Source: Streptomyces sp. V3I8 (GTDB taxonomy: Bacteria; Actinomycetota; Actinomycetes; Streptomycetales; Streptomycetaceae). Taken from it: a DNA stretch of 64,000 nt. Below, piece by piece: positions 1-64,000 of the stretch. The stretch's first letter is position 1, and every line of letters starts with the position of its first letter. The stretch covers positions 2,480,001 to 2,544,000 of the forward strand of contig NZ_JAUSZL010000002.1 of assembly GCF_030817535.1 (NCBI RefSeq), in the 5' to 3' direction. Below the pieces are notes generated by a model. That model had not been told where the DNA came from. It did no database searches and worked only from the letters and a program-made list of their open reading frames with translations. A program made the position numbers and the translations under genes.

Positions 1-1757
1 AGGTCCGTACGCCGGGACTCGCGGAAGTAGTAGCCCTGGTTGTCCCGGTAACGGCCGCCCCTGGGCCAGCCCTCGGCGTCCAGCAGGAGCAGGGTGTTCT
101 GCTGGTGTGCCTCCAGCGCGACACCGGCCTCGGCGTCCAGCCAGAGGACGGGGCGGACGACGTGTTCGAGGTAACGCAGGAACCACTCGGCGGCGACGGC
201 GCCACGGGGCCGGCCCGTGCGTCCGGCGAGCCGGGTGACGATCTCGGTGAGCCGGGACCGGGTCGTGGGCCCGGGCTGCTCCGGGTGCCGGTGTCCCGGC
301 GACGTGGCTCCCGGCCTGGGCGAGACGAGTCCGGCGACGCAGGTGACGTCGTCCGAGGGCGCGAACGGGTTGTGGCGGATCATCACGTCGAGGCCGGGCA
401 CGGGGGTGCCGTCGAGGTCGTCCACCGCGAGCCAGGCGGGATCCCGGACGATGTCGAAGCCCGGGTGGGCCGCCCGCCACTGCTCGGTGAGGCCGGCCCG
501 CAGCAGGCGGTGGACCTCGACCCCCCGGTGGAACTCCTTGCGGAGGTTCTCCCGGCGGGAGTTAGTGATGCGCAGGCCCAGCGACGGTTTCAGCATCGCG
601 GGGGCGCCGGAGCGGTAGAGGGTGCGGACGGAGGAGGTGGGGTGCCACGGGGAGCCGTACGGGCCGAGGTCCCGGAGCAGCCCGGCGTCCAGGAGCGCCG
701 CCGTCTCCGGACGGCGTCGGACCTCTCTGAGCTGCCAGGGGTGCACCGGCAGCGCGGCGTGTCCGTCGGGCAGCCGCAGTCCGGTACCGGCGAGCCGGGA
801 GGTGAGCCGGTCCGCCGGCACGAGGCGGCCGCGCTCGGTCCACGCCGAGTCGGTGGCGAGCACGGAAGGGGCGACGGCGATCCAGTGCAGTGCGAAGGAG
901 CCGCGCAGCTCGGGCGAGTAGAGCCGGTTGTCGATCCAACTGAGTCCTTCGCGGCTCTTCGGGGTGGGGTGGAGCGGATGGCCGAGCAACAGGGACTGCT
1001 CGGCGGAGAGGAACAGGTCGGGGCCGTCGGCCGGGTTCTCCCTGCGGTCCGCGATGAACACGACGGTCCGTCGCAACGAGTCCGCGACGCGACCGACCAG
1101 GTCGCCTTCGCCCGCCCCGGCCCGGGGCGTGGCGCGGACGCGCGATGCGGCGGGCTCGCCGGGCGCACCGGGCGCGGTGGAGGCAAGGAGATCGGCGAGG
1201 GCGGACGGCGCGGCGGAGACCGTCACCGCGGCGTTCGCGGCGTTCGCAGCCTCCGCGGCGGACTCGACGGGCACGTCGGACCCCGCGAATTCGCCGGACT
1301 CGCCGGGCCCGGCGAGGTGCGCGTCCGTCGGGGTCTCCCGCTCCAGCAGGGCCGCCAGCGTGACGGCGTCGAGGGGAGGGGCGTGGTCCGGGGCGTCCGC
1401 CAGGCGCGGTGGACCCAGGCGGTGCCACCCCGTGGGGGACCAGTAGTGGACCGGGACGACGAGGGTCGTGCCCCCGGCCGGGAGGGGGACGCGCAGGACG
1501 CCGTCGGCGGGGGCGGACAGGTCGTGCTCGCGCACCCAGCAGCGCAGCAGGTTCTCGACGGCCGCGGCCTGGGCGGCGACGTGGGGATCCGGGTGCTCCA
1601 GCAGGTCGGCAGTGGCGCCGTACAGCCCTTCGGACGTTCCTGGCCCTGCCGCCTGCCGGGGGACCGACTCGGTCCCCGGCCCGTGGGGGGCCTGCGTGCC
1701 GAGGGCTGCTCGCTCATGGGTGTGGGGGCGGCCGTCGGATGCGGAGGTGACGTTCAA
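1..1757 (-). CDS. IucA/IucC family NIS siderophore synthetase (3' end beyond window)
   Basis: This frame is open from a TTG codon at 1755-1757 to the window edge, so the C-terminus is missing. NIS synthetases of this family use ATP to condense a carboxylate (citrate, succinate) with an amine or hydroxamate in siderophore assembly. Family-like features are HPWQ at about residue 295, the segment around SSVRTLYRSGAPAMLKPSL (ATP/substrate pocket), LGLRITNSRREN, and EAHQQNTLLLL near the edge, which corresponds to the family HxQN motif. The first 100 residues or so are poorly conserved and Ala/Pro-rich. The TTG start is chosen because GAGGA lies 6-7 nt upstream; the frame has no nearby ATG. It lies 145 nt downstream of, and in line with, the diaminobutyrate aminotransferase gene, so the two probably act in one siderophore pathway. 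The product cannot be named from this fragment. Confidence 0.88.
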   Translation of the reverse strand, partial: MNVTSASDGRPHTHERAALGTQAPHGPGTESVPRQAAGPGTSEGLYGATADLLEHPDPHVAAQAAAVENLLRCWVREHDLSAPADGVLRVPLPAGGTTLVVPVHYWSPTGWHRLGPPRLADAPDHAPPLDAVTLAALLERETPTDAHLAGPGESGEFAGSDVPVESAAEAANAANAAVTVSAAPSALADLLASTAPGAPGEPAASRVRATPRAGAGEGDLVGRVADSLRRTVVFIADRRENPADGPDLFLSAEQSLLLGHPLHPTPKSREGLSWIDNRLYSPELRGSFALHWIAVAPSVLATDSAWTERGRLVPADRLTSRLAGTGLRLPDGHAALPVHPWQLREVRRRPETAALLDAGLLRDLGPYGSPWHPTSSVRTLYRSGAPAMLKPSLGLRITNSRRENLRKEFHRGVEVHRLLRAGLTEQWRAAHPGFDIVRDPAWLAVDDLDGTPVPGLDVMIRHNPFAPSDDVTCVAGLVSPRPGATSPGHRHPEQPGPTTRSRLTEIVTRLAGRTGRPRGAVAAEWFLRYLEHVVRPVLWLDAEAGVALEAHQQNTLLLLDAEGWPRGGRYRDNQGYYFRESRRTD

Positions 1758-1902
1758 AGGGGTTCCTCGGGGGTGGTCCAGGCTCGTACGGCGACGAACC
1801 GCAGCTGTTGCGGCGTGGACGGGCGTAGGTGGTACCGATGCGCTTCTCGGCCGGTGCGGGTGGACGTCCGGTCGGACACCCTCACGGCCCCGGCGGGGCC
1901 GG

Positions 1903-3447
1903 CTACCGGACCGCCCGCCGGACGGCCCGCCCGACCCGCGGTGCCCGTTTCGCGACCTGCGTCACCGCGTCCGCGAGTCTGTCGAGCACCGCGGTCGCCT
2001 GTTCGTCGGTGATCGTGAGCGGCGGGAGCAGCCGCACCACGCTGGAGTGCCGGCCGCCGAGTTCCACGATCAGTCCGCGCCGCAGGCACTCGCGCTGCAC
2101 AGCGGCCGCCCGTTCGGGTGCGGCGGGCGGCGGGCCCCCGGGGGTCGCCGACGGCTTCTCGGGGTCCACGAGTTCGACACCGATCATCAGTCCCCGGCCG
2201 CGTACCTCACCGACGCAGGCGAAGTCGGTCTCCAGCTGCCGGAGCCGCGTGATCATGCGGCTGCCCAGTGCGGCGGCGCGCTCGGCGAGACCGTTCTCCC
2301 GGACGTACGCGAGGGTCGCGGCGCCTGCCGCCATGGCGAGCTGGTTGCCGCGGAACGTGCCCGCGTGGGCGCCCGGTTCCCATACGTCGAGGTCGTCGCG
2401 GTAGACGACGACGGCCAGGGGCAGGCTGCCGCCGATGGCCTTGGACAGGACCATCACGTCGGGCGTGACACCGCTGTGCTCGACCGCCCAGAAGGTGCCG
2501 GTCCTGCCGACCCCGGTCTGGACCTCGTCGGCGATCAGCGGAACGCCGCGCGCCGCCGTGATCTCCCGCATCCGCCGCATCCAGTCGTCGCGGGCCGGGA
2601 TCACCCCGCCCTCCCCCTGCACCGGTTCGAGGATCATGCCCGCGGGGCTCGCCACCCCGGACTTGGCGTCGTCGAGCAGGGACCGCGTCCAGTGCGCGGC
2701 GAGTTCGGCCCCGCGCTCGCCTCCGACGCCGAAGGGGCAGCGGTACTCCTGCGGATAGGGCAGGCGGGTGACCCGTACGTCGGGAGCGCCGCCGGATGCC
2801 GCGAGCGCCCCCTCGGTCATCCCGTGGTAGGCGCCCGTGAAGGCGAGGATCCCGCTGCGTCCGGTCGCGGTGCGCACCAGTTTCAGCGCGGCCTCCACGG
2901 CGTCCGTCCCGGCGGGGCCGCAGAACTGCACGCGGGCGCGGTCGGCGAGGCCGGGCGGCAGGGTGCGGAACAGCTCGGTCGTGAAGGCGTCCTTGACCGG
3001 TGTGGCCAGGTCGAGGACGTGCAGCGGGGCGCCCGAGTCGAGGACCTTCCTGACGGCCTCCAGGACGACCGGGTGGTTGTGGCCGAGGGCCAGTGTGCCC
3101 GCGCCGGAGAGACAGTCGAGGTAGCGGCTTCCGTCGGCGCCCTCGATGGTCAGCCCGCGGGCCCGTACGGGGACGATCGGCAGGGCGCGCGCATAGGTGC
3201 GCGCCGCGGATTCGCGCGCCGACTGCCGCCGCAGGATCCCTTCCTGCGCCACGCGCGCCCCCGCCTCCGCGCTCGCTCCGGCGTCCGTGTGCGTCGTACA
3301 CGCCCCGGCGTCCTCGTGCGCTCCGGCACCCTCGTGCGCCAACCGCACTGCCGCGTCCTCGTGCGCCGCGTCCTCCTGCGCCGTGTGCGGCTGCGCCGCT
3401 CTGCGCGTCGTGGGCGCCGCCTCGGGCGCAGACCCCGTCACCGTCAC
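1903..3447 (-). CDS. Diaminobutyrate--2-oxoglutarate-type class III aminotransferase
   Basis: A PLP-dependent fold-type I aminotransferase (514 aa), most like the DABA transaminases that convert aspartate semialdehyde plus glutamate into 2,4-diaminobutyrate for siderophores or ectoine. Visible family marks are YLDCLSGAGTLALGHNHP (about residue 110), GPAGTDAVEAALKLVRTATGR, GAYHGMTEG, LEPVQGEGGVIPA, IADEVQTGVGRTG, and LSKAIGGSLPLAV with the PLP Lys. The GTG start at 3447 has GGGAGG about 10 nt upstream. The first 80 residues or so are an Ala/His/Glu/Asp-rich repetitive extension (AHEDA-like units) not found in the catalytic fold, so a later start is possible. The gene lies upstream of the IucA/IucC gene on the same strand, suggesting siderophore diamine supply rather than ectoine synthesis. 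I see no 19-bp DmdR/IdeR-type iron box upstream. Confidence 0.85.
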   Translation of the reverse strand: MTVTGSAPEAAPTTRRAAQPHTAQEDAAHEDAAVRLAHEGAGAHEDAGACTTHTDAGASAEAGARVAQEGILRRQSARESAARTYARALPIVPVRARGLTIEGADGSRYLDCLSGAGTLALGHNHPVVLEAVRKVLDSGAPLHVLDLATPVKDAFTTELFRTLPPGLADRARVQFCGPAGTDAVEAALKLVRTATGRSGILAFTGAYHGMTEGALAASGGAPDVRVTRLPYPQEYRCPFGVGGERGAELAAHWTRSLLDDAKSGVASPAGMILEPVQGEGGVIPARDDWMRRMREITAARGVPLIADEVQTGVGRTGTFWAVEHSGVTPDVMVLSKAIGGSLPLAVVVYRDDLDVWEPGAHAGTFRGNQLAMAAGAATLAYVRENGLAERAAALGSRMITRLRQLETDFACVGEVRGRGLMIGVELVDPEKPSATPGGPPPAAPERAAAVQRECLRRGLIVELGGRHSSVVRLLPPLTITDEQATAVLDRLADAVTQVAKRAPRVGRAVRRAVR

Positions 3448-3777
3448 GTCTGTCGGTCCTCCCGCTGTCCAGAGGCGAGTCGCCCGCCCGTCCGTGGGAG
3501 GCGGCAGGGGGGATGAACGCAGCCGGAACGCCCCCCGTACGTACCAACGACGAGGACCGCGCGGGGCAACGGCGGAACGAAGATCCTCACCGTGACGGAA
3601 CCGTTGCGGACCCGTCGGAAGTCCCCCACGGCAACGGCATAGTCTGTGGTGCCGTTCGGCGGTACTCGCTGATCAGCACCCACGGCCCACGCCGGGTCCG
3701 TACGGGTCCCCGGATCCGTACGAGGTCCCGGGCCGCGCCACAGAGTTGTTCGTTCACCTCCAGGGGGAGTTCACACC
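3448..3777. promoter_or_regulatory. Divergent intergenic region between siderophore and protease genes
   Basis: No gene is visible here. The region must hold divergent promoters for the aminotransferase (minus) and the first protease (plus). On the plus strand TAGTCT at 3640-3645 resembles a -10 (TANNNT) and lies in the string CGGCATAGT. The same CGGCATAGT recurs about 105 nt upstream of the second protease (5085-5093), so it may be a shared promoter element. No clear TTGACA lies at the right distance. An imperfect inverted repeat built from TCCGTACG occurs near 3697-3722. GGGGGAG at about 3763-3769 is the protease ribosome-binding site. Confidence 0.4.
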
Positions 3778-5004
3778 ATGCGACCGATACGCCCGCTCTT
3801 CCTCGCCCGTCGGGGCAGGGGCCCGCGCCGCGGAACCTCCCCCGTGCTGGCCGCGGTCGGCCTGGCCACCGCGCTCGCCCTGACCGCCACCGCCTGCGGC
3901 TCCGGCGGGGACACCGAGGCGGGCGGTGAGCCGTCGGCCGCCTCGGCCGGTGACGGCAAGATCCAGGTCCCGGGCAACATCAGGGACCGGCTCAAGGAGC
4001 ACGGGATCGACATCGACAAGTGGAAGGACGGCGCCTGGAAGGACTGGGACAGGGACGACTGGCTGCGTGAGGCGAACGACTACATCAACCCGGTCATCAA
4101 GGACCTGTGGGACCCGGACCGCATGCGCGAGGCCGAGAACCCGGACCAGGGCAACGGTGTCGACGAGAACGACCTCTCGGGCGACCAGGGGGTGACCGAC
4201 CCCGAGCCGGCTCCCGTGCAGGCGCAGGCCGTCCCGGCGAAGTACCACGAGAACGCGCCCGAGGCGGGCAAGGTGTTCTTCGACTCCCCCGAGGGCACGA
4301 TGGTCTGCTCGGCGACCGTGGTCGAGGACCCGGCCCACCCGGGCAAGTCGAACCTCGTGTGGACCGCGGGCCATTGTGTGCACGCGGGCGCGAAGGGCGG
4401 CTGGTACCGCAACATCGCCTTCGTGCCCTCGTACAACGACGGCGCCCTGTCGGCGACGCAGATCCAGGGTGCCACCAAGGAGCAGGTCGCCCCCTACGGC
4501 GTCTGGTGGGGGGACTGGGCGCAGACCTCGGACCAGTGGATCGAGCGGGGCGGTCCGACGGGCGGCGAGGGTGCCTCGTACGACTTCGCCGTCATCCATG
4601 TGACACCGGAGAAGGGCGGCGACGGCAAGTCGCTGGAGGAGACGGTCGGTTCGGCGCTGCCGGTGGACTTCGACGCGCCGGCCGTGTCGCAGGTCGGGGA
4701 CATCACCGCGACCGGTTACCCGGCGGCGAAGCCGTTCGACGGCGAGACCATGCATCAGTGCACGGACAAGCCGGGCCGGCTCTCGATCGTCGAGTCCAAC
4801 CCGACGATGTACCGCATCGGGTGCACCATGACCGGCGGTTCCTCGGGCGGCGGCTGGGTCGCCACGGGCTCGGACGGCAGGCCCGCGCTGGTGTCCAACA
4901 CCTCGATCGGCCCGGTGACGGCCGGCTGGCTGGCGGGTCCGCACCTGGGCTCGGAGGCCAAGGGGATCTACGCCGCGGTGAGCAAGAAGTACGCGGCGCA
5001 GTAG
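3778..5004 (+). CDS. Predicted secreted lipoprotein, trypsin-like serine protease (copy 1)
   Basis: A 408-aa exported protein. The N-terminus has an Arg-rich n-region, a hydrophobic stretch (residues 23-39) and a lipobox-like TATAC, making Cys40 a likely lipidation site. A charged region follows (residues 60-130: EHGIDIDKWKDGAWKDW, INPVIKDLWDPDRM) that I do not recognise. The trypsin-fold domain then carries a full apparent triad: His199 in WTAGHC, Asp269 in SYDFAVIH, and Ser356 in GGSSGGGW. It probably cleaves peptides at the cell surface; the substrate is unknown. The ATG has GGGGGAG about 8 nt upstream. The next gene is a clear paralogue in the same orientation, so this is a tandem duplication. 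No chaperone or secretion partner is adjacent. Confidence 0.8.
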   Translation: MRPIRPLFLARRGRGPRRGTSPVLAAVGLATALALTATACGSGGDTEAGGEPSAASAGDGKIQVPGNIRDRLKEHGIDIDKWKDGAWKDWDRDDWLREANDYINPVIKDLWDPDRMREAENPDQGNGVDENDLSGDQGVTDPEPAPVQAQAVPAKYHENAPEAGKVFFDSPEGTMVCSATVVEDPAHPGKSNLVWTAGHCVHAGAKGGWYRNIAFVPSYNDGALSATQIQGATKEQVAPYGVWWGDWAQTSDQWIERGGPTGGEGASYDFAVIHVTPEKGGDGKSLEETVGSALPVDFDAPAVSQVGDITATGYPAAKPFDGETMHQCTDKPGRLSIVESNPTMYRIGCTMTGGSSGGGWVATGSDGRPALVSNTSIGPVTAGWLAGPHLGSEAKGIYAAVSKKYAAQ

Positions 5005-5195
5005 CGGCGGCGCACGGACGGACGGCGGCGGGGCGGGTCCCACGGAAATTTTCACCGCGCGGCCCCCGTTCGTCCCCGGCTCCACCGGCATAGTGGGGTG
5101 GCACGGGGGCACGGGCTCCGCGGAGGCTCTTTCCCGCGTTCTCCGTGCCTGGTCCGCGGGTGAAGAGTGCACGTTCTATCGGGGGTAACCACACC

Positions 5196-6425
5196 ATGCG
5201 TTCCATACGTCCGTCCTTCGCACGGCGTCGCGGACGGCGCCGTCCGCTCGCCGCCGCCGGGCTCGTCGCGGCCCTGGCGCTCACCGGTACCGCCTGCGGC
5301 CCGGACGAGGACAAGGCCGCCGACGGGCCGGCCGCCACCGGTTCCGGGACGTCCGGTTCCGAGACGTCCGGCACCGAGACGTCCGGCTCCGACGAAATCG
5401 AGATTCCGGCCGACATCGCCGACCGGCTCAAGGAGCACGGCATCGACGTCGACGCCTGGAAGGACGGTGAGTGGAGGGACTGGGACAAGGACAAGTGGCT
5501 CACCGAGGCCCAGGACTTCGTCAACCCGGTGATCGAAGGGCTCTGGAAGCCCGAGCGGATGCGGTCCGCCGACGACCCGGACAAGACGATCTCCGTGCAG
5601 GACGCGGCGGCCGAGCAGGGTGTCAGCGACCCGGCGCCCGCCCCGGTCAGGGCGACGCGCGAGAAGACGCCCTACCACCAGAACGCCGCCCCGGTCGGAA
5701 AGGTCTTCTTCGACTCGCCCGAGGGCTCGATGGTCTGCTCCGGCACGGTCGTCAAGGATCCCCGCCATCCCGGCAGGTCCAACCTCGTGTGGACCGCGGG
5801 GCACTGTGTGCACGCGGGCGGTGGCGGCGGCTGGTACCGCAACATCGCCTTCGTGCCCGCCTACAACGACCTCGGCAAGACGGAGGCCCAGCTGGGGAAC
5901 GCCACCCAGCGGGAGATCGCCCCGTACGGCCAGTTCTGGGCCGACTGGGCCTCCACCTCCGACGAGTGGATCGCGGGCGGCGCGGAGTCGGGCGGCGCGG
6001 GTGCCCCGTACGACTACGCGGTGCTGCACGTGAAGCCGGAAGCCGGCGACAAGTCGCTCGAGGAGACGGTCGGCAACGCGCTCGCCGTCGACTTCTCCAC
6101 ACCCGCCGCCGCGAAGGCGGGCACGGTGGGCGCCTGGGGGTACCCGGCGGCCGCACCGTACGACGGTCTGATCATGCACAAGTGCGTCGGCCGACCGGGC
6201 CGGCTCTCGCTGAGCCCCGCGCTGCCGACGATGTACCGCATCGGGTGCACGATGACCGGCGGTTCGTCCGGCGGCGGCTGGTTCCGCGTCGTCGGCGGCA
6301 GGACGGTGCTCGTCTCGAACACGTCGATCGGCCCGGCCGACAGCACCTGGCTCGCGGGTCCGCAGCTGGGCAAGGGCGCCAAGGCGATCTACGACAACAT
6401 GAGCGAGCAGTACGGCGCCAAGTAG
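5196..6425 (+). CDS. Predicted secreted lipoprotein, trypsin-like serine protease (copy 2)
   Basis: A 409-aa paralogue of the upstream gene, roughly 60% identical by eye over the catalytic half. It has the same layout: Arg-rich signal, hydrophobic core, lipobox-like GTAC with Cys34, a Thr/Ser/Gly-rich linker with TSGSETSGTETSGS repeats, the conserved EHGIDVDAWKDGEW segment, then the protease domain with WTAGHC, PYDYAVLH and GGSSGGGW. Strong conservation of the non-catalytic charged segment in both copies suggests it is functional, perhaps a propeptide or binding module. The ATG at 5196 follows GGGGGT. The 191-nt gap to copy 1 carries its own promoter-like CGGCATAGT, so the copies may be transcribed separately. 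A strong terminator follows at 6495-6538. Confidence 0.8.
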   Translation: MRSIRPSFARRRGRRRPLAAAGLVAALALTGTACGPDEDKAADGPAATGSGTSGSETSGTETSGSDEIEIPADIADRLKEHGIDVDAWKDGEWRDWDKDKWLTEAQDFVNPVIEGLWKPERMRSADDPDKTISVQDAAAEQGVSDPAPAPVRATREKTPYHQNAAPVGKVFFDSPEGSMVCSGTVVKDPRHPGRSNLVWTAGHCVHAGGGGGWYRNIAFVPAYNDLGKTEAQLGNATQREIAPYGQFWADWASTSDEWIAGGAESGGAGAPYDYAVLHVKPEAGDKSLEETVGNALAVDFSTPAAAKAGTVGAWGYPAAAPYDGLIMHKCVGRPGRLSLSPALPTMYRIGCTMTGGSSGGGWFRVVGGRTVLVSNTSIGPADSTWLAGPQLGKGAKAIYDNMSEQYGAK

Positions 6426-6494
6426 CCGCCCCTGCCCGCATGTGACACGTACACGCGTGTCGCGCGCACCACGCGACACGTCCACGCGTACGAC

Positions 6495-6538
6495 GAAGGC
6501 CCGCCCCCTGGAATTTCGCCACGAGGGGGCGGGCCTTC
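6495..6538. terminator. Strong hairpin between convergent protease and hflX genes
   Basis: A perfect 15-bp inverted repeat, GAAGGCCCGCCCCCT (6495-6509) and its complement (6524-6538), with a 14-nt loop. It lies between convergent genes and could stop transcription from both sides. There is no T-run, as is usual for Streptomyces terminators. Confidence 0.8.
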
Positions 6539-6555
6539 GGTCGACCACGGCCCCG

Positions 6556-6637
6556 GCTTCGGCCCGCGGGGTTCGGGCTGCGGGCTGCGGCCCGCGGGCT
6601 TAGGCCCGCAGGGTTCGGCCCGCAGGTTCAGGCCGCG
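6556..6637. repeat. Short GC-rich imperfect direct repeats at the hflX 3' end
   Basis: Several copies of a unit like GGCCCGC(A/G)GGGTTCGG follow one another with small variations (for example near 6560, 6589, 6604 and 6618). The last ones reach the 3' end of hflX (stop at 6628). This looks like simple slippage or recombination-derived sequence; no function is apparent. Confidence 0.45.
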
Positions 6638-8121
6638 GACGCCGGCACGTACGGGGCGAGCTCCGCCGCCAGTTCCTCGTGCACCCGCACCTTCAGCAGG
6701 GTGCCCTCCGGGGTGTGCTCCTCGGAGATCACCTCGCCGTCGGAGTGGGCGCGCGCGACCAGCCGGCCGAGCGTGTACGGCACGAGGGCCTCCAGCTCCA
6801 CCGACGGGTGCGGCAGTTCGACGTCGATGAGCGCGAGCAGTTCCTCGATGCCCTGGCCGGTACGGGCCGAGACCGCGATGGAGTGCTTCTCGTTGCGCAG
6901 CAGCCGCTGGAGCACCAGCGGGTCGGCCGCGTCCGCCTTGTTGACGACCACGATCTCGCGCACCTTGGTGGCGCCCACGTCGCGGACGACCTCGCGCACG
7001 GCGGCCAGCTGCTCCTCCGGTGCCGGGTGCGAGCCGTCGACCACGTGCAGGATCAGGTCGGAGTCGCCGACCTCCTCCATCGTGGAACGGAACGCCTCGA
7101 CGAGGTGGTGCGGCAGGTGCCGTACGAAGCCGACGGTGTCCGCCAGCGTGTACAGCCGCCCGGTCGGGGTCTCCGCCCGGCGCACGGTCGGGTCGAGGGT
7201 CGCGAACAGCGAGTTCTCGACCAGTACGCCCGCGCCCGTGAGGCGGTTGAGCAGCGAGGACTTGCCGGCGTTGGTGTAGCCGGCGATCGCGACCGAGGGC
7301 ACCTTGTTGCGGCGGCGCTCCTGGCGCTTGATGTCGCGGCCCGTCTTCATGTCCGCGATCTCCCGGCGCATCTTCGCCATCTTCTCGCGGATACGGCGCC
7401 GGTCGGTCTCGATCTTGGTCTCACCGGGACCACGGGTGGCGAGGCCGCCGCCCGAGCCGCCGCCCATCTGCCGGGACAGCGACTGGCCCCAGCCGCGGAG
7501 CCTCGGCAGCATGTACTGCATCTGCGCGAGGGCGACCTGCGCCTTGCCCTCCCGGGACTTGGCGTGCTGGGCGAAGATGTCGAGGATCAGGGCCGTGCGG
7601 TCGATGACCTTGACCTTGACGACGTCCTCGAGGTGGATGAGCTGGCCCGGCGAGAGCTCACCGTCGCAGATGACGGTGTCCGCGCCGGTCTCCAGCACGA
7701 TGTCCCGCAGCTCGTTGGCCTTGCCGGAACCGATGTACGTGGCCGCGTCGGGCTTGTCCCGGCGCTGGATGACACCGTCGAGCACGAGCGCTCCCGCGGT
7801 CTCCGCGAGGGCGGCCAGCTCGGCCAGTGAGTTGTCCGCGTCGGTCGCGGTGCCCGAGGTCCACACCCCGACGAGGACCACCCGCTCCAGACGGAGCTGC
7901 CGGTACTCGACCTCGGTGACGTCCTCGAGCTCGGTGGAGAGGCCGGCGACGCGGCGCAGGGCCGCACGCTCGGAGCGGTCGAACTGGTCGCCGTCCCGCT
8001 CTCCGTCGATCTCGTGGCTCCAGGCGACGTCCTCTTCCATCAGGGCATCGGCCCGAAGACCGTCGGGGTGGCTCTGCGCGCGGTTCTGCGTGTCCTGGGA
8101 GAAGGAAGAAGAGGAGGTCAT
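6628..8121 (-). CDS. hflX: Ribosome-associated GTPase HflX
   Basis: A 497-aa GTPase that binds the 50S subunit and is known in other bacteria to split stalled or heat-damaged ribosomes. The N-terminal HflX domain includes YIGSGKANEL and ELSPGQLIHLE (about residues 155-200) and the Gly-rich linker QMGGGSGGGLATRGPGETKIE. The G domain follows with G1 GYTNAGKSSLLN, G3 DTVGFVRHLP and G4 NKAD. The C-terminal part closes the family's usual length, with an N-terminal acidic extension of about 60 aa. The ATG at 8121 has AAGGA 5-6 nt upstream; in-frame sequence farther upstream is Arg/Pro-rich and non-coding in character. It is preceded by a 226-nt gap and appears monocistronic. Confidence 0.95.
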   Translation of the reverse strand: MTSSSSFSQDTQNRAQSHPDGLRADALMEEDVAWSHEIDGERDGDQFDRSERAALRRVAGLSTELEDVTEVEYRQLRLERVVLVGVWTSGTATDADNSLAELAALAETAGALVLDGVIQRRDKPDAATYIGSGKANELRDIVLETGADTVICDGELSPGQLIHLEDVVKVKVIDRTALILDIFAQHAKSREGKAQVALAQMQYMLPRLRGWGQSLSRQMGGGSGGGLATRGPGETKIETDRRRIREKMAKMRREIADMKTGRDIKRQERRRNKVPSVAIAGYTNAGKSSLLNRLTGAGVLVENSLFATLDPTVRRAETPTGRLYTLADTVGFVRHLPHHLVEAFRSTMEEVGDSDLILHVVDGSHPAPEEQLAAVREVVRDVGATKVREIVVVNKADAADPLVLQRLLRNEKHSIAVSARTGQGIEELLALIDVELPHPSVELEALVPYTLGRLVARAHSDGEVISEEHTPEGTLLKVRVHEELAAELAPYVPASAA

Positions 8122-8347
8122 TGGGTCCTTACGTCGGTGGGATACCTGGGTGACGGACCGGTCGCCCGTCACTGTGCACAACGTCCGCGGTCTCCGGGAG
8201 ATTCCCGCCCGGGGCCCAGGGCCGTGCCGTCGACCCGAAGCGTCGTCGACGTGACGATGTTCGCACGGCACGCCCCGTCTCGTCACTCGAATTCCCGGCG
8301 GTTCGGCAGCCGCCGCGGCGCGGTTCGGCGGACGCCCCGGCGGCGTT

Positions 8348-9874
8348 TCAGCGGCTGCGCCCGGCGGTCTTTCCGCCGGGCGCGGCGCTGTGCCAGTCGG
8401 GGTGTCCGGGCATGGGCGGGGTCTTCTCCCCGTAGAGCCATGCCTGGAAGAAGCCGTCCAGATCGCGGCCCGCGATGCTTGAGGCGAGACGCGTGAAGTC
8501 CGCCGTGCCGGCCACACCGTCCCGGTGGACGCGGACCCAGGCGCGCTGCAGCCGCTCGAAGGCGGGCCGGCCGATCTCCTCGCGCAGCGCGTACAGGACC
8601 AGGGCACTGCCGTCGTAGACGTTCGGGCGGAAGATGCTGAGTTTCTCGCCGGGCTCGGCCTCCTTCGGCGCGGCGGGCGGGCCGCCCGCCCTGCGCCAGG
8701 TGTCGGACGCCCGGTAGGCGGCCTTCATCCGGGCCTCCACGGGCCTGTCGGCCTTCTCCTCGGCGTAGAGGGCCTCGTACCAGGTGGCGTGCCCCTCGTT
8801 CAGCCACAGGTCGGACCAGGTGCGCGGGGAGACGCTGTCACCGAACCACTGGTGGGCCAGTTCGTGCACCATGATCGACTCGACGTACCACTGCGGGTAC
8901 TCGGAGCGCGTGAACAGCTCCCGCTCGAAGAGGGAGAGGGTCTGCGTCTCCAGTTCGAATCCGGTCCGCGCCTCGGCGATCAGCAGCCCGTACGTCTCGA
9001 AGGGGTAGGCGCCGACCTTCTCCTGCATCCAGGCGAGCTGGCCGGGCGTCTTCTCGAGCCACGGCCGCAGCCGCTCGCGGTCCTTGGCGGGCACCACATC
9101 GCGTACGGGCAGGCCGCCGGGGCCGGTCCGGCGCAGCACGGAGGAGCGGCCGACGGAGACCTGGGCCAGCTCGGTGGCCATCGGGTGCTCGGTGCGGTAC
9201 GTCCAGGTGGTGCCCGCGGCGCGGCGGGTCTCTCCCGTGGGGAGCCCGTTGGCGACGGCCGTGTAGCCGTCGGGGACGGTGATCCGGAAGGTGAACATCG
9301 CCTTGTCGGAGGGGTGGTCGTTGCCGGGGAAGACGCGGTGCGCCGCGTCGGCCTGGTTGGCCATCACGAGCCCGTCCTCGGTCCGCACCCAGCCGCTCTG
9401 CTGGTCCTCGGTGGACACCGGGTCGCTGTCGTGGCGCACGGTGATCCGCATCGGGACGCCGGGCGGGAGCGGTTCCGCGAGGGTGACGACCAGGTCCTCG
9501 CCCGCGTTCCGGAACTCCACGGGGTCGCCGTCGATCTCGACGGACCGCACCGTTCCGTGCGAGTGGTCGAGATTGAGCGTCTCGAGCCAGCCCGTGGTGC
9601 GGGCGTCGATGACGGTGACGGCCGGGAGCGGTTCGGTGTTGCCGCCGGAATAGGTGAAGGCCAGGTCGTACGCCGTGACGTCGTAACCGGGGTTGCCCAG
9701 GTGCGGGAAGAGCCGGTCGCCGATACCGAGCGGTGACGGAGCGGGGGCGCTCGCGGCGACGAGGCAGACACAGGCGGCGGAGGCGAGGGCCGCCGTCCGC
9801 AGCCGGTGGGAGGGCTTCGGGCCTGACGACGTCCCGGTACGACCGGTACGGGGGGTGGTGCGGGTGCGCAGCAT
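8348..9874 (-). CDS. Secreted M1 family zinc metallopeptidase (aminopeptidase N-like)
   Basis: A 508-aa exported peptidase with an N-terminal signal (hydrophobic LASAACVCLVAASAP, about residues 29-43). The zinc motif HELAHQWFGD starts at about residue 336 and is completed by the downstream Glu in WLNEGHATWYE, the gluzincin arrangement of M1 enzymes. The exopeptidase GxMEN-type motif is represented only loosely by the TGFELETQTLSLFE segment. At about 500 aa it is the short actinobacterial form, lacking the large C-terminal helical domain of PepN, so it probably trims peptides outside the cell. It is in line with hflX but separated by 226 nt, so it is likely an independent unit. The last residues (GGKTAGRSR) are basic and low-complexity. 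Confidence 0.88.
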   Translation of the reverse strand: MLRTRTTPRTGRTGTSSGPKPSHRLRTAALASAACVCLVAASAPAPSPLGIGDRLFPHLGNPGYDVTAYDLAFTYSGGNTEPLPAVTVIDARTTGWLETLNLDHSHGTVRSVEIDGDPVEFRNAGEDLVVTLAEPLPPGVPMRITVRHDSDPVSTEDQQSGWVRTEDGLVMANQADAAHRVFPGNDHPSDKAMFTFRITVPDGYTAVANGLPTGETRRAAGTTWTYRTEHPMATELAQVSVGRSSVLRRTGPGGLPVRDVVPAKDRERLRPWLEKTPGQLAWMQEKVGAYPFETYGLLIAEARTGFELETQTLSLFERELFTRSEYPQWYVESIMVHELAHQWFGDSVSPRTWSDLWLNEGHATWYEALYAEEKADRPVEARMKAAYRASDTWRRAGGPPAAPKEAEPGEKLSIFRPNVYDGSALVLYALREEIGRPAFERLQRAWVRVHRDGVAGTADFTRLASSIAGRDLDGFFQAWLYGEKTPPMPGHPDWHSAAPGGKTAGRSR

Positions 9875-9969
9875 GGACCACGGCTATCAGCGACCGCGCG
9901 CCCTGCAGCGACGGCTCGCACCGAAGCCACCCGAACGGGCCCTCACGTACGAATCCGGGCGCCGTCGGA

Positions 9970-10020
9970 GCGCCCTTCGAGGGCGCGGGGAACTGCGCGA
10001 TCAGCCCCGACGCACCCGCA
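9970..10020. repeat. Dispersed Streptomyces intergenic repeat, copy A
   Basis: GGGCGCGGGGAACTGCGCGA at 9981-10000, preceded by the small hairpin GCGCCCTTCGAGGGCGC. The core recurs in inverse orientation at 15559-15590 in this window (about 22 of 27 positions by eye). From memory, closely similar strings occur in many Streptomyces intergenic regions; a genome count would settle that. It lies downstream of rshA. Confidence 0.55.
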
Positions 10021-10080
10021 CCCGACCCTTTTCCCGCAGAGCGGCCCCGCTACGGAGCGTCCCGGCTACGGAGTGACCGG

Positions 10081-12213
10081 CTACGAAGTGGCCGACTGAT
10101 GCTGGGCCCGGCTCACGTCGAAGACCCCGGGAACGTTGCGCATCGCCCGCATGAGCGCGGGCAGGTGGGCGGCGTCCGGAAGCTCCAGCGTGTACGTGTG
10201 GCGCACCCGCTGCTGGCTGGGCGGTTCGACGGTCGCCGAGACGATGGCGACCCCCTCCAGGGCGATGGCCTCGGTGAGGTCGGCCAGCAGGTGGGGACGC
10301 CCGAAGGACTCGGCGTAGAGCGTGACGCGGCACTCACTGGTGTCGCCCCAGCGCACCTCGACCTCGGCGCGCCCCGTGCCCTTCATGCGCTCCACCGCGG
10401 CGCACTCGACGCGGTGCACGGTCACCACTCCCCCGCGCACCGGGAACCCGGTGATCGCGTCGGGCGGTACGGGCGTACAACAGCCGGCGAGGCGTACGGT
10501 CGCGCCGGGCCGGTCCACGACGACGTCCGCGGCGGCCGGGCGGGCGGCGGGCCCGTCCGCGGCCGGACGGCGGGTCGCGGCGGGCGCCTCGGACGGGGCG
10601 GCGGACGCCGGGTGCGCGGCGAGCCAGCGGGTGATGGCGATCCGCGCGACGGGCGTGTGGGCGTGCTCCAGCCACTCCCTGGAGGGCTCGGAGGCCGGGT
10701 CCTGGCCCATGAGCAGCTGCACGGTGTCCCCGTCGCTCAGCACCGTGCTCAGCCTCGCCAGACGGCCGTTGACGCGGGCTCCGATACAGGCGTGCGCGTC
10801 CTCGCCGTACAGGGCGTACGCGGCGTCGACGCAGCTGGCTCCGGCGGGCAGTCCGAGGGTGCCGCCGTCGGGGCGGAAGACGGTGATCTCCCGGTCCTGG
10901 GCGAGGTCCTCGCGGAGCGTGGACCAGAACGTGTCGGGGTCGGGCGCGGCCTCCTGCCAGTCGAGGAGGCGGGAGAGCCAGCCGGGACGGGTGGGGTCGG
11001 CGCGCTCGCCGTCGGCGGGGCGGGTTCCGTCGCCGTCGGTCTGCTCCTCCGCGGGCGAGGCGTAGGGGTTGCCGAGCGCGATGACACCGGCCTCGGCGAC
11101 CTTGTGCATCTGATGGGTACGGATGAGGACCTCGGCCACCTGCCCGTCGGGGCGGGCCACGGCGGTGTGCAGCGATTGGTACAGGTTGAACTTGGGGACG
11201 GCGATGAAGTCCTTGAACTCCGAGACGACCGGGGTGAGACAGGTGTGCAGTTCGCCGAGGACCCCGTAGCAGTCGGCGTCCTCGTTCACCAGGACCAGCA
11301 GGCGCCCGAAGTCGGCGCCGCGCATCTCGCCCCGCTTGAGCGACCTGCGGTGCACGGAGACGAAGTGCCGCGGCCTGATGAGGACCTCGGCCTGCAGTCC
11401 CGCCTCGCGCAGGACCGCGCGCACCTCCTCGGCGATCTCGGCGAGGGGGTCGTCGGCGCGCGAGGAGTTCTCCACGACGAGTTCGCGGGTGCGGGCGTAC
11501 TCCCCGGGGCGCAGGATCGCGAAGACGAGGTCCTCGAGCTCGGTCTTGAGCGCCTGGACGCCGAGGCGTTCGGCGAGCGGGATGAGGACGTCCTTGGTGA
11601 CCTTGGCGATGCGCTCCTGTTTCTCGGGGCGCATGACGCCGAGGGTGCGCATGTTGTGCAGCCGGTCGGCGAGTTTGATCGACATCACGCGTACGTCGCT
11701 GCCGGTGGCGACGAGCATCTTGCGGAACGTCTCGGGCTCGGCCGCCGCCCCGTAGTCGACCTTCTCCAGCTTCGTCACGCCGTCGACGAGGTAGCGGACC
11801 TCCTCGCCGAACTCCTCACGGACCTGATCGAGCGTCACTTCCGTGTCCTCGACCGTGTCGTGCAGGAGGGAGGCGGTCAACGTCGTGGTCTCCGCGCCCA
11901 GTTGGGCGAGGATCAGCGTCACGGCCAGCGGGTGCGTGATGTACGGCTCGCCGCTCTTGCGCATCTGGCCGCGGTGCGAGGACTCGGCCAGGACGTACGC
12001 GCGCCGCAGCGGGTCCAGGTCGGCGTCGGGGTGGTGGGCCCGGTGGGCCTCGACCACGTGACCGATCGCGTCGGGCAGCCGGTCGCGGGCTGCGGGCCCC
12101 AGGAGGGCGGCCCGGCCCAGGCGCCGCAGATCGATCCGGGGGCGGCCCCGCCTGCGCTGTGCCGCGGGCGTGATGGGGCCGGGCGTCGCGGGGTTCGTGG
12201 CCTCCGCACTCAT
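10081..12213 (-). CDS. rshA: RelA/SpoT homologue (second bifunctional-type (p)ppGpp enzyme)
   Basis: A 710-aa RSH protein. The N-terminal HD hydrolase domain has YITHPLAVTLILA, the HDxxED motif in LLHDTVEDTEV and KLADRLHNMRTL, all expected for ppGpp hydrolysis. The synthetase domain (RPRHFVSVHRRSLKRGEM to FKDFIAVPKFNLYQSLHTAV, EVLIRTHQMHKVAEAG) is recognisable but divergent. The catalytic Asp and the Glu before IRT seem to be kept, while the usual IR after DLVG/DLIA is replaced by hydrophobic residues. A TGS domain (ITVFRPDGGTLGLPAGASCVDAAYALY), a GCCTPVPPD segment and a C-terminal ACT domain (AHLPALMRAMRNVPGVFDVSRA) complete the architecture. The ATG at 12213 has GGAGG 5 nt upstream. Position and sequence fit rshA of S. 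coelicolor rather than the main relA. It controls stringent-response nucleotide level. Confidence 0.9.
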   Translation of the reverse strand: MSAEATNPATPGPITPAAQRRRGRPRIDLRRLGRAALLGPAARDRLPDAIGHVVEAHRAHHPDADLDPLRRAYVLAESSHRGQMRKSGEPYITHPLAVTLILAQLGAETTTLTASLLHDTVEDTEVTLDQVREEFGEEVRYLVDGVTKLEKVDYGAAAEPETFRKMLVATGSDVRVMSIKLADRLHNMRTLGVMRPEKQERIAKVTKDVLIPLAERLGVQALKTELEDLVFAILRPGEYARTRELVVENSSRADDPLAEIAEEVRAVLREAGLQAEVLIRPRHFVSVHRRSLKRGEMRGADFGRLLVLVNEDADCYGVLGELHTCLTPVVSEFKDFIAVPKFNLYQSLHTAVARPDGQVAEVLIRTHQMHKVAEAGVIALGNPYASPAEEQTDGDGTRPADGERADPTRPGWLSRLLDWQEAAPDPDTFWSTLREDLAQDREITVFRPDGGTLGLPAGASCVDAAYALYGEDAHACIGARVNGRLARLSTVLSDGDTVQLLMGQDPASEPSREWLEHAHTPVARIAITRWLAAHPASAAPSEAPAATRRPAADGPAARPAAADVVVDRPGATVRLAGCCTPVPPDAITGFPVRGGVVTVHRVECAAVERMKGTGRAEVEVRWGDTSECRVTLYAESFGRPHLLADLTEAIALEGVAIVSATVEPPSQQRVRHTYTLELPDAAHLPALMRAMRNVPGVFDVSRAQHQSATS

Positions 12214-12382
12214 GGGCACCTCCGGCTGCGTTGACCGGCGGACGGGGCGCCCCATGGCGTACGCGGCTCTGGGGATGACGTCATTCCCCCGTCCGGGCCG
12301 GTCCTTGATGCTACCGAGCCCACCACGCCCGACCGACCGGCTCTCGCCGAGCGTGAAACGGATCACCCATTCGAGCGAAGGT

Positions 12383-13252
12383 TCAGGGGGTCATGGTTTC
12401 GAGCCACGCGGTGTCGATGTCACCCTCCGCGACGATCACCGCGGGCCCGGTCATCTCGATCTCGCCGTCGGGATGCTCGGTGATCACGAGTCGGCCACCG
12501 GGCACGTCGACGGTGTAGGTGGCCGGAACTCCGGTCACGGCGGGGTCGACGCCGTCCCTGCGGGCGGCCGCCACGGCCACGGCGCACGCGCCCGTACCGC
12601 ACGAGCGGGTCTCGCCGGAGCCCCGTTCGTGGACACGGAGAGCGACGTGACGAAGGCCACGGTCGACGACGAACTCCACGTTCACGCCGTCCGGGTACGC
12701 GGACGGCGGGCCGACCGGCGGCGGGTCGTACAGATGCCCGGCGTGGTCGAGGTCCGCCACGAAGGCGACGGCGTGGGGGTTGCCCATGTTCACGTTGCGC
12801 GCGGGCCAGCTGCGCTCGCCGACGGTCACGGTGACGTCGCCCTCGGGGAGGAGCGCCCGGCCCATGCCGACGGTGACGTCGCCCTCCTTGTCGAGGTGCA
12901 CGCTCTTCACGCCCGCGCGCGTGGCCACCTTCAGGTCGCCCTCGGCCACATGTCCGGCGCGCTGGAGGTAGCGGGCGAACACCCGCACTCCGTTGCCGCA
13001 CATCTCGGCGATCGAGCCGTCGCCGTTGCGGTAGTCCATGAACCATTCCGCTTCGGCCGCCATCGACCGGGCCTCGGGGTGCGCGGCGGACCGTACGACG
13101 TGCAGCAGGCCGTCCCCGCCGATGCCCGCGCGGCGGTCGCACAGGGCCGCGGCGGTGGCGGGGGGCAGGTCGACGGTGTTCTCGGGATCCGGGACGATCA
13201 CGAAGTCGTTCTCGGTCCCGTGCCCCTTGAGGAAGGCGATCCGCGTGCTCAT
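12383..13252 (-). CDS. dapF: Diaminopimelate epimerase
   Basis: A 289-aa cytosolic enzyme that interconverts LL- and meso-diaminopimelate in the lysine/peptidoglycan pathway. Streptomyces uses LL-DAP in the wall, but meso-DAP is still needed for lysine. Both catalytic cysteines are present in their motifs: EMCGNGVRVFARY (about residue 90) and ETRSCGTGACAVAVA (about residue 230). The start MSTRIAFLKGHGTENDF is the family N-terminus; ATG 13252 follows GGGGA closely. The two halves show the usual pseudo-symmetric fold. The stop at 12383 is 169 nt from the rshA start on the same strand. Confidence 0.95.
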   Translation of the reverse strand: MSTRIAFLKGHGTENDFVIVPDPENTVDLPPATAAALCDRRAGIGGDGLLHVVRSAAHPEARSMAAEAEWFMDYRNGDGSIAEMCGNGVRVFARYLQRAGHVAEGDLKVATRAGVKSVHLDKEGDVTVGMGRALLPEGDVTVTVGERSWPARNVNMGNPHAVAFVADLDHAGHLYDPPPVGPPSAYPDGVNVEFVVDRGLRHVALRVHERGSGETRSCGTGACAVAVAAARRDGVDPAVTGVPATYTVDVPGGRLVITEHPDGEIEMTGPAVIVAEGDIDTAWLETMTP

Positions 13253-13364
13253 TCCCCGATCGTAAGGGTTCGGTACGACAGCCCGGCCGACCGGTCCGGC
13301 GGCCGGACGGGACCGGACCGCGCGCACAGGCGGCCGGACGGGCCGTGCCGGCTCTCCGGAGGCC

Positions 13365-13886
13365 TCAGCGCAGGCGGGCCACGCGCCACACGGCGAGCAC
13401 CACGACCGCGGCGACGACGACGGCGTACGCGGTCACGACGCGCCAGTCGGGGCGGCGGGCGGAACCGCGCTGCGGCAGGCCGGGCCACGTGTAACCCACG
13501 CGGCGCGCGGCCATCATGCCCCAGCCGGCGGCGCAGGAGCAGATCAGCAGGCCGAGCATGGCGATCATGGCCCCGCTGTCGCCGAAGTCGAAGGCCAGCG
13601 GGAAGGCGAACATCAGGGAGCCGAGCGCGGCCAGCCCCACGATGGGGGCGAGCTGCCAGATGCGCATGCGGCGCTGGGGGCGGAGCTCGACCTCGACCTC
13701 GGGCCCCGGGTACATCTCGTCGGGCTCCGGTCCGTCGGCGGTGACCCCGCCGTCGGCGTCGTCGGGCCCGTCCGGGCTCAGCCGGTCCCCGCCGGGGTCC
13801 TGCTGGTCCTGTGCGGTGTCGCGCACCCCGCCGGCGACGGCGCTCTGCTCCGCGCCTGCTGCGGTGTCACGAGGGCCGGCCTCCAT
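13365..13886 (-). CDS. Small membrane protein, three predicted TM segments
   Basis: A 173-aa protein of unknown function. Residues 1-70 are acidic and low-complexity (Asp/Gly/Pro), then PGPEVEVELRPQRRMRIWQ leads into three hydrophobic segments (LAPIVGLAALGSLMFAFPLAF, MIAMLGLLICSCAAGW, and VVTAYAVVVAAVVVLAVW), with a short basic tail. The start is uncertain: ATG 13886 has GGGGAGGG 9 nt upstream, but GTG codons 6 and 30 nt farther up are possible. It sits between dapF and miaA on the same strand and is conserved in that place in Streptomyces as far as I recall. No functional motif is visible. Confidence 0.75.
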   Translation of the reverse strand: MEAGPRDTAAGAEQSAVAGGVRDTAQDQQDPGGDRLSPDGPDDADGGVTADGPEPDEMYPGPEVEVELRPQRRMRIWQLAPIVGLAALGSLMFAFPLAFDFGDSGAMIAMLGLLICSCAAGWGMMAARRVGYTWPGLPQRGSARRPDWRVVTAYAVVVAAVVVLAVWRVARLR

Positions 13887-13994
13887 CGCCACGCGCCCTC
13901 CCCACTCGGACTCCACTTGGTCGATCGAAGCTCGATGATGGCACGGCCCCGGAGGCCCGGATGACGGCCGGAGCGTCCCGATGCCATGACGTGA

Positions 13995-14933
13995 TCAGGC
14001 TGTGACCGGTCGTTCGGCCAATGTCAATGCGAGCCGCGGAAGTTCCGTGAGATCCGCCGCGGCCCCACTGAGCCAATGCACCCGCGGATCGCGTCTGAAC
14101 CAGGAATCCTGACGGCGCGCGAAGCGCTTGGTGGCCCGTACGGTCTCGGTGCGCGCCTCTTCCTCGGTGCACTCCCCCGCGAGCGCCGCGAGCATCTGCT
14201 GGTAGCCGAGGGCGCGCGATGCCGTACGCCCCTCGCGCAACCCCTTCGCCTCCAGTGCGCGCACTTCTTCGCGGAGGCCGCCCTCCCACATGCGGTCGAC
14301 ACGGCGGGCGATGCGCTCGTCGAGCTCGGGCCGGGTCACGTCGACACCGATCTGCAGGGTGTCGTAGACGGAGTCGTGACCGGGGAGGTTGGCGGTGAAG
14401 GGCTTGCCGGTGATCTCGATGACCTCGAGGGCCCGGACGATACGGCGGCCGTTGCTCGGCAGGATCGCGTGGGCCGCCTCGGGGTCGGCGGCGGCCAGCC
14501 GGGCGTGCAGGGCGCCGGAGCCCCGCAGGGTGAGCTCCTCCTCCAGGCGGGCCCGCACCTCGGGGTCCGTACCGGGGAACTCCAGGTTGTCGACGGCCCC
14601 CCGGACGTAGAGGCCGGAGCCGCCGACGAGGATCGGCCAGCGGCCCTGTGCCAGCAGCGCGTCGATACGGGCGCGCGCGAGTCGCTGGTACTCGGCGACG
14701 CTCGCCGTCTCCGTCACGTCCCAGATGTCGAGGAGGTGGTGGGGGACCCCGCCGCGTTCCTCGTGCGTCAGCTTGGCGGTGCCGATGTCCATCCCGCGGT
14801 AGAGCTGCATCGAGTCCGCGTTGACCACCTCACCGCCGAGACGCGAGGCCAGGTGGACGCCGAGATCGGACTTTCCGGCCGCGGTGGGACCCACGACGGC
14901 GATGACCCGCGGAACGGGAGCAGCTCTACTCAC
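13995..14933 (-). CDS. miaA: tRNA dimethylallyltransferase
   Basis: A 312-aa enzyme that adds a dimethylallyl group to A37 of tRNAs reading UNN codons, the first step to ms2i6A; the second step is by MiaB, encoded nearby. Walker A is GPTAAGKS at about residue 14, followed by NADSMQLYRGMDIGTAK, PHHLLDIWDVTE, and the C-terminal KRFARRQDSWFRRDPRVHWL typical of MiaA. GTG at 14933 is chosen because it gives the family N-terminus (RAAPVPRVIAVVGPTAAGKS); no strong Shine-Dalgarno is visible. miaA and miaB are on the same strand but separated by a LigB-like gene and an oppositely oriented small gene. Confidence 0.95.
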   Translation of the reverse strand: MSRAAPVPRVIAVVGPTAAGKSDLGVHLASRLGGEVVNADSMQLYRGMDIGTAKLTHEERGGVPHHLLDIWDVTETASVAEYQRLARARIDALLAQGRWPILVGGSGLYVRGAVDNLEFPGTDPEVRARLEEELTLRGSGALHARLAAADPEAAHAILPSNGRRIVRALEVIEITGKPFTANLPGHDSVYDTLQIGVDVTRPELDERIARRVDRMWEGGLREEVRALEAKGLREGRTASRALGYQQMLAALAGECTEEEARTETVRATKRFARRQDSWFRRDPRVHWLSGAAADLTELPRLALTLAERPVTA

Positions 14934-15115
14934 CGCACCAGTCTCGCAAACCTCGGGGCCACTTCTCGAACGAGCGACGTGACGGCACGGGGCCGGGGTC
15001 GTTGCCTGTTGCGAGGTTCCGGCCGCCGGTTCGAGGACCGGTGACCCCGGGCGACGCAATGGGACGCACCGGGCGACGCGGGATTTCGCTCGCACGAGCA
15101 GTTTTTGGAGACGAT

Positions 15116-15457
15116 ATGGGCGTTTTTGCACGGCTTCTCGGCAGAGACAGGCCGAAGCCCGGGAAGACGGCGGCGGAAGAGGCGTCGACCGCCGGGGCGC
15201 AGGGTCGGGGTGGCGGGCGGGAGGCCGGGGTTCCGTCGGCGCCCGAGAGTGCGCCGCAGCCTGAGCCCGGGGCGGCGGCCACGGCTGCGGCTACCTCCAC
15301 GGCTGCGGCTGCGCCTGCCGTGGCGTGCGAAGCCGACGATTCCGTGGCGGAGGCCGTGGAGATTCCCGCGCAGCAGTCCACCGAGAAGGTGGCCGACAGC
15401 GAGGCGGGCGACAGCAAGGTGGGCGACAGCGAGGTGGGCGAGGGCGCCCGTAGGTGA
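15116..15457 (+). CDS. Hypothetical protein with low-complexity tail
   Basis: A 113-aa protein starting MGVFARLLGRDRPKPGKTAAEEA. The N-terminal 17 residues form a basic amphipathic stretch. The rest is Ala/Glu/Pro-rich and probably disordered, with a repeated GDSKVGDSEVGEG tail near the end. The ATG has TTGGAG 6-7 nt upstream, and the gene points away from miaA, so 14934-15115 is a divergent promoter region. Codon bias in the first 60 nt is typical of Streptomyces genes. I believe similar short proteins sit next to miaA in other Streptomyces, but no function is known to me. Confidence 0.6.
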   Translation: MGVFARLLGRDRPKPGKTAAEEASTAGAQGRGGGREAGVPSAPESAPQPEPGAAATAAATSTAAAAPAVACEADDSVAEAVEIPAQQSTEKVADSEAGDSKVGDSEVGEGARR

Positions 15458-15558
15458 CCGTCCTCCGCGGGGCGTCCTGGGCGGCGGCACATCGGTGGAC
15501 GGTCTCGGAACCCTGCGGCTGCGGGCCGTCCGCCGCCGGGACGCCCCAGGTGCGCCGC

Positions 15559-15590
15559 GGCTCGTCACGCGGTTCCCCGCGCCCCTGACG
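15559..15590. repeat. Dispersed Streptomyces intergenic repeat, copy B (inverse)
   Basis: The complement reads CAGGGGCGCGGGGAAC followed by CGCGTGACGAGCC and matches copy A at 9975-10005 in 22 of 27 aligned positions. It lies between the convergent hypothetical gene (15116-15457) and the LigB-like gene (stop 15603), so a role as a transcription end is possible. Confidence 0.5.
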
Positions 15591-15602
15591 GCGCCCGGCC
15601 GC

Positions 15603-16349
15603 TCACGACCAGGTGGCGACGAGGTAGCCCACGCCGTAGGGGGCGTCCTCGTACAGGAGGGTGCCGTTCAGGTCCGCTCCCCGCGCCGCGCCCGCCAGTA
15701 CCTGCCAGGGGGCCCGGCCGGAGGCCTTCAGTTCGTGTGCCAGTTCCGTGTCCAGGGCCTTGAGGGCGGGCACGTCCGCCGCGGCCAGCGCACGGGCCAC
15801 CGCCGCGTCGAAGCCCTCCGCCCGTTCGTCCAGGTAGCCCGGTGCCTTGAGCGTGCGGCACGCGCTCCCGTCGCCCATCACCAGCAGTGCGACCCTCCCC
15901 GCCCGCGCCGCGATCCGCTCTCCGGCCCGCAGGCAGTGCTCGGCGGCGAGGGATTCCCCCACACCGAGTCCCTCGACGGGGACGCCGGACCGGTCCGTGC
16001 GGCCGAGCAGCCACGCGGCGACCGCCAGCGAGGGTGGGAGCGTCGGTCCCACGGGGTCCGGTGAGGCCTCCGCCGTCCCGGTCCCGGTCCCGGCCCCGGT
16101 CCCGCCGAGCCGTACGTCCAGATCGACGCCGAAGCCGCGGAAGGAGCCGCGGGAGCCCTCGGGGTGGGGTCCGCGGCCGCTCTCCCCGGCGGGGCCGACG
16201 ACCACCAACCGGTCCGGGCGGGCGGCGGCCAGCACCCCCAGGGCGTCCGCGCAGGCGACACGCGCCGCGTCCAGTTCGGGCGCGGCCCCCGCGGCGACGT
16301 CGGGCACGAGCAGGGGCGGGCAGGGGCACACGGCGGCGGCGACAAGCAT
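15603..16349 (-). CDS. LigB-fold (class III extradiol dioxygenase-like) protein
   Basis: A 248-aa protein starting MLVAAAVCPCPPLLVPDVAAG, the N-terminal pattern of class III extradiol dioxygenase subunit-B-like proteins found beside miaA/miaB in actinobacteria. Other family-like segments are RLVVVGPAG, SLAVAAWLLG, RVALLVMGDGSA and TLLYEDAPYGVGYLVATW. Where ring-cleaving relatives place a metal-binding His early (CPHPP-type), this protein has CPCPP, and the DGSA segment replaces the usual histidine-containing SGDL(S)H. A dioxygenase activity is therefore doubtful. It has no aromatic-catabolism neighbours; the context points to a housekeeping role, possibly linked to tRNA modification. Confidence 0.7.
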   Translation of the reverse strand: MLVAAAVCPCPPLLVPDVAAGAAPELDAARVACADALGVLAAARPDRLVVVGPAGESGRGPHPEGSRGSFRGFGVDLDVRLGGTGAGTGTGTAEASPDPVGPTLPPSLAVAAWLLGRTDRSGVPVEGLGVGESLAAEHCLRAGERIAARAGRVALLVMGDGSACRTLKAPGYLDERAEGFDAAVARALAAADVPALKALDTELAHELKASGRAPWQVLAGAARGADLNGTLLYEDAPYGVGYLVATWS

Positions 16350-16436
16350 GATCGGCAGCGTAACCCCGCGCGGCGGCCGGGTGTCACCCCGCGCGCGGGA
16401 CGTCGGTACGCGATGGCCCCGCGGCCCCTGGCGCGA

Positions 16437-17957
16437 TCAGTCGCAGCCGCAGCCGCTGCCCACGGCGGCGGGCAGCGGTTCGGGCGCGCCGATCTTCGGC
16501 AGGCCGAGCATGACGCCGGCCGGCTTCGCGGCCTCGGCGGCGTTGCGCTTCTCCCAGGCGTCCCCCGCGCGCGTGCGGCGCACGTCCAGCGTGGCGCCCT
16601 CGGCGAGCAGGTGGTGCGGGGCGGCGTACGTGATCTCGACGGTGACGACGTCGCCGGGGCGGACGTCGGTGTCGGGCTTGGTGAAGTGCACCAGGCGGTT
16701 GTCGGGGGCGCGGCCGGAGAGGCGGTGCGTGGCGCCGTCCTTGCGGCCCTCGCCCTCGGCGACCATCAGCTCCAGCGTGCGGCCGACCTGCTTCTTGTTC
16801 TCGTCCCAGGAGATCTCCTCCTGGAGGGCGGCCAGACGCAGGTAGCGCGCCTGCACGACCTCCTTGGGGATCTGCCCCTCCATGGTGGCCGCGGGCGTGC
16901 CCGGGCGCTTGGAGTACTGGAAGGTGAAGGCCTGCGCGAAGCGGGCCTCGCGGACCGCGTGCAGGGTCTGCTCGAAGTCCTCCTCGGTCTCGCCGGGGAA
17001 GCCCACGATGATGTCGGTGGTGATCGCGGCGTGCGGGATCGAGGCGCGCACCTTGTCGATGATCCCGAGGTACCGCTCCTGGCGGTACGAGCGGCGCATC
17101 GCCTTCAGGACGGTGTCCGAGCCGGACTGCATCGGCATGTGGAGCTGCGGCATGACGTTCGAGGTCTCGGCCATGGCGGCGATGACGTCGTCCGTGAAGT
17201 CGCGCGGGTGCGGCGAGGTGAAGCGCACGCGCTCCAGGCCGTCGATCGTCCCGCAGGCCCGCAGGAGCTTGCTGAAGGCCTCCCGGTCGCCGATGTCGGA
17301 GCCGTAGGCGTTCACGTTCTGCCCGAGCAGGGTGATCTCGGAGACGCCCTCGCCGACGAGGGCCTCGATCTCGGCGAGGATGTCGCCGGTCCTGCGGTCC
17401 TTCTCCTTGCCGCGCAGCGCCGGGACGATGCAGAAGGTGCACGTGTTGTTGCAGCCGACGGAGATGGAGACCCAGGCGGCGTACGCGCTCTCGCGCCGGG
17501 TCGGCAGCGTCGACGGGAACGCCTCCAGCGACTCGGCGATCTCGACCTGCGCCTCCTCCTGGACGCGGGCGCGCTCCAGGAGGACGGGGAGCTTGCCGAT
17601 GTTGTGCGTACCGAAGACGACGTCCACCCAGGGCGCCCGCTTCACGATGGTGTCGCGGTCCTTCTGGGCGAGGCAGCCGCCGACGGCGATCTGCATGCCG
17701 GGCCGCTTCGTCTTCATCGGCGCGAGCCTGCCGAGGTTGCCGTAGAGACGGTTGTCGGCGTTCTCCCGCACCGCGCAGGTGTTGAAGACGACGACGTCCG
17801 CGTCACCGTCGGAGCCGTCGGGAGCGCGTACGTAACCGGCGTCCTCCAGCAGTCCGGAGAGCCGCTCGGAGTCGTGGACGTTCATCTGACATCCGTAGGT
17901 GCGCACTTCGTACGTTCTCGTCAGGTCCACTGCCCGGCTCCGGTCGCTGCTGCTCAT
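16437..17957 (-). CDS. miaB: tRNA-2-methylthio-N6-dimethylallyladenosine synthase
   Basis: A 506-aa radical-SAM methylthiotransferase that adds the ms2 group to i6A37, following MiaA. The N-terminal UPF0004 domain supplies three cysteines ([30 protein letters not shown]). The radical-SAM cluster is CNNTCTFC at about residue 190, followed by GKEKDRR and [14 protein letters not shown] domain (about residues 405-470) precedes a Cys-rich end, GSGCGCD. The start [20 protein letters not shown] fits the family; in-frame sequence upstream is unlike MiaB. The next gene upstream is divergent. Confidence 0.95.
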
Positions 17958-18113
17958 GCGACAAGGGTAGGCGGTGCCCGGAGTACGTCCCGCCCCCGTG
18001 GGGACCGTGCGACCGCGTGGTCGGTCACACGCGGCGGTGAACGGCTCGCGGACACCGCGCCCGGTGGACCCGGCCCTGGTCATCCGGACCGGAGAGCTGG
18101 CAGGATCGCGCGC

Positions 18114-19109
18114 ATGTTCCAGGCACTCCCCCGTACCGGCCGCCGCCGGGCCCTGCTGGGTTCGGCCGCCGCCCTCGTGGTCCTCGGGCTGCTGTCGTGG
18201 TGGCTGCTGCCCCTGGGCGAGAGATCACCGGACGGGAAGGTCGTCTTCAGCACGGGGACGCGGACCGGGGTGTACCAGCTGTACGGAGAGCTGCTGAAGG
18301 ACGCGCTCGCGAAGGACATGCCGCGCCTGGAGGTGGACCTGGAGCAGAGCGAGGGCTCGCAGGAGAACGTGGAGCGGGTGGCCACCGGGCAGGCCGACTT
18401 CACCATCGCGGCGGCCGACGCGGTCGAGAAGTACAAGGCGGACGGCGGGCGCGGCGCGGACCTGCTGCGCGGCTGCGCGCGGCTGTACGACGACTACGTG
18501 CACGTGATCGTCCCCCGCAGGTCCACCGTGAACTCCATCGCGGACCTGAAGGGCAAGAGGGTGGCGGTGGGGCAGGCGGGTTCCGGGGTGCTCCTGATCG
18601 CGGAGCAGGTGCTGGGGGCGGCCGGCCTCGATCCGAAGAAGGACATCCGGCCCGAGTACGTCGGGATCGGGGATGCGCCGCAGATGCTCGAGAAGGGCAG
18701 GATCGACGCGTTCTTCTGGTCCGGCGGGCTCCCGACCAGAACCGTCTCCGAGCTCTCGGAGCGCTTCGACGTCAAACTCGTCCCGATCGAGGCCGACCTC
18801 GTCGCGAAGCTGCACCCCACGGGTGCCAGGCCCGGGCACTACCGGTCGGCCCTCATACCGGCGGACGCCTACGTCAGAGCCCAGGACGTCGCCGTTCCGA
18901 CCCTGGCGGTGGCGAACCTGCTGGTGACCCGGGCCGGGACGGACGCGACGCTCACCGAGCGGATGACCCGCACGGTGATCAACAGCCGCGACAACATCGG
19001 CGAACGGGTCCACGCGGCACAGCGCGTGGACCTGCGGACCGCCATCTACACCGACCCGCTGGACCTGCACACGGGCGCACAGCGCTACTACCGCTCGGTC
19101 AAGCCGTAG
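18114..19109 (+). CDS. TAXI-family TRAP-type solute receptor (orphan)
   Basis: A 331-aa protein with an N-terminal membrane anchor or signal ([21 protein letters not shown], about residues 15-35) and a periplasmic-binding-protein body. [57 protein letters not shown] and [14 protein letters not shown] are characteristic of TAXI (TRAP-associated extracytoplasmic immunogenic) receptors. TRAP receptors normally bind organic acids such as glutamate or 2-oxoglutarate and deliver them to a DctQM-type permease, but no TRAP permease is in this window. It is convergent with gluK, a sensor kinase. A sensory partnership with GluK is possible but is inference only. The start is ATG 18114 with AGGA upstream. 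Confidence 0.85.
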
Positions 19110-19146
19110 CGGTCCGGCCGGAGGACGGCGCCGCTCGCCGTGTCAC

Positions 19147-19198
19147 GGGCTCGTACGCCCGCCCGGTCCCCGCGGGGCCTCGGAGGGCGTACGAGCCC
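19147..19198. terminator. Hairpin between convergent TAXI receptor and gluK genes
   Basis: A perfect 14-bp inverted repeat: GGGCTCGTACGCCC (19147-19160) pairs with GGGCGTACGAGCCC (19185-19198) around a GC-rich 24-nt loop. It is placed between two converging genes, so it probably works in both directions. Confidence 0.75.
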
Positions 19199-19211
19199 CG
19201 TGTACGCCCGC

Positions 19212-20615
19212 TCAGCTCCCGGGCATCGTCCGCGGCACCGCCACCGTCACCGTCAGCCCGTGCGGCTCGTGGTGCGCGTACGCGATGGAGCCGCCGCCCG
19301 CGGAGAGCAGTGCGCGGGAGATCGACAGGCCGAGCCCCGAGCCCCTGATGTTCTGGTGGCCGGCGCTGCGCCAGAAGCGGTCGCCGACGCGGGTCAGCTC
19401 CTCGTCGCTCAGGCCCGGCCCGCGGTCGGTGACGACGATGGTCGAGACCTCGCCGTTCGAGGCGACCGTGACCTCGACGGACTCTCCCCCGGGCGTGAAC
19501 TTCAGCGCGTTGTCGATGACCGCGTCCAGGGCGCTGGAGAGGGCCACGGGGTCGGCCCACGCGGTCGTGGCGGGGCAGGTCCCCACGAGCCGTACGCCCT
19601 TGTCGTCGGCCATCGGCGACCAGGACGCCACGCGTTCGGCGGTGAGCTCGCCGATGTCGGTGAGCCGCAGATGCGCCTCGGCGTGCTCGGCGAGGGCGAG
19701 GTCCAGGAGGTCGTCCAGGACCTGGGCCAGACGCTTGCCCTCCGTACGGACCGAGGCGATCTCCTCGTTGCCCTCGGGCAGCTCCAGGGCGAGCAGTTCG
19801 ATGCGCAGCAGCAGGGCGGACAGCGGGTTGCGCAACTGGTGCGAGGCGTCGGCGACGAAGGCGCGCTGCTGTTCCAGGACGTCCTCGACGTTGTCGGCCA
19901 TCTCGTTGAACGACCGGGCCAGGCGCCTGAGTTCCGGCGGTCCGCCAGCGACGGCGACCCGGGATTTCAGCCGGCCGGTCGCGATGTCGTGGGTGGTGGC
20001 GTCGAGGATGCGCACGGGCCGCAGCACCCAGCCGGTCAGGCGCAGCGCGGCGCCCAGCGCCAGGAGCATCGCCGCGATCTCGCCGGCGCCTATGACGAGC
20101 CAGCCCCGCAGGATCCTGGAACGCATCGGGCCGGTGGGCGAGTCGGTGACCACGACCGCGACGACGTCACCGTCCCGGATGACGGGGGAGGCGACGACCA
20201 GGCGGTCCCGCTGCCACGGCCAGACCTGCTCGGGGTCGTGGCTGCGGCGGCTCTGGAGCGCTTCGTTGAAGGCGTCGCGCACCTCGCCCTTCTCGGGGAG
20301 GTACCAGTTCAGCGGCGCGTTCGCCATGACGCACTCGCCGCGGTAGAAGACGCCGACGTTGATCTCGTACAGCTCGTGGTAGGTGCCCAGTTCCTCGCGG
20401 AGCGTCTCGCCGCGCTGTTCGGTGGGGCTGCGGGACCCGTCCGGGCAGTCGGCCACGAACTGGGCCAGGGACGCGAAGCGTGCCGTGTCGTCGATCCGGT
20501 CGACGATCACCTTCTGCTGCTGCGCCGCCGCCAGGCTGGTGGCGAGAGGGACCCCCAGGGCGAGCAGGATCGCCGCCATCAGGACGATGAGCAGGGGGAG
20601 GAGGCGTGTGCGCAC
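19212..20615 (-). CDS. gluK: Sensor histidine kinase of the glutamate two-component system
   Basis: A 467-aa membrane kinase. TM1 spans about residues 7-30 and TM2 about residues 172-193, enclosing an extracytoplasmic sensor loop of about 140 aa. A HAMP linker, a HisKA domain with phospho-acceptor His259 (ADASHQLRNPLSALLLR), the N-box VIDNALKF, G1 DRGPGLS and G2 [13 protein letters not shown] follow. It sits 9 nt downstream of the response-regulator gene and divergent from gluABCD. The S. coelicolor counterpart has been described as GluK, which with GluR senses extracellular glutamate and activates gluABCD (established knowledge, from memory). The GTG start at 20615 has only a weak Shine-Dalgarno, consistent with translational coupling to gluR. 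Confidence 0.88.
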   Translation of the reverse strand: MRTRLLPLLIVLMAAILLALGVPLATSLAAAQQQKVIVDRIDDTARFASLAQFVADCPDGSRSPTEQRGETLREELGTYHELYEINVGVFYRGECVMANAPLNWYLPEKGEVRDAFNEALQSRRSHDPEQVWPWQRDRLVVASPVIRDGDVVAVVVTDSPTGPMRSRILRGWLVIGAGEIAAMLLALGAALRLTGWVLRPVRILDATTHDIATGRLKSRVAVAGGPPELRRLARSFNEMADNVEDVLEQQRAFVADASHQLRNPLSALLLRIELLALELPEGNEEIASVRTEGKRLAQVLDDLLDLALAEHAEAHLRLTDIGELTAERVASWSPMADDKGVRLVGTCPATTAWADPVALSSALDAVIDNALKFTPGGESVEVTVASNGEVSTIVVTDRGPGLSDEELTRVGDRFWRSAGHQNIRGSGLGLSISRALLSAGGGSIAYAHHEPHGLTVTVAVPRTMPGS

Positions 20616-20624
20616 CCGGACCCG

Positions 20625-21311
20625 CTACGCGGCGGGCGCGACGAGCCGGTATCCGACGCCGCGCACGGTCTCGATCAGGGCCGGCATGCGCAGTTTGGAG
20701 CGCAGCGACGCGACGTGCACCTCCAGGGTGCGGCCGGTCCCCTCCCAGCTGGTACGCCAGACCTCGCTGATGATCTGCTCCCGCCGGAACACCACGCCGG
20801 GCCGCTGGGCGAGGAGCGCCAGCAGGTCGAACTCCTTGCGGGTCAGCTGGACGACCGTGCCGTCGACGCTGACCTGGCGGGTGGGCAGTTCGATGCGTAC
20901 GGGTCCCAGGCGCAGCGCGTCGTCGCCGACGGGCGCCGAGTCGTCGGGGACCGTGCGCCGGGCGACCGCGTGGATACGGGCGAGGAGTTCCCCGGTGTCG
21001 TAGGGCTTCACCACGTAGTCGTCGGCGCCGAGGTTGAGACCGTGGATCCGGGAGCGTACGTCGGCGCGCGCGGTGACCATGATCACGGGCGTGCCGGTCC
21101 GCTTGCGGATCTTGCCGCAGACCTCGAACCCGTCCTGGTCGGGCAGACCGAGGTCGAGGAGCACCACTCCGAAGCCGTCGCCCTCCGGGACGAGTGCCTG
21201 GAGGGCCTCCGCGCCGCTGCGGGCGTGCGTGACGGCGAAGCCGTGGCGGGCGAGGACCGCGGACAGAGCGGCGGCGACATGGTTGTCGTCCTCGACGAGG
21301 AGCAGTCTCAT
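20625..21311 (-). CDS. gluR: OmpR-family response regulator of the glutamate system
   Basis: A 228-aa transcription factor. The receiver domain has acidic pocket EDD (residues 7-9), phospho-acceptor Asp53 in LLDLGLPDQDG, and Lys102 in VVKPYD. The winged-helix domain (residues 130-226) ends with LEVHVASLRSKL and VRGVGYRLV, standard for OmpR/PhoB regulators. ATG 21311 is preceded by AAGGGGG at 5 nt. It is cotranscribed with gluK and divergent from gluA, so the 302-nt intergenic region is the expected binding site; a tandem TACGC(A/G)GC pair there is a candidate. Confidence 0.88.
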   Translation of the reverse strand: MRLLLVEDDNHVAAALSAVLARHGFAVTHARSGAEALQALVPEGDGFGVVLLDLGLPDQDGFEVCGKIRKRTGTPVIMVTARADVRSRIHGLNLGADDYVVKPYDTGELLARIHAVARRTVPDDSAPVGDDALRLGPVRIELPTRQVSVDGTVVQLTRKEFDLLALLAQRPGVVFRREQIISEVWRTSWEGTGRTLEVHVASLRSKLRMPALIETVRGVGYRLVAPAA

Positions 21312-21613
21312 CACGGCCCCCTTCGGTTCATCAGTCGTATGTTCTGAACGGTTAGACATGCGTTCCGGGCGGCCGGTGCCGCCCACGCGCGCGTGTCACC
21401 TGGCAGTCAGGCGGATGGACGCGGACGGCGTCAAGCGTGTACGGGACGTGGCCCGGTTCCGTTACGCAGCCGGTACGCGGCTGAAGGCGCCTTCACGAAG
21501 AGTGTCCGTCTGCCGCCGGATCGTTATGCTCAATTTCCCCTCAGATGTAATGACGCTGGTCGTGCGGCATCACTACTGTCCTCCGCAACCGAGGAGGACG
21601 GAGCTAGAGGCCG
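21312..21613. promoter_or_regulatory. gluR/gluA divergent control region
   Basis: No gene is visible. On the plus strand TATGCT at 21526-21531 fits a HrdB -10 for gluABCD; the best -35 (TGTCCG, 21504-21509) is poor, suggesting activator dependence. About 45-60 nt upstream of that -10 are two direct repeats, TACGCAGC (21463-21470) and TACGCGGC (21474-21481), set 11 nt apart. This is the geometry bound by OmpR-family dimers. Immediately after them lies a perfect palindrome, GAAGGCGCCTTC (21483-21494). The transcript would have a leader of about 75 nt. Confidence 0.45.
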
Positions 21614-22390
21614 ATGACCGAAGTATCGGTGACCAAGGACGCCACACCCACGGCCGACGATCTGGTCGTACTGAAGAACGTCAACAAGCACTTCGGTGCG
21701 TTGCACGTACTTCAGGACATCGATCTGACCATCGCCCGCGGTGAGGTTGTCGTGGTCATCGGACCCTCCGGGTCCGGAAAGTCCACCCTGTGCCGCGCGA
21801 TCAACCGCCTGGAGTCCATCGAGTCGGGAACCATCACGATCGACGGAAAGCCGCTGCCCGAGGAGGGCAAGGCGCTCGCCCGCCTGCGCGCCGACGTCGG
21901 CATGGTCTTCCAGTCCTTCAACCTGTTCGCGCACAAGACCGTGCTCGAGAACGTGATGCTGGGTCAGCTGAAGGTCCGCAAGGCCGACAAGAAGGACGCC
22001 GAGGAGAAGGCGCGCGGGCTGCTCGACCGAGTGGGTGTCGCAGCCCAGGCGGACAAGTACCCGGCGCAGCTCTCCGGCGGGCAGCAGCAGCGTGTCGCGA
22101 TCGCCCGGGCACTGGCGATGGGCCCCAAGGTCATGCTCTTCGACGAGCCGACGTCGGCGCTCGACCCGGAGATGATCAACGAGGTCCTGGAAGTCATGCA
22201 GCAGCTCGCGCGTGACGGAATGACGATGGTCGTGGTCACCCACGAGATGGGATTCGCCCGTTCGGCGGCCAACCGGGTCGTCTTCATGGCGGACGGTCGC
22301 ATCGTCGAAGAGGCTGTGCCGGACCAGTTCTTCAGCAACCCGCGCAGCGACCGGGCGAAGGACTTCCTGTCGAAGATCCTGCACCACTGA
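21614..22390 (+). CDS. gluA: Glutamate ABC transporter, ATP-binding protein
   Basis: A 258-aa ATPase of the polar-amino-acid uptake class that powers glutamate import through GluC/GluD. Motifs are Walker [10 protein letters not shown] (about residue 51), Q-loop VFQSFNLF, signature LSGGQQQR, Walker B VMLFDEP with TSALDPE as D-loop, and the switch His in VVTHEMGF. The length is normal for GlnQ/GluA proteins. The ATG follows AGAGG by 4-5 nt. It is first in gluABCD and divergent from gluRK, which should activate it in glutamate. Confidence 0.95.
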
Positions 22391-22448
22391 CGACCCACGG
22401 CACCCGCACCGCCGCATCGCACTTCTTCACCACTCAAAGGATTTCACC

Positions 22449-23295
22449 ATGAAGCTCCGCAAGGTCACCGCCGCCTCGGCCACCGTCCTCGCCCTCGCCC
22501 TCGCCGCCACCGCGTGCGGTTCCGACGACAAGGACGACAGCGACTCCTCGTCCAGCGGCGGCGGCAACAAGAAGATCACCATCGGCATCAAGTTCGACCA
22601 GCCCGGCATCGGCCAGAAGACGCCGGACGGCTACGCGGGCTTCGACGTCGACGTCGCGACGTACGTCGCCAAGCAGCTCGGCTACGGCGAGGACCAGATC
22701 CAGTGGAAGGAGGCGAAGAGCGCCGACCGCGAGACCATGCTCCAGCGTGGTGACGTCGACTTCATCGCCGCCTCCTACTCGATCAACGACGAGCGCGCCG
22801 CGAAGGTCGACTTCGCCGGCCCCTACCTCCTCGCCCACCAGGACGTGCTGGTGCGCGCCGACGACAAGTCGATCAAGGCGCCGGAGGACCTCAACAGCAA
22901 GAAGCTGTGTTCGGTGACCGGCTCGACCTCGGCGCAGAACGTCAAGGACAAGCTCGCCCCGAAGGCCCAGCTGCAGCAGTACCCGAGCGTACTCCGCGTG
23001 CCTGACCGGTCTGCAGAGCGGCGCCATCGACGCGCTGACCACGGACGACTCGATCCTCGCCGGTTACGCCGCGCAGTCGAACTTCAAGGGCAAGTTCAAG
23101 CTCGGCCGCTTCAAGATGACCAACGAGAACTACGGCATCGGCGTCAAGAAGGGCAGCGACCTCAAGGCCAAGATCAATACGGCCCTGGAGAAGATGGTCT
23201 CCGACAAGTCGTGGGACAAGGCCGTCGAGGCCAACTTCGGCCCGGCCGGGTACAAGAACGAGCCCGCTCCGCAGATCGGCAACGTCGTCAAGTAA
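22449..23295 (+). pseudogene. gluB: Glutamate-binding lipoprotein, frameshifted (likely single-base error)
   Basis: An extracytoplasmic glutamate-binding lipoprotein, about 280 aa if restored. The signal and lipobox are intact (ALAATAC with Cys23), followed by a Ser/Asp linker and the SBP_bac_3 fold (ITIGIKFDQPG, GFDVDVATYVAKQLG, DFIAASYSINDERAAKVDFAGPY). After KAQLQQYPS the frame is lost: 22981-22990 reads ACCCGAGCGT where a GAGC-TAC reading is expected. Removing one G at about 22989 restores YSACLTGLQSGAIDALTTDD and runs to NVVK and TAA at 23293-23295. Without correction the product ends in an Arg-rich tail at 23312. The downstream permease genes are intact. A sequencing error is more likely than a real loss, because the restored half is fully conserved. 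Confidence 0.88.
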
Positions 23296-23310
23296 AGCGG
23301 GATCCGCCCT

Positions 23311-23347
23311 GACCGGTGCGCCGTCCTCCTGGGGCGGCGCACCGGTC
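23311..23347. promoter_or_regulatory. Stable hairpin between gluB and gluC
   Basis: A perfect 13-bp stem, GACCGGTGCGCCG (23311-23323) and its complement (23335-23347), with an 11-nt loop. It lies 15 nt after the gluB stop and 38 nt before gluC. Such intercistronic hairpins in ABC operons usually stabilise the binding-protein message and lower permease expression, which fits the need for excess binding protein. Confidence 0.65.
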
Positions 23348-23385
23348 AGGAGGAGCCCTCCCCACACGCGGAAGCGCGGGAGATC

Positions 23386-24051
23386 GTGTTCGATTTTCTT
23401 GAAGGTTACAACCTGTGGGAAGCCTTTTGGACGACGGTGCAGCTGACCGTCATGTCCGCCGTCGGCTCCCTGATCTGGGGAACAATGCTGGCCGCCATGC
23501 GGGTCGGTCCGGTACCTCTGATGCGCGGTTTCGGTACCGCCTACGTAAACATCGTGCGGAACATTCCGCTCACAGTGATCATTCTGTTCACGTCCCTGGG
23601 TCTCAACCAGACGTTCCGGGTCACTCTCGGCTCGAACGAGTTCGACACCACCAACTTCCGGCTCGCGACGCTCGGCCTGATCGTGTACACCTCCGCGTTC
23701 GTGTGTGAGGCGCTGCGTTCCGGCATCAACACGGTGCCCGTGGGCCAGGCCGAGGCGGCACGTGCCCTCGGTCTGAACTTCACGCAGGTACTGACGCTGG
23801 TCGTGCTGCCGCAGGCGTTCCGTTCGGTCGTCGGTCCGCTGGCGAACGTCCTGATCGCGCTGACGAAGAACACCACGGTGGCCGCCGCCATCGGCGTCGC
23901 CGAGGCCGCGCTGCTGATGAAGGAGATGATCGAGAACGAGGCGCAGCTCGTCCTGATCTCCTCGGTCTTCGCATTCGGATTCGTGTGTCTGACACTGCCG
24001 ACCGGTCTGATCCTCGGCTGGGTGAGCAAGAAGGTGGCGGTGAAGCGATGA
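23386..24051 (+). CDS. gluC: Glutamate ABC transporter permease
   Basis: A 221-aa inner-membrane permease of the His/Glu/Gln/Arg class with about five TM segments. It carries the conserved cytoplasmic EAA-loop motif EAARALGLNFTQVLTLVVLPQAFR (from about residue 126), which docks with GluA. The N-terminal segment AFWTTVQLTVMSAVGSLIWG is the first TM. The stop overlaps the gluD start by 4 nt (ATGA), so the two permeases are translationally coupled and likely form a heterodimer. The likely GTG start (23386) is preceded by GGGAGA. Confidence 0.94.
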   Translation: MFDFLEGYNLWEAFWTTVQLTVMSAVGSLIWGTMLAAMRVGPVPLMRGFGTAYVNIVRNIPLTVIILFTSLGLNQTFRVTLGSNEFDTTNFRLATLGLIVYTSAFVCEALRSGINTVPVGQAEAARALGLNFTQVLTLVVLPQAFRSVVGPLANVLIALTKNTTVAAAIGVAEAALLMKEMIENEAQLVLISSVFAFGFVCLTLPTGLILGWVSKKVAVKR

Positions 24052-24941
24052 GCTCGGTCCTCTATGACGCCCAGGGCCCGAAAGCCAAGCGGCGCAACGT
24101 CGTCGTCTCGGTGGTCTTCGTCGTCGTCCTCGCCGCGGTGCTGTGGTGGATGTACGACATGCTGGACGAGAAGGGCCAGCTCGAGTGGGCGCTGTGGAAG
24201 CCCTTCGTCCACGGGGAGGCCTGGAGCACGTACCTGTGGCCGGGGCTGCTGAACACGCTCAAGGCCGCGGCGCTCGCCATGGTCATCGCGCTTCCGCTCG
24301 GCGCGGTCCTCGGTATCGCCCGGCTGTCCGACCACACCTGGGTACGGGTCCCGGCCGGTGTCGTGGTGGAGTTCTTCCGCGCCATCCCGGTACTGGTCCT
24401 GATGATCTTCGGTCTGGCGCTGTTCTCGGAGTACACGGACGTCAGCACGGACGACCGTCCGCTGTACGCGGTCGTCACCGGTCTGGTGCTCTACAACGCC
24501 TCGGTCCTCGCCGAGATCGTCCGGGCGGGCATCCTGTCGCTGCCCAGGGGACAGGCGGAGGCCGCGTCGGCCATCGGCCTGCGCAAGAACCAGATCATGC
24601 GGTTCATCCTGCTGCCGCAGGCGGTCACGGCGATGCTGCCGGCGATCGTCAGCCAGCTCGTGGTGATCGTGAAGGACACGGCGCTCGGTGGCGCGGTCCT
24701 CACCTTCCCCGACCTGATGGCGTCCGTCAGCCCGATGAGTTCCTACTACGGCGCGAACACCATCGCCAGCTTCACGATCGTGGCCCTGATCTACATCGCG
24801 ATCAACTTCTCCCTCACGACCTTCGCAGGCTGGCTGGAGCGCCGGCTGCGCCAGGGCAAGAAGTCCACCGGCGCGGTCGTCGGGGCGGACGCGGTGGAGG
24901 AGCTCAGCACCCCCGGTGAGCACGTGGAAGGGCAGAAGTAG
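24048..24941 (+). CDS. gluD: Glutamate ABC transporter permease
   Basis: A 297-aa partner of GluC. An N-terminal cytoplasmic stretch precedes TM1 (VVVSVVFVVVLAAVLWWMY). The permease core includes AWSTYLWPGLLNTLKAAAL and the EAA-like motif EAASAIGLRKNQIMRFILLPQA (from about residue 180). The C-terminal tail of about 35 residues is charged (RLRQGKKSTGAVVGADAVEE). The ATG at 24048 overlaps the gluC stop. A 14-bp terminator hairpin follows 53 nt after the stop, closing the operon. Confidence 0.94.
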   Translation: MSSVLYDAQGPKAKRRNVVVSVVFVVVLAAVLWWMYDMLDEKGQLEWALWKPFVHGEAWSTYLWPGLLNTLKAAALAMVIALPLGAVLGIARLSDHTWVRVPAGVVVEFFRAIPVLVLMIFGLALFSEYTDVSTDDRPLYAVVTGLVLYNASVLAEIVRAGILSLPRGQAEAASAIGLRKNQIMRFILLPQAVTAMLPAIVSQLVVIVKDTALGGAVLTFPDLMASVSPMSSYYGANTIASFTIVALIYIAINFSLTTFAGWLERRLRQGKKSTGAVVGADAVEELSTPGEHVEGQK

Positions 24942-24994
24942 GCGCCCTCGCGAACAGGGCGCGCACGCCGCGGAACTGACGAGATGTGAGCAAC

Positions 24995-25026
24995 CGGAGG
25001 CAGTGGCGTGATCGCCACTGCCTCCG
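24995..25026 (+). terminator. Terminator of gluABCD
   Basis: A perfect 14-bp stem, CGGAGGCAGTGGCG (24995-25008) with its complement (25013-25026), and a TGAT tetraloop. It lies 53 nt after gluD and has no T-run, as usual for high-GC actinobacteria. Confidence 0.85.
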
Positions 25027-25143
25027 TCACTTGACGCAAGCACCGGCAATGGGTTGCATACGTTCTGTGATCGTGTACCCCGCTCCACCTGCAAGTCCCG
25101 GTAGGACACTCTGGACGCCGCTCCGGGCAGGGGGCACCGCGCC

Positions 25144-26739
25144 GTGGACCCGGTGATCATCGTCGGAGCGGGGCCCGTAGGACTCACGCTCGCCCTGGCA
25201 CTGGCGCGTCAGGAGGTCCCCTCGGTCGTCCTGGACGAGAGCTCCGGCAAGGACGAGCAGCGGCTCGCGCGCACGGCCGTCCTGCGCGAGGACACCGCCG
25301 CGCTGCTGGGACGGCTGACGGGCTTCCCCGTGGCCGAGGCCGGTTTCCGCTGGGCCGGATGGCGGTCGATGCGGCGCAGGCAGGTGATGCGGCAGATCAC
25401 CTTCGGTGAGGACGACCCCGCGCTCCTGCACCTCCCCCAGCACCTGCTCACGGCCGCCCTGCGGGAGGCCATCGCGGCCGAACGGCTGGTCAAGGTGGCC
25501 GTGGACAGCCGTCTCGACTCCGTCGAGCAGGAGCCCGCGGGCGTCACGGCGCACACGCGGGGCCCCGGGGGAACCTGGTGGCGCGGCAGCCACCTGGTCG
25601 GTTGCGACGGTCCGCGCTCGACGGTCCGCAAGCTCCAGGACATCCGTTTCCCCGGCCGCACCGCCGTGGAACGGCACGCCGTCGCGGCGCTGCGTACGGA
25701 ACTGCCGTGGCCCGGCGAGGCGGTGCTGCACCGTATGCCGCCGTGGCGGTCCTCGGGCCCCGCGGTGACCGAGGTGACCGCGCGCCCCCTCGCCGAGGAC
25801 GTGTGGCGCCTGGACTGGCTGCTGCCGCCGGGCAAGGACCTGGTCACCCCCGACCTCCTCGTGGCGCGCGTCCGGGAGACCCTCGCGGGCTGGTGCGGGG
25901 GCACCACTCCGCCGTACGAGCTGCTGGACACCGGGGTCCACACGGTCCACCACCGGCTGGCGCGCAGGTGGCGGGCCGGCCGGATCTTCCTCGCCGGGGA
26001 CGCGGCGCACCTGCTCGGCGCGCTGGGCACCCAGGGCCTCGACGAGGGGCTGCGGGACGCCGACAACCTCGCGTGGAAGCTGGCCCTGGCCTGGCACCAC
26101 GGTCCGCACGAGGCCCTGCTCGACAGCTACCAGCTGGAGCGGCGCGCGGTCGTCGCCGCCCGGCTGCGCGCCGCCGACCAGGCGCTGCCGGTGCTGCGCG
26201 GCGGAGGCCTGCGGTCCGCGGTGCCCGGTGCGGCCCGCAACCACGACACCCTGCTCACGGACGGCCACCTGGGGCGCGGCGCACTGGGTGCGCCGGGAGC
26301 GTACGCCGATTCGCCGCTCACGCCTCCACGCGCCGAATCCTTCGTCGAGGTCGACACGGCGGTGGGCGCCCAGGTCGCCGACGTACGGGTGACGGCGGAG
26401 GACGGCTCGTCCGTGGCACTGCGGGACCGGCTGGGTAGGGGCGCCCTCCTGGTGCTGCTGATCGCGCCGGGAACCGTGGTGTGGGAGCGCAAGCACTGGG
26501 TGACGGCCGGAATCATGCCGCGGCTCGCCGCCGCCGTGACCGCGCTGCCGCACCGGGCCGAGCTGCTGGTCGCCGAGAGCTACCCGGGCGCGGCCGCGCA
26601 CACGGTGCTGCTCATCCGCCCGGACGGACACCTGGTCACAGCGTTGGGCGGAGTGCGTCCCGCCGATCTGTACGCGGCCGCGGAGGCGACGCTGGGCGGT
26701 CCCCTGGCCGCGGCGGAGCCCGCCTCCAGCAGGACGTGA
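25144..26739 (+). CDS. FAD-dependent aromatic monooxygenase (PHBH/PheA family)
   Basis: A 531-aa class A flavoprotein monooxygenase, expected to hydroxylate an aromatic or polyketide-like substrate with NAD(P)H and O2. The FAD-binding GxGxxG is IIVGAGPVGLTLALALA at the N-terminus, the DG motif is HLVGCDGPRSTVRK (about residue 157), and the GD motif is IFLAGDAAHLLGALGTQGLDEGLRDADNLAWKLA (from about residue 280). The last 130 residues match the thioredoxin-like C-terminal domain of these enzymes. The GD motif lacks the usual PPxGGQG and reads LGALGTQG, so substrate or flavin handling may differ. The GTG start at 25144 leaves no leader before VDPVIIVGAG. No pathway neighbours are present, so the substrate is unknown. 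Confidence 0.85.
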   Translation: MDPVIIVGAGPVGLTLALALARQEVPSVVLDESSGKDEQRLARTAVLREDTAALLGRLTGFPVAEAGFRWAGWRSMRRRQVMRQITFGEDDPALLHLPQHLLTAALREAIAAERLVKVAVDSRLDSVEQEPAGVTAHTRGPGGTWWRGSHLVGCDGPRSTVRKLQDIRFPGRTAVERHAVAALRTELPWPGEAVLHRMPPWRSSGPAVTEVTARPLAEDVWRLDWLLPPGKDLVTPDLLVARVRETLAGWCGGTTPPYELLDTGVHTVHHRLARRWRAGRIFLAGDAAHLLGALGTQGLDEGLRDADNLAWKLALAWHHGPHEALLDSYQLERRAVVAARLRAADQALPVLRGGGLRSAVPGAARNHDTLLTDGHLGRGALGAPGAYADSPLTPPRAESFVEVDTAVGAQVADVRVTAEDGSSVALRDRLGRGALLVLLIAPGTVVWERKHWVTAGIMPRLAAAVTALPHRAELLVAESYPGAAAHTVLLIRPDGHLVTALGGVRPADLYAAAEATLGGPLAAAEPASSRT

Positions 26740-26769
26740 GGCGGGCCCTGTCCAAGCACTGACATCGAG

Positions 26770-26799
26770 TTGACCGGTGCCCACCGGCGATGGTGTACT
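26770..26799 (+). promoter_or_regulatory. Promoter of the cysteine leader / CDO operon
   Basis: TTGACC (26770-26775) and TGTACT (26794-26799) form a plausible HrdB promoter with 18-nt spacing. Transcription would begin about 7 nt after the -10, at or next to the GTG at 26807, so the leader peptide is probably translated from a leaderless mRNA. Confidence 0.5.
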
Positions 26800-26806
26800 C
26801 CGGAGC

Positions 26807-26893
26807 GTGACCGACAGCTGTGTGCGCCTGTGGCGGAGGGTCCATATGGACCTCGTCCGCTATGCGGGCTGCGTGTGTCGCCCGTCCTGCTGA
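26807..26893 (+). CDS. Cysteine-rich leader peptide (probable attenuator ORF)
   Basis: A 28-codon ORF, GTG to TGA, whose product ends MDLVRYAGCVCRPSC. Three of the last seven residues are Cys, and a fourth Cys is near the start (MTDSC). An internal ATG at 26846 with GGAGGG 5 nt upstream would give the 15-aa form. The (R/H)-(V/M)DL-x-R core followed by a Cys cluster is the pattern of the short putative leader peptides found before sulfur-metabolism genes in Streptomyces. Its stop is 80 nt before the cysteine dioxygenase start. Inference: ribosome stalling on Cys codons reports cysteine level and controls the downstream operon. No clear terminator/antiterminator pair is obvious in 26894-26973, so the mechanism may be translational or Rho-dependent. 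Confidence 0.7.
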   Translation: MTDSCVRLWRRVHMDLVRYAGCVCRPSC

Positions 26894-26973
26894 CTTCGCA
26901 TCCTTCTTCCCTCCCGCGCGTGAGCCCCTGCGGCCGCCGCGCGTCACCGCGAACGCCCCTCAGGACGGTACCC

Positions 26974-27537
26974 GTGTCTGTGTCACCCTCTGTTCCCACT
27001 TCCGCTCCCGTCTCCGCCGGTTCCCCGGCTCCCACCGCGGCCGGTGCTCCCACTCAGGCCGAACTGCTGGAGTTCGTGCGCCGTACGGCCGCCGACACCG
27101 AGCTGATCGCCTCCCTCCCGCTCGACCCCGAGGGCCGGACGTGGGTACGCCTCGACGGTCCCGGGGGCAGCGAGGCCTGGCTCATCGGCTGGCCGCCCGG
27201 CACGGGCACCGGCTGGCACGACCACGCCGAGTCGGTGGGCGCGTTCCTCACCGCGTCGGGTGAGCTCAAGGAGAACTCGCTCGTCGCGCGACTGCCCACC
27301 GACGGCTGGCAGACCCTCGAACTGACCGAGGGGATCGACCGCGAACGGCGGCTGTCGGCGGGCAAGGGCCGTGCTTTCGGGCGCCACCACGTGCACGAGG
27401 TGCTCAACGAGTCCACCGAGGAGCACGCCGTCTCCGTACACGCGTACTACCCGCCGCTGCCGCGGATCCGTCGCTACAGCCGCACCGGCCAGGTCCTGCG
27501 CCTGGAGCAGGTCGAGCGCCCCGAGGACTGGCAGTGA
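26974..27537 (+). CDS. Cysteine dioxygenase (cupin, type I family)
   Basis: A 187-aa cupin that oxidises L-cysteine to cysteine sulfinate with O2, removing excess cysteine. The iron-binding set is visible: His-x-His in GTGWHDHAESVGAF (about residues 80-82) and the later His in EHAVSVHAYYPPLPRIRRY. GRHHVHEVLNES matches the second cupin motif. The GTG at 26974 is chosen because AGGACGG lies 6-7 nt upstream; about 30 N-terminal residues are Ser/Pro/Ala-rich. It overlaps the rhodanese gene by 4 nt (GTGA) and follows a Cys-rich leader ORF, so the operon is probably cysteine-responsive. Confidence 0.9.
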   Translation: MSVSPSVPTSAPVSAGSPAPTAAGAPTQAELLEFVRRTAADTELIASLPLDPEGRTWVRLDGPGGSEAWLIGWPPGTGTGWHDHAESVGAFLTASGELKENSLVARLPTDGWQTLELTEGIDRERRLSAGKGRAFGRHHVHEVLNESTEEHAVSVHAYYPPLPRIRRYSRTGQVLRLEQVERPEDWQ

Positions 27538-27983
27538 CGGACGTCCGGCCCGCGCCGGCCGAACGCCCCGTGGGGATCGACGAGTTGCTGGAGCGCGTAC
27601 GTGCGGATCTGGACCGGGTGGAGGCAAAAGCCGCCCGTGACGCCGTGCGGGCGGGCGACGCCCTGCTCGTCGACATCCGGTACGCGGCACTGCGCGAGCG
27701 CGACGGACTGATCCCCGGCGCGCTGGTCGTCGAGCGCAACGAACTGGAGTGGCGGCTCGACCCGCAGGGCAGCCACCGCGCCCCCGAGGCCACGAGCCAC
27801 GACCTGCGTGTCGTGGTCGTCTGCAACGAGGGGTACGCGTCGAGCCTGGCGGCCGCGTCCCTGCGGCGGCTGGGCCTCCACCGGGCCACGGATCTGGTGG
27901 GAGGCTTCCAGGCCTGGCGGTCGGCGGGGCTGCCGGTGGACACGGCCGTGCTGTCGGGTGCGGCCCCTGTCGGGCACAGCTAG
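27534..27983 (+). CDS. Rhodanese-like sulfurtransferase
   Basis: A 149-aa single-domain rhodanese. The segment ALLVDIRYAALRERDGLIPGALVVERNELEWRL is the N-terminal rhodanese pattern, and VVVVCNEGYASSLAAASLRRLG holds the active-site Cys (loop CNEGYAS). The last segment DLVGGFQAWRSAGLPV is the conserved C-terminal helix. It moves sulfane sulfur, and coupling with cysteine dioxygenase through a 4-nt overlap suggests a cysteine/persulfide detoxification unit. A hairpin follows directly after the stop. Confidence 0.9.
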   Translation: MTDVRPAPAERPVGIDELLERVRADLDRVEAKAARDAVRAGDALLVDIRYAALRERDGLIPGALVVERNELEWRLDPQGSHRAPEATSHDLRVVVVCNEGYASSLAAASLRRLGLHRATDLVGGFQAWRSAGLPVDTAVLSGAAPVGHS

Positions 27984-27990
27984 CTGCGGA

Positions 27991-28011
27991 GGCCCCTTCG
28001 CGCAAGGGGCC
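27991..28011 (+). terminator. Terminator of the CDO-rhodanese operon
   Basis: GGCCCCTT (27991-27998) pairs with AAGGGGCC (28004-28011) around a 5-nt loop, 8 nt after the rhodanese stop. The stem is 8 bp and there is no T-run. Confidence 0.55.
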
Positions 28012-28179
28012 CCGTCACCGCGCCCGCCGCCCAGGTCCGTGCAGGGCGCTTGTACCGGTCGAGGAGGGTGATGCGCTCCTTGAAGAACGTACGGAGTCCG
28101 GGGAGCGTCGGCCGGATCGAGCCGTGCCCCGGAGCCCTGGCGGCTGCGGGACGCCGGCGGCTGCCGGGCCTGCGTTCCC

Positions 28180-28998
28180 TCAGTACCCCTCGTCCTCCAG
28201 GAGCTCCGTGTCCTCGCCCTCCTCCTCGAGCGCCTGCCGGACCACCCGGAGGGCCGTGCCCGGGGAGTAGCCCTTGCGGGCGAGCATCCCGGCCAGGCGC
28301 CGTATGCGCTTGTCGCGGTCGAGGCCGCGGGTGGAACGCAGTTTGCGCGCCACGAGTTCGCGTGCGGTCGCCTCCTCCTGGTCGGAGTCGAGTTGTGCGA
28401 CCGCCTCGTCGATGAGCGTGGAGTCCACGCCCTTGGTCCGCAGTTCCTGGACGAGCGCCCGCCGGGCGAGGCCCCGGCCGTGGTGGCGGGACTCGACCCA
28501 GGCGTCCGCGAAGGCACCGTCGTTGATCAGCCCGACCTCTTCGAAGCGGGACAGCACCTCTTCCGCCACGTCGTCCGGGATCTCGCGCTTGCGCAACGCG
28601 TCCGCGAGCTGCTTCCGCGTGCGCGGAGTCCCGGTGAGCAGGCGCAGGCAGATCGCCCGCGCCTGCTCAGCCGGGTCCCTCGGGGACTCCCCCTTCTCGG
28701 CCCCCGACGAGGCAGGGGTGCCTCCGTCCTGTGTGCCGCCGCCGGACGACTCCCCGAAGCCGCGCCGCCGGCCGCGCCCCCGTCGGGAACGGCCCCCGCC
28801 GTCCCGCTCTCCGCGGTCCCGGCCCTCGTCGTCCCCGTACGGCCAGGTGCCGGCGCCGCGCGCGGAGCCGCCGCCCGGTGAGCCGTCACCTTCGTACGCG
28901 TCGGCCCCGCCCCGGGCCGGGCCGGTGTCCTCCCCGTGGCCCTGCCCTGCACGGGCGACGGGGTGGACCTGCTCGCTCCAGTCCGTTCGTCGTGTCAC
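28180..28998 (-). CDS. recX: RecA regulator RecX
   Basis: A 272-aa protein that binds RecA filaments and limits their activity. The RecX core (about residues 110-265) is a chain of three-helix repeats: AICLRLLTGTPRTRKQLADAL, EVLSRFEEVGLINDGAFADAWV, GLARRALVQELRTKGV, KRIRRLAGMLARKGYSPGTALRVVRQAL. The first 110 residues are a disordered Gly/Arg/Glu-rich extension, usual in Streptomyces. The start lies 3 nt after the recA stop, so recA-recX is one transcription unit under SOS control. Confidence 0.93.
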   Translation of the reverse strand: MTRRTDWSEQVHPVARAGQGHGEDTGPARGGADAYEGDGSPGGGSARGAGTWPYGDDEGRDRGERDGGGRSRRGRGRRRGFGESSGGGTQDGGTPASSGAEKGESPRDPAEQARAICLRLLTGTPRTRKQLADALRKREIPDDVAEEVLSRFEEVGLINDGAFADAWVESRHHGRGLARRALVQELRTKGVDSTLIDEAVAQLDSDQEEATARELVARKLRSTRGLDRDKRIRRLAGMLARKGYSPGTALRVVRQALEEEGEDTELLEDEGY

Positions 28999-29001
28999 GG
29001 A

Positions 29002-30126
29002 CTAGCTCTTGGCCGCCGCGGCCTTGGGCTTGGTGGCCTTGGCCGCGGGAGCGGGAACCGTCTTCGCGGTCTCGCCCGCAGCGGCCGGCTCCGCCGCGTC
29101 CGCACCCGGCTCGGCGGCGGGCTTCTCCGCCTTCACACCGACGCCCAGCTTCTCCAGGATCTTCTTCTCGATCTCGTTGGCGAGGTCGGGGTTGTCCTTG
29201 AGGAAGTTGCGCGCGTTCTCCTTGCCCTGGCCGAGCTGGTCGCCCTCGTACGTGTACCAGGCGCCGGCCTTGCGCACGAAGCCGTTCTCCACACCCATGT
29301 CGATCAGGCCGCCCTCGCGGCTGATGCCCTGGCCGTAGAGGATGTCGAACTCGGCCTGCTTGAAGGGCGGGGCCACCTTGTTCTTGACGACCTTGACGCG
29401 GGTGCGGTTGCCGACCGCGTCGGTGCCGTCCTTCAGAGTCTCGATGCGGCGGATGTCCAGGCGCACCGAGGCGTAGAACTTCAGCGCCCGGCCACCGGTC
29501 GTGGTCTCCGGCGAGCCGAACATCACGCCGATCTTCTCGCGGAGCTGGTTGATGAAGATCGCGGTGGTCTTCGACTGGTTGAGCGCGCTGGTGATCTTCC
29601 GCAGTGCCTGGCTCATCAGACGGGCCTGCAGACCCACGTGCGAGTCGCCCATCTCGCCCTCGATCTCCGCGCGCGGCACCAGGGCCGCGACGGAGTCGAT
29701 GACGATGAGGTCGAGAGCGCCGGAGCGGATCAGCATGTCGACGATTTCCAGCGCCTGCTCACCGTTGTCCGGCTGGGACAGGATGAGGTTCTCGATGTCG
29801 ACGCCGAGCTTCTTGGCGTACTCGGGGTCGAGGGCGTGCTCGGCATCGACGAAGGCCACCTGGCCGCCGGCCTTCTGCGCGTTCGCCACCGCGTGCAGGG
29901 TCAGGGTCGTCTTGCCGGAGGACTCCGGACCGTACACCTCCACCACCCGGCCGCGCGGCAGACCGCCGACGCCGAGGGCGACGTCCAGGGCGGTCGATCC
30001 GGTGGGGATCACCTCGATGGGCTCGTTCGGCCGCTCACCCAGACGCATCACCGCGCCCTTGCCGAATTGCCGTTCAATTTGTGCGAGCGCGGCGTCGAGC
30101 GCCTTCTCGCGGTCGGTTCCTGCCAT
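29002..30126 (-). CDS. recA: Recombinase RecA
   Basis: A 374-aa recombinase for strand exchange and LexA cleavage stimulation. Walker A is GPESSGKTT (residues 66-74), with Walker [11 protein letters not shown], the L1/L2 loop region ([32 protein letters not shown]) and [17 protein letters not shown]. The C-terminus is an Ala/Lys/Pro-rich tail of about 45 aa, as in other Streptomyces. The ATG at 30126 is followed directly by the family N-terminus [23 protein letters not shown]. It is driven by a promoter with an internal SOS box 160 nt upstream and followed by recX at 3 nt. Confidence 0.98.
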
Positions 30127-30285
30127 GGGTTCCACCCGATTTGCTTGAGTCGATCGCTTCACGTCAAAGACGCTAACGCCTGCCACTGACAATGCGCCCC
30201 GACGCCCGTCCAGCCTGTGGATAACTCGGGCACTTCGGCACGAATTCCCCGCCCGCATCCCGCCCCAGGTCTCGCCGGAGCCCCC

Positions 30286-30315
30286 ATAAGAACGGATGTT
30301 CGATTTTGGTGTCAA
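30286..30315 (-). promoter_or_regulatory. recA promoter with LexA (SOS) box
   Basis: On the minus strand TTGACA (30315-30310) and TCTTAT (30291-30286) form a -35/-10 pair with an 18-nt spacer. Between and overlapping them is the palindrome GAACGGATGTTC at 30290-30301 (GAAC-N4-GTTC), the actinobacterial LexA-box form. LexA bound here would block RNA polymerase directly, giving DNA-damage induction of recA-recX. The leader would be about 150 nt. Confidence 0.85.
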
Positions 30316-30398
30316 GCACATCACGCACCGGGGCGGGGGCGTGTCGCGGCCCGCGCCGCCCGGCTGTTCCGGGGTCGCGCGGGCCGCGCCGAACGGCG

Positions 30399-31661
30399 TC
30401 AGGAAGAGGCGCGGGGGCTGTCGTCCTCGACCGGCCGCGGCTCCCGGGAGTCCGCACGCAGCAGGTGCCGTACACGCTTGAGGAGGGTGCCCGAGCCCCG
30501 CGCACGGCGTCCGTGCACCCTCGGGTCGTCCGTGACGTCGTACCGCTTCACGTACGCCCCCAGGAAGGCCTGCAGAGTGGCGACCGCCGGGATGGCGATC
30601 AGCGCGCCGACGGCTCCGAGCAGGGCGGTGCCCGCGATGACCGACCCGAAGGCGACCGCCGGGTGGATGTCCACGGTCTTCGCGGTCAGCTTGGGCTGCA
30701 GCACGTAGTTCTCGAACTGCTGGTAGACCACGACGAAGACCAGTACCCACAGCGCGTACCAGGGGTTGACCGTGAAGGCGATCAGCATCGGCAGGGCGCC
30801 CGCGAGGTACGTGCCGATGGTGGGGATGAACTGCGAGACCAGGCCCACGTAGACGGCGAGCACGGGCGCGTAGTCCACGCCGAGGGACTCCAGCAGGACG
30901 TAGTGGGCCAGGCCGGAGATGAGGGCCATCAGGCCGCGTGAGTAGAGGTAACCACCGGTCTTGTTGACGGCGATCTCCCAGGCGCGCAGGACCTCCGCCT
31001 GCCGGGCCGGCGGCAGCACCGAGCACAGCGCGCGCCGCAGCCGCGGGCCGTCGGCGGCGAAGTAGAACGCGAACAGGGTGATCGTCAGGAGCTGGAAGAG
31101 GCCGCCCAGGACCTGCGCGGACACGTCCAGGACGCCGGTCGCGCTGTTCTGCACGTACTTCCGGAGCCAGTCGGAGCGCAGCAGGCTGTCCTGGATGTCG
31201 ACGCGGCTCAGTTCCGTGTGGAAGGTGGTGTTGGCCCAGCTGATCACCGAGTCGACGTACTTCGGGAAGTCCTCGACGATGTCGATGATCTGCCCGGCGA
31301 GCATCGAGCCGAGCAGTGTGATGAAGCCCGCACTCACGATCATCACGATGAGGAACACGAGGCCGGTGGCCAGCCCTCTGCGCATGCCGAACGAGGACAT
31401 CCAGCTCACCGCGGGCTCGATGGCGAGGGCCATGAAGAACGCGATCAGGATGTTGATCAGCAGCCCGGTCAGCTGGTGGAAGGCCCAACTGCCGAGCTGG
31501 AAACAGGCGATGAGGGTGAGCGCGAGCACCATGGCCCGCGGCAGCCAGCGCGGCATCTTGCTGCCCCCCTCGGCCGCGCCCCCGACCGGGGGCGTGGGAG
31601 GTGTCGTGCCGAACGGGGAGGCGTGCTGTCCGACCTGCGTCGTCTCGTCTGTCGATGCCAC
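30399..31661 (-). CDS. AI-2E family (PerM/UPF0118) membrane transporter
   Basis: A membrane protein of about 420 aa with roughly eight hydrophobic segments ([88 protein letters not shown] and others) and the family signature around [14 protein letters not shown] and [27 protein letters not shown]. Members include TqsA and YtvI and are proposed exporters or Na+/H+ antiporters; the substrate cannot be told. GTG at 31661 is chosen over GTG 31679; neither has a good Shine-Dalgarno. The C-terminal tail is highly charged. It is upstream of recA on the same strand but with its own gap of 272 nt. Confidence 0.85.
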
Positions 31662-31722
31662 GGGCCAAGTCTCGCCCACGTGGACGACAATCGGCCCCGC
31701 TCCCCCGGATCTTCCTGGTCGG

Positions 31723-31917
31723 TCAGCGCGATTCGTGGGGAACGTTCACCGCCGTACAGACCGCGCGCCACACGTCCTTCGCCTCCCAGCCCGCGTCCAG
31801 CGCCTGCCGCACCGTCCGTCCGCCGAGCTCCGACATCACGTGGTCGCGCGCGAAGGTGTCGGCGTACTCCGTACCGAAGTGATCCGCCATCCGCTGCCAG
31901 AAGACCGTCAACCGCAT
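31723..31917 (-). CDS. DUF3046 family small protein
   Basis: A 64-aa protein with the complete DUF3046 pattern: MRLTVFWQRMADHFG, YADTFARDHVMSELGGRTVRQALDAG and KDVWRAVCTAVNVP. The function is unknown; it is conserved across actinobacteria near recA/recX. It is preceded by an 80-nt gap to a divergent gene. Confidence 0.9.
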   Translation of the reverse strand: MRLTVFWQRMADHFGTEYADTFARDHVMSELGGRTVRQALDAGWEAKDVWRAVCTAVNVPHESR

Positions 31918-31997
31918 GCCTCCAGTATCCCGCCCCTGGGGGTGGGCCCGTGCCGGGACCGCCTGCCGAGAACGCTTTCCGCCCTACGGTCTGACCC

Positions 31998-32939
31998 ATG
32001 GCCGAAACAGGAGCATCCCCACTCCCCCCGACGCCCCCGGCGCACACCCCCCTCTCCCGCGCCGAGCAGTTCGTCTGGCTCACCGCGCGTGTGCTGGAGC
32101 AGCGCCGTTTCGAGTACCACTTCCTGGGCAGCGGCGCGGACGCGGTCGAGACCGCGCTGGCCGCGTACCGCAACGAGGACGACGGGTACGGCCACGCGCT
32201 GGAACCCGACCTGCGCGGCCCGGTCAGCCAGCCCCTGCACGTCGGGCACGCGCTGCGCGTCCTGGACTCGATCGGGCGCTGCGGCGGACAGCGGGTGGAA
32301 CGCGTGTGCCGTTACCTGACCTCCGTGTCGACGCGGGACGGCGCGCTCCCCGTGGTCCGTCCCGGCCGGCGCGGCTATCCGTCGGCGCCCTTCGTGCCGA
32401 TCCTGGACGACCCGCCCGGCGAACTGCTCGCCACCGGTCCCGTGGTGGGACTGCTGCACCGCAACGAGGTGTGGCACGCCTGGCTGTTCCGGGCCACCGA
32501 CTTCTGCTGGCAGGCGGTGGACTCCCTGGAGAAGACACATCCGTACGAGGTCGAGGCCGCCGTGGCCTTCCTGGACTCCGCGCCCGACCGCCCGCGCGCG
32601 GAGGCGGCCGCCGACCGGCTCGGCCGGCTGGTGCGCGAGCAGCGGCTCGCCGTGCTGGAGCCACGGGACCCCGACGCGTTCCCCGTGGCGCCCGGTTACG
32701 CGCCCGGGGAGCGCCACCTGCCGCACGACTACGCGAGGACGCCCGGCTCCCTCGCGCGCGCGTGGTTCACCGACGAGGAGATGACCCGCTCCCTGTGCCA
32801 CCTCAGGGAGGAACAGCAGGAGGACGGCGGCTGGCCCCTCCGCCGGCGCCGATGGGCCCCGGGCAGCGCGCTGGAGGCACGCCCCGCCGTCACGATCGAG
32901 GCGCTGCGCACCTTGCAGGCGTACGGACTGCTCGCCTAG
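31998..32939 (+). CDS. Prenyltransferase/squalene-oxidase-repeat-like hypothetical protein
   Basis: A 313-aa soluble protein. Repeated motifs such as YRNEDDGYGHALEPDLRGPVSQPLHVGHALRVLD, YLTSVSTRDGALP and LREEQQEDGGWPLRRRRWAPGSALEARPAVTIEALRTL resemble the QW-type (alpha/alpha toroid) repeats of terpene cyclases and prenyltransferases. The Asp-rich catalytic motifs (DXDD, DDXXD) are not apparent. It is probably a fold relative without cyclase activity. ATG 31998 gives MAETGASPLPP, with a short disordered lead. It is divergent from DUF3046. Confidence 0.7.
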   Translation: MAETGASPLPPTPPAHTPLSRAEQFVWLTARVLEQRRFEYHFLGSGADAVETALAAYRNEDDGYGHALEPDLRGPVSQPLHVGHALRVLDSIGRCGGQRVERVCRYLTSVSTRDGALPVVRPGRRGYPSAPFVPILDDPPGELLATGPVVGLLHRNEVWHAWLFRATDFCWQAVDSLEKTHPYEVEAAVAFLDSAPDRPRAEAAADRLGRLVREQRLAVLEPRDPDAFPVAPGYAPGERHLPHDYARTPGSLARAWFTDEEMTRSLCHLREEQQEDGGWPLRRRRWAPGSALEARPAVTIEALRTLQAYGLLA

Positions 32940-32954
32940 GGCGTTTCTTCGGGA

Positions 32955-33269
32955 TCAGCCCTGGCCCGTCATCGCCCGTACCCCCGCCGTGACCACCACG
33001 GCCGCGGCCACGACCAGCAGGAAGGGGGCCCGCAGCAGCAGTGCCACGGCGGCCGCGGCGAGCCCCGCGGCCCTCGCGTCCAGGACCAGGACGCGGCCGT
33101 CGGCGAAGGTCTGCTGGGCGGTCAGGGCCGCCAGCAGGGCGACGGGCAGCAGGGCGGCCAGCCGCCGGACGAGCGGCCGTTCCAGCGCGCCCGCGGGGAT
33201 CAGCAGCCCGATCAGTTTCACGGCGTAGCAGCCGACGGCGGTCAGGCCGATCGCGATCCAGATGTTCAC
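32955..33269 (-). CDS. azlD: AzlD family small permease subunit
   Basis: A 104-aa membrane protein with four hydrophobic segments, starting MNIWIAIGLTAVGCYAVKLIGLLIP and ending LLLRAPFLLVVAAAVVVTAGVRAM. AzlD works with AzlC as a branched-chain amino acid exporter (BrnE/BrnF-like). The GTG start overlaps the azlC stop (GTGA), so the pair is coupled. Confidence 0.9.
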   Translation of the reverse strand: MNIWIAIGLTAVGCYAVKLIGLLIPAGALERPLVRRLAALLPVALLAALTAQQTFADGRVLVLDARAAGLAAAAVALLLRAPFLLVVAAAVVVTAGVRAMTGQG

Positions 33270-34024
33270 CGCTCCTCCCGCTCCCCGCCGGGCTCACCGG
33301 CGGGGCCCGTGCGCGTCCCGCGGCGGCCGGCCACCCAGAGCGCGACCGGGGCGGCCAGCGCGGCGACCAGGACGGGGACACCGGCGGGCAGTACGGGCAG
33401 CAGCCCGAGCCCGAGCACGACCGCGAGGCCGGCGACGGCCCGTTCCAGGGTCGTCCTGACCATCGGCGCGAGCAGCGCGAGGAAGACCGCGGGTCCGGCC
33501 GCGTCCAGGCCCCACGCGTCGGTGTCCCCGATGGCTTCGGCGCCCAGCGCCCCGAGCAGGGTGGTCAGGTTCCACAGCAGGTACAGCGACAGGCCGGTGA
33601 CGGTGAACCCGATCCGCACACCGCGCCGCGTGGGCTGGGCGAGGGCCACGGCCGTGGTCTCGTCGATGACCCACTGCGCGGCGAAGGGGCGCACCGCGCG
33701 CGGGAGGGCCAGCAACTGCGACAGGCGCAGCCCGTAGAACGCGTTGCGCACTCCCAGGAAGAACGCGCCCGCGGCGGCCGTGAACGGGTTGCCGCCGCCG
33801 GCCAGCGCCCCCACCAGGGCGAACTGCGAGGCGCCGGTGAAGACCAGCAGGCTCAGGGCGCAGGTCTGCAGCACCGTGAGTCCGCCGCCCGCCGAGGTCA
33901 CCCCGAAGGCGAAGCCGGAGAGTCCGACGGCCACCCCGACGCCGAGGGCGTCCCGTACGACGGCGGCGTCGGGTTTTCCGCCGTCTTCACTTCGTATGTC
34001 CGCGAGAGCTGTTTCTTCTGCCAC
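33266..34024 (-). CDS. azlC: AzlC family branched-chain amino acid exporter, large subunit
   Basis: A 252-aa membrane protein. Family marks are GVGVAVGLSGFAFGV, LSLLVFTGASQFALVG, GAFFLGVRNAFYGLRLSQLL and QWVIDETTAVAL. It is the large subunit of the AzlCD/BrnFE exporter that removes excess branched-chain amino acids or methionine. GTG at 34024 is chosen for the family N-terminus (ADIRSEDGGKPDAAVVRDALGVG). Its first 127 nt overlap the 3' end of the araC-type regulator in another frame on the same strand, so expression is probably coupled to the regulator. Confidence 0.9.
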   Translation of the reverse strand: MAEETALADIRSEDGGKPDAAVVRDALGVGVAVGLSGFAFGVTSAGGGLTVLQTCALSLLVFTGASQFALVGALAGGGNPFTAAAGAFFLGVRNAFYGLRLSQLLALPRAVRPFAAQWVIDETTAVALAQPTRRGVRIGFTVTGLSLYLLWNLTTLLGALGAEAIGDTDAWGLDAAGPAVFLALLAPMVRTTLERAVAGLAVVLGLGLLPVLPAGVPVLVAALAAPVALWVAGRRGTRTGPAGEPGGEREER

Positions 34025-34890
34025 GTCCCGGACCCTAGGCCGGATCCCTGCCGCGGGTCTTGTACGTTCTTGCGCTCGCGCCGGTAGGCACCGGGCGGCA
34101 CGCCCACGATCCGGGTGAAGTGCCGGTTGAGATGCGGCTGGTCGGTGAAGCCCACGGCGAGCGCCGCCTCGGAGGGCAGGACCCCGGCGTCCAGCAGCCT
34201 GCGTGCCCGCCGTACCCGGACGTCGGTGAGCCACGCGTGGGGCGGCATCCCGTAGGCGTCCCGGAAGGCGCGCAGCAGGGCGAAGGGGCTGGTCCCGAGG
34301 TCTCCGGCGAGCCGTTCCAGCGTGGGCGGCCGCGTGATCCGCTCCTCGAGCACGGCACGCGCGCGTGCCGCCGTCCGGGCGCCCGCCGTCCGCGCGACCC
34401 GCTGCGGCAGCGCTCCGCCGTTCAGCCTCAGCAGCCGGGTCACGGCCACCCGCAGCAAGGTGTCGGCGGCGAGCGCGTTCCCCTCGTCGGCGGCGCGCAG
34501 CACCTGGTGGACCAGCCCCACGGTGTACGGGTCGTCGAGCACCGGGTCCACGAATCCGGGGGAGCCGCGCAGGGAGGTGGTCCCGGCGGCGATCTCCGCG
34601 ACCAGTTCCGGTGAGGGGTAGACCGCCCCGTACCGCCAGCCCTCGGGGACACCGGCCCGCCCCGTGTGCGGGGTGTCGGGGTTGACCAGGGCGAGTGTGC
34701 CGGGCCCCGCGTACCGGTCGGCGCCGCCGTGGTGGAAGACCTCCACGCCGTCGGTGACGGCGGCGATGACGAAGTTCTCGTGCGTGTGCCGGACGAAGGT
34801 CTTGTGCACGTACCGGGCGCGCAGCAGATCGACACCGGGCAGCTCCGCGTACCGCCAGTGCCGTGCCCGCTCCTGCCCCGTACCCGCCAC
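33898..34890 (-). CDS. AraC-family transcriptional regulator, overlapping azlC
   Basis: A 330-aa regulator. The N-terminal cupin-like sensor domain (residues 1-165) has VDLLRARYVHKTFVRHTHENFVIAAV and GTLALVNPDTPHTG. Two helix-turn-helix motifs at about residues 185-285 include TLERLAGDLGTSPFALLRAFRDAYGMPPHAWL and PSEAALAVGFTDQPHLNRHFTRIVGVPPGAYR. About 45 residues follow the second HTH; this tail is encoded by the azlC overlap and may be partly dispensable. GTG 34890 has GGAG 9 nt upstream. It is likely to control azlCD and is divergent from the lhr helicase gene. Confidence 0.87.
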   Translation of the reverse strand: MAGTGQERARHWRYAELPGVDLLRARYVHKTFVRHTHENFVIAAVTDGVEVFHHGGADRYAGPGTLALVNPDTPHTGRAGVPEGWRYGAVYPSPELVAEIAAGTTSLRGSPGFVDPVLDDPYTVGLVHQVLRAADEGNALAADTLLRVAVTRLLRLNGGALPQRVARTAGARTAARARAVLEERITRPPTLERLAGDLGTSPFALLRAFRDAYGMPPHAWLTDVRVRRARRLLDAGVLPSEAALAVGFTDQPHLNRHFTRIVGVPPGAYRRERKNVQDPRQGSGLGSGTWQKKQLSRTYEVKTAENPTPPSYGTPSASGWPSDSPASPSG

Positions 34891-35050
34891 ACGGCCATTC
34901 TCCGCCACCGCGCCCGGGCACCGGACGCGGCCGCCTGCGCGCCATCGGCCGCGAGCCCGCGAACCCGCGGGCCGCACCGGCGAGCCGCCGGCACGACCCG
35001 CGTTCCCGCAGGTCAATGCCATTGTCAGTGTCCGGGTGCAGGATGGACGC

Positions 35051-38000
35051 ATGGTCAGCTCCGCGCAACGAGCCCTGAACGGCTTCTCCCCCGCGACCCG
35101 CGCCTGGTTCACGGGGGCCTTCTCCGCGCCCACCGACGCCCAGGCCGGCGCGTGGCAGGCCATCGCCGAGGGCTCGGACGTGCTGGTGGTGGCCCCGACC
35201 GGCTCCGGCAAGACGCTGGCCGCGTTCCTGGCCGCGCTGGACCAGCTGGCCTCGGCCCCGCCGCCCGCCGACCCCAGGAAACGCTGCCGCGTCCTGTACG
35301 TGTCGCCGCTGAAGGCCCTCGCGGTCGACGTGGAGCGGAACCTGCGCAGCCCTCTGACCGGCATCCGGCAGGAGTCGGTGCGGCTGGGGCTGCCCGAGCC
35401 CGAGGTGAAGGTCGGCATCCGCTCCGGCGACACCCCGGCCGCCGAGCGCCGCACGCTGGCCACCCGCCCGCCGGACATCCTGATCACCACCCCGGAGTCG
35501 CTGTTCCTGATGCTGACGTCGGCCGCGCGCGACGCGCTGACCGGCATCGAGACGGTGATCCTGGACGAGGTGCACGCGGTCGCGGGCACGAAACGCGGCG
35601 CCCACCTCGCGCTGACCCTGGAGCGGCTCGACGAGCTGCTGCCGAGGCCGGCGCGCCGGATCGGCCTCTCCGCCACCGTCCGCCCGGTGGACGAGGTCGC
35701 CCGCTACCTCTCACCGCAGCGCAAGGTGGAGATCGTCCAGCCACCGTCCGGCAAGGAGTTCGACCTCTCCGTGGTCCTGCCCGTCGAGGACCTGGGCGAG
35801 CTGGGCGGCTCCCCGGCGGCCGACCGCGACGAGGGCGCGGAGAAGCCCTCCATCTGGCCGCATGTCGAGGAGCGGATCGTCGACCTCGTCCAGTCCCACC
35901 GCTCGACGATCGTCTTCGCCAACTCCCGCCGCCTCGCGGAGCGCCTCTGCAACCGGCTGAACGAGATCGCGTACGAGCGGGCGACGGGCGAGCCCCTGGC
36001 GGAGCACCATTCCCCGGCCGAGCTGATGGGCGGCTCGGGCGCGGCCCAGGGTGCCCCCACGGTCATCGCCCGCGCCCACCACGGATCGGTCTCCAAGGAG
36101 CAGCGCACCCTCGTCGAGGAGGACCTCAAGGCGGGCCGTCTGCCCGCCGTGGTCGCCACCTCCAGCCTCGAACTGGGCATCGACATGGGCGCGGTGGACC
36201 TCGTCGTCCAGGTCGAGTCGCCGCCGTCGGTGGCGTCCGGCCTCCAGCGCGTGGGCCGCGCGGGCCACCAGGTCGGGGCGGTCTCCACGGGCGTGGTCTT
36301 CCCGAAGTACCGGGGCGACCTCGTCCAGGCCGCCGTCGTCACCGAGCGGATGCGCACCGGCTCCATCGAGTCCCTCCGGGTGCCGGCGAACCCGCTGGAC
36401 GTACTGGCCCAGCAGATCGTCGCCATGACGGCAATGGACTCCTGGCAGTTCGACGACCTGCTCGCCACGGTCCGCCGGGCGGCGCCGTTTCGCCGCGCTG
36501 CCCGAATCGGCGTTCACGGCGGTGCTCGACATGCTCGCGGGCCGCTACCCGTCGGACGCCTTCGCCGAGCTGCGGCCGCGCGTGGTGTGGGACCGCGTCG
36601 CGGGCACGGTCACCGGGCGCCCCGGCGCCCAGCGCCTCGCCGTCACCTCCGGAGGCACGATCCCCGACCGCGGCCTCTTCGGGGTGTTCCTCGCCGGTTC
36701 CGACCCCAAGAAGGGCGGTGGCCGGGTCGGCGAGCTCGACGAGGAGATGGTCTACGAGTCCCGGGTCGGCGACGTCTTCACCCTGGGCACCAGCTCCTGG
36801 CGCATCGAGGACATCACCCGCGACCGCGTCCTGGTCTCCCCCGCGCCCGGCGTGCCCGGCAGGCTGCCGTTCTGGAAGGGCGACCAGCTCGGGCGCCCGC
36901 TCGAACTGGGCCGCGCGCTGGGCGCGTTCCTCCGCGAGGTCGGCTCACTGCCCAAGGACGACGCCCGGCTGCGGCTCCTCGCCGCGGGCCTGGACGACTG
37001 GGCCGCGGACAACGTCCTGTCGTACCTGGCCGAGCAGCGCGAGGCCTGCGGACACGTCCCGGACGACCGCACCATCGTCGTCGAGCGGTTCCGCGACGAG
37101 CTGGGCGACTGGCGTGTCGTCGTGCACTCCCCCTTCGGCGCCCAGGTGCACGCCCCCTGGGCGCTCGCGCTCGGTGCCCGCCTCTCCGAGCGCTACGGCA
37201 TGGACGCGCAGGTCATGCACGCCGACGACGGCATCGTGCTGCGCCTGCCGGACGCCGATCTGATGAGCCTGGACCTGCTCGACCAGGAGCCCGCCAAGGC
37301 GGGCACGGAGTACGACTCCGAGCAGGCCCCCGTGGGCGCGGCGGACGTCGTCTTCGACAAGGGCGAGGTCAACCAGATCGTCACGGACCAGGTCGGCGGC
37401 TCGGCCCTGTTCGCGTCCCGCTTCCGTGAGTGCGCGGCCCGCGCCCTGCTCCTGCCGCGCCGCAGCCCGGGCAAGCGCACGCCCCTGTGGCAGCAGCGCC
37501 AGCGCGCCGCCCAGCTGCTCCAGGTGGCCAGCGAGTTCGGTTCCTTCCCGATCGTCCTGGAGGCGGTCCGCGAATGCCTCCAGGACGTCTTCGACGTGCC
37601 CGGTCTCGTCGAGCTGATGGGCGACCTGGAGTCCCGCAAGGTGCGGCTCGTCGAGGTCACGACACCCGAGCCGTCCCCCTTCGCCCGCTCGCTGCTGTTC
37701 GGTTACGTCGCCCAGTTCCTGTACGAGGGCGACTCGCCCCTCGCCGAACGGCGCGCGGCGGCCCTGTCGCTGGACTCGCACCTGCTCGCCGAGCTCCTCG
37801 GTCAGGCGGAACTGCGCGAGCTCCTGGACGCGGACGTCCTGACCGAGCTGGAGAGCGAGCTGCAGTGGCTGACCGAGGACCGGCGGACCAAGGACATCGA
37901 GGGTGTCGCGGACCGGCTGCGGATGCTCGGCCCGCTCACCGACGCCGAGCTGGCCGAGCGCGGGGCCGAGCCCGAGTGGGCCCGTGAGCTGGCCGCGACC

Positions 38001-40070
38001 CGCCGTGCGATCCAGGTCCGCATCGCCGGGGCCGACCACTGGGCGACGATCGAGGACGCGGGCCGGCTGCGGGACGCGCTCGGCACCGCGCTGCCCGTCG
38101 GCGTCCCCGAAGCCTTCACCGAGCCGGTCAAGGACCCGCTGGGCGACCTCCTCGCCCGGTACGCACGCACGCACGGCCCGTTCACCTCGACCGCGGCCGC
38201 GGCCCGCTTCGGCCTCGGTACCGCCGTCACGGAAGGCGCCCTGCAGCGGCTCGCGGCGAGCGGCCGTGTCGTGCAGGGCGAGTTCCATCCGGCGGGGATC
38301 GGCCAGGAGTGGTGCGACGCGACGGTGCTGCGCAGACTGCGGCGCCGTTCGCTGGCCGCGCTGCGCCACGAGCTGGAGCCGGTGCCGCCCGCCGCGCTCG
38401 CCCAGTTCCTGCCGCAGTGGCAGCACCTGGGCAGCGGGCACAACCTGCGCGGCCTCGACGGACTCGTGCGCGCCGTCGAGCAGCTGCAGGGCGCCTCGGT
38501 GCCCGCGTCGGCGCTGGAGAAACTGGTCCTGCCGTCCCGCGTCTCGCACTACGCCCCCGCGATGCTCGACGAGCTGACGGCCGCCGGCGAGGTGGTCTGG
38601 GCCGGTGCCGGCGCCCTGCCCGGCAAGGACGGCTGGGTCTCCCTGTACCTGGCGGACGCGGCGCCGCTCCTCCTGCCCGCTCCGCACCCCCTGGAACTGA
38701 CCGCGCTCCACCGGTCGGTCCTGGACGCCCTCTCCGGCGGCTACGGCCTCTTCTTCCGCCAGATCACCGACCAGGTCCGCGCCACCACGCATCCGGAGGC
38801 CACCGACCTCCAGCTGGCCGACGTCATCTGGGACCTGGCGTGGTCGGGCCGCCTGACGAACGACACGCTCGGCCCGATGCGCTCCCTCCTGGGCTCGGGC
38901 CGTACCGCGGGCTCCACCGCGCACCGCGCGAAACGCGCGGCCCCCCGCGGGCGGTACGGCGGCCTGACGTCCGCCGCGCGCCCCACCTCGCGCACCGGCC
39001 CGCCGACCGTCGCGGGCCGCTGGTCGCTGCTCCCCGGCCGGGAGCCCGACGCCACGGTGCGCGCCCACGCCCTGGCCCGCACCCTCCTGGACCGGCACGG
39101 CGTGGTCACCCGGGGCGCGGTCGCGGCGGAGGGCGTGGAGGGCGGCTTCTCCGCCGTCTACCGCGTCCTGTCGGTCTTCGAGGAGAGCGGCCAGGCCCGC
39201 CGCGGCTATGTGGTGGAAGGGCTCGGAGCCGCCCAGTTCGCGATGGACGGCGCCGTGGACCGGCTGCGCGCGGCGGCGACCGCCCGCGAGCGGGGCGAGT
39301 CCCTGCCCGAGCCCGCCTTCGCGGGCGCTCCCGCACTCGGCCGTTCGGGGACGTACACGCCGAGCCCCCACGCGGGCGCGCCGGACTCCTTCGGCGACCC
39401 CGCCGGACCCCTGGACCCCTTCGACGGCCCCACCGGGCATCCGGACCCCTTCACCGACGACGCGGGCCTCCCGTCCGCCGGCACCCTGCCGCCGGACGAC
39501 GACCCGTACTCCCTGGGCACCGGTTCCGGACCGTCCTTCGGCACCGGCACCGGCACCGGCACCGGCGCCTCGTCGCGCGGCTCCCGGCAGGGTTACGCGT
39601 CCCCCTTCGCCGACTCACCCCGTTCGGCCCCGCAGGCGTTCCCCGGAGGCCCCCGCTCCCGTACCCGCGCGGACGACACCCACCGCGCCGTCGTGCTGGC
39701 CGCGGCCGACCCCGCGAACGCCTACGGAGCGGCCCTCCCCTGGCCCGAACCCCCGACCGGCGCGGGCCACAAGGCGGGCCGCAAGGCGGGCTCCCTGGTC
39801 GTCCTGGTGGACGGCGAGCTGGCCCTCTACATGGAGCGCGGCGGCAAGACGCTCCTGGCCTGGCCCGGCGCACCGGACGAGGCGCCCCGGCACGACGCGC
39901 GGCTGCGCACAGCGGCCGAGGCACTGGCCGCGGCGGCCCGGGCGGGTTCCCTCGGCACCGTCACCGTGGAGCGGGTCAACGGCGCCTCCGCCCTCACCTC
40001 CGAGTTCGGCGCCCTGCTGGAAGGAGCCGGTTTCCATGCGACCCCGCGCGGACTGCGCCTGCGCGCGTAG
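35051..40070 (+). pseudogene. lhr: Large Lhr-type ATP-dependent DNA helicase, frameshifted once
   Basis: A superfamily-2 helicase of about 1,670 aa when restored, used in DNA repair by translocating on ssDNA. Helicase motifs are all in the first segment: GSGKT (APTGSGKTLAAF), DEVH in ILDEVHAVAGTKRG, SATVRPVDE, and motif VI QRVGRAGHQ. At 36488-36490 the run TTT (CCGTTTCGCCGCG) should be TTC: one extra T shifts the frame. Removing it gives AAPFAALPESAFTAVLDMLAGRYP and joins an intact second segment containing the Lhr core (AVTSGGTIPDRG, VYESRVGDVFTLGTSSWRIE), the winged-helix region, and a Pro/Gly/Thr-rich linker (GTGTGTG) before the C-terminal domain. As sequenced, the first frame ends at 37429. 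The Lhr-nei neighbour pair is typical. Confidence 0.88.
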
Positions 40071-40171
40071 GACCACCCGCCCACCTGCGACGCACTCCCG
40101 CCAGGCCCCCGGCGGCCCGTCCGGCAGGACCCGCCCCCAGGAGGCACCCCACCCGTGCCACCCTGGATCCC

Positions 40172-40987
40172 ATGCCTGAGGGAGACACCGTCTGGCAGGC
40201 CACCAGACGCCTGCACGAGGCCCTCGCGGGTCACGTACTCACCCGTTCCGACCTACGGGTCCCCAAGTACGCCCTGTCCGACCTCACCGGGCGCACCGTC
40301 CTGGACGTCACCCCGCGCGGGAAGCACCTGCTCATCCGCGTCGAGGGCGGCCTGACCCTGCACTCGCACCTGCGCATGGACGGCTCCTGGAGGATCTACG
40401 CGCCCGGCGAGCGCTGGCGCGGCGGTCCCGACCACCAGATCCGCGTGATCCTCGGCACCGAGGAGCGCACCGCCGTCGGGTACCGGCTGCCCGTCCTGGA
40501 ACTGCTGCACACCGCCGACGAGGACCGCGCGGTCGGCCATCTGGGCCCCGACCTCCTGGGTCCCGACTGGAATCCCGGCACCGCCCTGGCGAACATCCGG
40601 CGCGACCCGGACCGGGCCCTCGGTGAGGCCCTCCTCGACCAGCGCAATCTCGCCGGCATCGGCAACGTCTACAAGAGCGAGCTCTGCTTCCTGCTGCGCG
40701 TCACCCCCTGGCTGCCCGTGGGCCGGCTCCCCGCCGAGTACGCCGCCCACGCGATGACGCTCGCCAAGAAGCTCCTGGACGTCAACCGCGAGCGCCCCCA
40801 GCGCGTCACGACCGGCCGCCGTGACCAGAACCTGTTCGTGTACGGCCGCGCGGGCCGCCCCTGTCTGCGCTGCGGCACCCGGATCCGCGTGGCGAACCAG
40901 GGCGACGGCTCCCGCGAGCGCCCCACGTACTGGTGCCCGGCCTGCCAGCCGGGCCCGGCCCCGAGCCCGGCACGCCCGACCAATTGA
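40172..40987 (+). CDS. nei: Nei/Fpg family DNA glycosylase (endonuclease VIII-like)
   Basis: A 271-aa bifunctional glycosylase/AP lyase for oxidised bases. Pro2-Glu3 of MPEGDTVW form the catalytic N-terminus of the Nei subgroup. Other features are LTLHSHLRMDGSWRIY, EALLDQRNLAGIGNVYKSELCFL (helix-two-turns-helix), and the C-terminal zinc finger CLRC...CPAC (CLRCGTRIRVANQG to YWCPACQ). ATG 40172 is fixed by the required Pro2. It lies 101 nt after the helicase gene on the same strand, a conserved repair pairing. Confidence 0.94.
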   Translation: MPEGDTVWQATRRLHEALAGHVLTRSDLRVPKYALSDLTGRTVLDVTPRGKHLLIRVEGGLTLHSHLRMDGSWRIYAPGERWRGGPDHQIRVILGTEERTAVGYRLPVLELLHTADEDRAVGHLGPDLLGPDWNPGTALANIRRDPDRALGEALLDQRNLAGIGNVYKSELCFLLRVTPWLPVGRLPAEYAAHAMTLAKKLLDVNRERPQRVTTGRRDQNLFVYGRAGRPCLRCGTRIRVANQGDGSRERPTYWCPACQPGPAPSPARPTN

Positions 40988-41019
40988 CGGCCCGTCAGAT
41001 TCCCTCGTACGGTCCCCTC

Positions 41020-41784
41020 ATGCCCGTCACGGCGTACGACCTCACCGGACGCACCGCATTCGTCACCGGCGCGGCGAGCGGCATCGGCCGCGCCAGTGCC
41101 GTCCTGCTCGCGGAGGCGGGTGCGGCCGTCCACTGCGCGGACCGTGACGCGCGGGGCCTCGACGGGACGGCCGCCCTGATCAAGGACGGGGGCGGTACGG
41201 CCCACGTCCACACCCTCGACGTCACCGACCGGGCCCGGCTCGCCGCAGCCGTCGCGACCTGCGCCCGCCTGGACGTCATGGCGGCCGTCGCCGGAATCAT
41301 GCACAGCAGTCCCGTCCTGACGACCAGGGACGAGGACCTCGACCGGGTCCTGGGGGTCAACTTCAAGGGCGTCCTGTACGCCTGCCAGGAGGCGGCCCGT
41401 TCGATGCTGGCCACCAGGACCCCGGGGAGCATCATCACGATGGCCTCGGGCGCCGTCGACACCGGCGGGCCGGGGCTGCTCTGCTACGGCGCCGCGAAGG
41501 CGGCCGTCGTACAGCTGACGAAGACCCTGGCGACCGAGATGGGCCCGCACGGCATCCGTGTGAACGCGGTCGCGCCGGGCTGGATCCGCACGCCGATGAC
41601 CGACCGCCACAACGAGGGGACCCAGGCGCGGACGGAGGCGTTCATGGCCCGTATGTCACCGCTGGGCCGGGTCGGCGACCCCGAGGACATCGCGCACGCG
41701 GTCCTGCACCTCGCCTCCGACGCCTCGGCCTTCACGACGGGCCAGATCCTCCGCCCCAACGGGGGCGTGGCGATGCCCTGGTAG
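41020..41784 (+). CDS. Short-chain dehydrogenase/reductase
   Basis: A 254-aa classical SDR. The cofactor motif is FVTGAASGIGRA, CADRD replaces NADP-type basic residues (suggesting NAD), NFKGVLYACQEAA is the central segment, and the catalytic set is Ser in TMASGAV plus Y-x-x-x-K in CYGAAKAAVV. PGWIRTPM and the end PNGGVAMPW are standard. The substrate is unknown; alcohol or sugar oxidation is likely. It starts 32 nt after nei on the same strand. Confidence 0.9.
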   Translation: MPVTAYDLTGRTAFVTGAASGIGRASAVLLAEAGAAVHCADRDARGLDGTAALIKDGGGTAHVHTLDVTDRARLAAAVATCARLDVMAAVAGIMHSSPVLTTRDEDLDRVLGVNFKGVLYACQEAARSMLATRTPGSIITMASGAVDTGGPGLLCYGAAKAAVVQLTKTLATEMGPHGIRVNAVAPGWIRTPMTDRHNEGTQARTEAFMARMSPLGRVGDPEDIAHAVLHLASDASAFTTGQILRPNGGVAMPW

Positions 41785-41895
41785 CACCCGAACGCGCTCC
41801 GGCAGCCCCTGCCGCACAGCTCCGCACCCCGGAGAACCGCGTCCAGCACCCAGCACCCGACGTTCAGCACCCGACATCCAGCCGCGATGCGACTC

Positions 41896-41941
41896 CACCC
41901 CGTCCAGCCCGCAAGCCCGTCCAGCCCGTCCAGCCCGTCAA
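41896..41941. repeat. Short tandem repeat of CCGTCCAGC type
   Basis: Units of CCGTCCAGC / CCGTCCAGCCCG repeat five times or so at 41896-41941, just upstream of a related CAGCACC(C)GAC repetition at 41846-41880. Simple-sequence repeats of this kind arise by slippage; they lie in the gap between the SDR and a small membrane protein gene. Confidence 0.65.
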
Positions 41942-42216
41942 GAGGGCTCCCCCCGCCCCGGCAGCGGTCCGCGCCCGCGTCGCCAGACCTCCAGAACGCG
42001 CCGCATCCACCGGTCCGACCCGGCCGCCCCCACGGCCCGTTTCTTCGGCACACAGTGCACCGGCAGCAGACTCAGCCCCCACCCGCCCGCCGCCACCGCG
42101 CCCTCGAGCACGCCGGCGTCCGCGGCGAACGCCAGCCGTAGGACCGCCCACCACCACAGCCCTCCAGCCCCCAGAGCAAGCCCCCACCTGCCTATTCGCA
42201 CCGTTCGCCCCGTCAT
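41938..42216 (-). CDS. Small membrane protein, unknown function
   Basis: A 92-aa protein starting MTGRTVRIGRWGLALGAGGLWWWAVLRLAFAADAG, with a Trp-rich TM segment (residues 12-32) and a second hydrophobic stretch (GAVAAGGWGLSLLPVHCVP). A basic C-terminal tail follows. Trp use and hydrophobic patterning make it a real gene rather than a chance frame. Its 3' end overlaps the tandem repeat. It is convergent with the SDR gene. I recognise no domain. Confidence 0.6.
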   Translation of the reverse strand: MTGRTVRIGRWGLALGAGGLWWWAVLRLAFAADAGVLEGAVAAGGWGLSLLPVHCVPKKRAVGAAGSDRWMRRVLEVWRRGRGPLPGRGEPS

Positions 42217-42373
42217 GGCACCGCCTCCAGCCCGACGCTAGACCCCCGTGTCCCCCTGCCGACAGGGCGCACCAGCACAACAGGAGCGCACCGGGCGCAC
42301 CAATGGCGCCCCAACGCCACGATGCGCCCCGAAGCCGGGTCCAACGCCGAAGCGGACCACCCTTGACCGGCTG

Positions 42374-42853
42374 TTATCCGTTGCCCGCGTTCTCCGCCTG
42401 GAACATCCAGTGGTGCTTCTCGAGATCCGCCGTGATCCCGATGAGCAGGTCCTGACTCACCGGATCAGCGGTCTCCGTCGACTCCACCCGCTCCCGCATC
42501 CGCCCGATCACGGCACCGAGCGCGTCGACGAGGGAGCCGACCGCGTCGACGTCCTTCACCCACCCGTTCTGTACGACGCCGATACCGCTGCTGCTCGCGA
42601 CCGTCGCGGCACGTCCGTCCGGCGAGACGCCGAGCGCCGAGGCACGTTCCGCCACGGAGTCGGAGTGCAGCCGCGCGGAGTCGACGACCTCGTCGAGCTG
42701 GAGGTGGACGGACCGGAAGCGCGGCCCGACCACGTTCCAGTGGATCTGTTTCGCCACCAGCGACAGATCCACCAGATCGACGAGCGCGCCTTGCAGCGCC
42801 TCGGACACGATCTTGAGATCGGCATCGGACAACGGGCTCTTCACGACGTACAT
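42374..42853 (-). CDS. dps: Dps-family ferritin-like DNA-protection protein
   Basis: A 159-aa dodecameric ferritin-like protein that oxidises and stores iron and protects DNA. The Dps ferroxidase signature is visible in LSLVAKQIHWNVVGPRF plus the following HLQLDEVVDSARLHSDSVAERA with conserved His/Asp/Glu. ATG 42853 has GGAGG 6 nt upstream (another ATG 6 nt up lies too close to it). It is one of several Dps paralogues in Streptomyces; this locus corresponds to the one I recall as dpsB. It lacks an obvious long Lys-rich DNA-binding tail, so DNA binding may be weak. Confidence 0.92.
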   Translation of the reverse strand: MYVVKSPLSDADLKIVSEALQGALVDLVDLSLVAKQIHWNVVGPRFRSVHLQLDEVVDSARLHSDSVAERASALGVSPDGRAATVASSSGIGVVQNGWVKDVDAVGSLVDALGAVIGRMRERVESTETADPVSQDLLIGITADLEKHHWMFQAENAGNG

Positions 42854-42971
42854 CGACATCCTCCGGTCAGCAGCGCCCAACGGGCCAGCTCTCGCACCTC
42901 CACCATCGCCGCCCCGGACGATCCCGGCAAACGCGACAGAGCCCCACGACTCGCCCGGGTCCGCCCACACA

Positions 42972-43022
42972 AAAACCCCGGCCCGCTTCCCCGGGTCTCC
43001 CCGGGGAAGCCCCTGCCGGGGC
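42972..43022 (-). terminator. Terminator downstream of clgR
   Basis: Read on the minus strand, CCCCGGC plus GCTTCCCC and their complements (42986-42993/43004-43011 and 42977-42983/43016-43022) make a long imperfect hairpin ending in TTTTT. It lies 46 nt after the clgR stop and is a rare intrinsic terminator with a U-run in this genome. Confidence 0.75.
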
Positions 43023-43067
43023 TCTCGCACAGTTCTTCTCAGTTCACGGGCGTCAAGCGCGCGGGCG

Positions 43068-43442
43068 TCAGGCGGCGACGACGTCGACCGCTTCCGCAGG
43101 CGCCTTGATGGTCACCCGTTCCGGTGGCACACCGGCCACCGAGACGGAGTTCAGCCTCGGGCGTACCGGCGTGGGCACAGGTTCGGTGGCCGCTGCCGAC
43201 CGGGCCAGCTCGGCGAGGGCGAGCTCATCGCTCACTTCCCGCATCAGTTCCGACATCCGTACGTCCAGCGCGTCGCAGATCGCGGAGAGCAGTTCCGAGG
43301 AAGCCTCTTTCTGCCCCCGCTCCACCTCGGAGAGATAGCCGAGCGAAACTCGGGCGGACGAGGAGACTTCGCGCAGAGTACGGCCCTGGCGCTGGCGCTG
43401 CCGACGCAGCACGTCACCAAGCAGGCGACGGAGCAGAATCAT
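43068..43442 (-). CDS. clgR: XRE-type activator of clp/lon protease genes
   Basis: A 124-aa helix-turn-helix regulator. The HTH is [39 protein letters not shown] (about residues 14-52), followed by [17 protein letters not shown] and a Pro/Thr-rich tail. ClgR activates clpP1P2, clpC and lon and is itself a Clp substrate; the terminal residues VVAA form the C-terminal Ala-Ala degron reported for the Streptomyces protein. ATG 43442 has GAGGAGGGAG 6-8 nt upstream. It lies after cinA, separated by 109 nt. Confidence 0.92.
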
Positions 43443-43551
43443 CGGTGGCTCCCTCCTCGGACCGCGTAGCCGCATCCTTCACGCCCCACCGTACCGCCTT
43501 GCGCCGCGGCCGTGCGGGGAGCGATGTCGTGTTCACTCAGGGCTGCAAACA

Positions 43552-44097
43552 TCAAAACCCCCCGTTCTGTTCCGTATCCTGTGTCCGCTCATTCCCAGGG
43601 TGTTCGCCCACAAGCCGCTCCAGAAGCAGTGCGAGCACGCTCCGTACACTCTCCATACGGATTTCCGTCCGGGAGCCGTTCAACCGCAGCGCCGCCACTT
43701 TCCCGCCAAGAGCGCTTGCGTCCGTCGCCGCGCGGGGCCCGTCCACGGCGACGAAAACCGTGCCGACCGACTGCCCGTCCTGGGAATCAGGACCCGCGAC
43801 CCCGGTGGTCGAAATCCCCCAGTCCGCGCCGAGCACCTTGCGTACACCGGCCGCCATCGCTGCCGCGACCTGCGGGTCCACCGCTCCACGCCGCTCCAGC
43901 AGGGCGGCGTCGACACCCAGCACGTCGCGCTTGAGATCGGTGGCGTACGCCGTCACGGAGCCGCGGAAGGCCTTGGAGGCTCCGGGGACCGCCGCCAGCT
44001 CCGCGGCCACCAGACCGCCGGTGAGCGACTCGGCGACCGCAAGGGTCTGCCCCTTCACCGTGAGTAGTCGCAGCACTTCGGCGGCCGTGGACGTCAC
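43552..44097 (-). CDS. cinA: CinA C-terminal-domain protein (NMN amidohydrolase type)
   Basis: A 181-aa protein matching the CinA C-terminal domain: LAVAESLTGGLVAAELAAVPGASKAFRGSVTAYATDLKRDVLGV, GVRKVLGADWGISTTGVAGPD and GTVFVAVDG. The single-domain form (PncC) hydrolyses nicotinamide mononucleotide to nicotinate mononucleotide; the name reflects an older competence/damage link. GTG 44097 overlaps the pgsA stop (GTGA), so it is translated with it. The end, TQDTEQNGGF, is unusually polar. Confidence 0.92.
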   Translation of the reverse strand: MTSTAAEVLRLLTVKGQTLAVAESLTGGLVAAELAAVPGASKAFRGSVTAYATDLKRDVLGVDAALLERRGAVDPQVAAAMAAGVRKVLGADWGISTTGVAGPDSQDGQSVGTVFVAVDGPRAATDASALGGKVAALRLNGSRTEIRMESVRSVLALLLERLVGEHPGNERTQDTEQNGGF

Positions 44098-45059
44098 GCC
44101 TGCGCCTCCCCGGCGGCGGCCCGCCGCGCGGCCAGTCCCTGGCGCCGCAGCACAATGGCCTGTCTTACGTAGTCGGCTCCGGTGACGACGGTCAGGGCGA
44201 CCGCCACGGCCATCACCCAGAACCTCAGGGTCGCCAGCGGCCCCGTCAGCGCCAGGACGTACATCCCGACGGCCACGCCCTGCGTGAGGGTCTTCAGCTT
44301 GCCGCCGCGGCTGGCCGGGATCACGCCGTAGCGGATCACCAGGAAACGCAGCAAGGTGATCCCCAGCTCGCGCCCGAGGATCACCGCGGTCACCCACCAG
44401 GGCAGATCGCCGAGGTAGGAGAGACAGATCAGCGCCGCCCCCATGATCGCCTTGTCGGCGATGGGGTCGGCGATCTTCCCGAAGTCGGTGACGAGGTCGT
44501 ACGTGCGGGCCAGATGCCCGTCGAAGATGTCCGTGATCATGGCGACGGCGAAGGCCGCCCAGGCCCAGGCCCGCCACACGGGGTCGTACCCGCCGTCGGC
44601 CAGCATCAGCGCCACGAACCCCGGCACGAGTACCAGCCGGAGCATGGTGAGCAGATTGGCGACGTTCCACAGGCTGGCCTGGTTGACGGCCGCGGCGCCG
44701 AGCTTCGTACCGCCGAGCGGTGTCTTCGGCGCCTGACCGCCCGAAGCCCCGCCACCTGGAGCCCCGCCACCCGAAGCCCCGCCGCCCGGAGCCTGCACAC
44801 CGGACACCTTGGCACCGGAAGTCCCGGCGCCGGAGGTCACCGCATCCGGGATACCCGTACCAGGAACCCCCGGCGCGGAGGCTCCCGTACCGGCAGGTGC
44901 CGTCTGGGCGGGTCCCGTACCGACGGGCCCTGTACCGACGGGCCCCGTCTGAGTGGATCCGGATCCCGTACCGACCGGTGCCGTGCCGGCAGTTCCGGCG
45001 GTTCCGCGGGGAGAGGGCGCACCGGGGCCGCCCGCCGCGGATGCCGGGACTCCGGTCAT
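44094..45059 (-). CDS. pgsA: CDP-alcohol phosphatidyltransferase (PgsA-type)
   Basis: A 321-aa membrane enzyme that makes phosphatidylglycerophosphate or a related phospholipid from CDP-diacylglycerol. The catalytic D-x2-DG-x2-AR-x8-G-x3-D-x3-D motif is complete in [27 protein letters not shown]. About six TM segments follow [22 protein letters not shown]. The first 115 residues are a Gly/Thr/Pro/Ala low-complexity extension ([24 protein letters not shown]) not required for the fold. The ATG overlaps the rimO stop by 4 nt. Confidence 0.93.
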
Positions 45060-46537
45060 CTGGCTGCCTCCTCAGTACACACCTGCGAGCCCGGGAGCGG
45101 CTCCGCCACCAGGTCGACACCTTCCGTACCGACCACCTTCGCCTCGACCATACGACCGACGGCCAGTCCTTCGCCGCTCGTGAACAGCACCTGGCCGTCC
45201 GTCTCGGGCGCCTGGTGCGCGGCGCGGCCGTACGCGGCCTCGTCCTCGGCGGCCGAGCCGGTGGACTCGACGAGGACCTGGAGCGTCTCCCCGACGCGCT
45301 CCTCCGCCCGCTGCGAGACCAGCTCCTCGGCGAGCCGGGACACGCGCGCGAGCCGCTCGGCGACGACGTCCTCGTCCAGCTTGTTCTCGTACGTCGCCGC
45401 CTCGGTGCCGTCCTCGTCGGAGTACCCGAAGACGCCGATGGCGTCCAGGCGCGCGGCGGTCAGGAAGCGCTCCAGCTCCGCCAGGTCGTCCGCGCTCTCG
45501 CCGGGGAAGCCGACGATGAAGTTGGACCGGACGCCGGCCTGCGGGGCCTTGGAGCGGATGGTGTCGAGGAGGCCCAGGAACTGGTCGGTGTTCCCGAACC
45601 GCCGCATGGCGCGCAGCACCCCGTGCGCGGAGTGCTGGAAGGACAGGTCGAAGTAGGGGGCGATCTTCGGCGTGGAGGTCAGCACGTCGATGAGTCCGGG
45701 CCGCATCTCGGCGGGCTGCAGGTAGCTGACGCGCACCCGCTCGATCCCGTCGACGTCGGCGAGCTCGGGCAGCAGCGTCTCCAGGAGGCGGATGTCGCCG
45801 AGGTCCTTGCCGTACGAGGTGTTGTTCTCGGAGACCAGCATGATCTCCTTCACGCCCTGCTCGGCGAGCCAGCGCGTCTCCCCCAGTACGTCACTGGGGC
45901 GCCGCGAGATGAAGGAGCCGCGGAAGGACGGGATGGCGCAGAAGGAGCAGCGCCGGTCGCAGCCGGAGGCGAGCTTCACCGAGGCGACCGGGGAGCCGTC
46001 CAGGCGCCGGCGCAGGGGCGCGCGGGGGCCCGAGTCCGGAGCGAGTCCTTCGGGGAGGTCGACGGGGCCGTGTCCCGGAAGGGCGACCTCCGCGCCGGCG
46101 TCCTGCCGCTCGGCGGGGCTGATCGGCAGCAGCTTGCGCCGGTCGCGCGGGGTGTGGGCGGCGTGGATGCCGCCGTTCAGGATGGTCTGGAGCCGGTCGG
46201 AGATGTCGGCGTAGTCGTCGAAGCCGAGCACGCCGTCGGCCTCGGGCAGCGCCTCGGCCAGTTCCTTGCCGTAGCGCTCGGCCATGCAGCCGACGGCGAC
46301 GACCGCCTGGGTTCTGCCGTGTCCCTTGAGGTCGTTGGCCTCCAGGAGGGCGTCGACGGAGTCCTTCTTGGCGGCCTCGACGAAGCCACAGGTGTTGACG
46401 ACGGCGACGTCCGCGTCCTCGGCGTCCTCCACGAGGTGCCAGCCGTCCGCCTCCAAGCGGCCTGCGAGCTCCTCCGAGTCCACCTCGTTACGGGCGCAGC
46501 CAAGAGTGACGAGTGCGACGGTACGGCGTTCAGGCAT
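45056..46537 (-). CDS. rimO: Ribosomal protein S12 methylthiotransferase
   Basis: A 493-aa radical-SAM enzyme that methylthiolates an Asp of S12. The N-terminal MTTase domain ([37 protein letters not shown]) is followed by the SAM cluster CDRRCSFC ([20 protein letters not shown]) and the conserved [13 protein letters not shown] in place of MiaB's GQNV. A TRAM domain lies at the end. About 30 extra residues ([19 protein letters not shown]) form a linker before the SAM domain. ATG 46537 gives the family N-terminus; the Shine-Dalgarno is weak (GAG). Confidence 0.95.
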
Positions 46538-46643
46538 GGGCTCAAGACTACTTCGTCCCGGTGACGGCCCACGTCGACGGGGTTGGCCGATCACGGCCAA
46601 CCCCGTCCGCGGGTGCCCGGGAGACCGGGCGGAGGTGTGCACG

Positions 46644-46671
46644 CGCTGTGCCGGCGCGTACCGGCACAGCG
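46644..46671 (-). terminator. Hairpin after the rodZ-like gene
   Basis: An 11-bp stem, CGCTGTGCCGG (46644-46654) and its complement (46661-46671), with a 6-nt loop, 8 nt beyond the rodZ-like stop. A second inverted repeat (GGTTGGCC/GGCCAACC) lies at about 46579-46600, closer to rimO. Either could separate the two genes' transcription. Confidence 0.65.
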
Positions 46672-46678
46672 GTTCGGC

Positions 46679-47536
46679 TCAGCCGACCTCGGGGTCGCCC
46701 TTCGTGTACGAGAGGCGCTCCACCTGGCCCGACTGGAACTCGTCGTCGATCTTCTTGCCGTTCACGTACAGCTGGATGGCGCCCGCGTCGCCGAGGACGA
46801 GGTCGACCTTCTCCTTGTCCTGGAAGGTCTTGGAGTCGCCCTGTTCGAGCAGGCCGTCGAAGAGCAGCCGGCCGTTGTGGTCCTTGGCCGAGATCCAGCT
46901 GCGGCCGTCGGGGGCGCTGACCTGGACGGTGACCTTGTCCTGCGGGGCGGCCGCGATGGCGCTCTCGGAGGGGGCGGACTTCGGGGTGCCGGACGCGGCC
47001 GGCGCCGGCTCGGTCTTGGCGGGCTTGCCGGCGCTGGGCGTGGAGCCCTCGGCGACCTGCGTCGTCGAGGCGTCGTCGTCGCCACCGCTGAACAGGGTGA
47101 ATCCGACGAAGCCGATCACGGCGACGATGGCCGCGACCATGGCCGCGGTCCAGTTGGGGCCCCGGCGCTCGGGACGGATCCGCTCCGCCTCGAACATGGG
47201 AGCGGCGGGGGTGGGCGCCGGCCGGCCGCCGTGCGCGGCGTCATAGCTCGCGAGCAGCGGAACCGGGTCGAGGCCGACGGCGCGGGCGAGCGTCTTGATG
47301 TGACCGCGCGCGTAGACGTCGCCGCCGCAGGGGCCGAAGTCGTCCTCTTCGATCGCGCGCACGATGGCGATACGGACCCGCGTGGCGTTACTGACGTCGT
47401 CGACGGTCAGCCCCGCCGCGATGCGCGCCTGTCGCAGGGCGTGCCCGACCGAAGGCAGATCGTCCTCCACGGAGGGACGCTCGTCCTGAGGGGTGTGGTC
47501 GTCGGAGGTGTTGTCGTCAGGGGAGTTGCCGATGGA
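46679..47536 (-). CDS. RodZ-like HTH membrane protein (DUF4115)
   Basis: A 285-aa protein with an XRE-type HTH (VGHALRQARIAAGLTVDDVSNATRVRIAIVRAIEEDDF, about residues 30-70), one TM (AAMVAAIVAVIGFVGFTLF), a Ser/Ala/Pro/Lys-rich linker, and the DUF4115 domain (TVQVSAPDGRSWISAKD, LFDGLLEQGDSKTF, INLYVNG-like IQLYVNGKKI). In rod-shaped bacteria such proteins link MreB to the wall; in Streptomyces the role is less clear. GTG 47536 follows GAAAGG by 7 nt; an upstream GTG at 47566 is less likely. TAGACT at 47582-47587 on the minus strand is a candidate -10. Confidence 0.85.
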   Translation of the reverse strand, partial: SIGNSPDDNTSDDHTPQDERPSVEDDLPSVGHALRQARIAAGLTVDDVSNATRVRIAIVRAIEEDDFGPCGGDVYARGHIKTLARAVGLDPVPLLASYDAAHGGRPAPTPAAPMFEAERIRPERRGPNWTAAMVAAIVAVIGFVGFTLFSGGDDDASTTQVAEGSTPSAGKPAKTEPAPAASGTPKSAPSESAIAAAPQDKVTVQVSAPDGRSWISAKDHNGRLLFDGLLEQGDSKTFQDKEKVDLVLGDAGAIQLYVNGKKIDDEFQSGQVERLSYTKGDPEVG

Positions 47537-47663
47537 CACGGGGGCGCCTTTCGAGCGTCGAGCCACCTGTGCTGGGGGTTCAGTCTAGGGGGGGTACGAA
47601 AGGGTGGGGCAACCGGGCGGTAGGACTTTGTACGCCATCGGAATGGCCGGTCATCCTGATGAC

Positions 47664-47681
47664 GGGACAGCTGCCTGTCCC
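47664..47681 (-). promoter_or_regulatory. Hairpin between ftsK and the rodZ-like gene
   Basis: GGGACAG-CTGC-CTGTCCC (7-bp stem, 4-nt loop) lies about 111 nt after the ftsK stop. It could be a weak terminator for ftsK. The rest of 47537-47791 holds the rodZ promoter region. Confidence 0.4.
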
Positions 47682-47791
47682 TTCCCTCAACTTGACGTGC
47701 GACGAGGGGAAACAGTTGCTCACCGTTTCCTTACGGGTGAGTCACGTTCGGATCACCCCGATGGCCCGATTCAAACTTCGCGGCCCGCCCT

Positions 47792-50551
47792 CTACGGCTG
47801 GGCCTCCCCGCGGATCACCGCGAGCACGCCGTCCAGCTCGTCGGCCTTCACGAGGACGTCGCGCGCCTTGGACCCCTCACTGGGCCCGACGATGCTGCGG
47901 GACTCCATGAGGTCCATCAGCCGCCCGGCCTTGGCGAAGCCGACGCGCAGTTTGCGCTGGAGCATCGAGGTCGACCCGAACTGCGTGGACACGACGAGTT
48001 CGGCGGCCTGGCACAGCAGGTCGAGGTCGTCGCCGATGTCCTCGTCGATCTCCTTCTTCTGCTTGGTGCCCACGGTGACGTCGTCCCGGAAGACCGGCGC
48101 CATCTGGTCCTTGCAGTGCTGCACCACGGCCGCGACCTCGTCCTCGGTGACGAAGGCGCCCTGCATACGGGTGGGCTTGTTCGCGCCCATCGGCAGGAAG
48201 AGCCCGTCGCCCTTGCCGATCAGCTTCTCGGCGCCGGGCTGGTCGAGGATGACGCGGCTGTCGGCGAGCGAGGAGGTGGCGAAGGCGAGCCGGGACGGCA
48301 CGTTCGCCTTGATCAGGCCGGTGACGACGTCGACGGACGGCCGCTGCGTGGCGAGCACCAGGTGGATGCCGGCCGCGCGCGCGAGCTGCGTGATGCGCAC
48401 GATGGCGTCCTCGACGTCCCTCGGCGCGACCATCATCAGGTCGGCGAGCTCGTCCACGATCACCAGCAGGTACGGGTACGGGGAGAGCTCCCGCTCGCTG
48501 CCCTCGGGCAGCTTGACCTTGCCCTTCCTGATGGCGTCGTTGAAGTCGTCGATGTGCCGGTACCCGAAGGCCGCCAGGTCGTCGTAGCGCAGGTCCATCT
48601 CCCGGACGACCCACTGCAGCGCCTCGGCGGCCCGCTTCGGGTTGGTGATGATGGGCGTGATCAGGTGCGGAATTCCCTCGTACGCGGTCAGCTCGACGCG
48701 CTTGGGGTCGACGAGAACCATGCGTACGTCATCGGGGGTCGCCCGCACCATGACCGACGTGATCAGACAGTTGATGCAGGAGGACTTTCCGGAGCCGGTC
48801 GCTCCGGCCACCAGGACGTGCGGCATCTTCGCGAGGTTGGCCATCACGTAGCCGCCCTCGACGTCCTTGCCGAGCGCCACCAGCATCGGGTGGTCGTCCT
48901 CCGCGGCGGCCGCGAGACGGAGCACGTCACCGAGGTTGACCATCTCGCGGTCGGTGTTGGGGATCTCGATGCCGACCGCGGACTTGCCGGGGATCGGGCT
49001 GATGATCCGCACGTCCGGGCTGGCGACGGCGTACGCGATGTTCTTCGCCAGCGCCGTGATCCGCTCGACCTTCACGGCGGGGCCGAGCTCGACCTCGTAC
49101 CGCGTGACCGTCGGCCCGCGGGTGAAGCCGGTGACGGCCGCGTCGACCTTGAACTCGGTGAAGACGTTGGTGAGCGAGGCGACGATGGCGTCGTTGGCGG
49201 CGCTGCGCGTCTTACCGGGACCGCCGCGCTCCAGCAGGTCGAGCGAGGGCAGCGCGTAGGTGATGTCGCCGGAGAGCTGGAGCTGCTCGGCCCGGGCCGG
49301 GAGGTCCTGGGGCGCGTCGGGAGCGGGTTTGGTCAGGTCGGCGACCTCGGCCTTCAGGGTCTCCTGCCTGGGCCCGGCGCGCCTGCCCCGCGCGGCGGGC
49401 ACCGGTGTCGGCTCCGCGTCGGGGTACGGCGCCGCGCCGTGGCCCGATTCCTCGTGGTCGCCGCGGTCCGTGCCGACGCCCTGCGTCAGGTCGGCCACCA
49501 GCGGCGAGGGCGGCATCCCGTGCATCACGGCGCCGTCCAGCGCCGCGGCGGCGGCCGCGGCCACGTCGACCGCGTCCATGGGCCGGTCCATCTCGGGCTG
49601 CTGCACGGCGGGGCGCCTGCGGCGGCCCCGGCGCCCGGCCAGTGCCTCCTGCTCGGCGTCGTCCGGGTCGTACGCCCCGGGCTCCGCACGGCGCCGCCGG
49701 GAGCCCGCGGGCAGCGCCTCACGCCACTGTTCGTCGTAGCGCTCGTCGTCCTCGCCGACGACGTCGTCGGTCTCGCGCGGCTGCAGGACACCGAGCCGCA
49801 CACCGAGCATCCGCAGCCGGTGCGGAATCGCGTTGACGGGTGTCGCGGTGACCACCAGCAGTCCGAACACCGTGAGCAGCACGAGGAGCGGCACGGCGAG
49901 GACGTCACCCATCGTGTACGTCAGCGGTGTCGCCGCACCCCAGCCGATGAGCCCGCCCGCGTCCCTTATCGGCTGCATGCCGGCGCTGCGCGCGGGCGCC
50001 CCGCAGGCGATGTGGACCTGGCCGAGCACGCCGATGGCGAGCGCGGACAGGCCGATGACGATGCGTCCGTTGGCCTCGGGCTTCTCGGGGTGCCGGATGA
50101 GCCGGGCGGCGACGACCGCCAGCAGGATCGGCACGAGCAGGTCGAGGCGGCCGAAGGCGCCGGTCACGAGCATCTCGACGAGGTCGCCCACGGGGCCGCG
50201 GAGGTTGGACCAGGTTCCGGCGGCGGTGATCAGCACGAGGCCGATCAGCAGCAGGGCGAGACCGTCCTTGCGGTGCGCCGGGTCGAGTCCCCTGGCGCCC
50301 TGCCCTATGCCGCGGAACACGGCGCCGACGGTGTGCGCGACCCCGAGCCACAGGGCGCGCAGGAGCCTGTACACGCCTCCGGTCGGGCTGGGCGCCGGCT
50401 TCGGAGGCGGCGCCTTCCTGACGGCGGCCTTCTTCGCGGGCACCTTTTTGGCGGGAACCTTCTTCGCCGGGGCCCTCTTCGCCACAGCCTTCGTCGGAGC
50501 GACCGCCTTCTTGGGGATCGGCTTCTTGGCTGCGGGCTGACGTGAGGCCAT
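47792..50551 (-). CDS. ftsK: DNA translocase FtsK
   Basis: A 919-aa translocase that clears chromosomes from closing septa. An N-terminal Lys/Ala/Pro-rich segment (KKVPAKKVPAKKAAV) is followed by four or five TM helices (residues 60-250), a Pro/Gly/Arg-rich linker, the RecA-like motor with Walker A GATGSGKSS (about residue 584) and Walker B VIVDELADLMM (about residue 700), and the C-terminal gamma winged helix (QFGSTSMLQRKLRVGFAKAGRLMDLME), which reads DNA polarity. ATG 50551 is preferred; ATG/GTG codons 36 nt upstream remain possible, and no strong Shine-Dalgarno is seen. FtsK in Streptomyces acts in sporulation septation. Confidence 0.95.
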   Translation of the reverse strand: MASRQPAAKKPIPKKAVAPTKAVAKRAPAKKVPAKKVPAKKAAVRKAPPPKPAPSPTGGVYRLLRALWLGVAHTVGAVFRGIGQGARGLDPAHRKDGLALLLIGLVLITAAGTWSNLRGPVGDLVEMLVTGAFGRLDLLVPILLAVVAARLIRHPEKPEANGRIVIGLSALAIGVLGQVHIACGAPARSAGMQPIRDAGGLIGWGAATPLTYTMGDVLAVPLLVLLTVFGLLVVTATPVNAIPHRLRMLGVRLGVLQPRETDDVVGEDDERYDEQWREALPAGSRRRRAEPGAYDPDDAEQEALAGRRGRRRRPAVQQPEMDRPMDAVDVAAAAAAALDGAVMHGMPPSPLVADLTQGVGTDRGDHEESGHGAAPYPDAEPTPVPAARGRRAGPRQETLKAEVADLTKPAPDAPQDLPARAEQLQLSGDITYALPSLDLLERGGPGKTRSAANDAIVASLTNVFTEFKVDAAVTGFTRGPTVTRYEVELGPAVKVERITALAKNIAYAVASPDVRIISPIPGKSAVGIEIPNTDREMVNLGDVLRLAAAAEDDHPMLVALGKDVEGGYVMANLAKMPHVLVAGATGSGKSSCINCLITSVMVRATPDDVRMVLVDPKRVELTAYEGIPHLITPIITNPKRAAEALQWVVREMDLRYDDLAAFGYRHIDDFNDAIRKGKVKLPEGSERELSPYPYLLVIVDELADLMMVAPRDVEDAIVRITQLARAAGIHLVLATQRPSVDVVTGLIKANVPSRLAFATSSLADSRVILDQPGAEKLIGKGDGLFLPMGANKPTRMQGAFVTEDEVAAVVQHCKDQMAPVFRDDVTVGTKQKKEIDEDIGDDLDLLCQAAELVVSTQFGSTSMLQRKLRVGFAKAGRLMDLMESRSIVGPSEGSKARDVLVKADELDGVLAVIRGEAQP

Positions 50552-50977
50552 GGGTGCGAGGTTACCGGTGGAGACCACTGCGGACACGTGTGCCTACTGC
50601 TTCACCCGTTCGTGTCGTCCGTTCCTGGCGCGGAACTGACGCCGCCTCGCCGTGAATCAACCTCCGGAGGCCCGTTGTTGGGCCCGCCGTCCGGCGCACC
50701 GGCGCCCGTGAAGGGCGCGGAGGCCCACTGGACCGACCGCACGGGCCCGCCCCAACCCACAAGCCTCACAAGGGCCCTGTGCCGCCACCGGACCGCTTCA
50801 CGGCCGACGCGGACAACCCGGGCCGACGCGGACACCCCGGACGGCGTGCGCACCGCCGAGCCGACGAGCGCGTCCGGAGCCCGGCCGGAGCACGTCCGGA
50901 TCCGACCGGTGCACATCCGGATCGCGCCCGGAGCACGTCCGGGTCGAAGATCGCGGCCGGGACAGGAGCGCTCGGGC
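50552..50977. repeat. ftsK-osaB intergenic region with four-copy 15-mer repeat
   Basis: No convincing gene is present. A 15-mer CCGG(A/T)GCAC(G/A)TCCGG occurs at 50885-50899, 50906-50920 and 50928-50942, and a looser copy at 50863-50877. Spacing is 21-22 nt, two helical turns. Each copy is itself partly palindromic (CCGGA...TCCGG). The repeats lie just downstream of the osaB stop and 300-390 nt upstream of ftsK. They could bind a protein in a phased array, or be residual repeats. An earlier CGACGCGGACA repetition lies at about 50808-50834. Confidence 0.55.
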
Positions 50978-51667
50978 TCAGCTCTGGGACGGGAGCGAAG
51001 CCGCCCCGTTGCTCCCCGTGCCCGGCTCCAGCGCGTCCAGCGCGCGGCGCAGACCGGTCAGTTTGCGTTCGAGATGGGCCGCGGTCGCCACCGCCGCCGC
51101 GTCCGCCGCGTCGTCGTCCAGCTGCTTGGACAGCGCCTCGGCCTGCTCCTCGACGGCCGCGAGGCGCGCGGACAGTTCGGCGAGCAGTCCGGCCGGTTCC
51201 TTGGTGTCACCGAGGGCCGCCTTGCCGCCGCCGCCCTCCAGCTGGAGACGCAGCAGCGCCGCCTGCTCCCGCAGTTGGCAGTTCTTCATGTACAGCTCGA
51301 CGAAGACCGAGACCTTCGCGCGCAGCACCCACGGATCGAACGGCTTGGAGATGTAGTCCACCGCACCCGCCGCGTATCCCCGGAAGGTGTGGTGCGGACC
51401 GTGGTTGATCGCGGTGAGGAAGATGATCGGGATGTCCCGGGTCCGTTCTCGCCTCTTGATGTGCGCGGCGGTCTCGAAACCGTCCATGCCTGGCATCTGG
51501 ACGTCCAGCAGAATGACCGCGAAGTCGTCCGTGAGCAGTGCTTTGAGCGCTTCCTCCCCGGAAGATGCCCGAACCAGTGTCTGATCGAGCGCAGAGAGGA
51601 TGGCCTCCAGCGCCAGCAGATTCTCCGGCCGGTCATCGACCAGGAGGATCTTGGCCTTCTGCACCAT
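50978..51667 (-). CDS. osaB: Response regulator OsaB
   Basis: A 229-aa response regulator without a DNA-binding domain. The receiver is complete: DD at residues 11-12, phospho-acceptor Asp55 (ILLDVQMPGMDGF), Thr in IFLTAI, and Lys108 (ISKPFD). A coiled-coil-forming region follows (ELSARLAAVEEQAEALSKQLDDDAADAAAV). ATG 51667 has GGAGG at 7 nt. The orthologue is required for osmoadaptation in S. coelicolor (known from the literature, by memory) and is phosphorylated with the kinase OsaA encoded next upstream. The output is presumably through protein contacts. Confidence 0.9.
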   Translation of the reverse strand: MVQKAKILLVDDRPENLLALEAILSALDQTLVRASSGEEALKALLTDDFAVILLDVQMPGMDGFETAAHIKRRERTRDIPIIFLTAINHGPHHTFRGYAAGAVDYISKPFDPWVLRAKVSVFVELYMKNCQLREQAALLRLQLEGGGGKAALGDTKEPAGLLAELSARLAAVEEQAEALSKQLDDDAADAAAVATAAHLERKLTGLRRALDALEPGTGSNGAASLPSQS

Positions 51668-51982
51668 GGCCCGCCCTCCTCGTCCCGGCAGTGCACCGGG
51701 CGCTGCCCCAGGGGACGGCTTCTGAGCGCCGTCCGTCCTTGTGCCGGTCATGGTAGCCGCACCCCGCCCGTCGCCACACCCTGTCACCGCGATGTCACTG
51801 TGCACGTAGCAGAAACGCAGCGGGGGATCAGAAGGTTCCCCGAATCCCGGGTTTCTACACGGCTCCGGGCACGGTCAGTCAGCAACCCGGCACACCGGCC
51901 CGCCGTCCGACCGCCCCGTGCACGCGGCCGTTCACCCGCCACTCCATCATGCTCCGCCGCCCGGCCGGAGCCGGACGTCCGG
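51668..51982. other. osaA-osaB intergenic region
   Basis: These 315 nt contain no credible coding frame except a possible N-terminal extension of osaB (a start at 51751). I see no convincing -10/-35 pair, terminator or repeat, although osaB needs its own promoter here if it is not read through from osaA. Confidence 0.4.
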
Positions 51983-54900
51983 TCACTTGCCCCGCATCCA
52001 CTCCTGCATGACCTCGAGCAGGTGATCGGGATCGACCGGCTTCGTCACGTAGTCGGAGGCGCCCGATTCGATGGCCTTCTCCCGGTCGCCCTTCATCGCC
52101 TTGGCGGTCAGGGCGATGATCGGCAGCCCGGAGAACTGGGGCATCCTGCGGATCGCCGTCGTGGTCGCGTACCCGTCCATCTCCGGCATCATGATGTCCA
52201 TCAGGACGACCGTCACGTCGTCGTGCTGCTCCAGGACCTCGATGCCCTCGCGGCCGTTCTCGGCGTACAGCACCGACAGCCCGTGCTGCTCCAGGACGCT
52301 GGTGAGCGCGAACACGTTGCGGATGTCGTCGTCGACGATCAGCACCTTCTCGCCCTCGAAGCGGAAGACGGTACGCGGCCGCGCGGCCACCTCCTCCTCG
52401 CCCGCGCCCCAGGCCTGCGGAGCCTGCGGCAGGGACCCCGGCGGCGCGGGCCGCTGCTCGGCCGCGGGGACCGCCCTGCGGCGCCGCCTGAAGAGCGCGG
52501 CGGCCCCGCTCTGGGTCTCCTGGTACGACCTGACCTCCGCCGGTGTCTCCGCCCGCGCCCCGGCCCCGTCGTCCTCACCCGCCGGCAGCGCGCCGGCCTC
52601 CATGGGCGGGGACAGCTGCGGATAGCCCTGCGGCGGGAGCTCGCTGGGGTGCAGCGGCAGGTACAGCGTGAACGTCGAGCCGCGTCCCGGCTCGCTCTGC
52701 GCGTGGATCTCGCCGCCCAGCAGCCGGGCGATCTCCCGCGAGATGGACAGCCCCAGTCCCGTACCGCCGTACTTGCGGCTCGTCGTGCCGTCCGCCTGCT
52801 TGAACGCCTCGAAGATGACCCGCATCTTGCTGGCCGCGATACCGATGCCCGTGTCGGTCACGGAGAACGCGATCAGGTCGGCGTCCGCGTCCCGCAGCGA
52901 GCCCGCCTCCAGCAGCTGCTCCCGGATGGCGACCGGCACCTCCGCGCCCGCCGGCCTGATGACCAGTTCGACGGCTCCGGTGTCGGTGAACTTCACCGCG
53001 TTGGAGAGGAGGTTGCGCAGCACCTGCAGGAGCCGCTGCTCGTCCGTGTGGAGCGTGGCCGGCAGCTCCGGCGACACCCGTACGGAGAAGTCGAGGCCCT
53101 TCTCCGCCGTCAGCGGACGGAAGGTGGCCTCCACGTAGTCGACGAGCTGCACCAGGGCGATACGCGTCGGCGACACGTCCATCTTGCCCGCCTCGACCTT
53201 CGACAGGTCGAGGATGTCGTTGATCAGCTGGAGCAGGTCGGAACCCGCTCCGTGGATCGTCTCGGCGAACTCGACCTGCTTCGGGGTGAGGTTGGTGTCC
53301 GCGTTGTCGGCGAGCAGTTTGGCGAGGATCAGCAGCGAGTTGAGCGGCGTCCGCAGTTCGTGGGACATGTTGGCCAGGAACTCGCTCTTGTAGCGCATGG
53401 AGACCGCGAGTTGCTCGGCGCGCTCCTCCAGGACCTGCCGCGCCTCCTCGATCTCGGTGTTCTTGACCTCGATGTCGCGGTTCTGCTGGGCCAGCAGCTC
53501 GGCCTTGTCCTCCAGTTCGGCGTTGGACTCCTGGAGGGCCTTCTGCCGGTTCTCCAGCTCCGCGGACCGCTCCCGGAGCTGCTCGGTCAGTTCCTGCGAC
53601 TGCTTGAGCAGCACCTCGGTCTTGGTGTTGACCGCGATGGTGTTGACGCTCGTCGCGATCATCTCGGCGATCTGGTTGAGGAAGTCCTTCTGGATCTGCG
53701 TGAACGAGTGGAACGACGCCAGCTCGATCACACCGAGGACGGTCGCCTCGAACAGCACCGGCAGCACGATGACGTGCGCCGGCGGTGCCTCCCCGAGCCC
53801 TGAGGCGATCTTCAGGTACCCCGGCGGCACGTTCTCCACGAGGATCGTGCGCTTCTCCTTGGCGGCCGTCCCGATCAGCGTCTCACCGGGCCGGAACGAC
53901 GTCGGCATGGAGCCCATCGAGTACCCGTACGACCCGAGCATGCGCAGTTCGTACGAGTCGTCGTGGGCGGCGCCCACGTCCTTGCCGGCGTCCAGCGGCA
54001 TCGCCAGGAAGAACGCGCCGTGCTGCGCCGAGACCACCGGAGTCAGCTCGCTCATGATGAGCGAGGCCACGTCGGCGAGGTCGCGGCGGCCCTGCATCAG
54101 ACCGGAGATCCGGGCGAGGTTGCCCTTCAGCCAGTCCTGCTCCTTGTTGGCGATGGTGGTGTCGCGCAGGTTCGCGATCATCTTGTTGATGTAGTCCTGA
54201 AGCTCCTGGATCTCGCCGGAGGCGTCCACGTCGATCTTCAGGTTGAGGTCGCCGCGGGTCACGGCGGTCGCCACGCGCGCGATGGCACGCACCTGACGGG
54301 TCAGGTTCCCGGCCATCTCGTTCACCGACTCGGTGAGGTCGCGCCAGGTGCCGTCGACGTCACGCACGCGTGCCTGGCCGCCCAGCTGGCCCTCGGTGCC
54401 CACCTCGCGGGCCACCCGGGTGACCTCCTCGGCGAAGGACGAGAGCTGGTCGACCATCGTGTTGATGGTGGTCTTGAGCTCCAGGATCTCGCCGCGCGCG
54501 TCGATGTCGATCTTCTTGGTCAGGTCGCCCTTGGCGATGGCCGTGGTGACCATCGCGATGTTGCGCACCTGTCCGGTCAGGTTGGACGCCATTCCGTTCA
54601 CGGACTCGGTGAGGTCCTTCCAGGTACCGGACACGCCCGGTACGCGGGCCTGGCCGCCGAGGATGCCGTCCGTGCCCACCTCGCGGGCCACCTTGGTGAC
54701 CTGGTCGGCGAACGAACTGAGCGTCTTCACCATGGTGTTGAAGGTGTCGGCGAGCTGCGCGACCTCGCCGCTCGCCTCGATCGTCACCGTCCGGGTCAGG
54801 TCACCGTTGGCGACGGCCGCGGCGACCTGGGAGATGTTCCGCACCTGCATGGTCAGGTTGTTGGCCATCAGGTTGACGTTGTCGCTGAGGTCCTTCCAGA

Positions 54901-57469
54901 TGCCCGTGACGCCCGGTACGCGCGCCTGGCCGCCCAGGATGCCCTCGGTGCCCACCTCGCGGGCCACCCGGGTCACCTGCTCCGCGAAGGCGCTGAGCTG
55001 GTCCACCATCGTGTTGACGGTGGTGACGAGTTCGAGGATCTCGCCCTTCGCGTCGACGGTGATCTTCTTCGACAGGTCGCCCTTGGCGACGGCGGTCGTG
55101 ACCTCGGCGATGTTGCGCACCTGGATCGTCAGGTTGTTCGCCATGAAGTTCACGGACTGCGTGAGGTCCTTCCAGGTGCCGGAGACACCCTGCACCTCGG
55201 CCTGCCCGCCGAGGATGCCCTCGGTACCCACCTCACGGGCCACCCGCGTGACCTGCTCGGCGAAGTTCGACAGCTGGTCCACCATCGTGTTGAGGGTGTT
55301 CTTCAGCTCCAGGATCTCGCCGCGCGCGTCCACGTCGATCTTCTGCGACAGGTCGCCGCGCGCCACCGCCGTCGCGACCTGCGCGATGTTGCGCACCTGG
55401 GCGGTGAGGTTGCCGGCCATACCGTTCACCGAGTCGGTCAGATCCCGCCACACCCCGGCGACGCCCGGCACCTGCGCCTGACCGCCCAGCCGGCCGTCCG
55501 TGCCCACCTCGCGGGCCACCCGGGTCACCTGCTCCGCGAAGGCGCTGAGCTGGTCCACCATCGTGTTGATGGTGTTCTTCAGCTCCAGGATCTCGCCCCG
55601 CGCGTCCACCTCGATCTTCTGCGACAGGTCACCGCGCGCCACCGCCGTCGTCACCTGGGCGATCTGCCGCACCTGCGAGGTGAGGTTGCCCGCCATGAAG
55701 TTGACGGAGTCGGTGAGGTCCTTCCAGGTGCCGGACACGCCGTCCACGCGCGCCTGGCCGCCGAGGCGGCCCTCCGTGCCCACGTCCCGCGCCATCCGCG
55801 TCACCTGGTCGGCGAAGGACGACAGCTGGTCCACCATCGTGTTCACGGTGTTCTTCAGCGCGAGCATCTCGCCGGAGACGTCCACGGTGACCTTCTGCGA
55901 CAGGTCGCCGTTGGCCACCGCCGTCGTCACCTGGGCGATGTTCCTCACCTGTCCGGTGAGGTTCCGGAACGCCGTGTTGACGGAGTCGGTGAGGTCCTTC
56001 CATGTGCCGGCCGCGCCCGGCACCTGGGCCTGACCGCCCAGCTCACCCTCGACGCCGACCTCCCGCGCCACGCGCGTGACCTCCGCGCCGAAGCTGGAGA
56101 GCTGGTCGACCATCGTGTTGACGGTGTTCTTCAGCTCCAGCATCTCGCCGGCGACCTCGACGCTGACCTTCTGCGACAGATCGCCGTTGGCCACCGCAGT
56201 CGTCACCGCGGCGATGTCGCGCACCTGGGTGGTGAGGTTGCGGAAGACCGTGTTCACCGAGTCGGTGAGGTCCTTCCACGTCCCCGCCGCCCCCGGCACG
56301 TTCGCCTGCCCGCCGAGCCGCCCCTCGCCGCCCACCTCGTTGGCGACGCGGGTGACCTCGTCCGCGAACGTCCGCAGCGTCTCGGTCATCTGGTTGATCG
56401 TCTCGGCGAGCTGCGCGACCTCGCCGCGCGCCGACACGGTCACCTTCTGCGACAGGTCGCCGTTGGCGACCGCCGTCGTCACCTGGGCGATGCCCCGCAC
56501 CTGCGCCGTCAGGTTGCCGGCCATGAGGTTCACCGAGTCGGTGAGGTCCTTCCAGACCCCGGCCACCCCGGGCACCTGCGCCTGCCCGCCCAGCTCGCCC
56601 TCGGTGCCCACCTCACGCGCGACGCGCGTCACCTCGGAGGAGAACGAGGAGAGCTGGTCCACCATCGTGTTGACGGTGTTCTTCAGCTCCAGCATCTCGC
56701 CGGCCACGTGAACCGTGACCTTCCGGGACAGATCACCCTTGGCGACCGCCGTCGTCACCAGCGCGATGTCCCGCACCTGCGCCGTCAGCCGGTACGCCAT
56801 CGTGTTGACCGAGTCCGTGAGGTCCTTCCACGAACCGGACATGCCGCGCACCCGGGCCTGCCCGCCGAGCTTGCCCTCGGTGCCGACCTCACTGGCCACC
56901 CGCGTGACCTCGTCGGTGAACGTGGACAACTGGTCGACCAGGTTGTTGACCGTGCGCCCGACCTTCAGGAACTCGCCCCGCAGCGGATGCCCGTTGCCGT
57001 CCGCGGCCTGCGCCCGCAGCTCCATGCGGGGTGACAGGTCGCCCTCCGCCACCGCGGACAGCACCCGGCCGACCTCGGAGACGGGCCGTACGAGATCGTC
57101 CACGAGCGCGTTGGACGCGTCGATCGCCGCGGCCCAGGAACCCTCGCAGGCGCCCGTCTCCAGCCGCTCCGTGAGCTTCCCCTCACGCCCGACCATCCGC
57201 CGCACCCGCGACAGCTCACCGGTCAGCTGCAGGTTACGGTCGCCCACCTCGTTGAAGACCGCCGCGATCTCGGACATCACGCCGTCGCCCGAGACGGTGA
57301 GCCGCTTGCGGAAGTTGCCGTCCCGCATCGACACCAGGGCTGCCAGCAGCTTGTTCAGGGCCGCCGTGTCCACTTCCGTGGTGCCACCGCGTGGTGTGCT
57401 CCGGTTACTCAGGGACTGTCCGCCTTTCGCGCGCGTCTTAGTGCCCCGCGTCGCTGCGCCAGACTCCAC
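51983..57469 (-). CDS. osaA: Poly-HAMP hybrid histidine kinase OsaA
   Basis: A hybrid sensor kinase of 1,828 aa with no evident TM segment. A short N-terminus leads into a HAMP array (about residues 100-1110): ten units of exactly 92 aa, each with LGGQA(R/Q/N/E)V...W(K/R)DLT(D/E/Q)SVN...GDL, plus degenerate units before and after. A GAF-like region (residues 1125-1265), a coiled coil ([22 protein letters not shown] onwards), HisKA with phospho-His1370 ([10 protein letters not shown]), HATPase with [15 protein letters not shown] and GTGLGLS, and a C-terminal receiver with Asp1758 ([12 protein letters not shown]) follow. The GTG start at 57469 has GGAGGG 5 nt upstream. It pairs with OsaB in osmoadaptation. 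The repeats are similar enough at DNA level to allow recombination. Confidence 0.94.
54300..56960 (-). repeat. Ten tandem 276-bp coding repeats within osaA
   Basis: The HAMP-encoding part is a head-to-tail array of 276-bp units (92 codons) without length change between units. Recurring strings such as GTCGACCAGCTC-type MVDQLSSF codons and GAGGTCACGCGGGTGGCC-like EVTRVA codons keep phase. Several unit pairs differ by few residues, implying recent duplication or gene conversion. Confidence 0.85.
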
Positions 57470-57798
57470 TGTGTCCCTCCCGCAAGGGTCGACCATTACT
57501 GCTCGGCGTACTCGGTACCGCTTGTCCACTGCCACTGCTGCACGTACCGGAAGGTGCTCGGCCTGCCCGGACCTTCCCCGGAATCCTGCCCAGTGTTTCA
57601 CCATGGTTGAACCAGGCCATAACAGTTCGGCAGCTTCGCACACGGTCCGCACACCCTCCGGACGTAAACACTGGCGACCGGCATCCGTGCGGACGGCGAA
57701 GGTAAGTAACCTTGCATGCGGCTGTCCAGCCGCGCCGGTCCTTCCGGCCTGGGCGGTGGCACCAGCACGAGCGGGCAGGCATCGGAGGGCACCGCACC
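57470..57798. promoter_or_regulatory. osaA / PP2C-protein divergent promoter region
   Basis: A 329-nt gap between divergent starts. A near-palindrome TTCACCATGGTTGAA at 57597-57611 (one base short of perfect) sits near the middle and could be an operator. GGAGGG precedes both starts. No GTTT-N15-GGGTAC type stress-sigma promoter is obvious. Confidence 0.35.
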
Positions 57799-60546
57799 AT
57801 GACCACCGGACTGCATCCCGGGGGAACACCCCAGGATCCCCGGCCGACCGAGAACCAGCTCCTGCCCAGGCAGGGGCGGGTCGGTCCTGAGGCCGTGCCC
57901 GCCGACGACCGGACAAGGAGTTCTGTGATCACCGCGCGCGCGGCCGCCAGCTTCGACCCTGTCGGGCGGTCCGTCGCGACCGCTCGTTCCTTCGTCCGTG
58001 ACACCCTCCAGGGCTGGGGGTTCGCCGACATCGTCGACGACGCCGTGGTCCTCACCAGCGAACTGGTCACCAACGCCGTGGTCCACGCCGGTACGTCCGC
58101 GGACGTCCTGTGTCTGCGCAGCGACGACGGCGTACGGATCGAAGTGGGGGACCGCTACCCGGAACGTGAGATTCCACTGCAGGGCAACGCCCTGAACATG
58201 GGCAACCCCGACCGGGAGGGCGGCCGCGGCCTCCAGCTCTGCGCCGCCCTGGCCGACCGCTGGGGCGTCGACTACGCGCCCGCCCACAAACAGGTCTGGT
58301 TCCAGCTCGACCTGCCCGAGCGCGCGGTCGGCACCCGCACGGCAGGCCCCTCGCTCCCGGCGCACCTGCTTCCGCTGGCCGACGGCCGGGTCCGCGTGGC
58401 GGTCGTCCAGATCGACCGCGTCGGCGCGATCAACGCCTGGAACGAGGACGCCGAGGAGCTCTTCGGCTACGCGGCCGAGCAGGTCATCGGCAAGCCCCTG
58501 ACCGACCTCGCGGCCTGGCCGCACACCCCCGGCACCAGCACCGGCATCGTCGAGGCCCTCAAACTCTCCCGCTGGGAGGGCAGTTACGGCCTGCGCGGCG
58601 CCAACGGCCGCGTCACGCCCGTGTACGCCTCACACCTGCGCGTACGCGACACCGAAGGCGAGCCCTCGACGGTCTGCCTCCTGGTGCGCGACCACGAGCG
58701 AGCCGTCCTGCAGACCCCGTTGCGCGTCTCGGCCACGGACACGACCACCAGCTCCGAGGGCCACGCCTCGGACCCCTTCGAGGTCTTCATCGGCTCACCG
58801 GCCCCGGACGACCTCGACGGCCTCCTGCAGCGCACGGTGGAGCGCGCCCGCGACATGCTCGACGGCGACTCCGCCTTCCTGCTCCTGGCGACCGACGACG
58901 AGACGGAGCTGGAGGTACGCGCCTCCACCGGCCTCCCCTCCGCCCGCCAGCGCTTCGCCCGCGTCCCCGTGGAGGCCGGTACGGGCCGGTACGGCTCGGC
59001 CCGCATGCCGGCCGTCCACGAGGACCTCACGGCCGTCCCGGGTGCCGTCCCGCTCCTCAACGGCACCGGTATGCGCTCGGTCGTCACGGTCCCCCTCAAG
59101 GTCGAGGGCCGGCTCACCGGCTCGCTCGGCGTGGCCGCCGAGTCACCGGGCCGCTACTCGAACGAGGAGGCGCTGCGCCTCCAGTTCGCCGCCGACCGCA
59201 TCGCCCTCGCCGTGGAGTCGGCCCGTCTGGGCGAGCTGGAGCGCCTGCGCCGCGGCTCGCTGTCCTTCCTCGTCGAGGCCTCGGACCTCCTCGCGGGCAC
59301 GCTGGACCGCGACCAGACGCTGGCCCTGATGGCCCAGATGACAGTCCCGACCCTGGCCACCTGGTGCGCCGTCTACACGATCGCCGACCAGGCCTCGGAC
59401 CCCTACCTCTCGTACGTCCTGCACGAGGACGAGGAACGCATCGACGGTCTCAAGGCCCTCCTGTCGAAGATCGCCCCTCCGGACCCGGTCCCCACTCCGG
59501 GCGCCCGCATCTGGGCGGCGCCCGCGGAGGCCGCCCACACGGCCGCCCTGCGCACCTCCATGCGCAGCCTCGGCCTGGGCGAGAACACCTCGGTCGGCTC
59601 CGGCATCGGTACGACACTGGCGACGGCCGGCGCGGTCGGCGGCGAGACGGTCGTCCTGCCCCTGGTGGCCCGCAACCGCGTCATCGGCATGCTGACGCTC
59701 GGCAAGCCGACGGACGAGCACTTCCGCCAGGAGATCCTGGAACTGGCCGAGGACCTGAGCCGCCGGGCCGCCCTCGCCCTGGACAACGCCCGTCTGTACT
59801 CGGAGCGCACGGCCATCAGCCAGTCCCTCCAGCGCAGCCTCCTGCCCCCGGAACTGCCCCACATCGAGGGCGTGGAGGTCGAGGTCATCTACCGCGCGGC
59901 GGGCGAGGGCAACGAGGTCGGCGGCGACTTCTACGACCTCTTCCCCATCCGCGACGGCGCCTACGGTTTCGCCATCGGAGACGTCTGCGGTACGGGACCG
60001 GAGGCGGCCGCGGTCACCGGCCTCGCCCGGCACGCGCTGCGCCTGCTGGCCCGCGAGGGCTACGACGGCCCGGCGGTCCTGGACCGCCTGAACTCCGCGA
60101 TCCTCGACGAGGGCGCCCGCAGCCGCTTCCTCACCCTCCTGTACGGGGAGCTGTGGCCCCAGGAGGACGGCTCGGCCCTGCTGAAGGTGGTCTGCGCCGG
60201 CCATCCGCTCCCCCTGCGCCTGCGTCCGGACGGCACGGTGGAACCGGCCGCCGAACCGCAGCCGCTCCTCGGCGTCATGGACGATCTGGAGCTGTACGAG
60301 CAGGAGGTGACGCTCGATCCGGGGGACGTCCTGCTGTGCGTGACGGACGGCGTCACCGAACGCCGTGAGGGCACGCGCATGCTGGGCGACGACGGCCTCG
60401 CGGACGTCCTGACCACGTGCACGGGTCTGACGGCGGGCGCGGTGGCCGCCCGCATCATGCGCGCGGTCGAGCGCTTCGCGAGCGACGCCCCCTCCGACGA
60501 CATGGCCATTCTGGCGATGCGCGTTCCGGGACTGCAGGAGGACTGA
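57799..60546 (+). CDS. HATPase/PAS/GAF/PP2C (SpoIIE-type) signalling phosphatase
   Basis: A 915-aa protein that joins a kinase and a phosphatase of partner-switching systems. The RsbW-like HATPase (residues 40-175: VLTSELVTNAVVHAG, GGRGLQLCAALADRWGV) should phosphorylate anti-anti-sigma proteins. A PAS domain (residues 195-300), two GAF-like regions (residues 335-475 and 500-675) and a C-terminal PP2C/SpoIIE phosphatase (residues 690-913) follow. The phosphatase has GNEVGGDFYDLF, FAIGDVCGTGPEAAAVTG, VTDGVTER and SDDMAILAMRV with the metal-binding Asp residues. ATG 57799 has GGAGGG 8-9 nt upstream. It is divergent from osaA, so it may act in osmotic or sigma-B-type stress signalling. No sigma or anti-sigma gene is next to it. 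Confidence 0.9.
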   Translation: MTTGLHPGGTPQDPRPTENQLLPRQGRVGPEAVPADDRTRSSVITARAAASFDPVGRSVATARSFVRDTLQGWGFADIVDDAVVLTSELVTNAVVHAGTSADVLCLRSDDGVRIEVGDRYPEREIPLQGNALNMGNPDREGGRGLQLCAALADRWGVDYAPAHKQVWFQLDLPERAVGTRTAGPSLPAHLLPLADGRVRVAVVQIDRVGAINAWNEDAEELFGYAAEQVIGKPLTDLAAWPHTPGTSTGIVEALKLSRWEGSYGLRGANGRVTPVYASHLRVRDTEGEPSTVCLLVRDHERAVLQTPLRVSATDTTTSSEGHASDPFEVFIGSPAPDDLDGLLQRTVERARDMLDGDSAFLLLATDDETELEVRASTGLPSARQRFARVPVEAGTGRYGSARMPAVHEDLTAVPGAVPLLNGTGMRSVVTVPLKVEGRLTGSLGVAAESPGRYSNEEALRLQFAADRIALAVESARLGELERLRRGSLSFLVEASDLLAGTLDRDQTLALMAQMTVPTLATWCAVYTIADQASDPYLSYVLHEDEERIDGLKALLSKIAPPDPVPTPGARIWAAPAEAAHTAALRTSMRSLGLGENTSVGSGIGTTLATAGAVGGETVVLPLVARNRVIGMLTLGKPTDEHFRQEILELAEDLSRRAALALDNARLYSERTAISQSLQRSLLPPELPHIEGVEVEVIYRAAGEGNEVGGDFYDLFPIRDGAYGFAIGDVCGTGPEAAAVTGLARHALRLLAREGYDGPAVLDRLNSAILDEGARSRFLTLLYGELWPQEDGSALLKVVCAGHPLPLRLRPDGTVEPAAEPQPLLGVMDDLELYEQEVTLDPGDVLLCVTDGVTERREGTRMLGDDGLADVLTTCTGLTAGAVAARIMRAVERFASDAPSDDMAILAMRVPGLQED

Positions 60547-60554
60547 AAGGACCG

Positions 60555-60580
60555 GTCCCGGGGCCCACCTGCCCCGGGAC
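60555..60580. terminator. Hairpin after the PP2C gene (first)
   Basis: GTCCCGGGGC-CCACCT-GCCCCGGGAC: a perfect 10-bp stem with a 6-nt loop, starting 9 nt after the stop codon. Confidence 0.65.
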
Positions 60581-60584
60581 ACGC

Positions 60585-60618
60585 AAAAGGCCCCCGCCCA
60601 CAAGGGCGGAGGCCTTTT
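60585..60618. terminator. Bidirectional intrinsic terminator between PP2C gene and tRNA-Thr
   Basis: AAAAGGCCCCCGCCC / GGGCGGAGGCCTTTT with an ACAA loop: a 14-bp stem with one mismatch, flanked by A-tract and T-tract, so it terminates in both directions. It closes the PP2C gene from the left and the tRNA-Thr transcript from the right. Confidence 0.88.
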
Positions 60619-60625
60619 CTGTCGG

Positions 60626-60698
60626 AGCCCCCAAACGGAATCGAACCGTTGACCTTCTCCTTACCATGGAGACGCTCTACCGACTGAGCTATAGGGGC
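60626..60698 (-). tRNA. tRNA-Thr (anticodon GGT)
   Basis: A complete 73-nt cloverleaf: acceptor GCCCCTA/TGGGGGC, D arm AGCTCAGTCGGTAGAGC, anticodon stem TCTCC/GGAGA with loop ATGGTAA (anticodon GGT, reads ACC), variable AGGTC, and T arm AACGGTTCGATTCCGTT. The CCA end is not encoded (CCG follows the discriminator). A promoter lies about 40 nt upstream and a terminator 7 nt after the 3' end. Confidence 0.97.
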
Positions 60699-60736
60699 CT
60701 GTTGCTTTCGAGGTTCCCCTCGTGGCAACGGAGGAA

Positions 60737-60766
60737 AGCATACCCCGAACGCCGGTGTGCTCCCAA
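60737..60766 (-). promoter_or_regulatory. tRNA-Thr promoter
   Basis: On the minus strand TTGGGA (60766-60761) and TATGCT (60742-60737) are separated by 18 nt, giving a start about 30 nt before the tRNA 5' end. It lies in the gap after the DegT-like gene (stop 60793), so the tRNA is its own unit. Confidence 0.65.
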
Positions 60767-60792
60767 CTGCGTTCGATACCGCCCCGACAGCC

Positions 60793-61470
60793 CTAGAAGG
60801 CGGGTTGGAGCAGTCCGCCGAGGGCATTGCAGGCGGACACGATCCGCTGCATCTCGCGCTTCGTCAGCGATGCGCCGACGGGCAGCGCCAGCGTCTCGTC
60901 CGCGGCCCGCTCGGTCTCCGGCAGACAGACGTCCCGCCAGAACGCCGGCATCCGGTGCACCGGTGTCTTCACCGGCACCCGGCATTCGACACCCCTGGCC
61001 CGGACGGCCCGCGCGAAGGCGTCCCGGTCCGGCCGCCCGTTCCCCGGCACCCGCACGACGTACTGCTGGTACGTGTGGCCCGTGCCCCGCTCCGGTGTCC
61101 GCACTCCCCGCAGCCGCCCGTCGAGGTAGGCCGCGTGCGCCCTGCGCTCGACGAGCTCGGCGTACGGCGCCTCGGACTCGCCCTGTTCGAGCACGAGCAG
61201 CCCGCGCCGCTGACCGATGTCCCACAGTCGCGGCATGTCGGCGAGCCGCCCGAAGCGGTGAACGGCCACCATCGCGGCCGTCCGCGGCCCGACAGCGGCC
61301 TCCACCCCGACGGCGTCGAGGCAGTACGTCGCCGGGTCGATGTCGACGAACACCGGCAGGGCGCCGGCCAGGATCACGGCCTCGGCCACCTCGGCGTTCC
61401 CGAAGGCAGGCACGATGACCTCGTCACCGGCTCCGACACCCGCGGCCCTGAGCATTGCAGCAGTACTCAT
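60793..61470 (-). CDS. DegT/DnrJ/StrS-like protein lacking the PLP-lysine segment
   Basis: A 225-aa protein clearly related to DegT/StrS sugar aminotransferases (usually about 370 aa). The N-terminal part MLRAAGVGAGDEVIVPAFGNAEVAEAVILAGALPVFVDIDPATYCLD and VHRFGRLADMPRLWDIGQRRGLLVLEQ aligns well. The middle part with the catalytic Lys (SFYPTKNL region) is absent, and the protein passes directly to the C-terminal domain (HTYQQYVVRVPG, RDAFARAVRARGVECRVPVKTPVHRMPAF, LALPVGASLT). It cannot be a normal transaminase. The frame is open upstream through CVTWSSRCATNITG, which resembles the residues before this point in full-length proteins, so a TTG start about 50 nt earlier or a lost N-terminus is possible. 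It lies just downstream of the rRNA terminator. Confidence 0.75.
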   Translation of the reverse strand: MSTAAMLRAAGVGAGDEVIVPAFGNAEVAEAVILAGALPVFVDIDPATYCLDAVGVEAAVGPRTAAMVAVHRFGRLADMPRLWDIGQRRGLLVLEQGESEAPYAELVERRAHAAYLDGRLRGVRTPERGTGHTYQQYVVRVPGNGRPDRDAFARAVRARGVECRVPVKTPVHRMPAFWRDVCLPETERAADETLALPVGASLTKREMQRIVSACNALGGLLQPAF

Positions 61471-61521
61471 GCCGGTGATATTGGTCGCGCAACGTGAACT
61501 CCAAGTGACGCACAACAAAAA

Positions 61522-61559
61522 AGAGCGGGTCCCTGAACCTAAGTTCAGGGACCCGCTCT
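61522..61559 (-). terminator. rRNA operon terminator
   Basis: A perfect 17-bp stem, AGAGCGGGTCCCTGAAC (61522-61538) and its complement (61543-61559), with loop CTAA. On the minus strand it is followed by TTTTTTGTTG. It lies 12 nt after the 5S 3' end. Confidence 0.95.
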
Positions 61560-61570
61560 CTTTAATATTT

Positions 61571-61690
61571 GTTCGGCGGCGTCCTACTCTCCCACAGGGT
61601 CCCCCCTGCAGTACCATCGGCGCTGTGAGGCTTAGCTTCCGGGTTCGGAATGTAACCGGGCGTTTCCCTCACGCTATGACCACCGAAACA
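61571..61690 (-). rRNA. rrf: 5S ribosomal RNA
   Basis: A 120-nt gene. On the minus strand it starts GTTTCGGTGGTCATAGCG and ends GGACGCCGCCGAAC, closing the terminal helix. Internal segments CCGAACCCGGAAG and GATGGTACTGCA are standard for Streptomyces 5S. End positions are accurate to one or two nt. Confidence 0.96.
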
Positions 61691-61799
61691 CTTTGAAACT
61701 CTGATTCAAACACCCGCACCACACCCCCCGTGGCCACACTAAAAGGGGTATGGGGTTGTTCGTGGTTTCAGAACCAACACAGTGGACGCGAGCAACTGA

Positions 61800-64000
<2,201 letters not shown>

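Follow-up and report, generated by a model that had tools for sequence, protein, structure and literature searches.

An apparently leaderless cysteine leader peptide with a predicted Shine-Dalgarno-masking tail precedes a cysteine dioxygenase-rhodanese operon in Streptomyces

The window analysed here, a stretch of 64,000 nucleotides from a 9.3-Mb Streptomyces genome, carries on its forward strand a gene with a GTG start for a cysteine-dioxygenase-like (CDO) thiol dioxygenase (26974-27537; PF05995, E 4.5e-49), followed with a 4-nt overlap by a gene for a rhodanese-domain protein (27534-27983, +; PF00581, E 1.2e-13). By its sequence the enzyme is assigned to the CDO_I family, with free cysteine as putative substrate; the nearest solved chains are named cysteine dioxygenase, the best match reaching just E 2.9e-12. 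Upstream of this operon lies a short leader ORF on the same strand (26807-26893), which is read from GTG to TGA as 28 codons plus stop (MTDSCVRLWRRVHMDLVRYAGCVCRPSC) and holds Cys at codons 5, 22, 24 and 28. The 28-codon ORF, promoter-like boxes in front of it, the overlap of the CDO and rhodanese genes and an internal ATG preceded by GGAGG had been listed in a preliminary description of this DNA, and all are present in the sequence. Directly upstream of the leader, at 25144-26739, a gene for a FAD-dependent monooxygenase (PF01494) is situated, and the upstream DNA of two further loci (L031 and L146) resembles this region by eye, which suggests a conserved neighbourhood.

The boxes consist of a -35-like TTGACC (26770-26775, +) and a -10-like TGTACT (26794-26799, +), separated by a spacer of 18 nt, and 7 nt lie between TGTACT and the GTG of the leader. 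Among 87 orthologous leaders, which start with GTG or ATG, an element TNNA(C/G)T stands 6-7 nt before the start codon in 87/87 and is preceded at 17-18 nt by TTGA(C/T) in 86/87. A plain promoter scan found 0 standard sigma-70 sites in the leader region under a rule by which the second base of the second hexamer must be A (it is G in TGTACT), and the putative promoter assignment rests on the conservation of the boxes across orthologs and not on the scan. The constant distance between the -10-like box and the start codon supports a leaderless start, and the leader thus appears to be leaderless. At protein level the ORF matches NCBIfam model NF042934 ('putative leader peptide') with 37.2 bits (cut-off 27), while Rfam at gathering thresholds gave no match at the leader. 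The proposal that an apparently leaderless Cys leader precedes the CDO-rhodanese operon is supported by the conserved start spacing and by the annotated leader-peptide family.

CDO matches were obtained from 93 of 101 genomes of the genus, four of them weak only (E 5.6e-19 to 8.4e-14), and 89 orthologous loci remain, own genome included. A leader upstream of CDO on the same strand was found in 87 of these 89 loci, 86 by motif and L031 by eye; in L087 the contig edge was reached and the upstream region is absent from the sample, and in L116, with different upstream DNA, a leader was not found. The leader core was met in at least 120 stretches, and 78 of the 80 loci listed from named records belong to Streptomyces. 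In codons 9-24, with 1392 cells for each codon position, the consensus is departed from in 58 cells at the first, 6 at the second and 117 at the third position. As these changes are mostly third-position changes, they indicate that the peptide, with its conserved core HMDLVRYAGC (codons 13-22; 26843-26872, +), is under selection at the amino-acid level. Codons 2-8, with departures of 53, 94 and 81 of 560 cells each in 80 rows, vary freely and display no silent-change pattern, and codons 25 and 28 are variable among orthologs as well.

The cysteines are very unequally retained. Cys24 (26876-26878, +), nine codons after Asp15, is encoded by the rare codon TGT in 87/87 orthologous CDO leaders; Cys22 (TGC; 26870-26872, +) is Cys in 86/87 of the genus and missing from some CDO leaders of other genera; Cys28 is retained in 76/87, and Cys5 was rejected as a sensor with Cys in just 24/87. 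Conservation of the Cys codons across Streptomyces, for which the preliminary description had called for an alignment, is consequently found for codons 22 and 24 and is not strict for codons 28 and 5. A second form of the peptide, supposed to start at the internal ATG (26846) behind GGAGG (26835-26839), is not supported: ATG occurs in 70/87 leaders, CTG or CTC in 12 and GTG in five, so that ATG is missing in 17/87, though the Shine-Dalgarno-like GGAGG is mostly kept (10 of the 12 CTG/CTC leaders), and the ATG count rules out this start as a conserved feature. In the same part of the window (26834-26852), the rare codons AGG (79/86) and CAT (77/86; both from a tally without L031) are strongly conserved and GGAGG likewise persists; GGTCCATATGGACC at 26839-26852 is a perfect palindrome.

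Two features of the leader were overlooked in the preliminary description, the invariant TGT codon and a tail complementary to the ribosome site of the CDO gene. The CDO Shine-Dalgarno (SD) region CAGGACGG (26961-26968, +) finds its reverse complement in codons 26-28 (CCGUCCUG), and complementarity, folding and recoding all point to CCGTCCTG (26882-26889, +) as the anti-SD tail by which this region would be masked. A second stem could form between TTCGC behind the stop codon (26895-26899, +) as 5' arm and its complement GCGAA (26949-26953, +) as 3' arm. In computed folds of 86 orthologs (L093, in which the CDO start was not found, was left out of folding, pairing, covariation and recoding counts), the main ensemble partner of the SD is the leader tail with a mean probability of 0.83, and opening of the ribosome-free SD site costs 11.6 kcal/mol on average. 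With a ribosome placed on the leader, its footprint edge being assumed, not measured, at 15 nt from the first base of the P-site codon, the mean cost is 12.1 kcal/mol for a stall at Cys22, 5.8 for a stall at Cys24 and 5.95 at the stop codon. The Cys22 cost exceeds the Cys24 cost in 82/86 orthologs, and a ribosome at termination exposes the SD to the same degree as one stalled at UGU24.

The synonymous codons used in the leader fit the SD that follows: in 22 orthologs (every fourth of the 86), random G/C-ending synonyms in codons 9-28 lowered the mean opening cost from 11.9 to 7.0 kcal/mol, and only 34 of 660 recodings matched the native cost. For the window leader 6/30 recodings reach the native energy, and the window is thus not among the strongest examples; its overall stability is not unusual (z -1.08), and an 8-nt complement arises by chance in 32 of 1000 shuffles of this leader. 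When the tail is removed, the SD is still largely paired locally (mean 0.80-0.82).

Pairing was further compared over 97 loci, composed of all but one of the 87 genus rows that carry the leader (86), four more of the same genus and seven of the 29 other-genus loci with leader (those omitted are without GGACGG or, in the case of L128, L140, L141 and L154, have GGACGG but were unmatched by the motif pattern; L119 and L121, from duplicate genomes, were left out of the covariation and strand-pairing sets). The own tail and SD strands pair better than dinucleotide shuffles, with z below -2 in 85/97 loci. Matched strands reach a mean of -22.06 kcal/mol vs -21.12 for permuted ones, a difference attained in 0/5000 permutations, behind which few independent events stand, as the permutation groups are clades. 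In the second stem two arm solutions go together: where GCGAA stands before the SD (68 loci), TCGC follows the stop in 66 and TGATCC in 0, and where GCGATC stands there (18 loci), TGATCC follows in 15. Cells of the eight-pair block hold standard pairs in 95% over the 97 loci, and among the 19 unique tail-SD combinations 84% are standard pairs, vs 26-55% when the strands are slid; one pair is broken in 7/97 loci (CCUUCCUG with CAGGACGG). Covariation inside the aligned 8-bp block is not significant, as 536 of 2000 shuffles of the 19 combinations reach the observed value. Taken from these models, it is highly probable that the leader tail and the post-stop RNA hide the CDO SD in a masking helix, a newly described RNA gate which is testable base by base.

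Outside the genus the leader persists more widely than the helix. CDO matches were present in 40/61 genomes at family level and in 12/396 at phylum level (best eight or fewer candidates scored per genome), 11 of the latter from the same genus and one, L147, from outside the family. Among the 39 loci L118-L156, a leader with HxDLxR motif or a near variant is readable in 35 (29 from other genera), each of which carries TGT nine codons past the Asp of the motif (D+9); L146, L147, L151 and L152 are without an HxDLxR-type motif. In L147, from outside Streptomycetaceae, a different Cys-rich short ORF (MVSMCHGVMRCRCCA) without HxDLxR lies upstream of the CDO homologue. Tails differ among the other genera, some with compensation (CCGUCCC with GGGACGG in L123, L124 and L130), and in six folded leaders of CVCTAAR type the SD pairs mainly locally, in one only narrowly so, from which it follows that the helix belongs to Streptomyces and some neighbours and not to every CDO leader. 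Retention of CCGTCCTG past an early stop in L134, L139 and L142 was dropped as support, as in the fold of L134 the stall position is without effect on the opening cost (5.86, 5.73 and 5.50). Six loci of one other genus (L122, L125, L129, L132, L135 and L143) display a local hairpin-like CDO ribosome site with varying arms (GGGU..ACCC, AAGG..CCUU), which in the folds looks like an alternative way of hiding this site.

The TGT codon at D+9 is not confined to CDO leaders. In 13 genomes of the genus it was found in 37/37 readable leaders, eight of which are CDO leaders already among the 87; the sample comprised 39 loci, 11 from the own genome and 28 out of 94 listed matches, of which L011 (no codon at D+9) and L169 (unreadable) stand outside the 37, and L014-L016 score under the NF042934 cut-off. 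Beyond the genus, 22/22 readable leaders agree, the ambiguous L193, L196, L206 and L207 standing outside this count (26 loci, after removal of four same-genus ones from 30; L199-L201 are nearly identical peptides from one genus). Other Cys codons behind the motif are 19 TGC to 2 TGT in the genus sample, 15 of the 19 TGC coming from the eight CDO leaders and the 29 non-CDO leaders giving 4 TGC to 2 TGT, and 28 TGC to 11 TGT outside the genus. Long frames with high GC3 in the window, used as a proxy for genes, gave TGC:TGT of 227:30, a background taken from the window alone. The family is present in 68/98 genomes of the class, and because NF042934 is a protein-level model, a TGT codon cannot be selected by it. 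To our knowledge there is no published statement of this rule. One family-like leader, L011 (G000:C2:1338397-1338441), has TAG where TGT is usual; G002 and G087 likewise contain matches that are cut there (profile positions 3-17), and L011 is divergent from leader L007 at a distance of about 0.5 kb.

Several paralogous leaders of the genome precede genes that look like sulfur genes, namely MoaD/ThiS-like with cysteine synthase, sulfite reductase, sulfurtransferase and LLM-type enzymes, and others an ABC ATPase, a regulator-like gene or unidentified frames (all names read from translations). Before two LLM-type genes the UGU region has an 8-nt complement, in L013 to the downstream ribosome site, where it is used in the computed fold, and in L007 to the start region, where it is hardly used. 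Masking of a ribosome site by the UGU region was not seen in the folds of L006, L009 and L011; the partners of the ribosome site in L016 lie mainly at +9..+26, and in L010 and L012 the downstream starts were not found. Family-wide masking by the UGU region, which is clear in L013 alone, is therefore not claimed.

We are nearly certain that the ORF functions as a ribosome-sensing leader peptide. The reading we prefer, with a probability of roughly 60%, is a translational attenuator in which the CDO operon is closed by the SD helix and opened by a ribosome pause at UGU24. When no ribosome is near the leader tail, the operon would stay closed, and a ribosome paused with UGU24 in the A site would cover the tail and free the CDO SD. 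Such a pause would arise from scarce Cys-tRNA and might be reinforced by the nascent peptide. The modelled energies together with the anatomy support SD masking that a ribosome standing either at UGU24 or on the stop codon may relieve. Whether a stall opens the gate in response to Cys shortage is, in our judgement, an evenly balanced matter. Cysteine-dependent attenuation of the mycobacterial kind, if transferred to this locus, predicts induction of CDO in cysteine shortage, and from such induction it would follow that the CDO-rhodanese pair probably liberates sulfur. The operon could then be part of a cysteine-limitation regulon, and if this is true, recovery of sulfur from a thiol would be a likelier task of its enzymes than removal of a surplus of cysteine. 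The core idea of the preliminary description, a Cys leader controlling the CDO operon, thus stands, and neither its direction nor its second start does so in the form given: that a surplus of cysteine raises CDO expression is doubtful, since a pause at UGU24 would expose the SD when Cys-tRNA is short, in agreement with reports on Cys leaders of mycobacteria. For the surplus-on reading to hold, either Cys22 would have to be the site of the decisive stall, by which the polarity would be reversed, or the peptide would have to sense cysteine itself. In either direction the CDO-rhodanese operon would be placed under cysteine-leader control in Streptomyces, and the role of the dioxygenase, be it disposal of cysteine or recovery of sulfur, is put in question.

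The reversed polarity deserves attention as an improbable, but serious, alternative. Starvation would stall the ribosome at Cys22, short of the anti-SD tail, and leave CDO off, and with plentiful cysteine full translation to the stop would open the helix and turn CDO on, which fits the role of a catabolic enzyme. The opening cost that stays at 12.1 kcal/mol for the Cys22 stall and falls to 5.95 at the stop is in agreement with this, as is the spacing, since the anti-SD begins 12 nt after the start of Cys22 in the CDO leader, while in L013 it begins 2 nt after the start of UGU and is coverable by a UGU stall. Moreover, codon 22 is Cys in 86/87 CDO leaders vs 0/29 non-CDO leaders of the genus with Cys at the same position (D+7). 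However, the family-invariant stall candidate is UGU24 and not Cys22, the energies depend on the assumed edges of the ribosome footprint, and Cys at D+7 is missing from several CDO leaders of other genera. As D+7 Cys is common outside the genus (17/22 leaders), it is no CDO speciality, and Cys22 as a CDO-only addition was ruled out. Somewhat less improbable, though still short of the preferred attenuator, is an arrest by the nascent peptide, in which the HxDLxR core within the exit tunnel would halt the ribosome at UGU24 and the signal would be cysteine or the quality of Cys-tRNA, in the manner of TnaC, rather than plain tRNA starvation. Classical attenuators require sensor codons alone, and here the peptide core is kept with mostly silent changes, the register of nine codons to UGU is fixed in every readable leader, and the other Cys codons behind the motif are mostly TGC (19:2 in the genus sample; 28:11 outside the genus). 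Yet the first of these ratios owes most to the eight CDO leaders (4 TGC to 2 TGT in the other 29), RNA structure may be what keeps part of the core codons, among which CAT, AGG and GCG occur in excess, and mycobacterial regulation is explained by cysteine availability alone in the available portion of PMC9031893.

Two further explanations carry less weight. Attenuation at the level of transcription, by an intrinsic terminator or by Rho acting on the pyrimidine-rich stretch behind the stop unless a ribosome blocks it, is rather remote: positions +7..+24 after the stop do average 77% pyrimidine in 87 orthologs, but this stretch is not G-free (18% G), the conserved tail is already accounted for by the SD-masking helix, and an intrinsic terminator between leader and CDO was rejected with 0 terminator-like sites at 26650-27050. 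That the 28-aa peptide has a function of its own, or that the ORF is incidental to the promoter region, appears hardly credible; conservation at the peptide level would suit the former, but codons 2-8 are free, codons 25 and 28 are variable, the synonymous codons fit the SD behind the leader and the family stands before many different genes. 

It is a tentative idea of ours, put forward with some reserve, that the HxDLxR leaders across Actinomycetia do more than count Cys as attenuators and form a single class of codon-specific arrest peptides. In such a class the core would act nine codons from an obligate UGU, host genes would each attach their own anti-ribosome-site RNA, and the CDO leader would be a gate of this type, whose sign Cys22 might tune or even reverse. 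The fixed distance from core to UGU is a simple rule, seen wherever examined in the class and not predicted by models of tRNA charging alone, and it makes arrest peptide vs codon counting directly testable.

Polycysteine leaders of mycobacteria are among the closest known systems, and in work of 2020 by Canestrari and colleagues the RNA of such a leader reportedly hides the downstream ribosome site, a feature which the CDO leader RNA shares by computation only. Cysteine-dependent attenuation is ascribed to these leaders in the accessible parts of PMC9031893, PMC9094748 and PMC13236596, and like them the CDO leader is an apparently leaderless Cys leader before cysteine-related genes, its start being judged from the spacing of the -10-like box. 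Unlike the polycysteine leaders as portrayed in the available text of PMC9031893, however, it has no contiguous Cys codons but CVC and a variable Cys28, and genus and target operon differ; it is therefore not filed as a polycysteine attenuator, though it may work alike. The uORF of cysA2 in mycobacteria, with conserved, clustered Cys codons and speculated control by cysteine or redox state (Shell et al., 2015; PMC4633059, in part), is likewise a small Cys ORF before a sulfur gene, although the target differs and the accessible part of that paper describes no RNA switch of the kind proposed for the CDO leader. Short leaders before amino-acid genes, several of them leaderless, were described for S. 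lividans TK24 (PMC8079986), and the eight listed in the available portion are Leu, Trp, Ala, Ile, Met and Thr leaders, none for Cys and none before CDO. One of the leaders in that portion, metL before metNIQ, ends in CMCRRMCAF and might equally answer to cysteine (PMC8079986). The Ms5788A family (NF042933) resembles the C-terminal half of the CDO leader, which is not a member with 18.3 bits under the 45-bit cut-off. TnaC-like arrest peptides keep a conserved nascent-chain motif at a constant spacing to the codon of the stall; the register from D to UGU is invariant in the readable members of the leader family, for which arrest itself is putative. From a classical transcription attenuator, with its intrinsic terminator, the leader differs in having none at 26650-27050. 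A search of the literature by title or abstract found no paper on a CDO leader peptide. With a score over the cut-off and with the core and UGU register of the family, the window ORF belongs to NF042934, an entry which gives neither mechanism nor target and to which this member adds an anti-SD tail for the CDO gene. The leader is thus a well-conserved member of an annotated kind, and its distinctive features are the predicted RNA gate and the codon rule.
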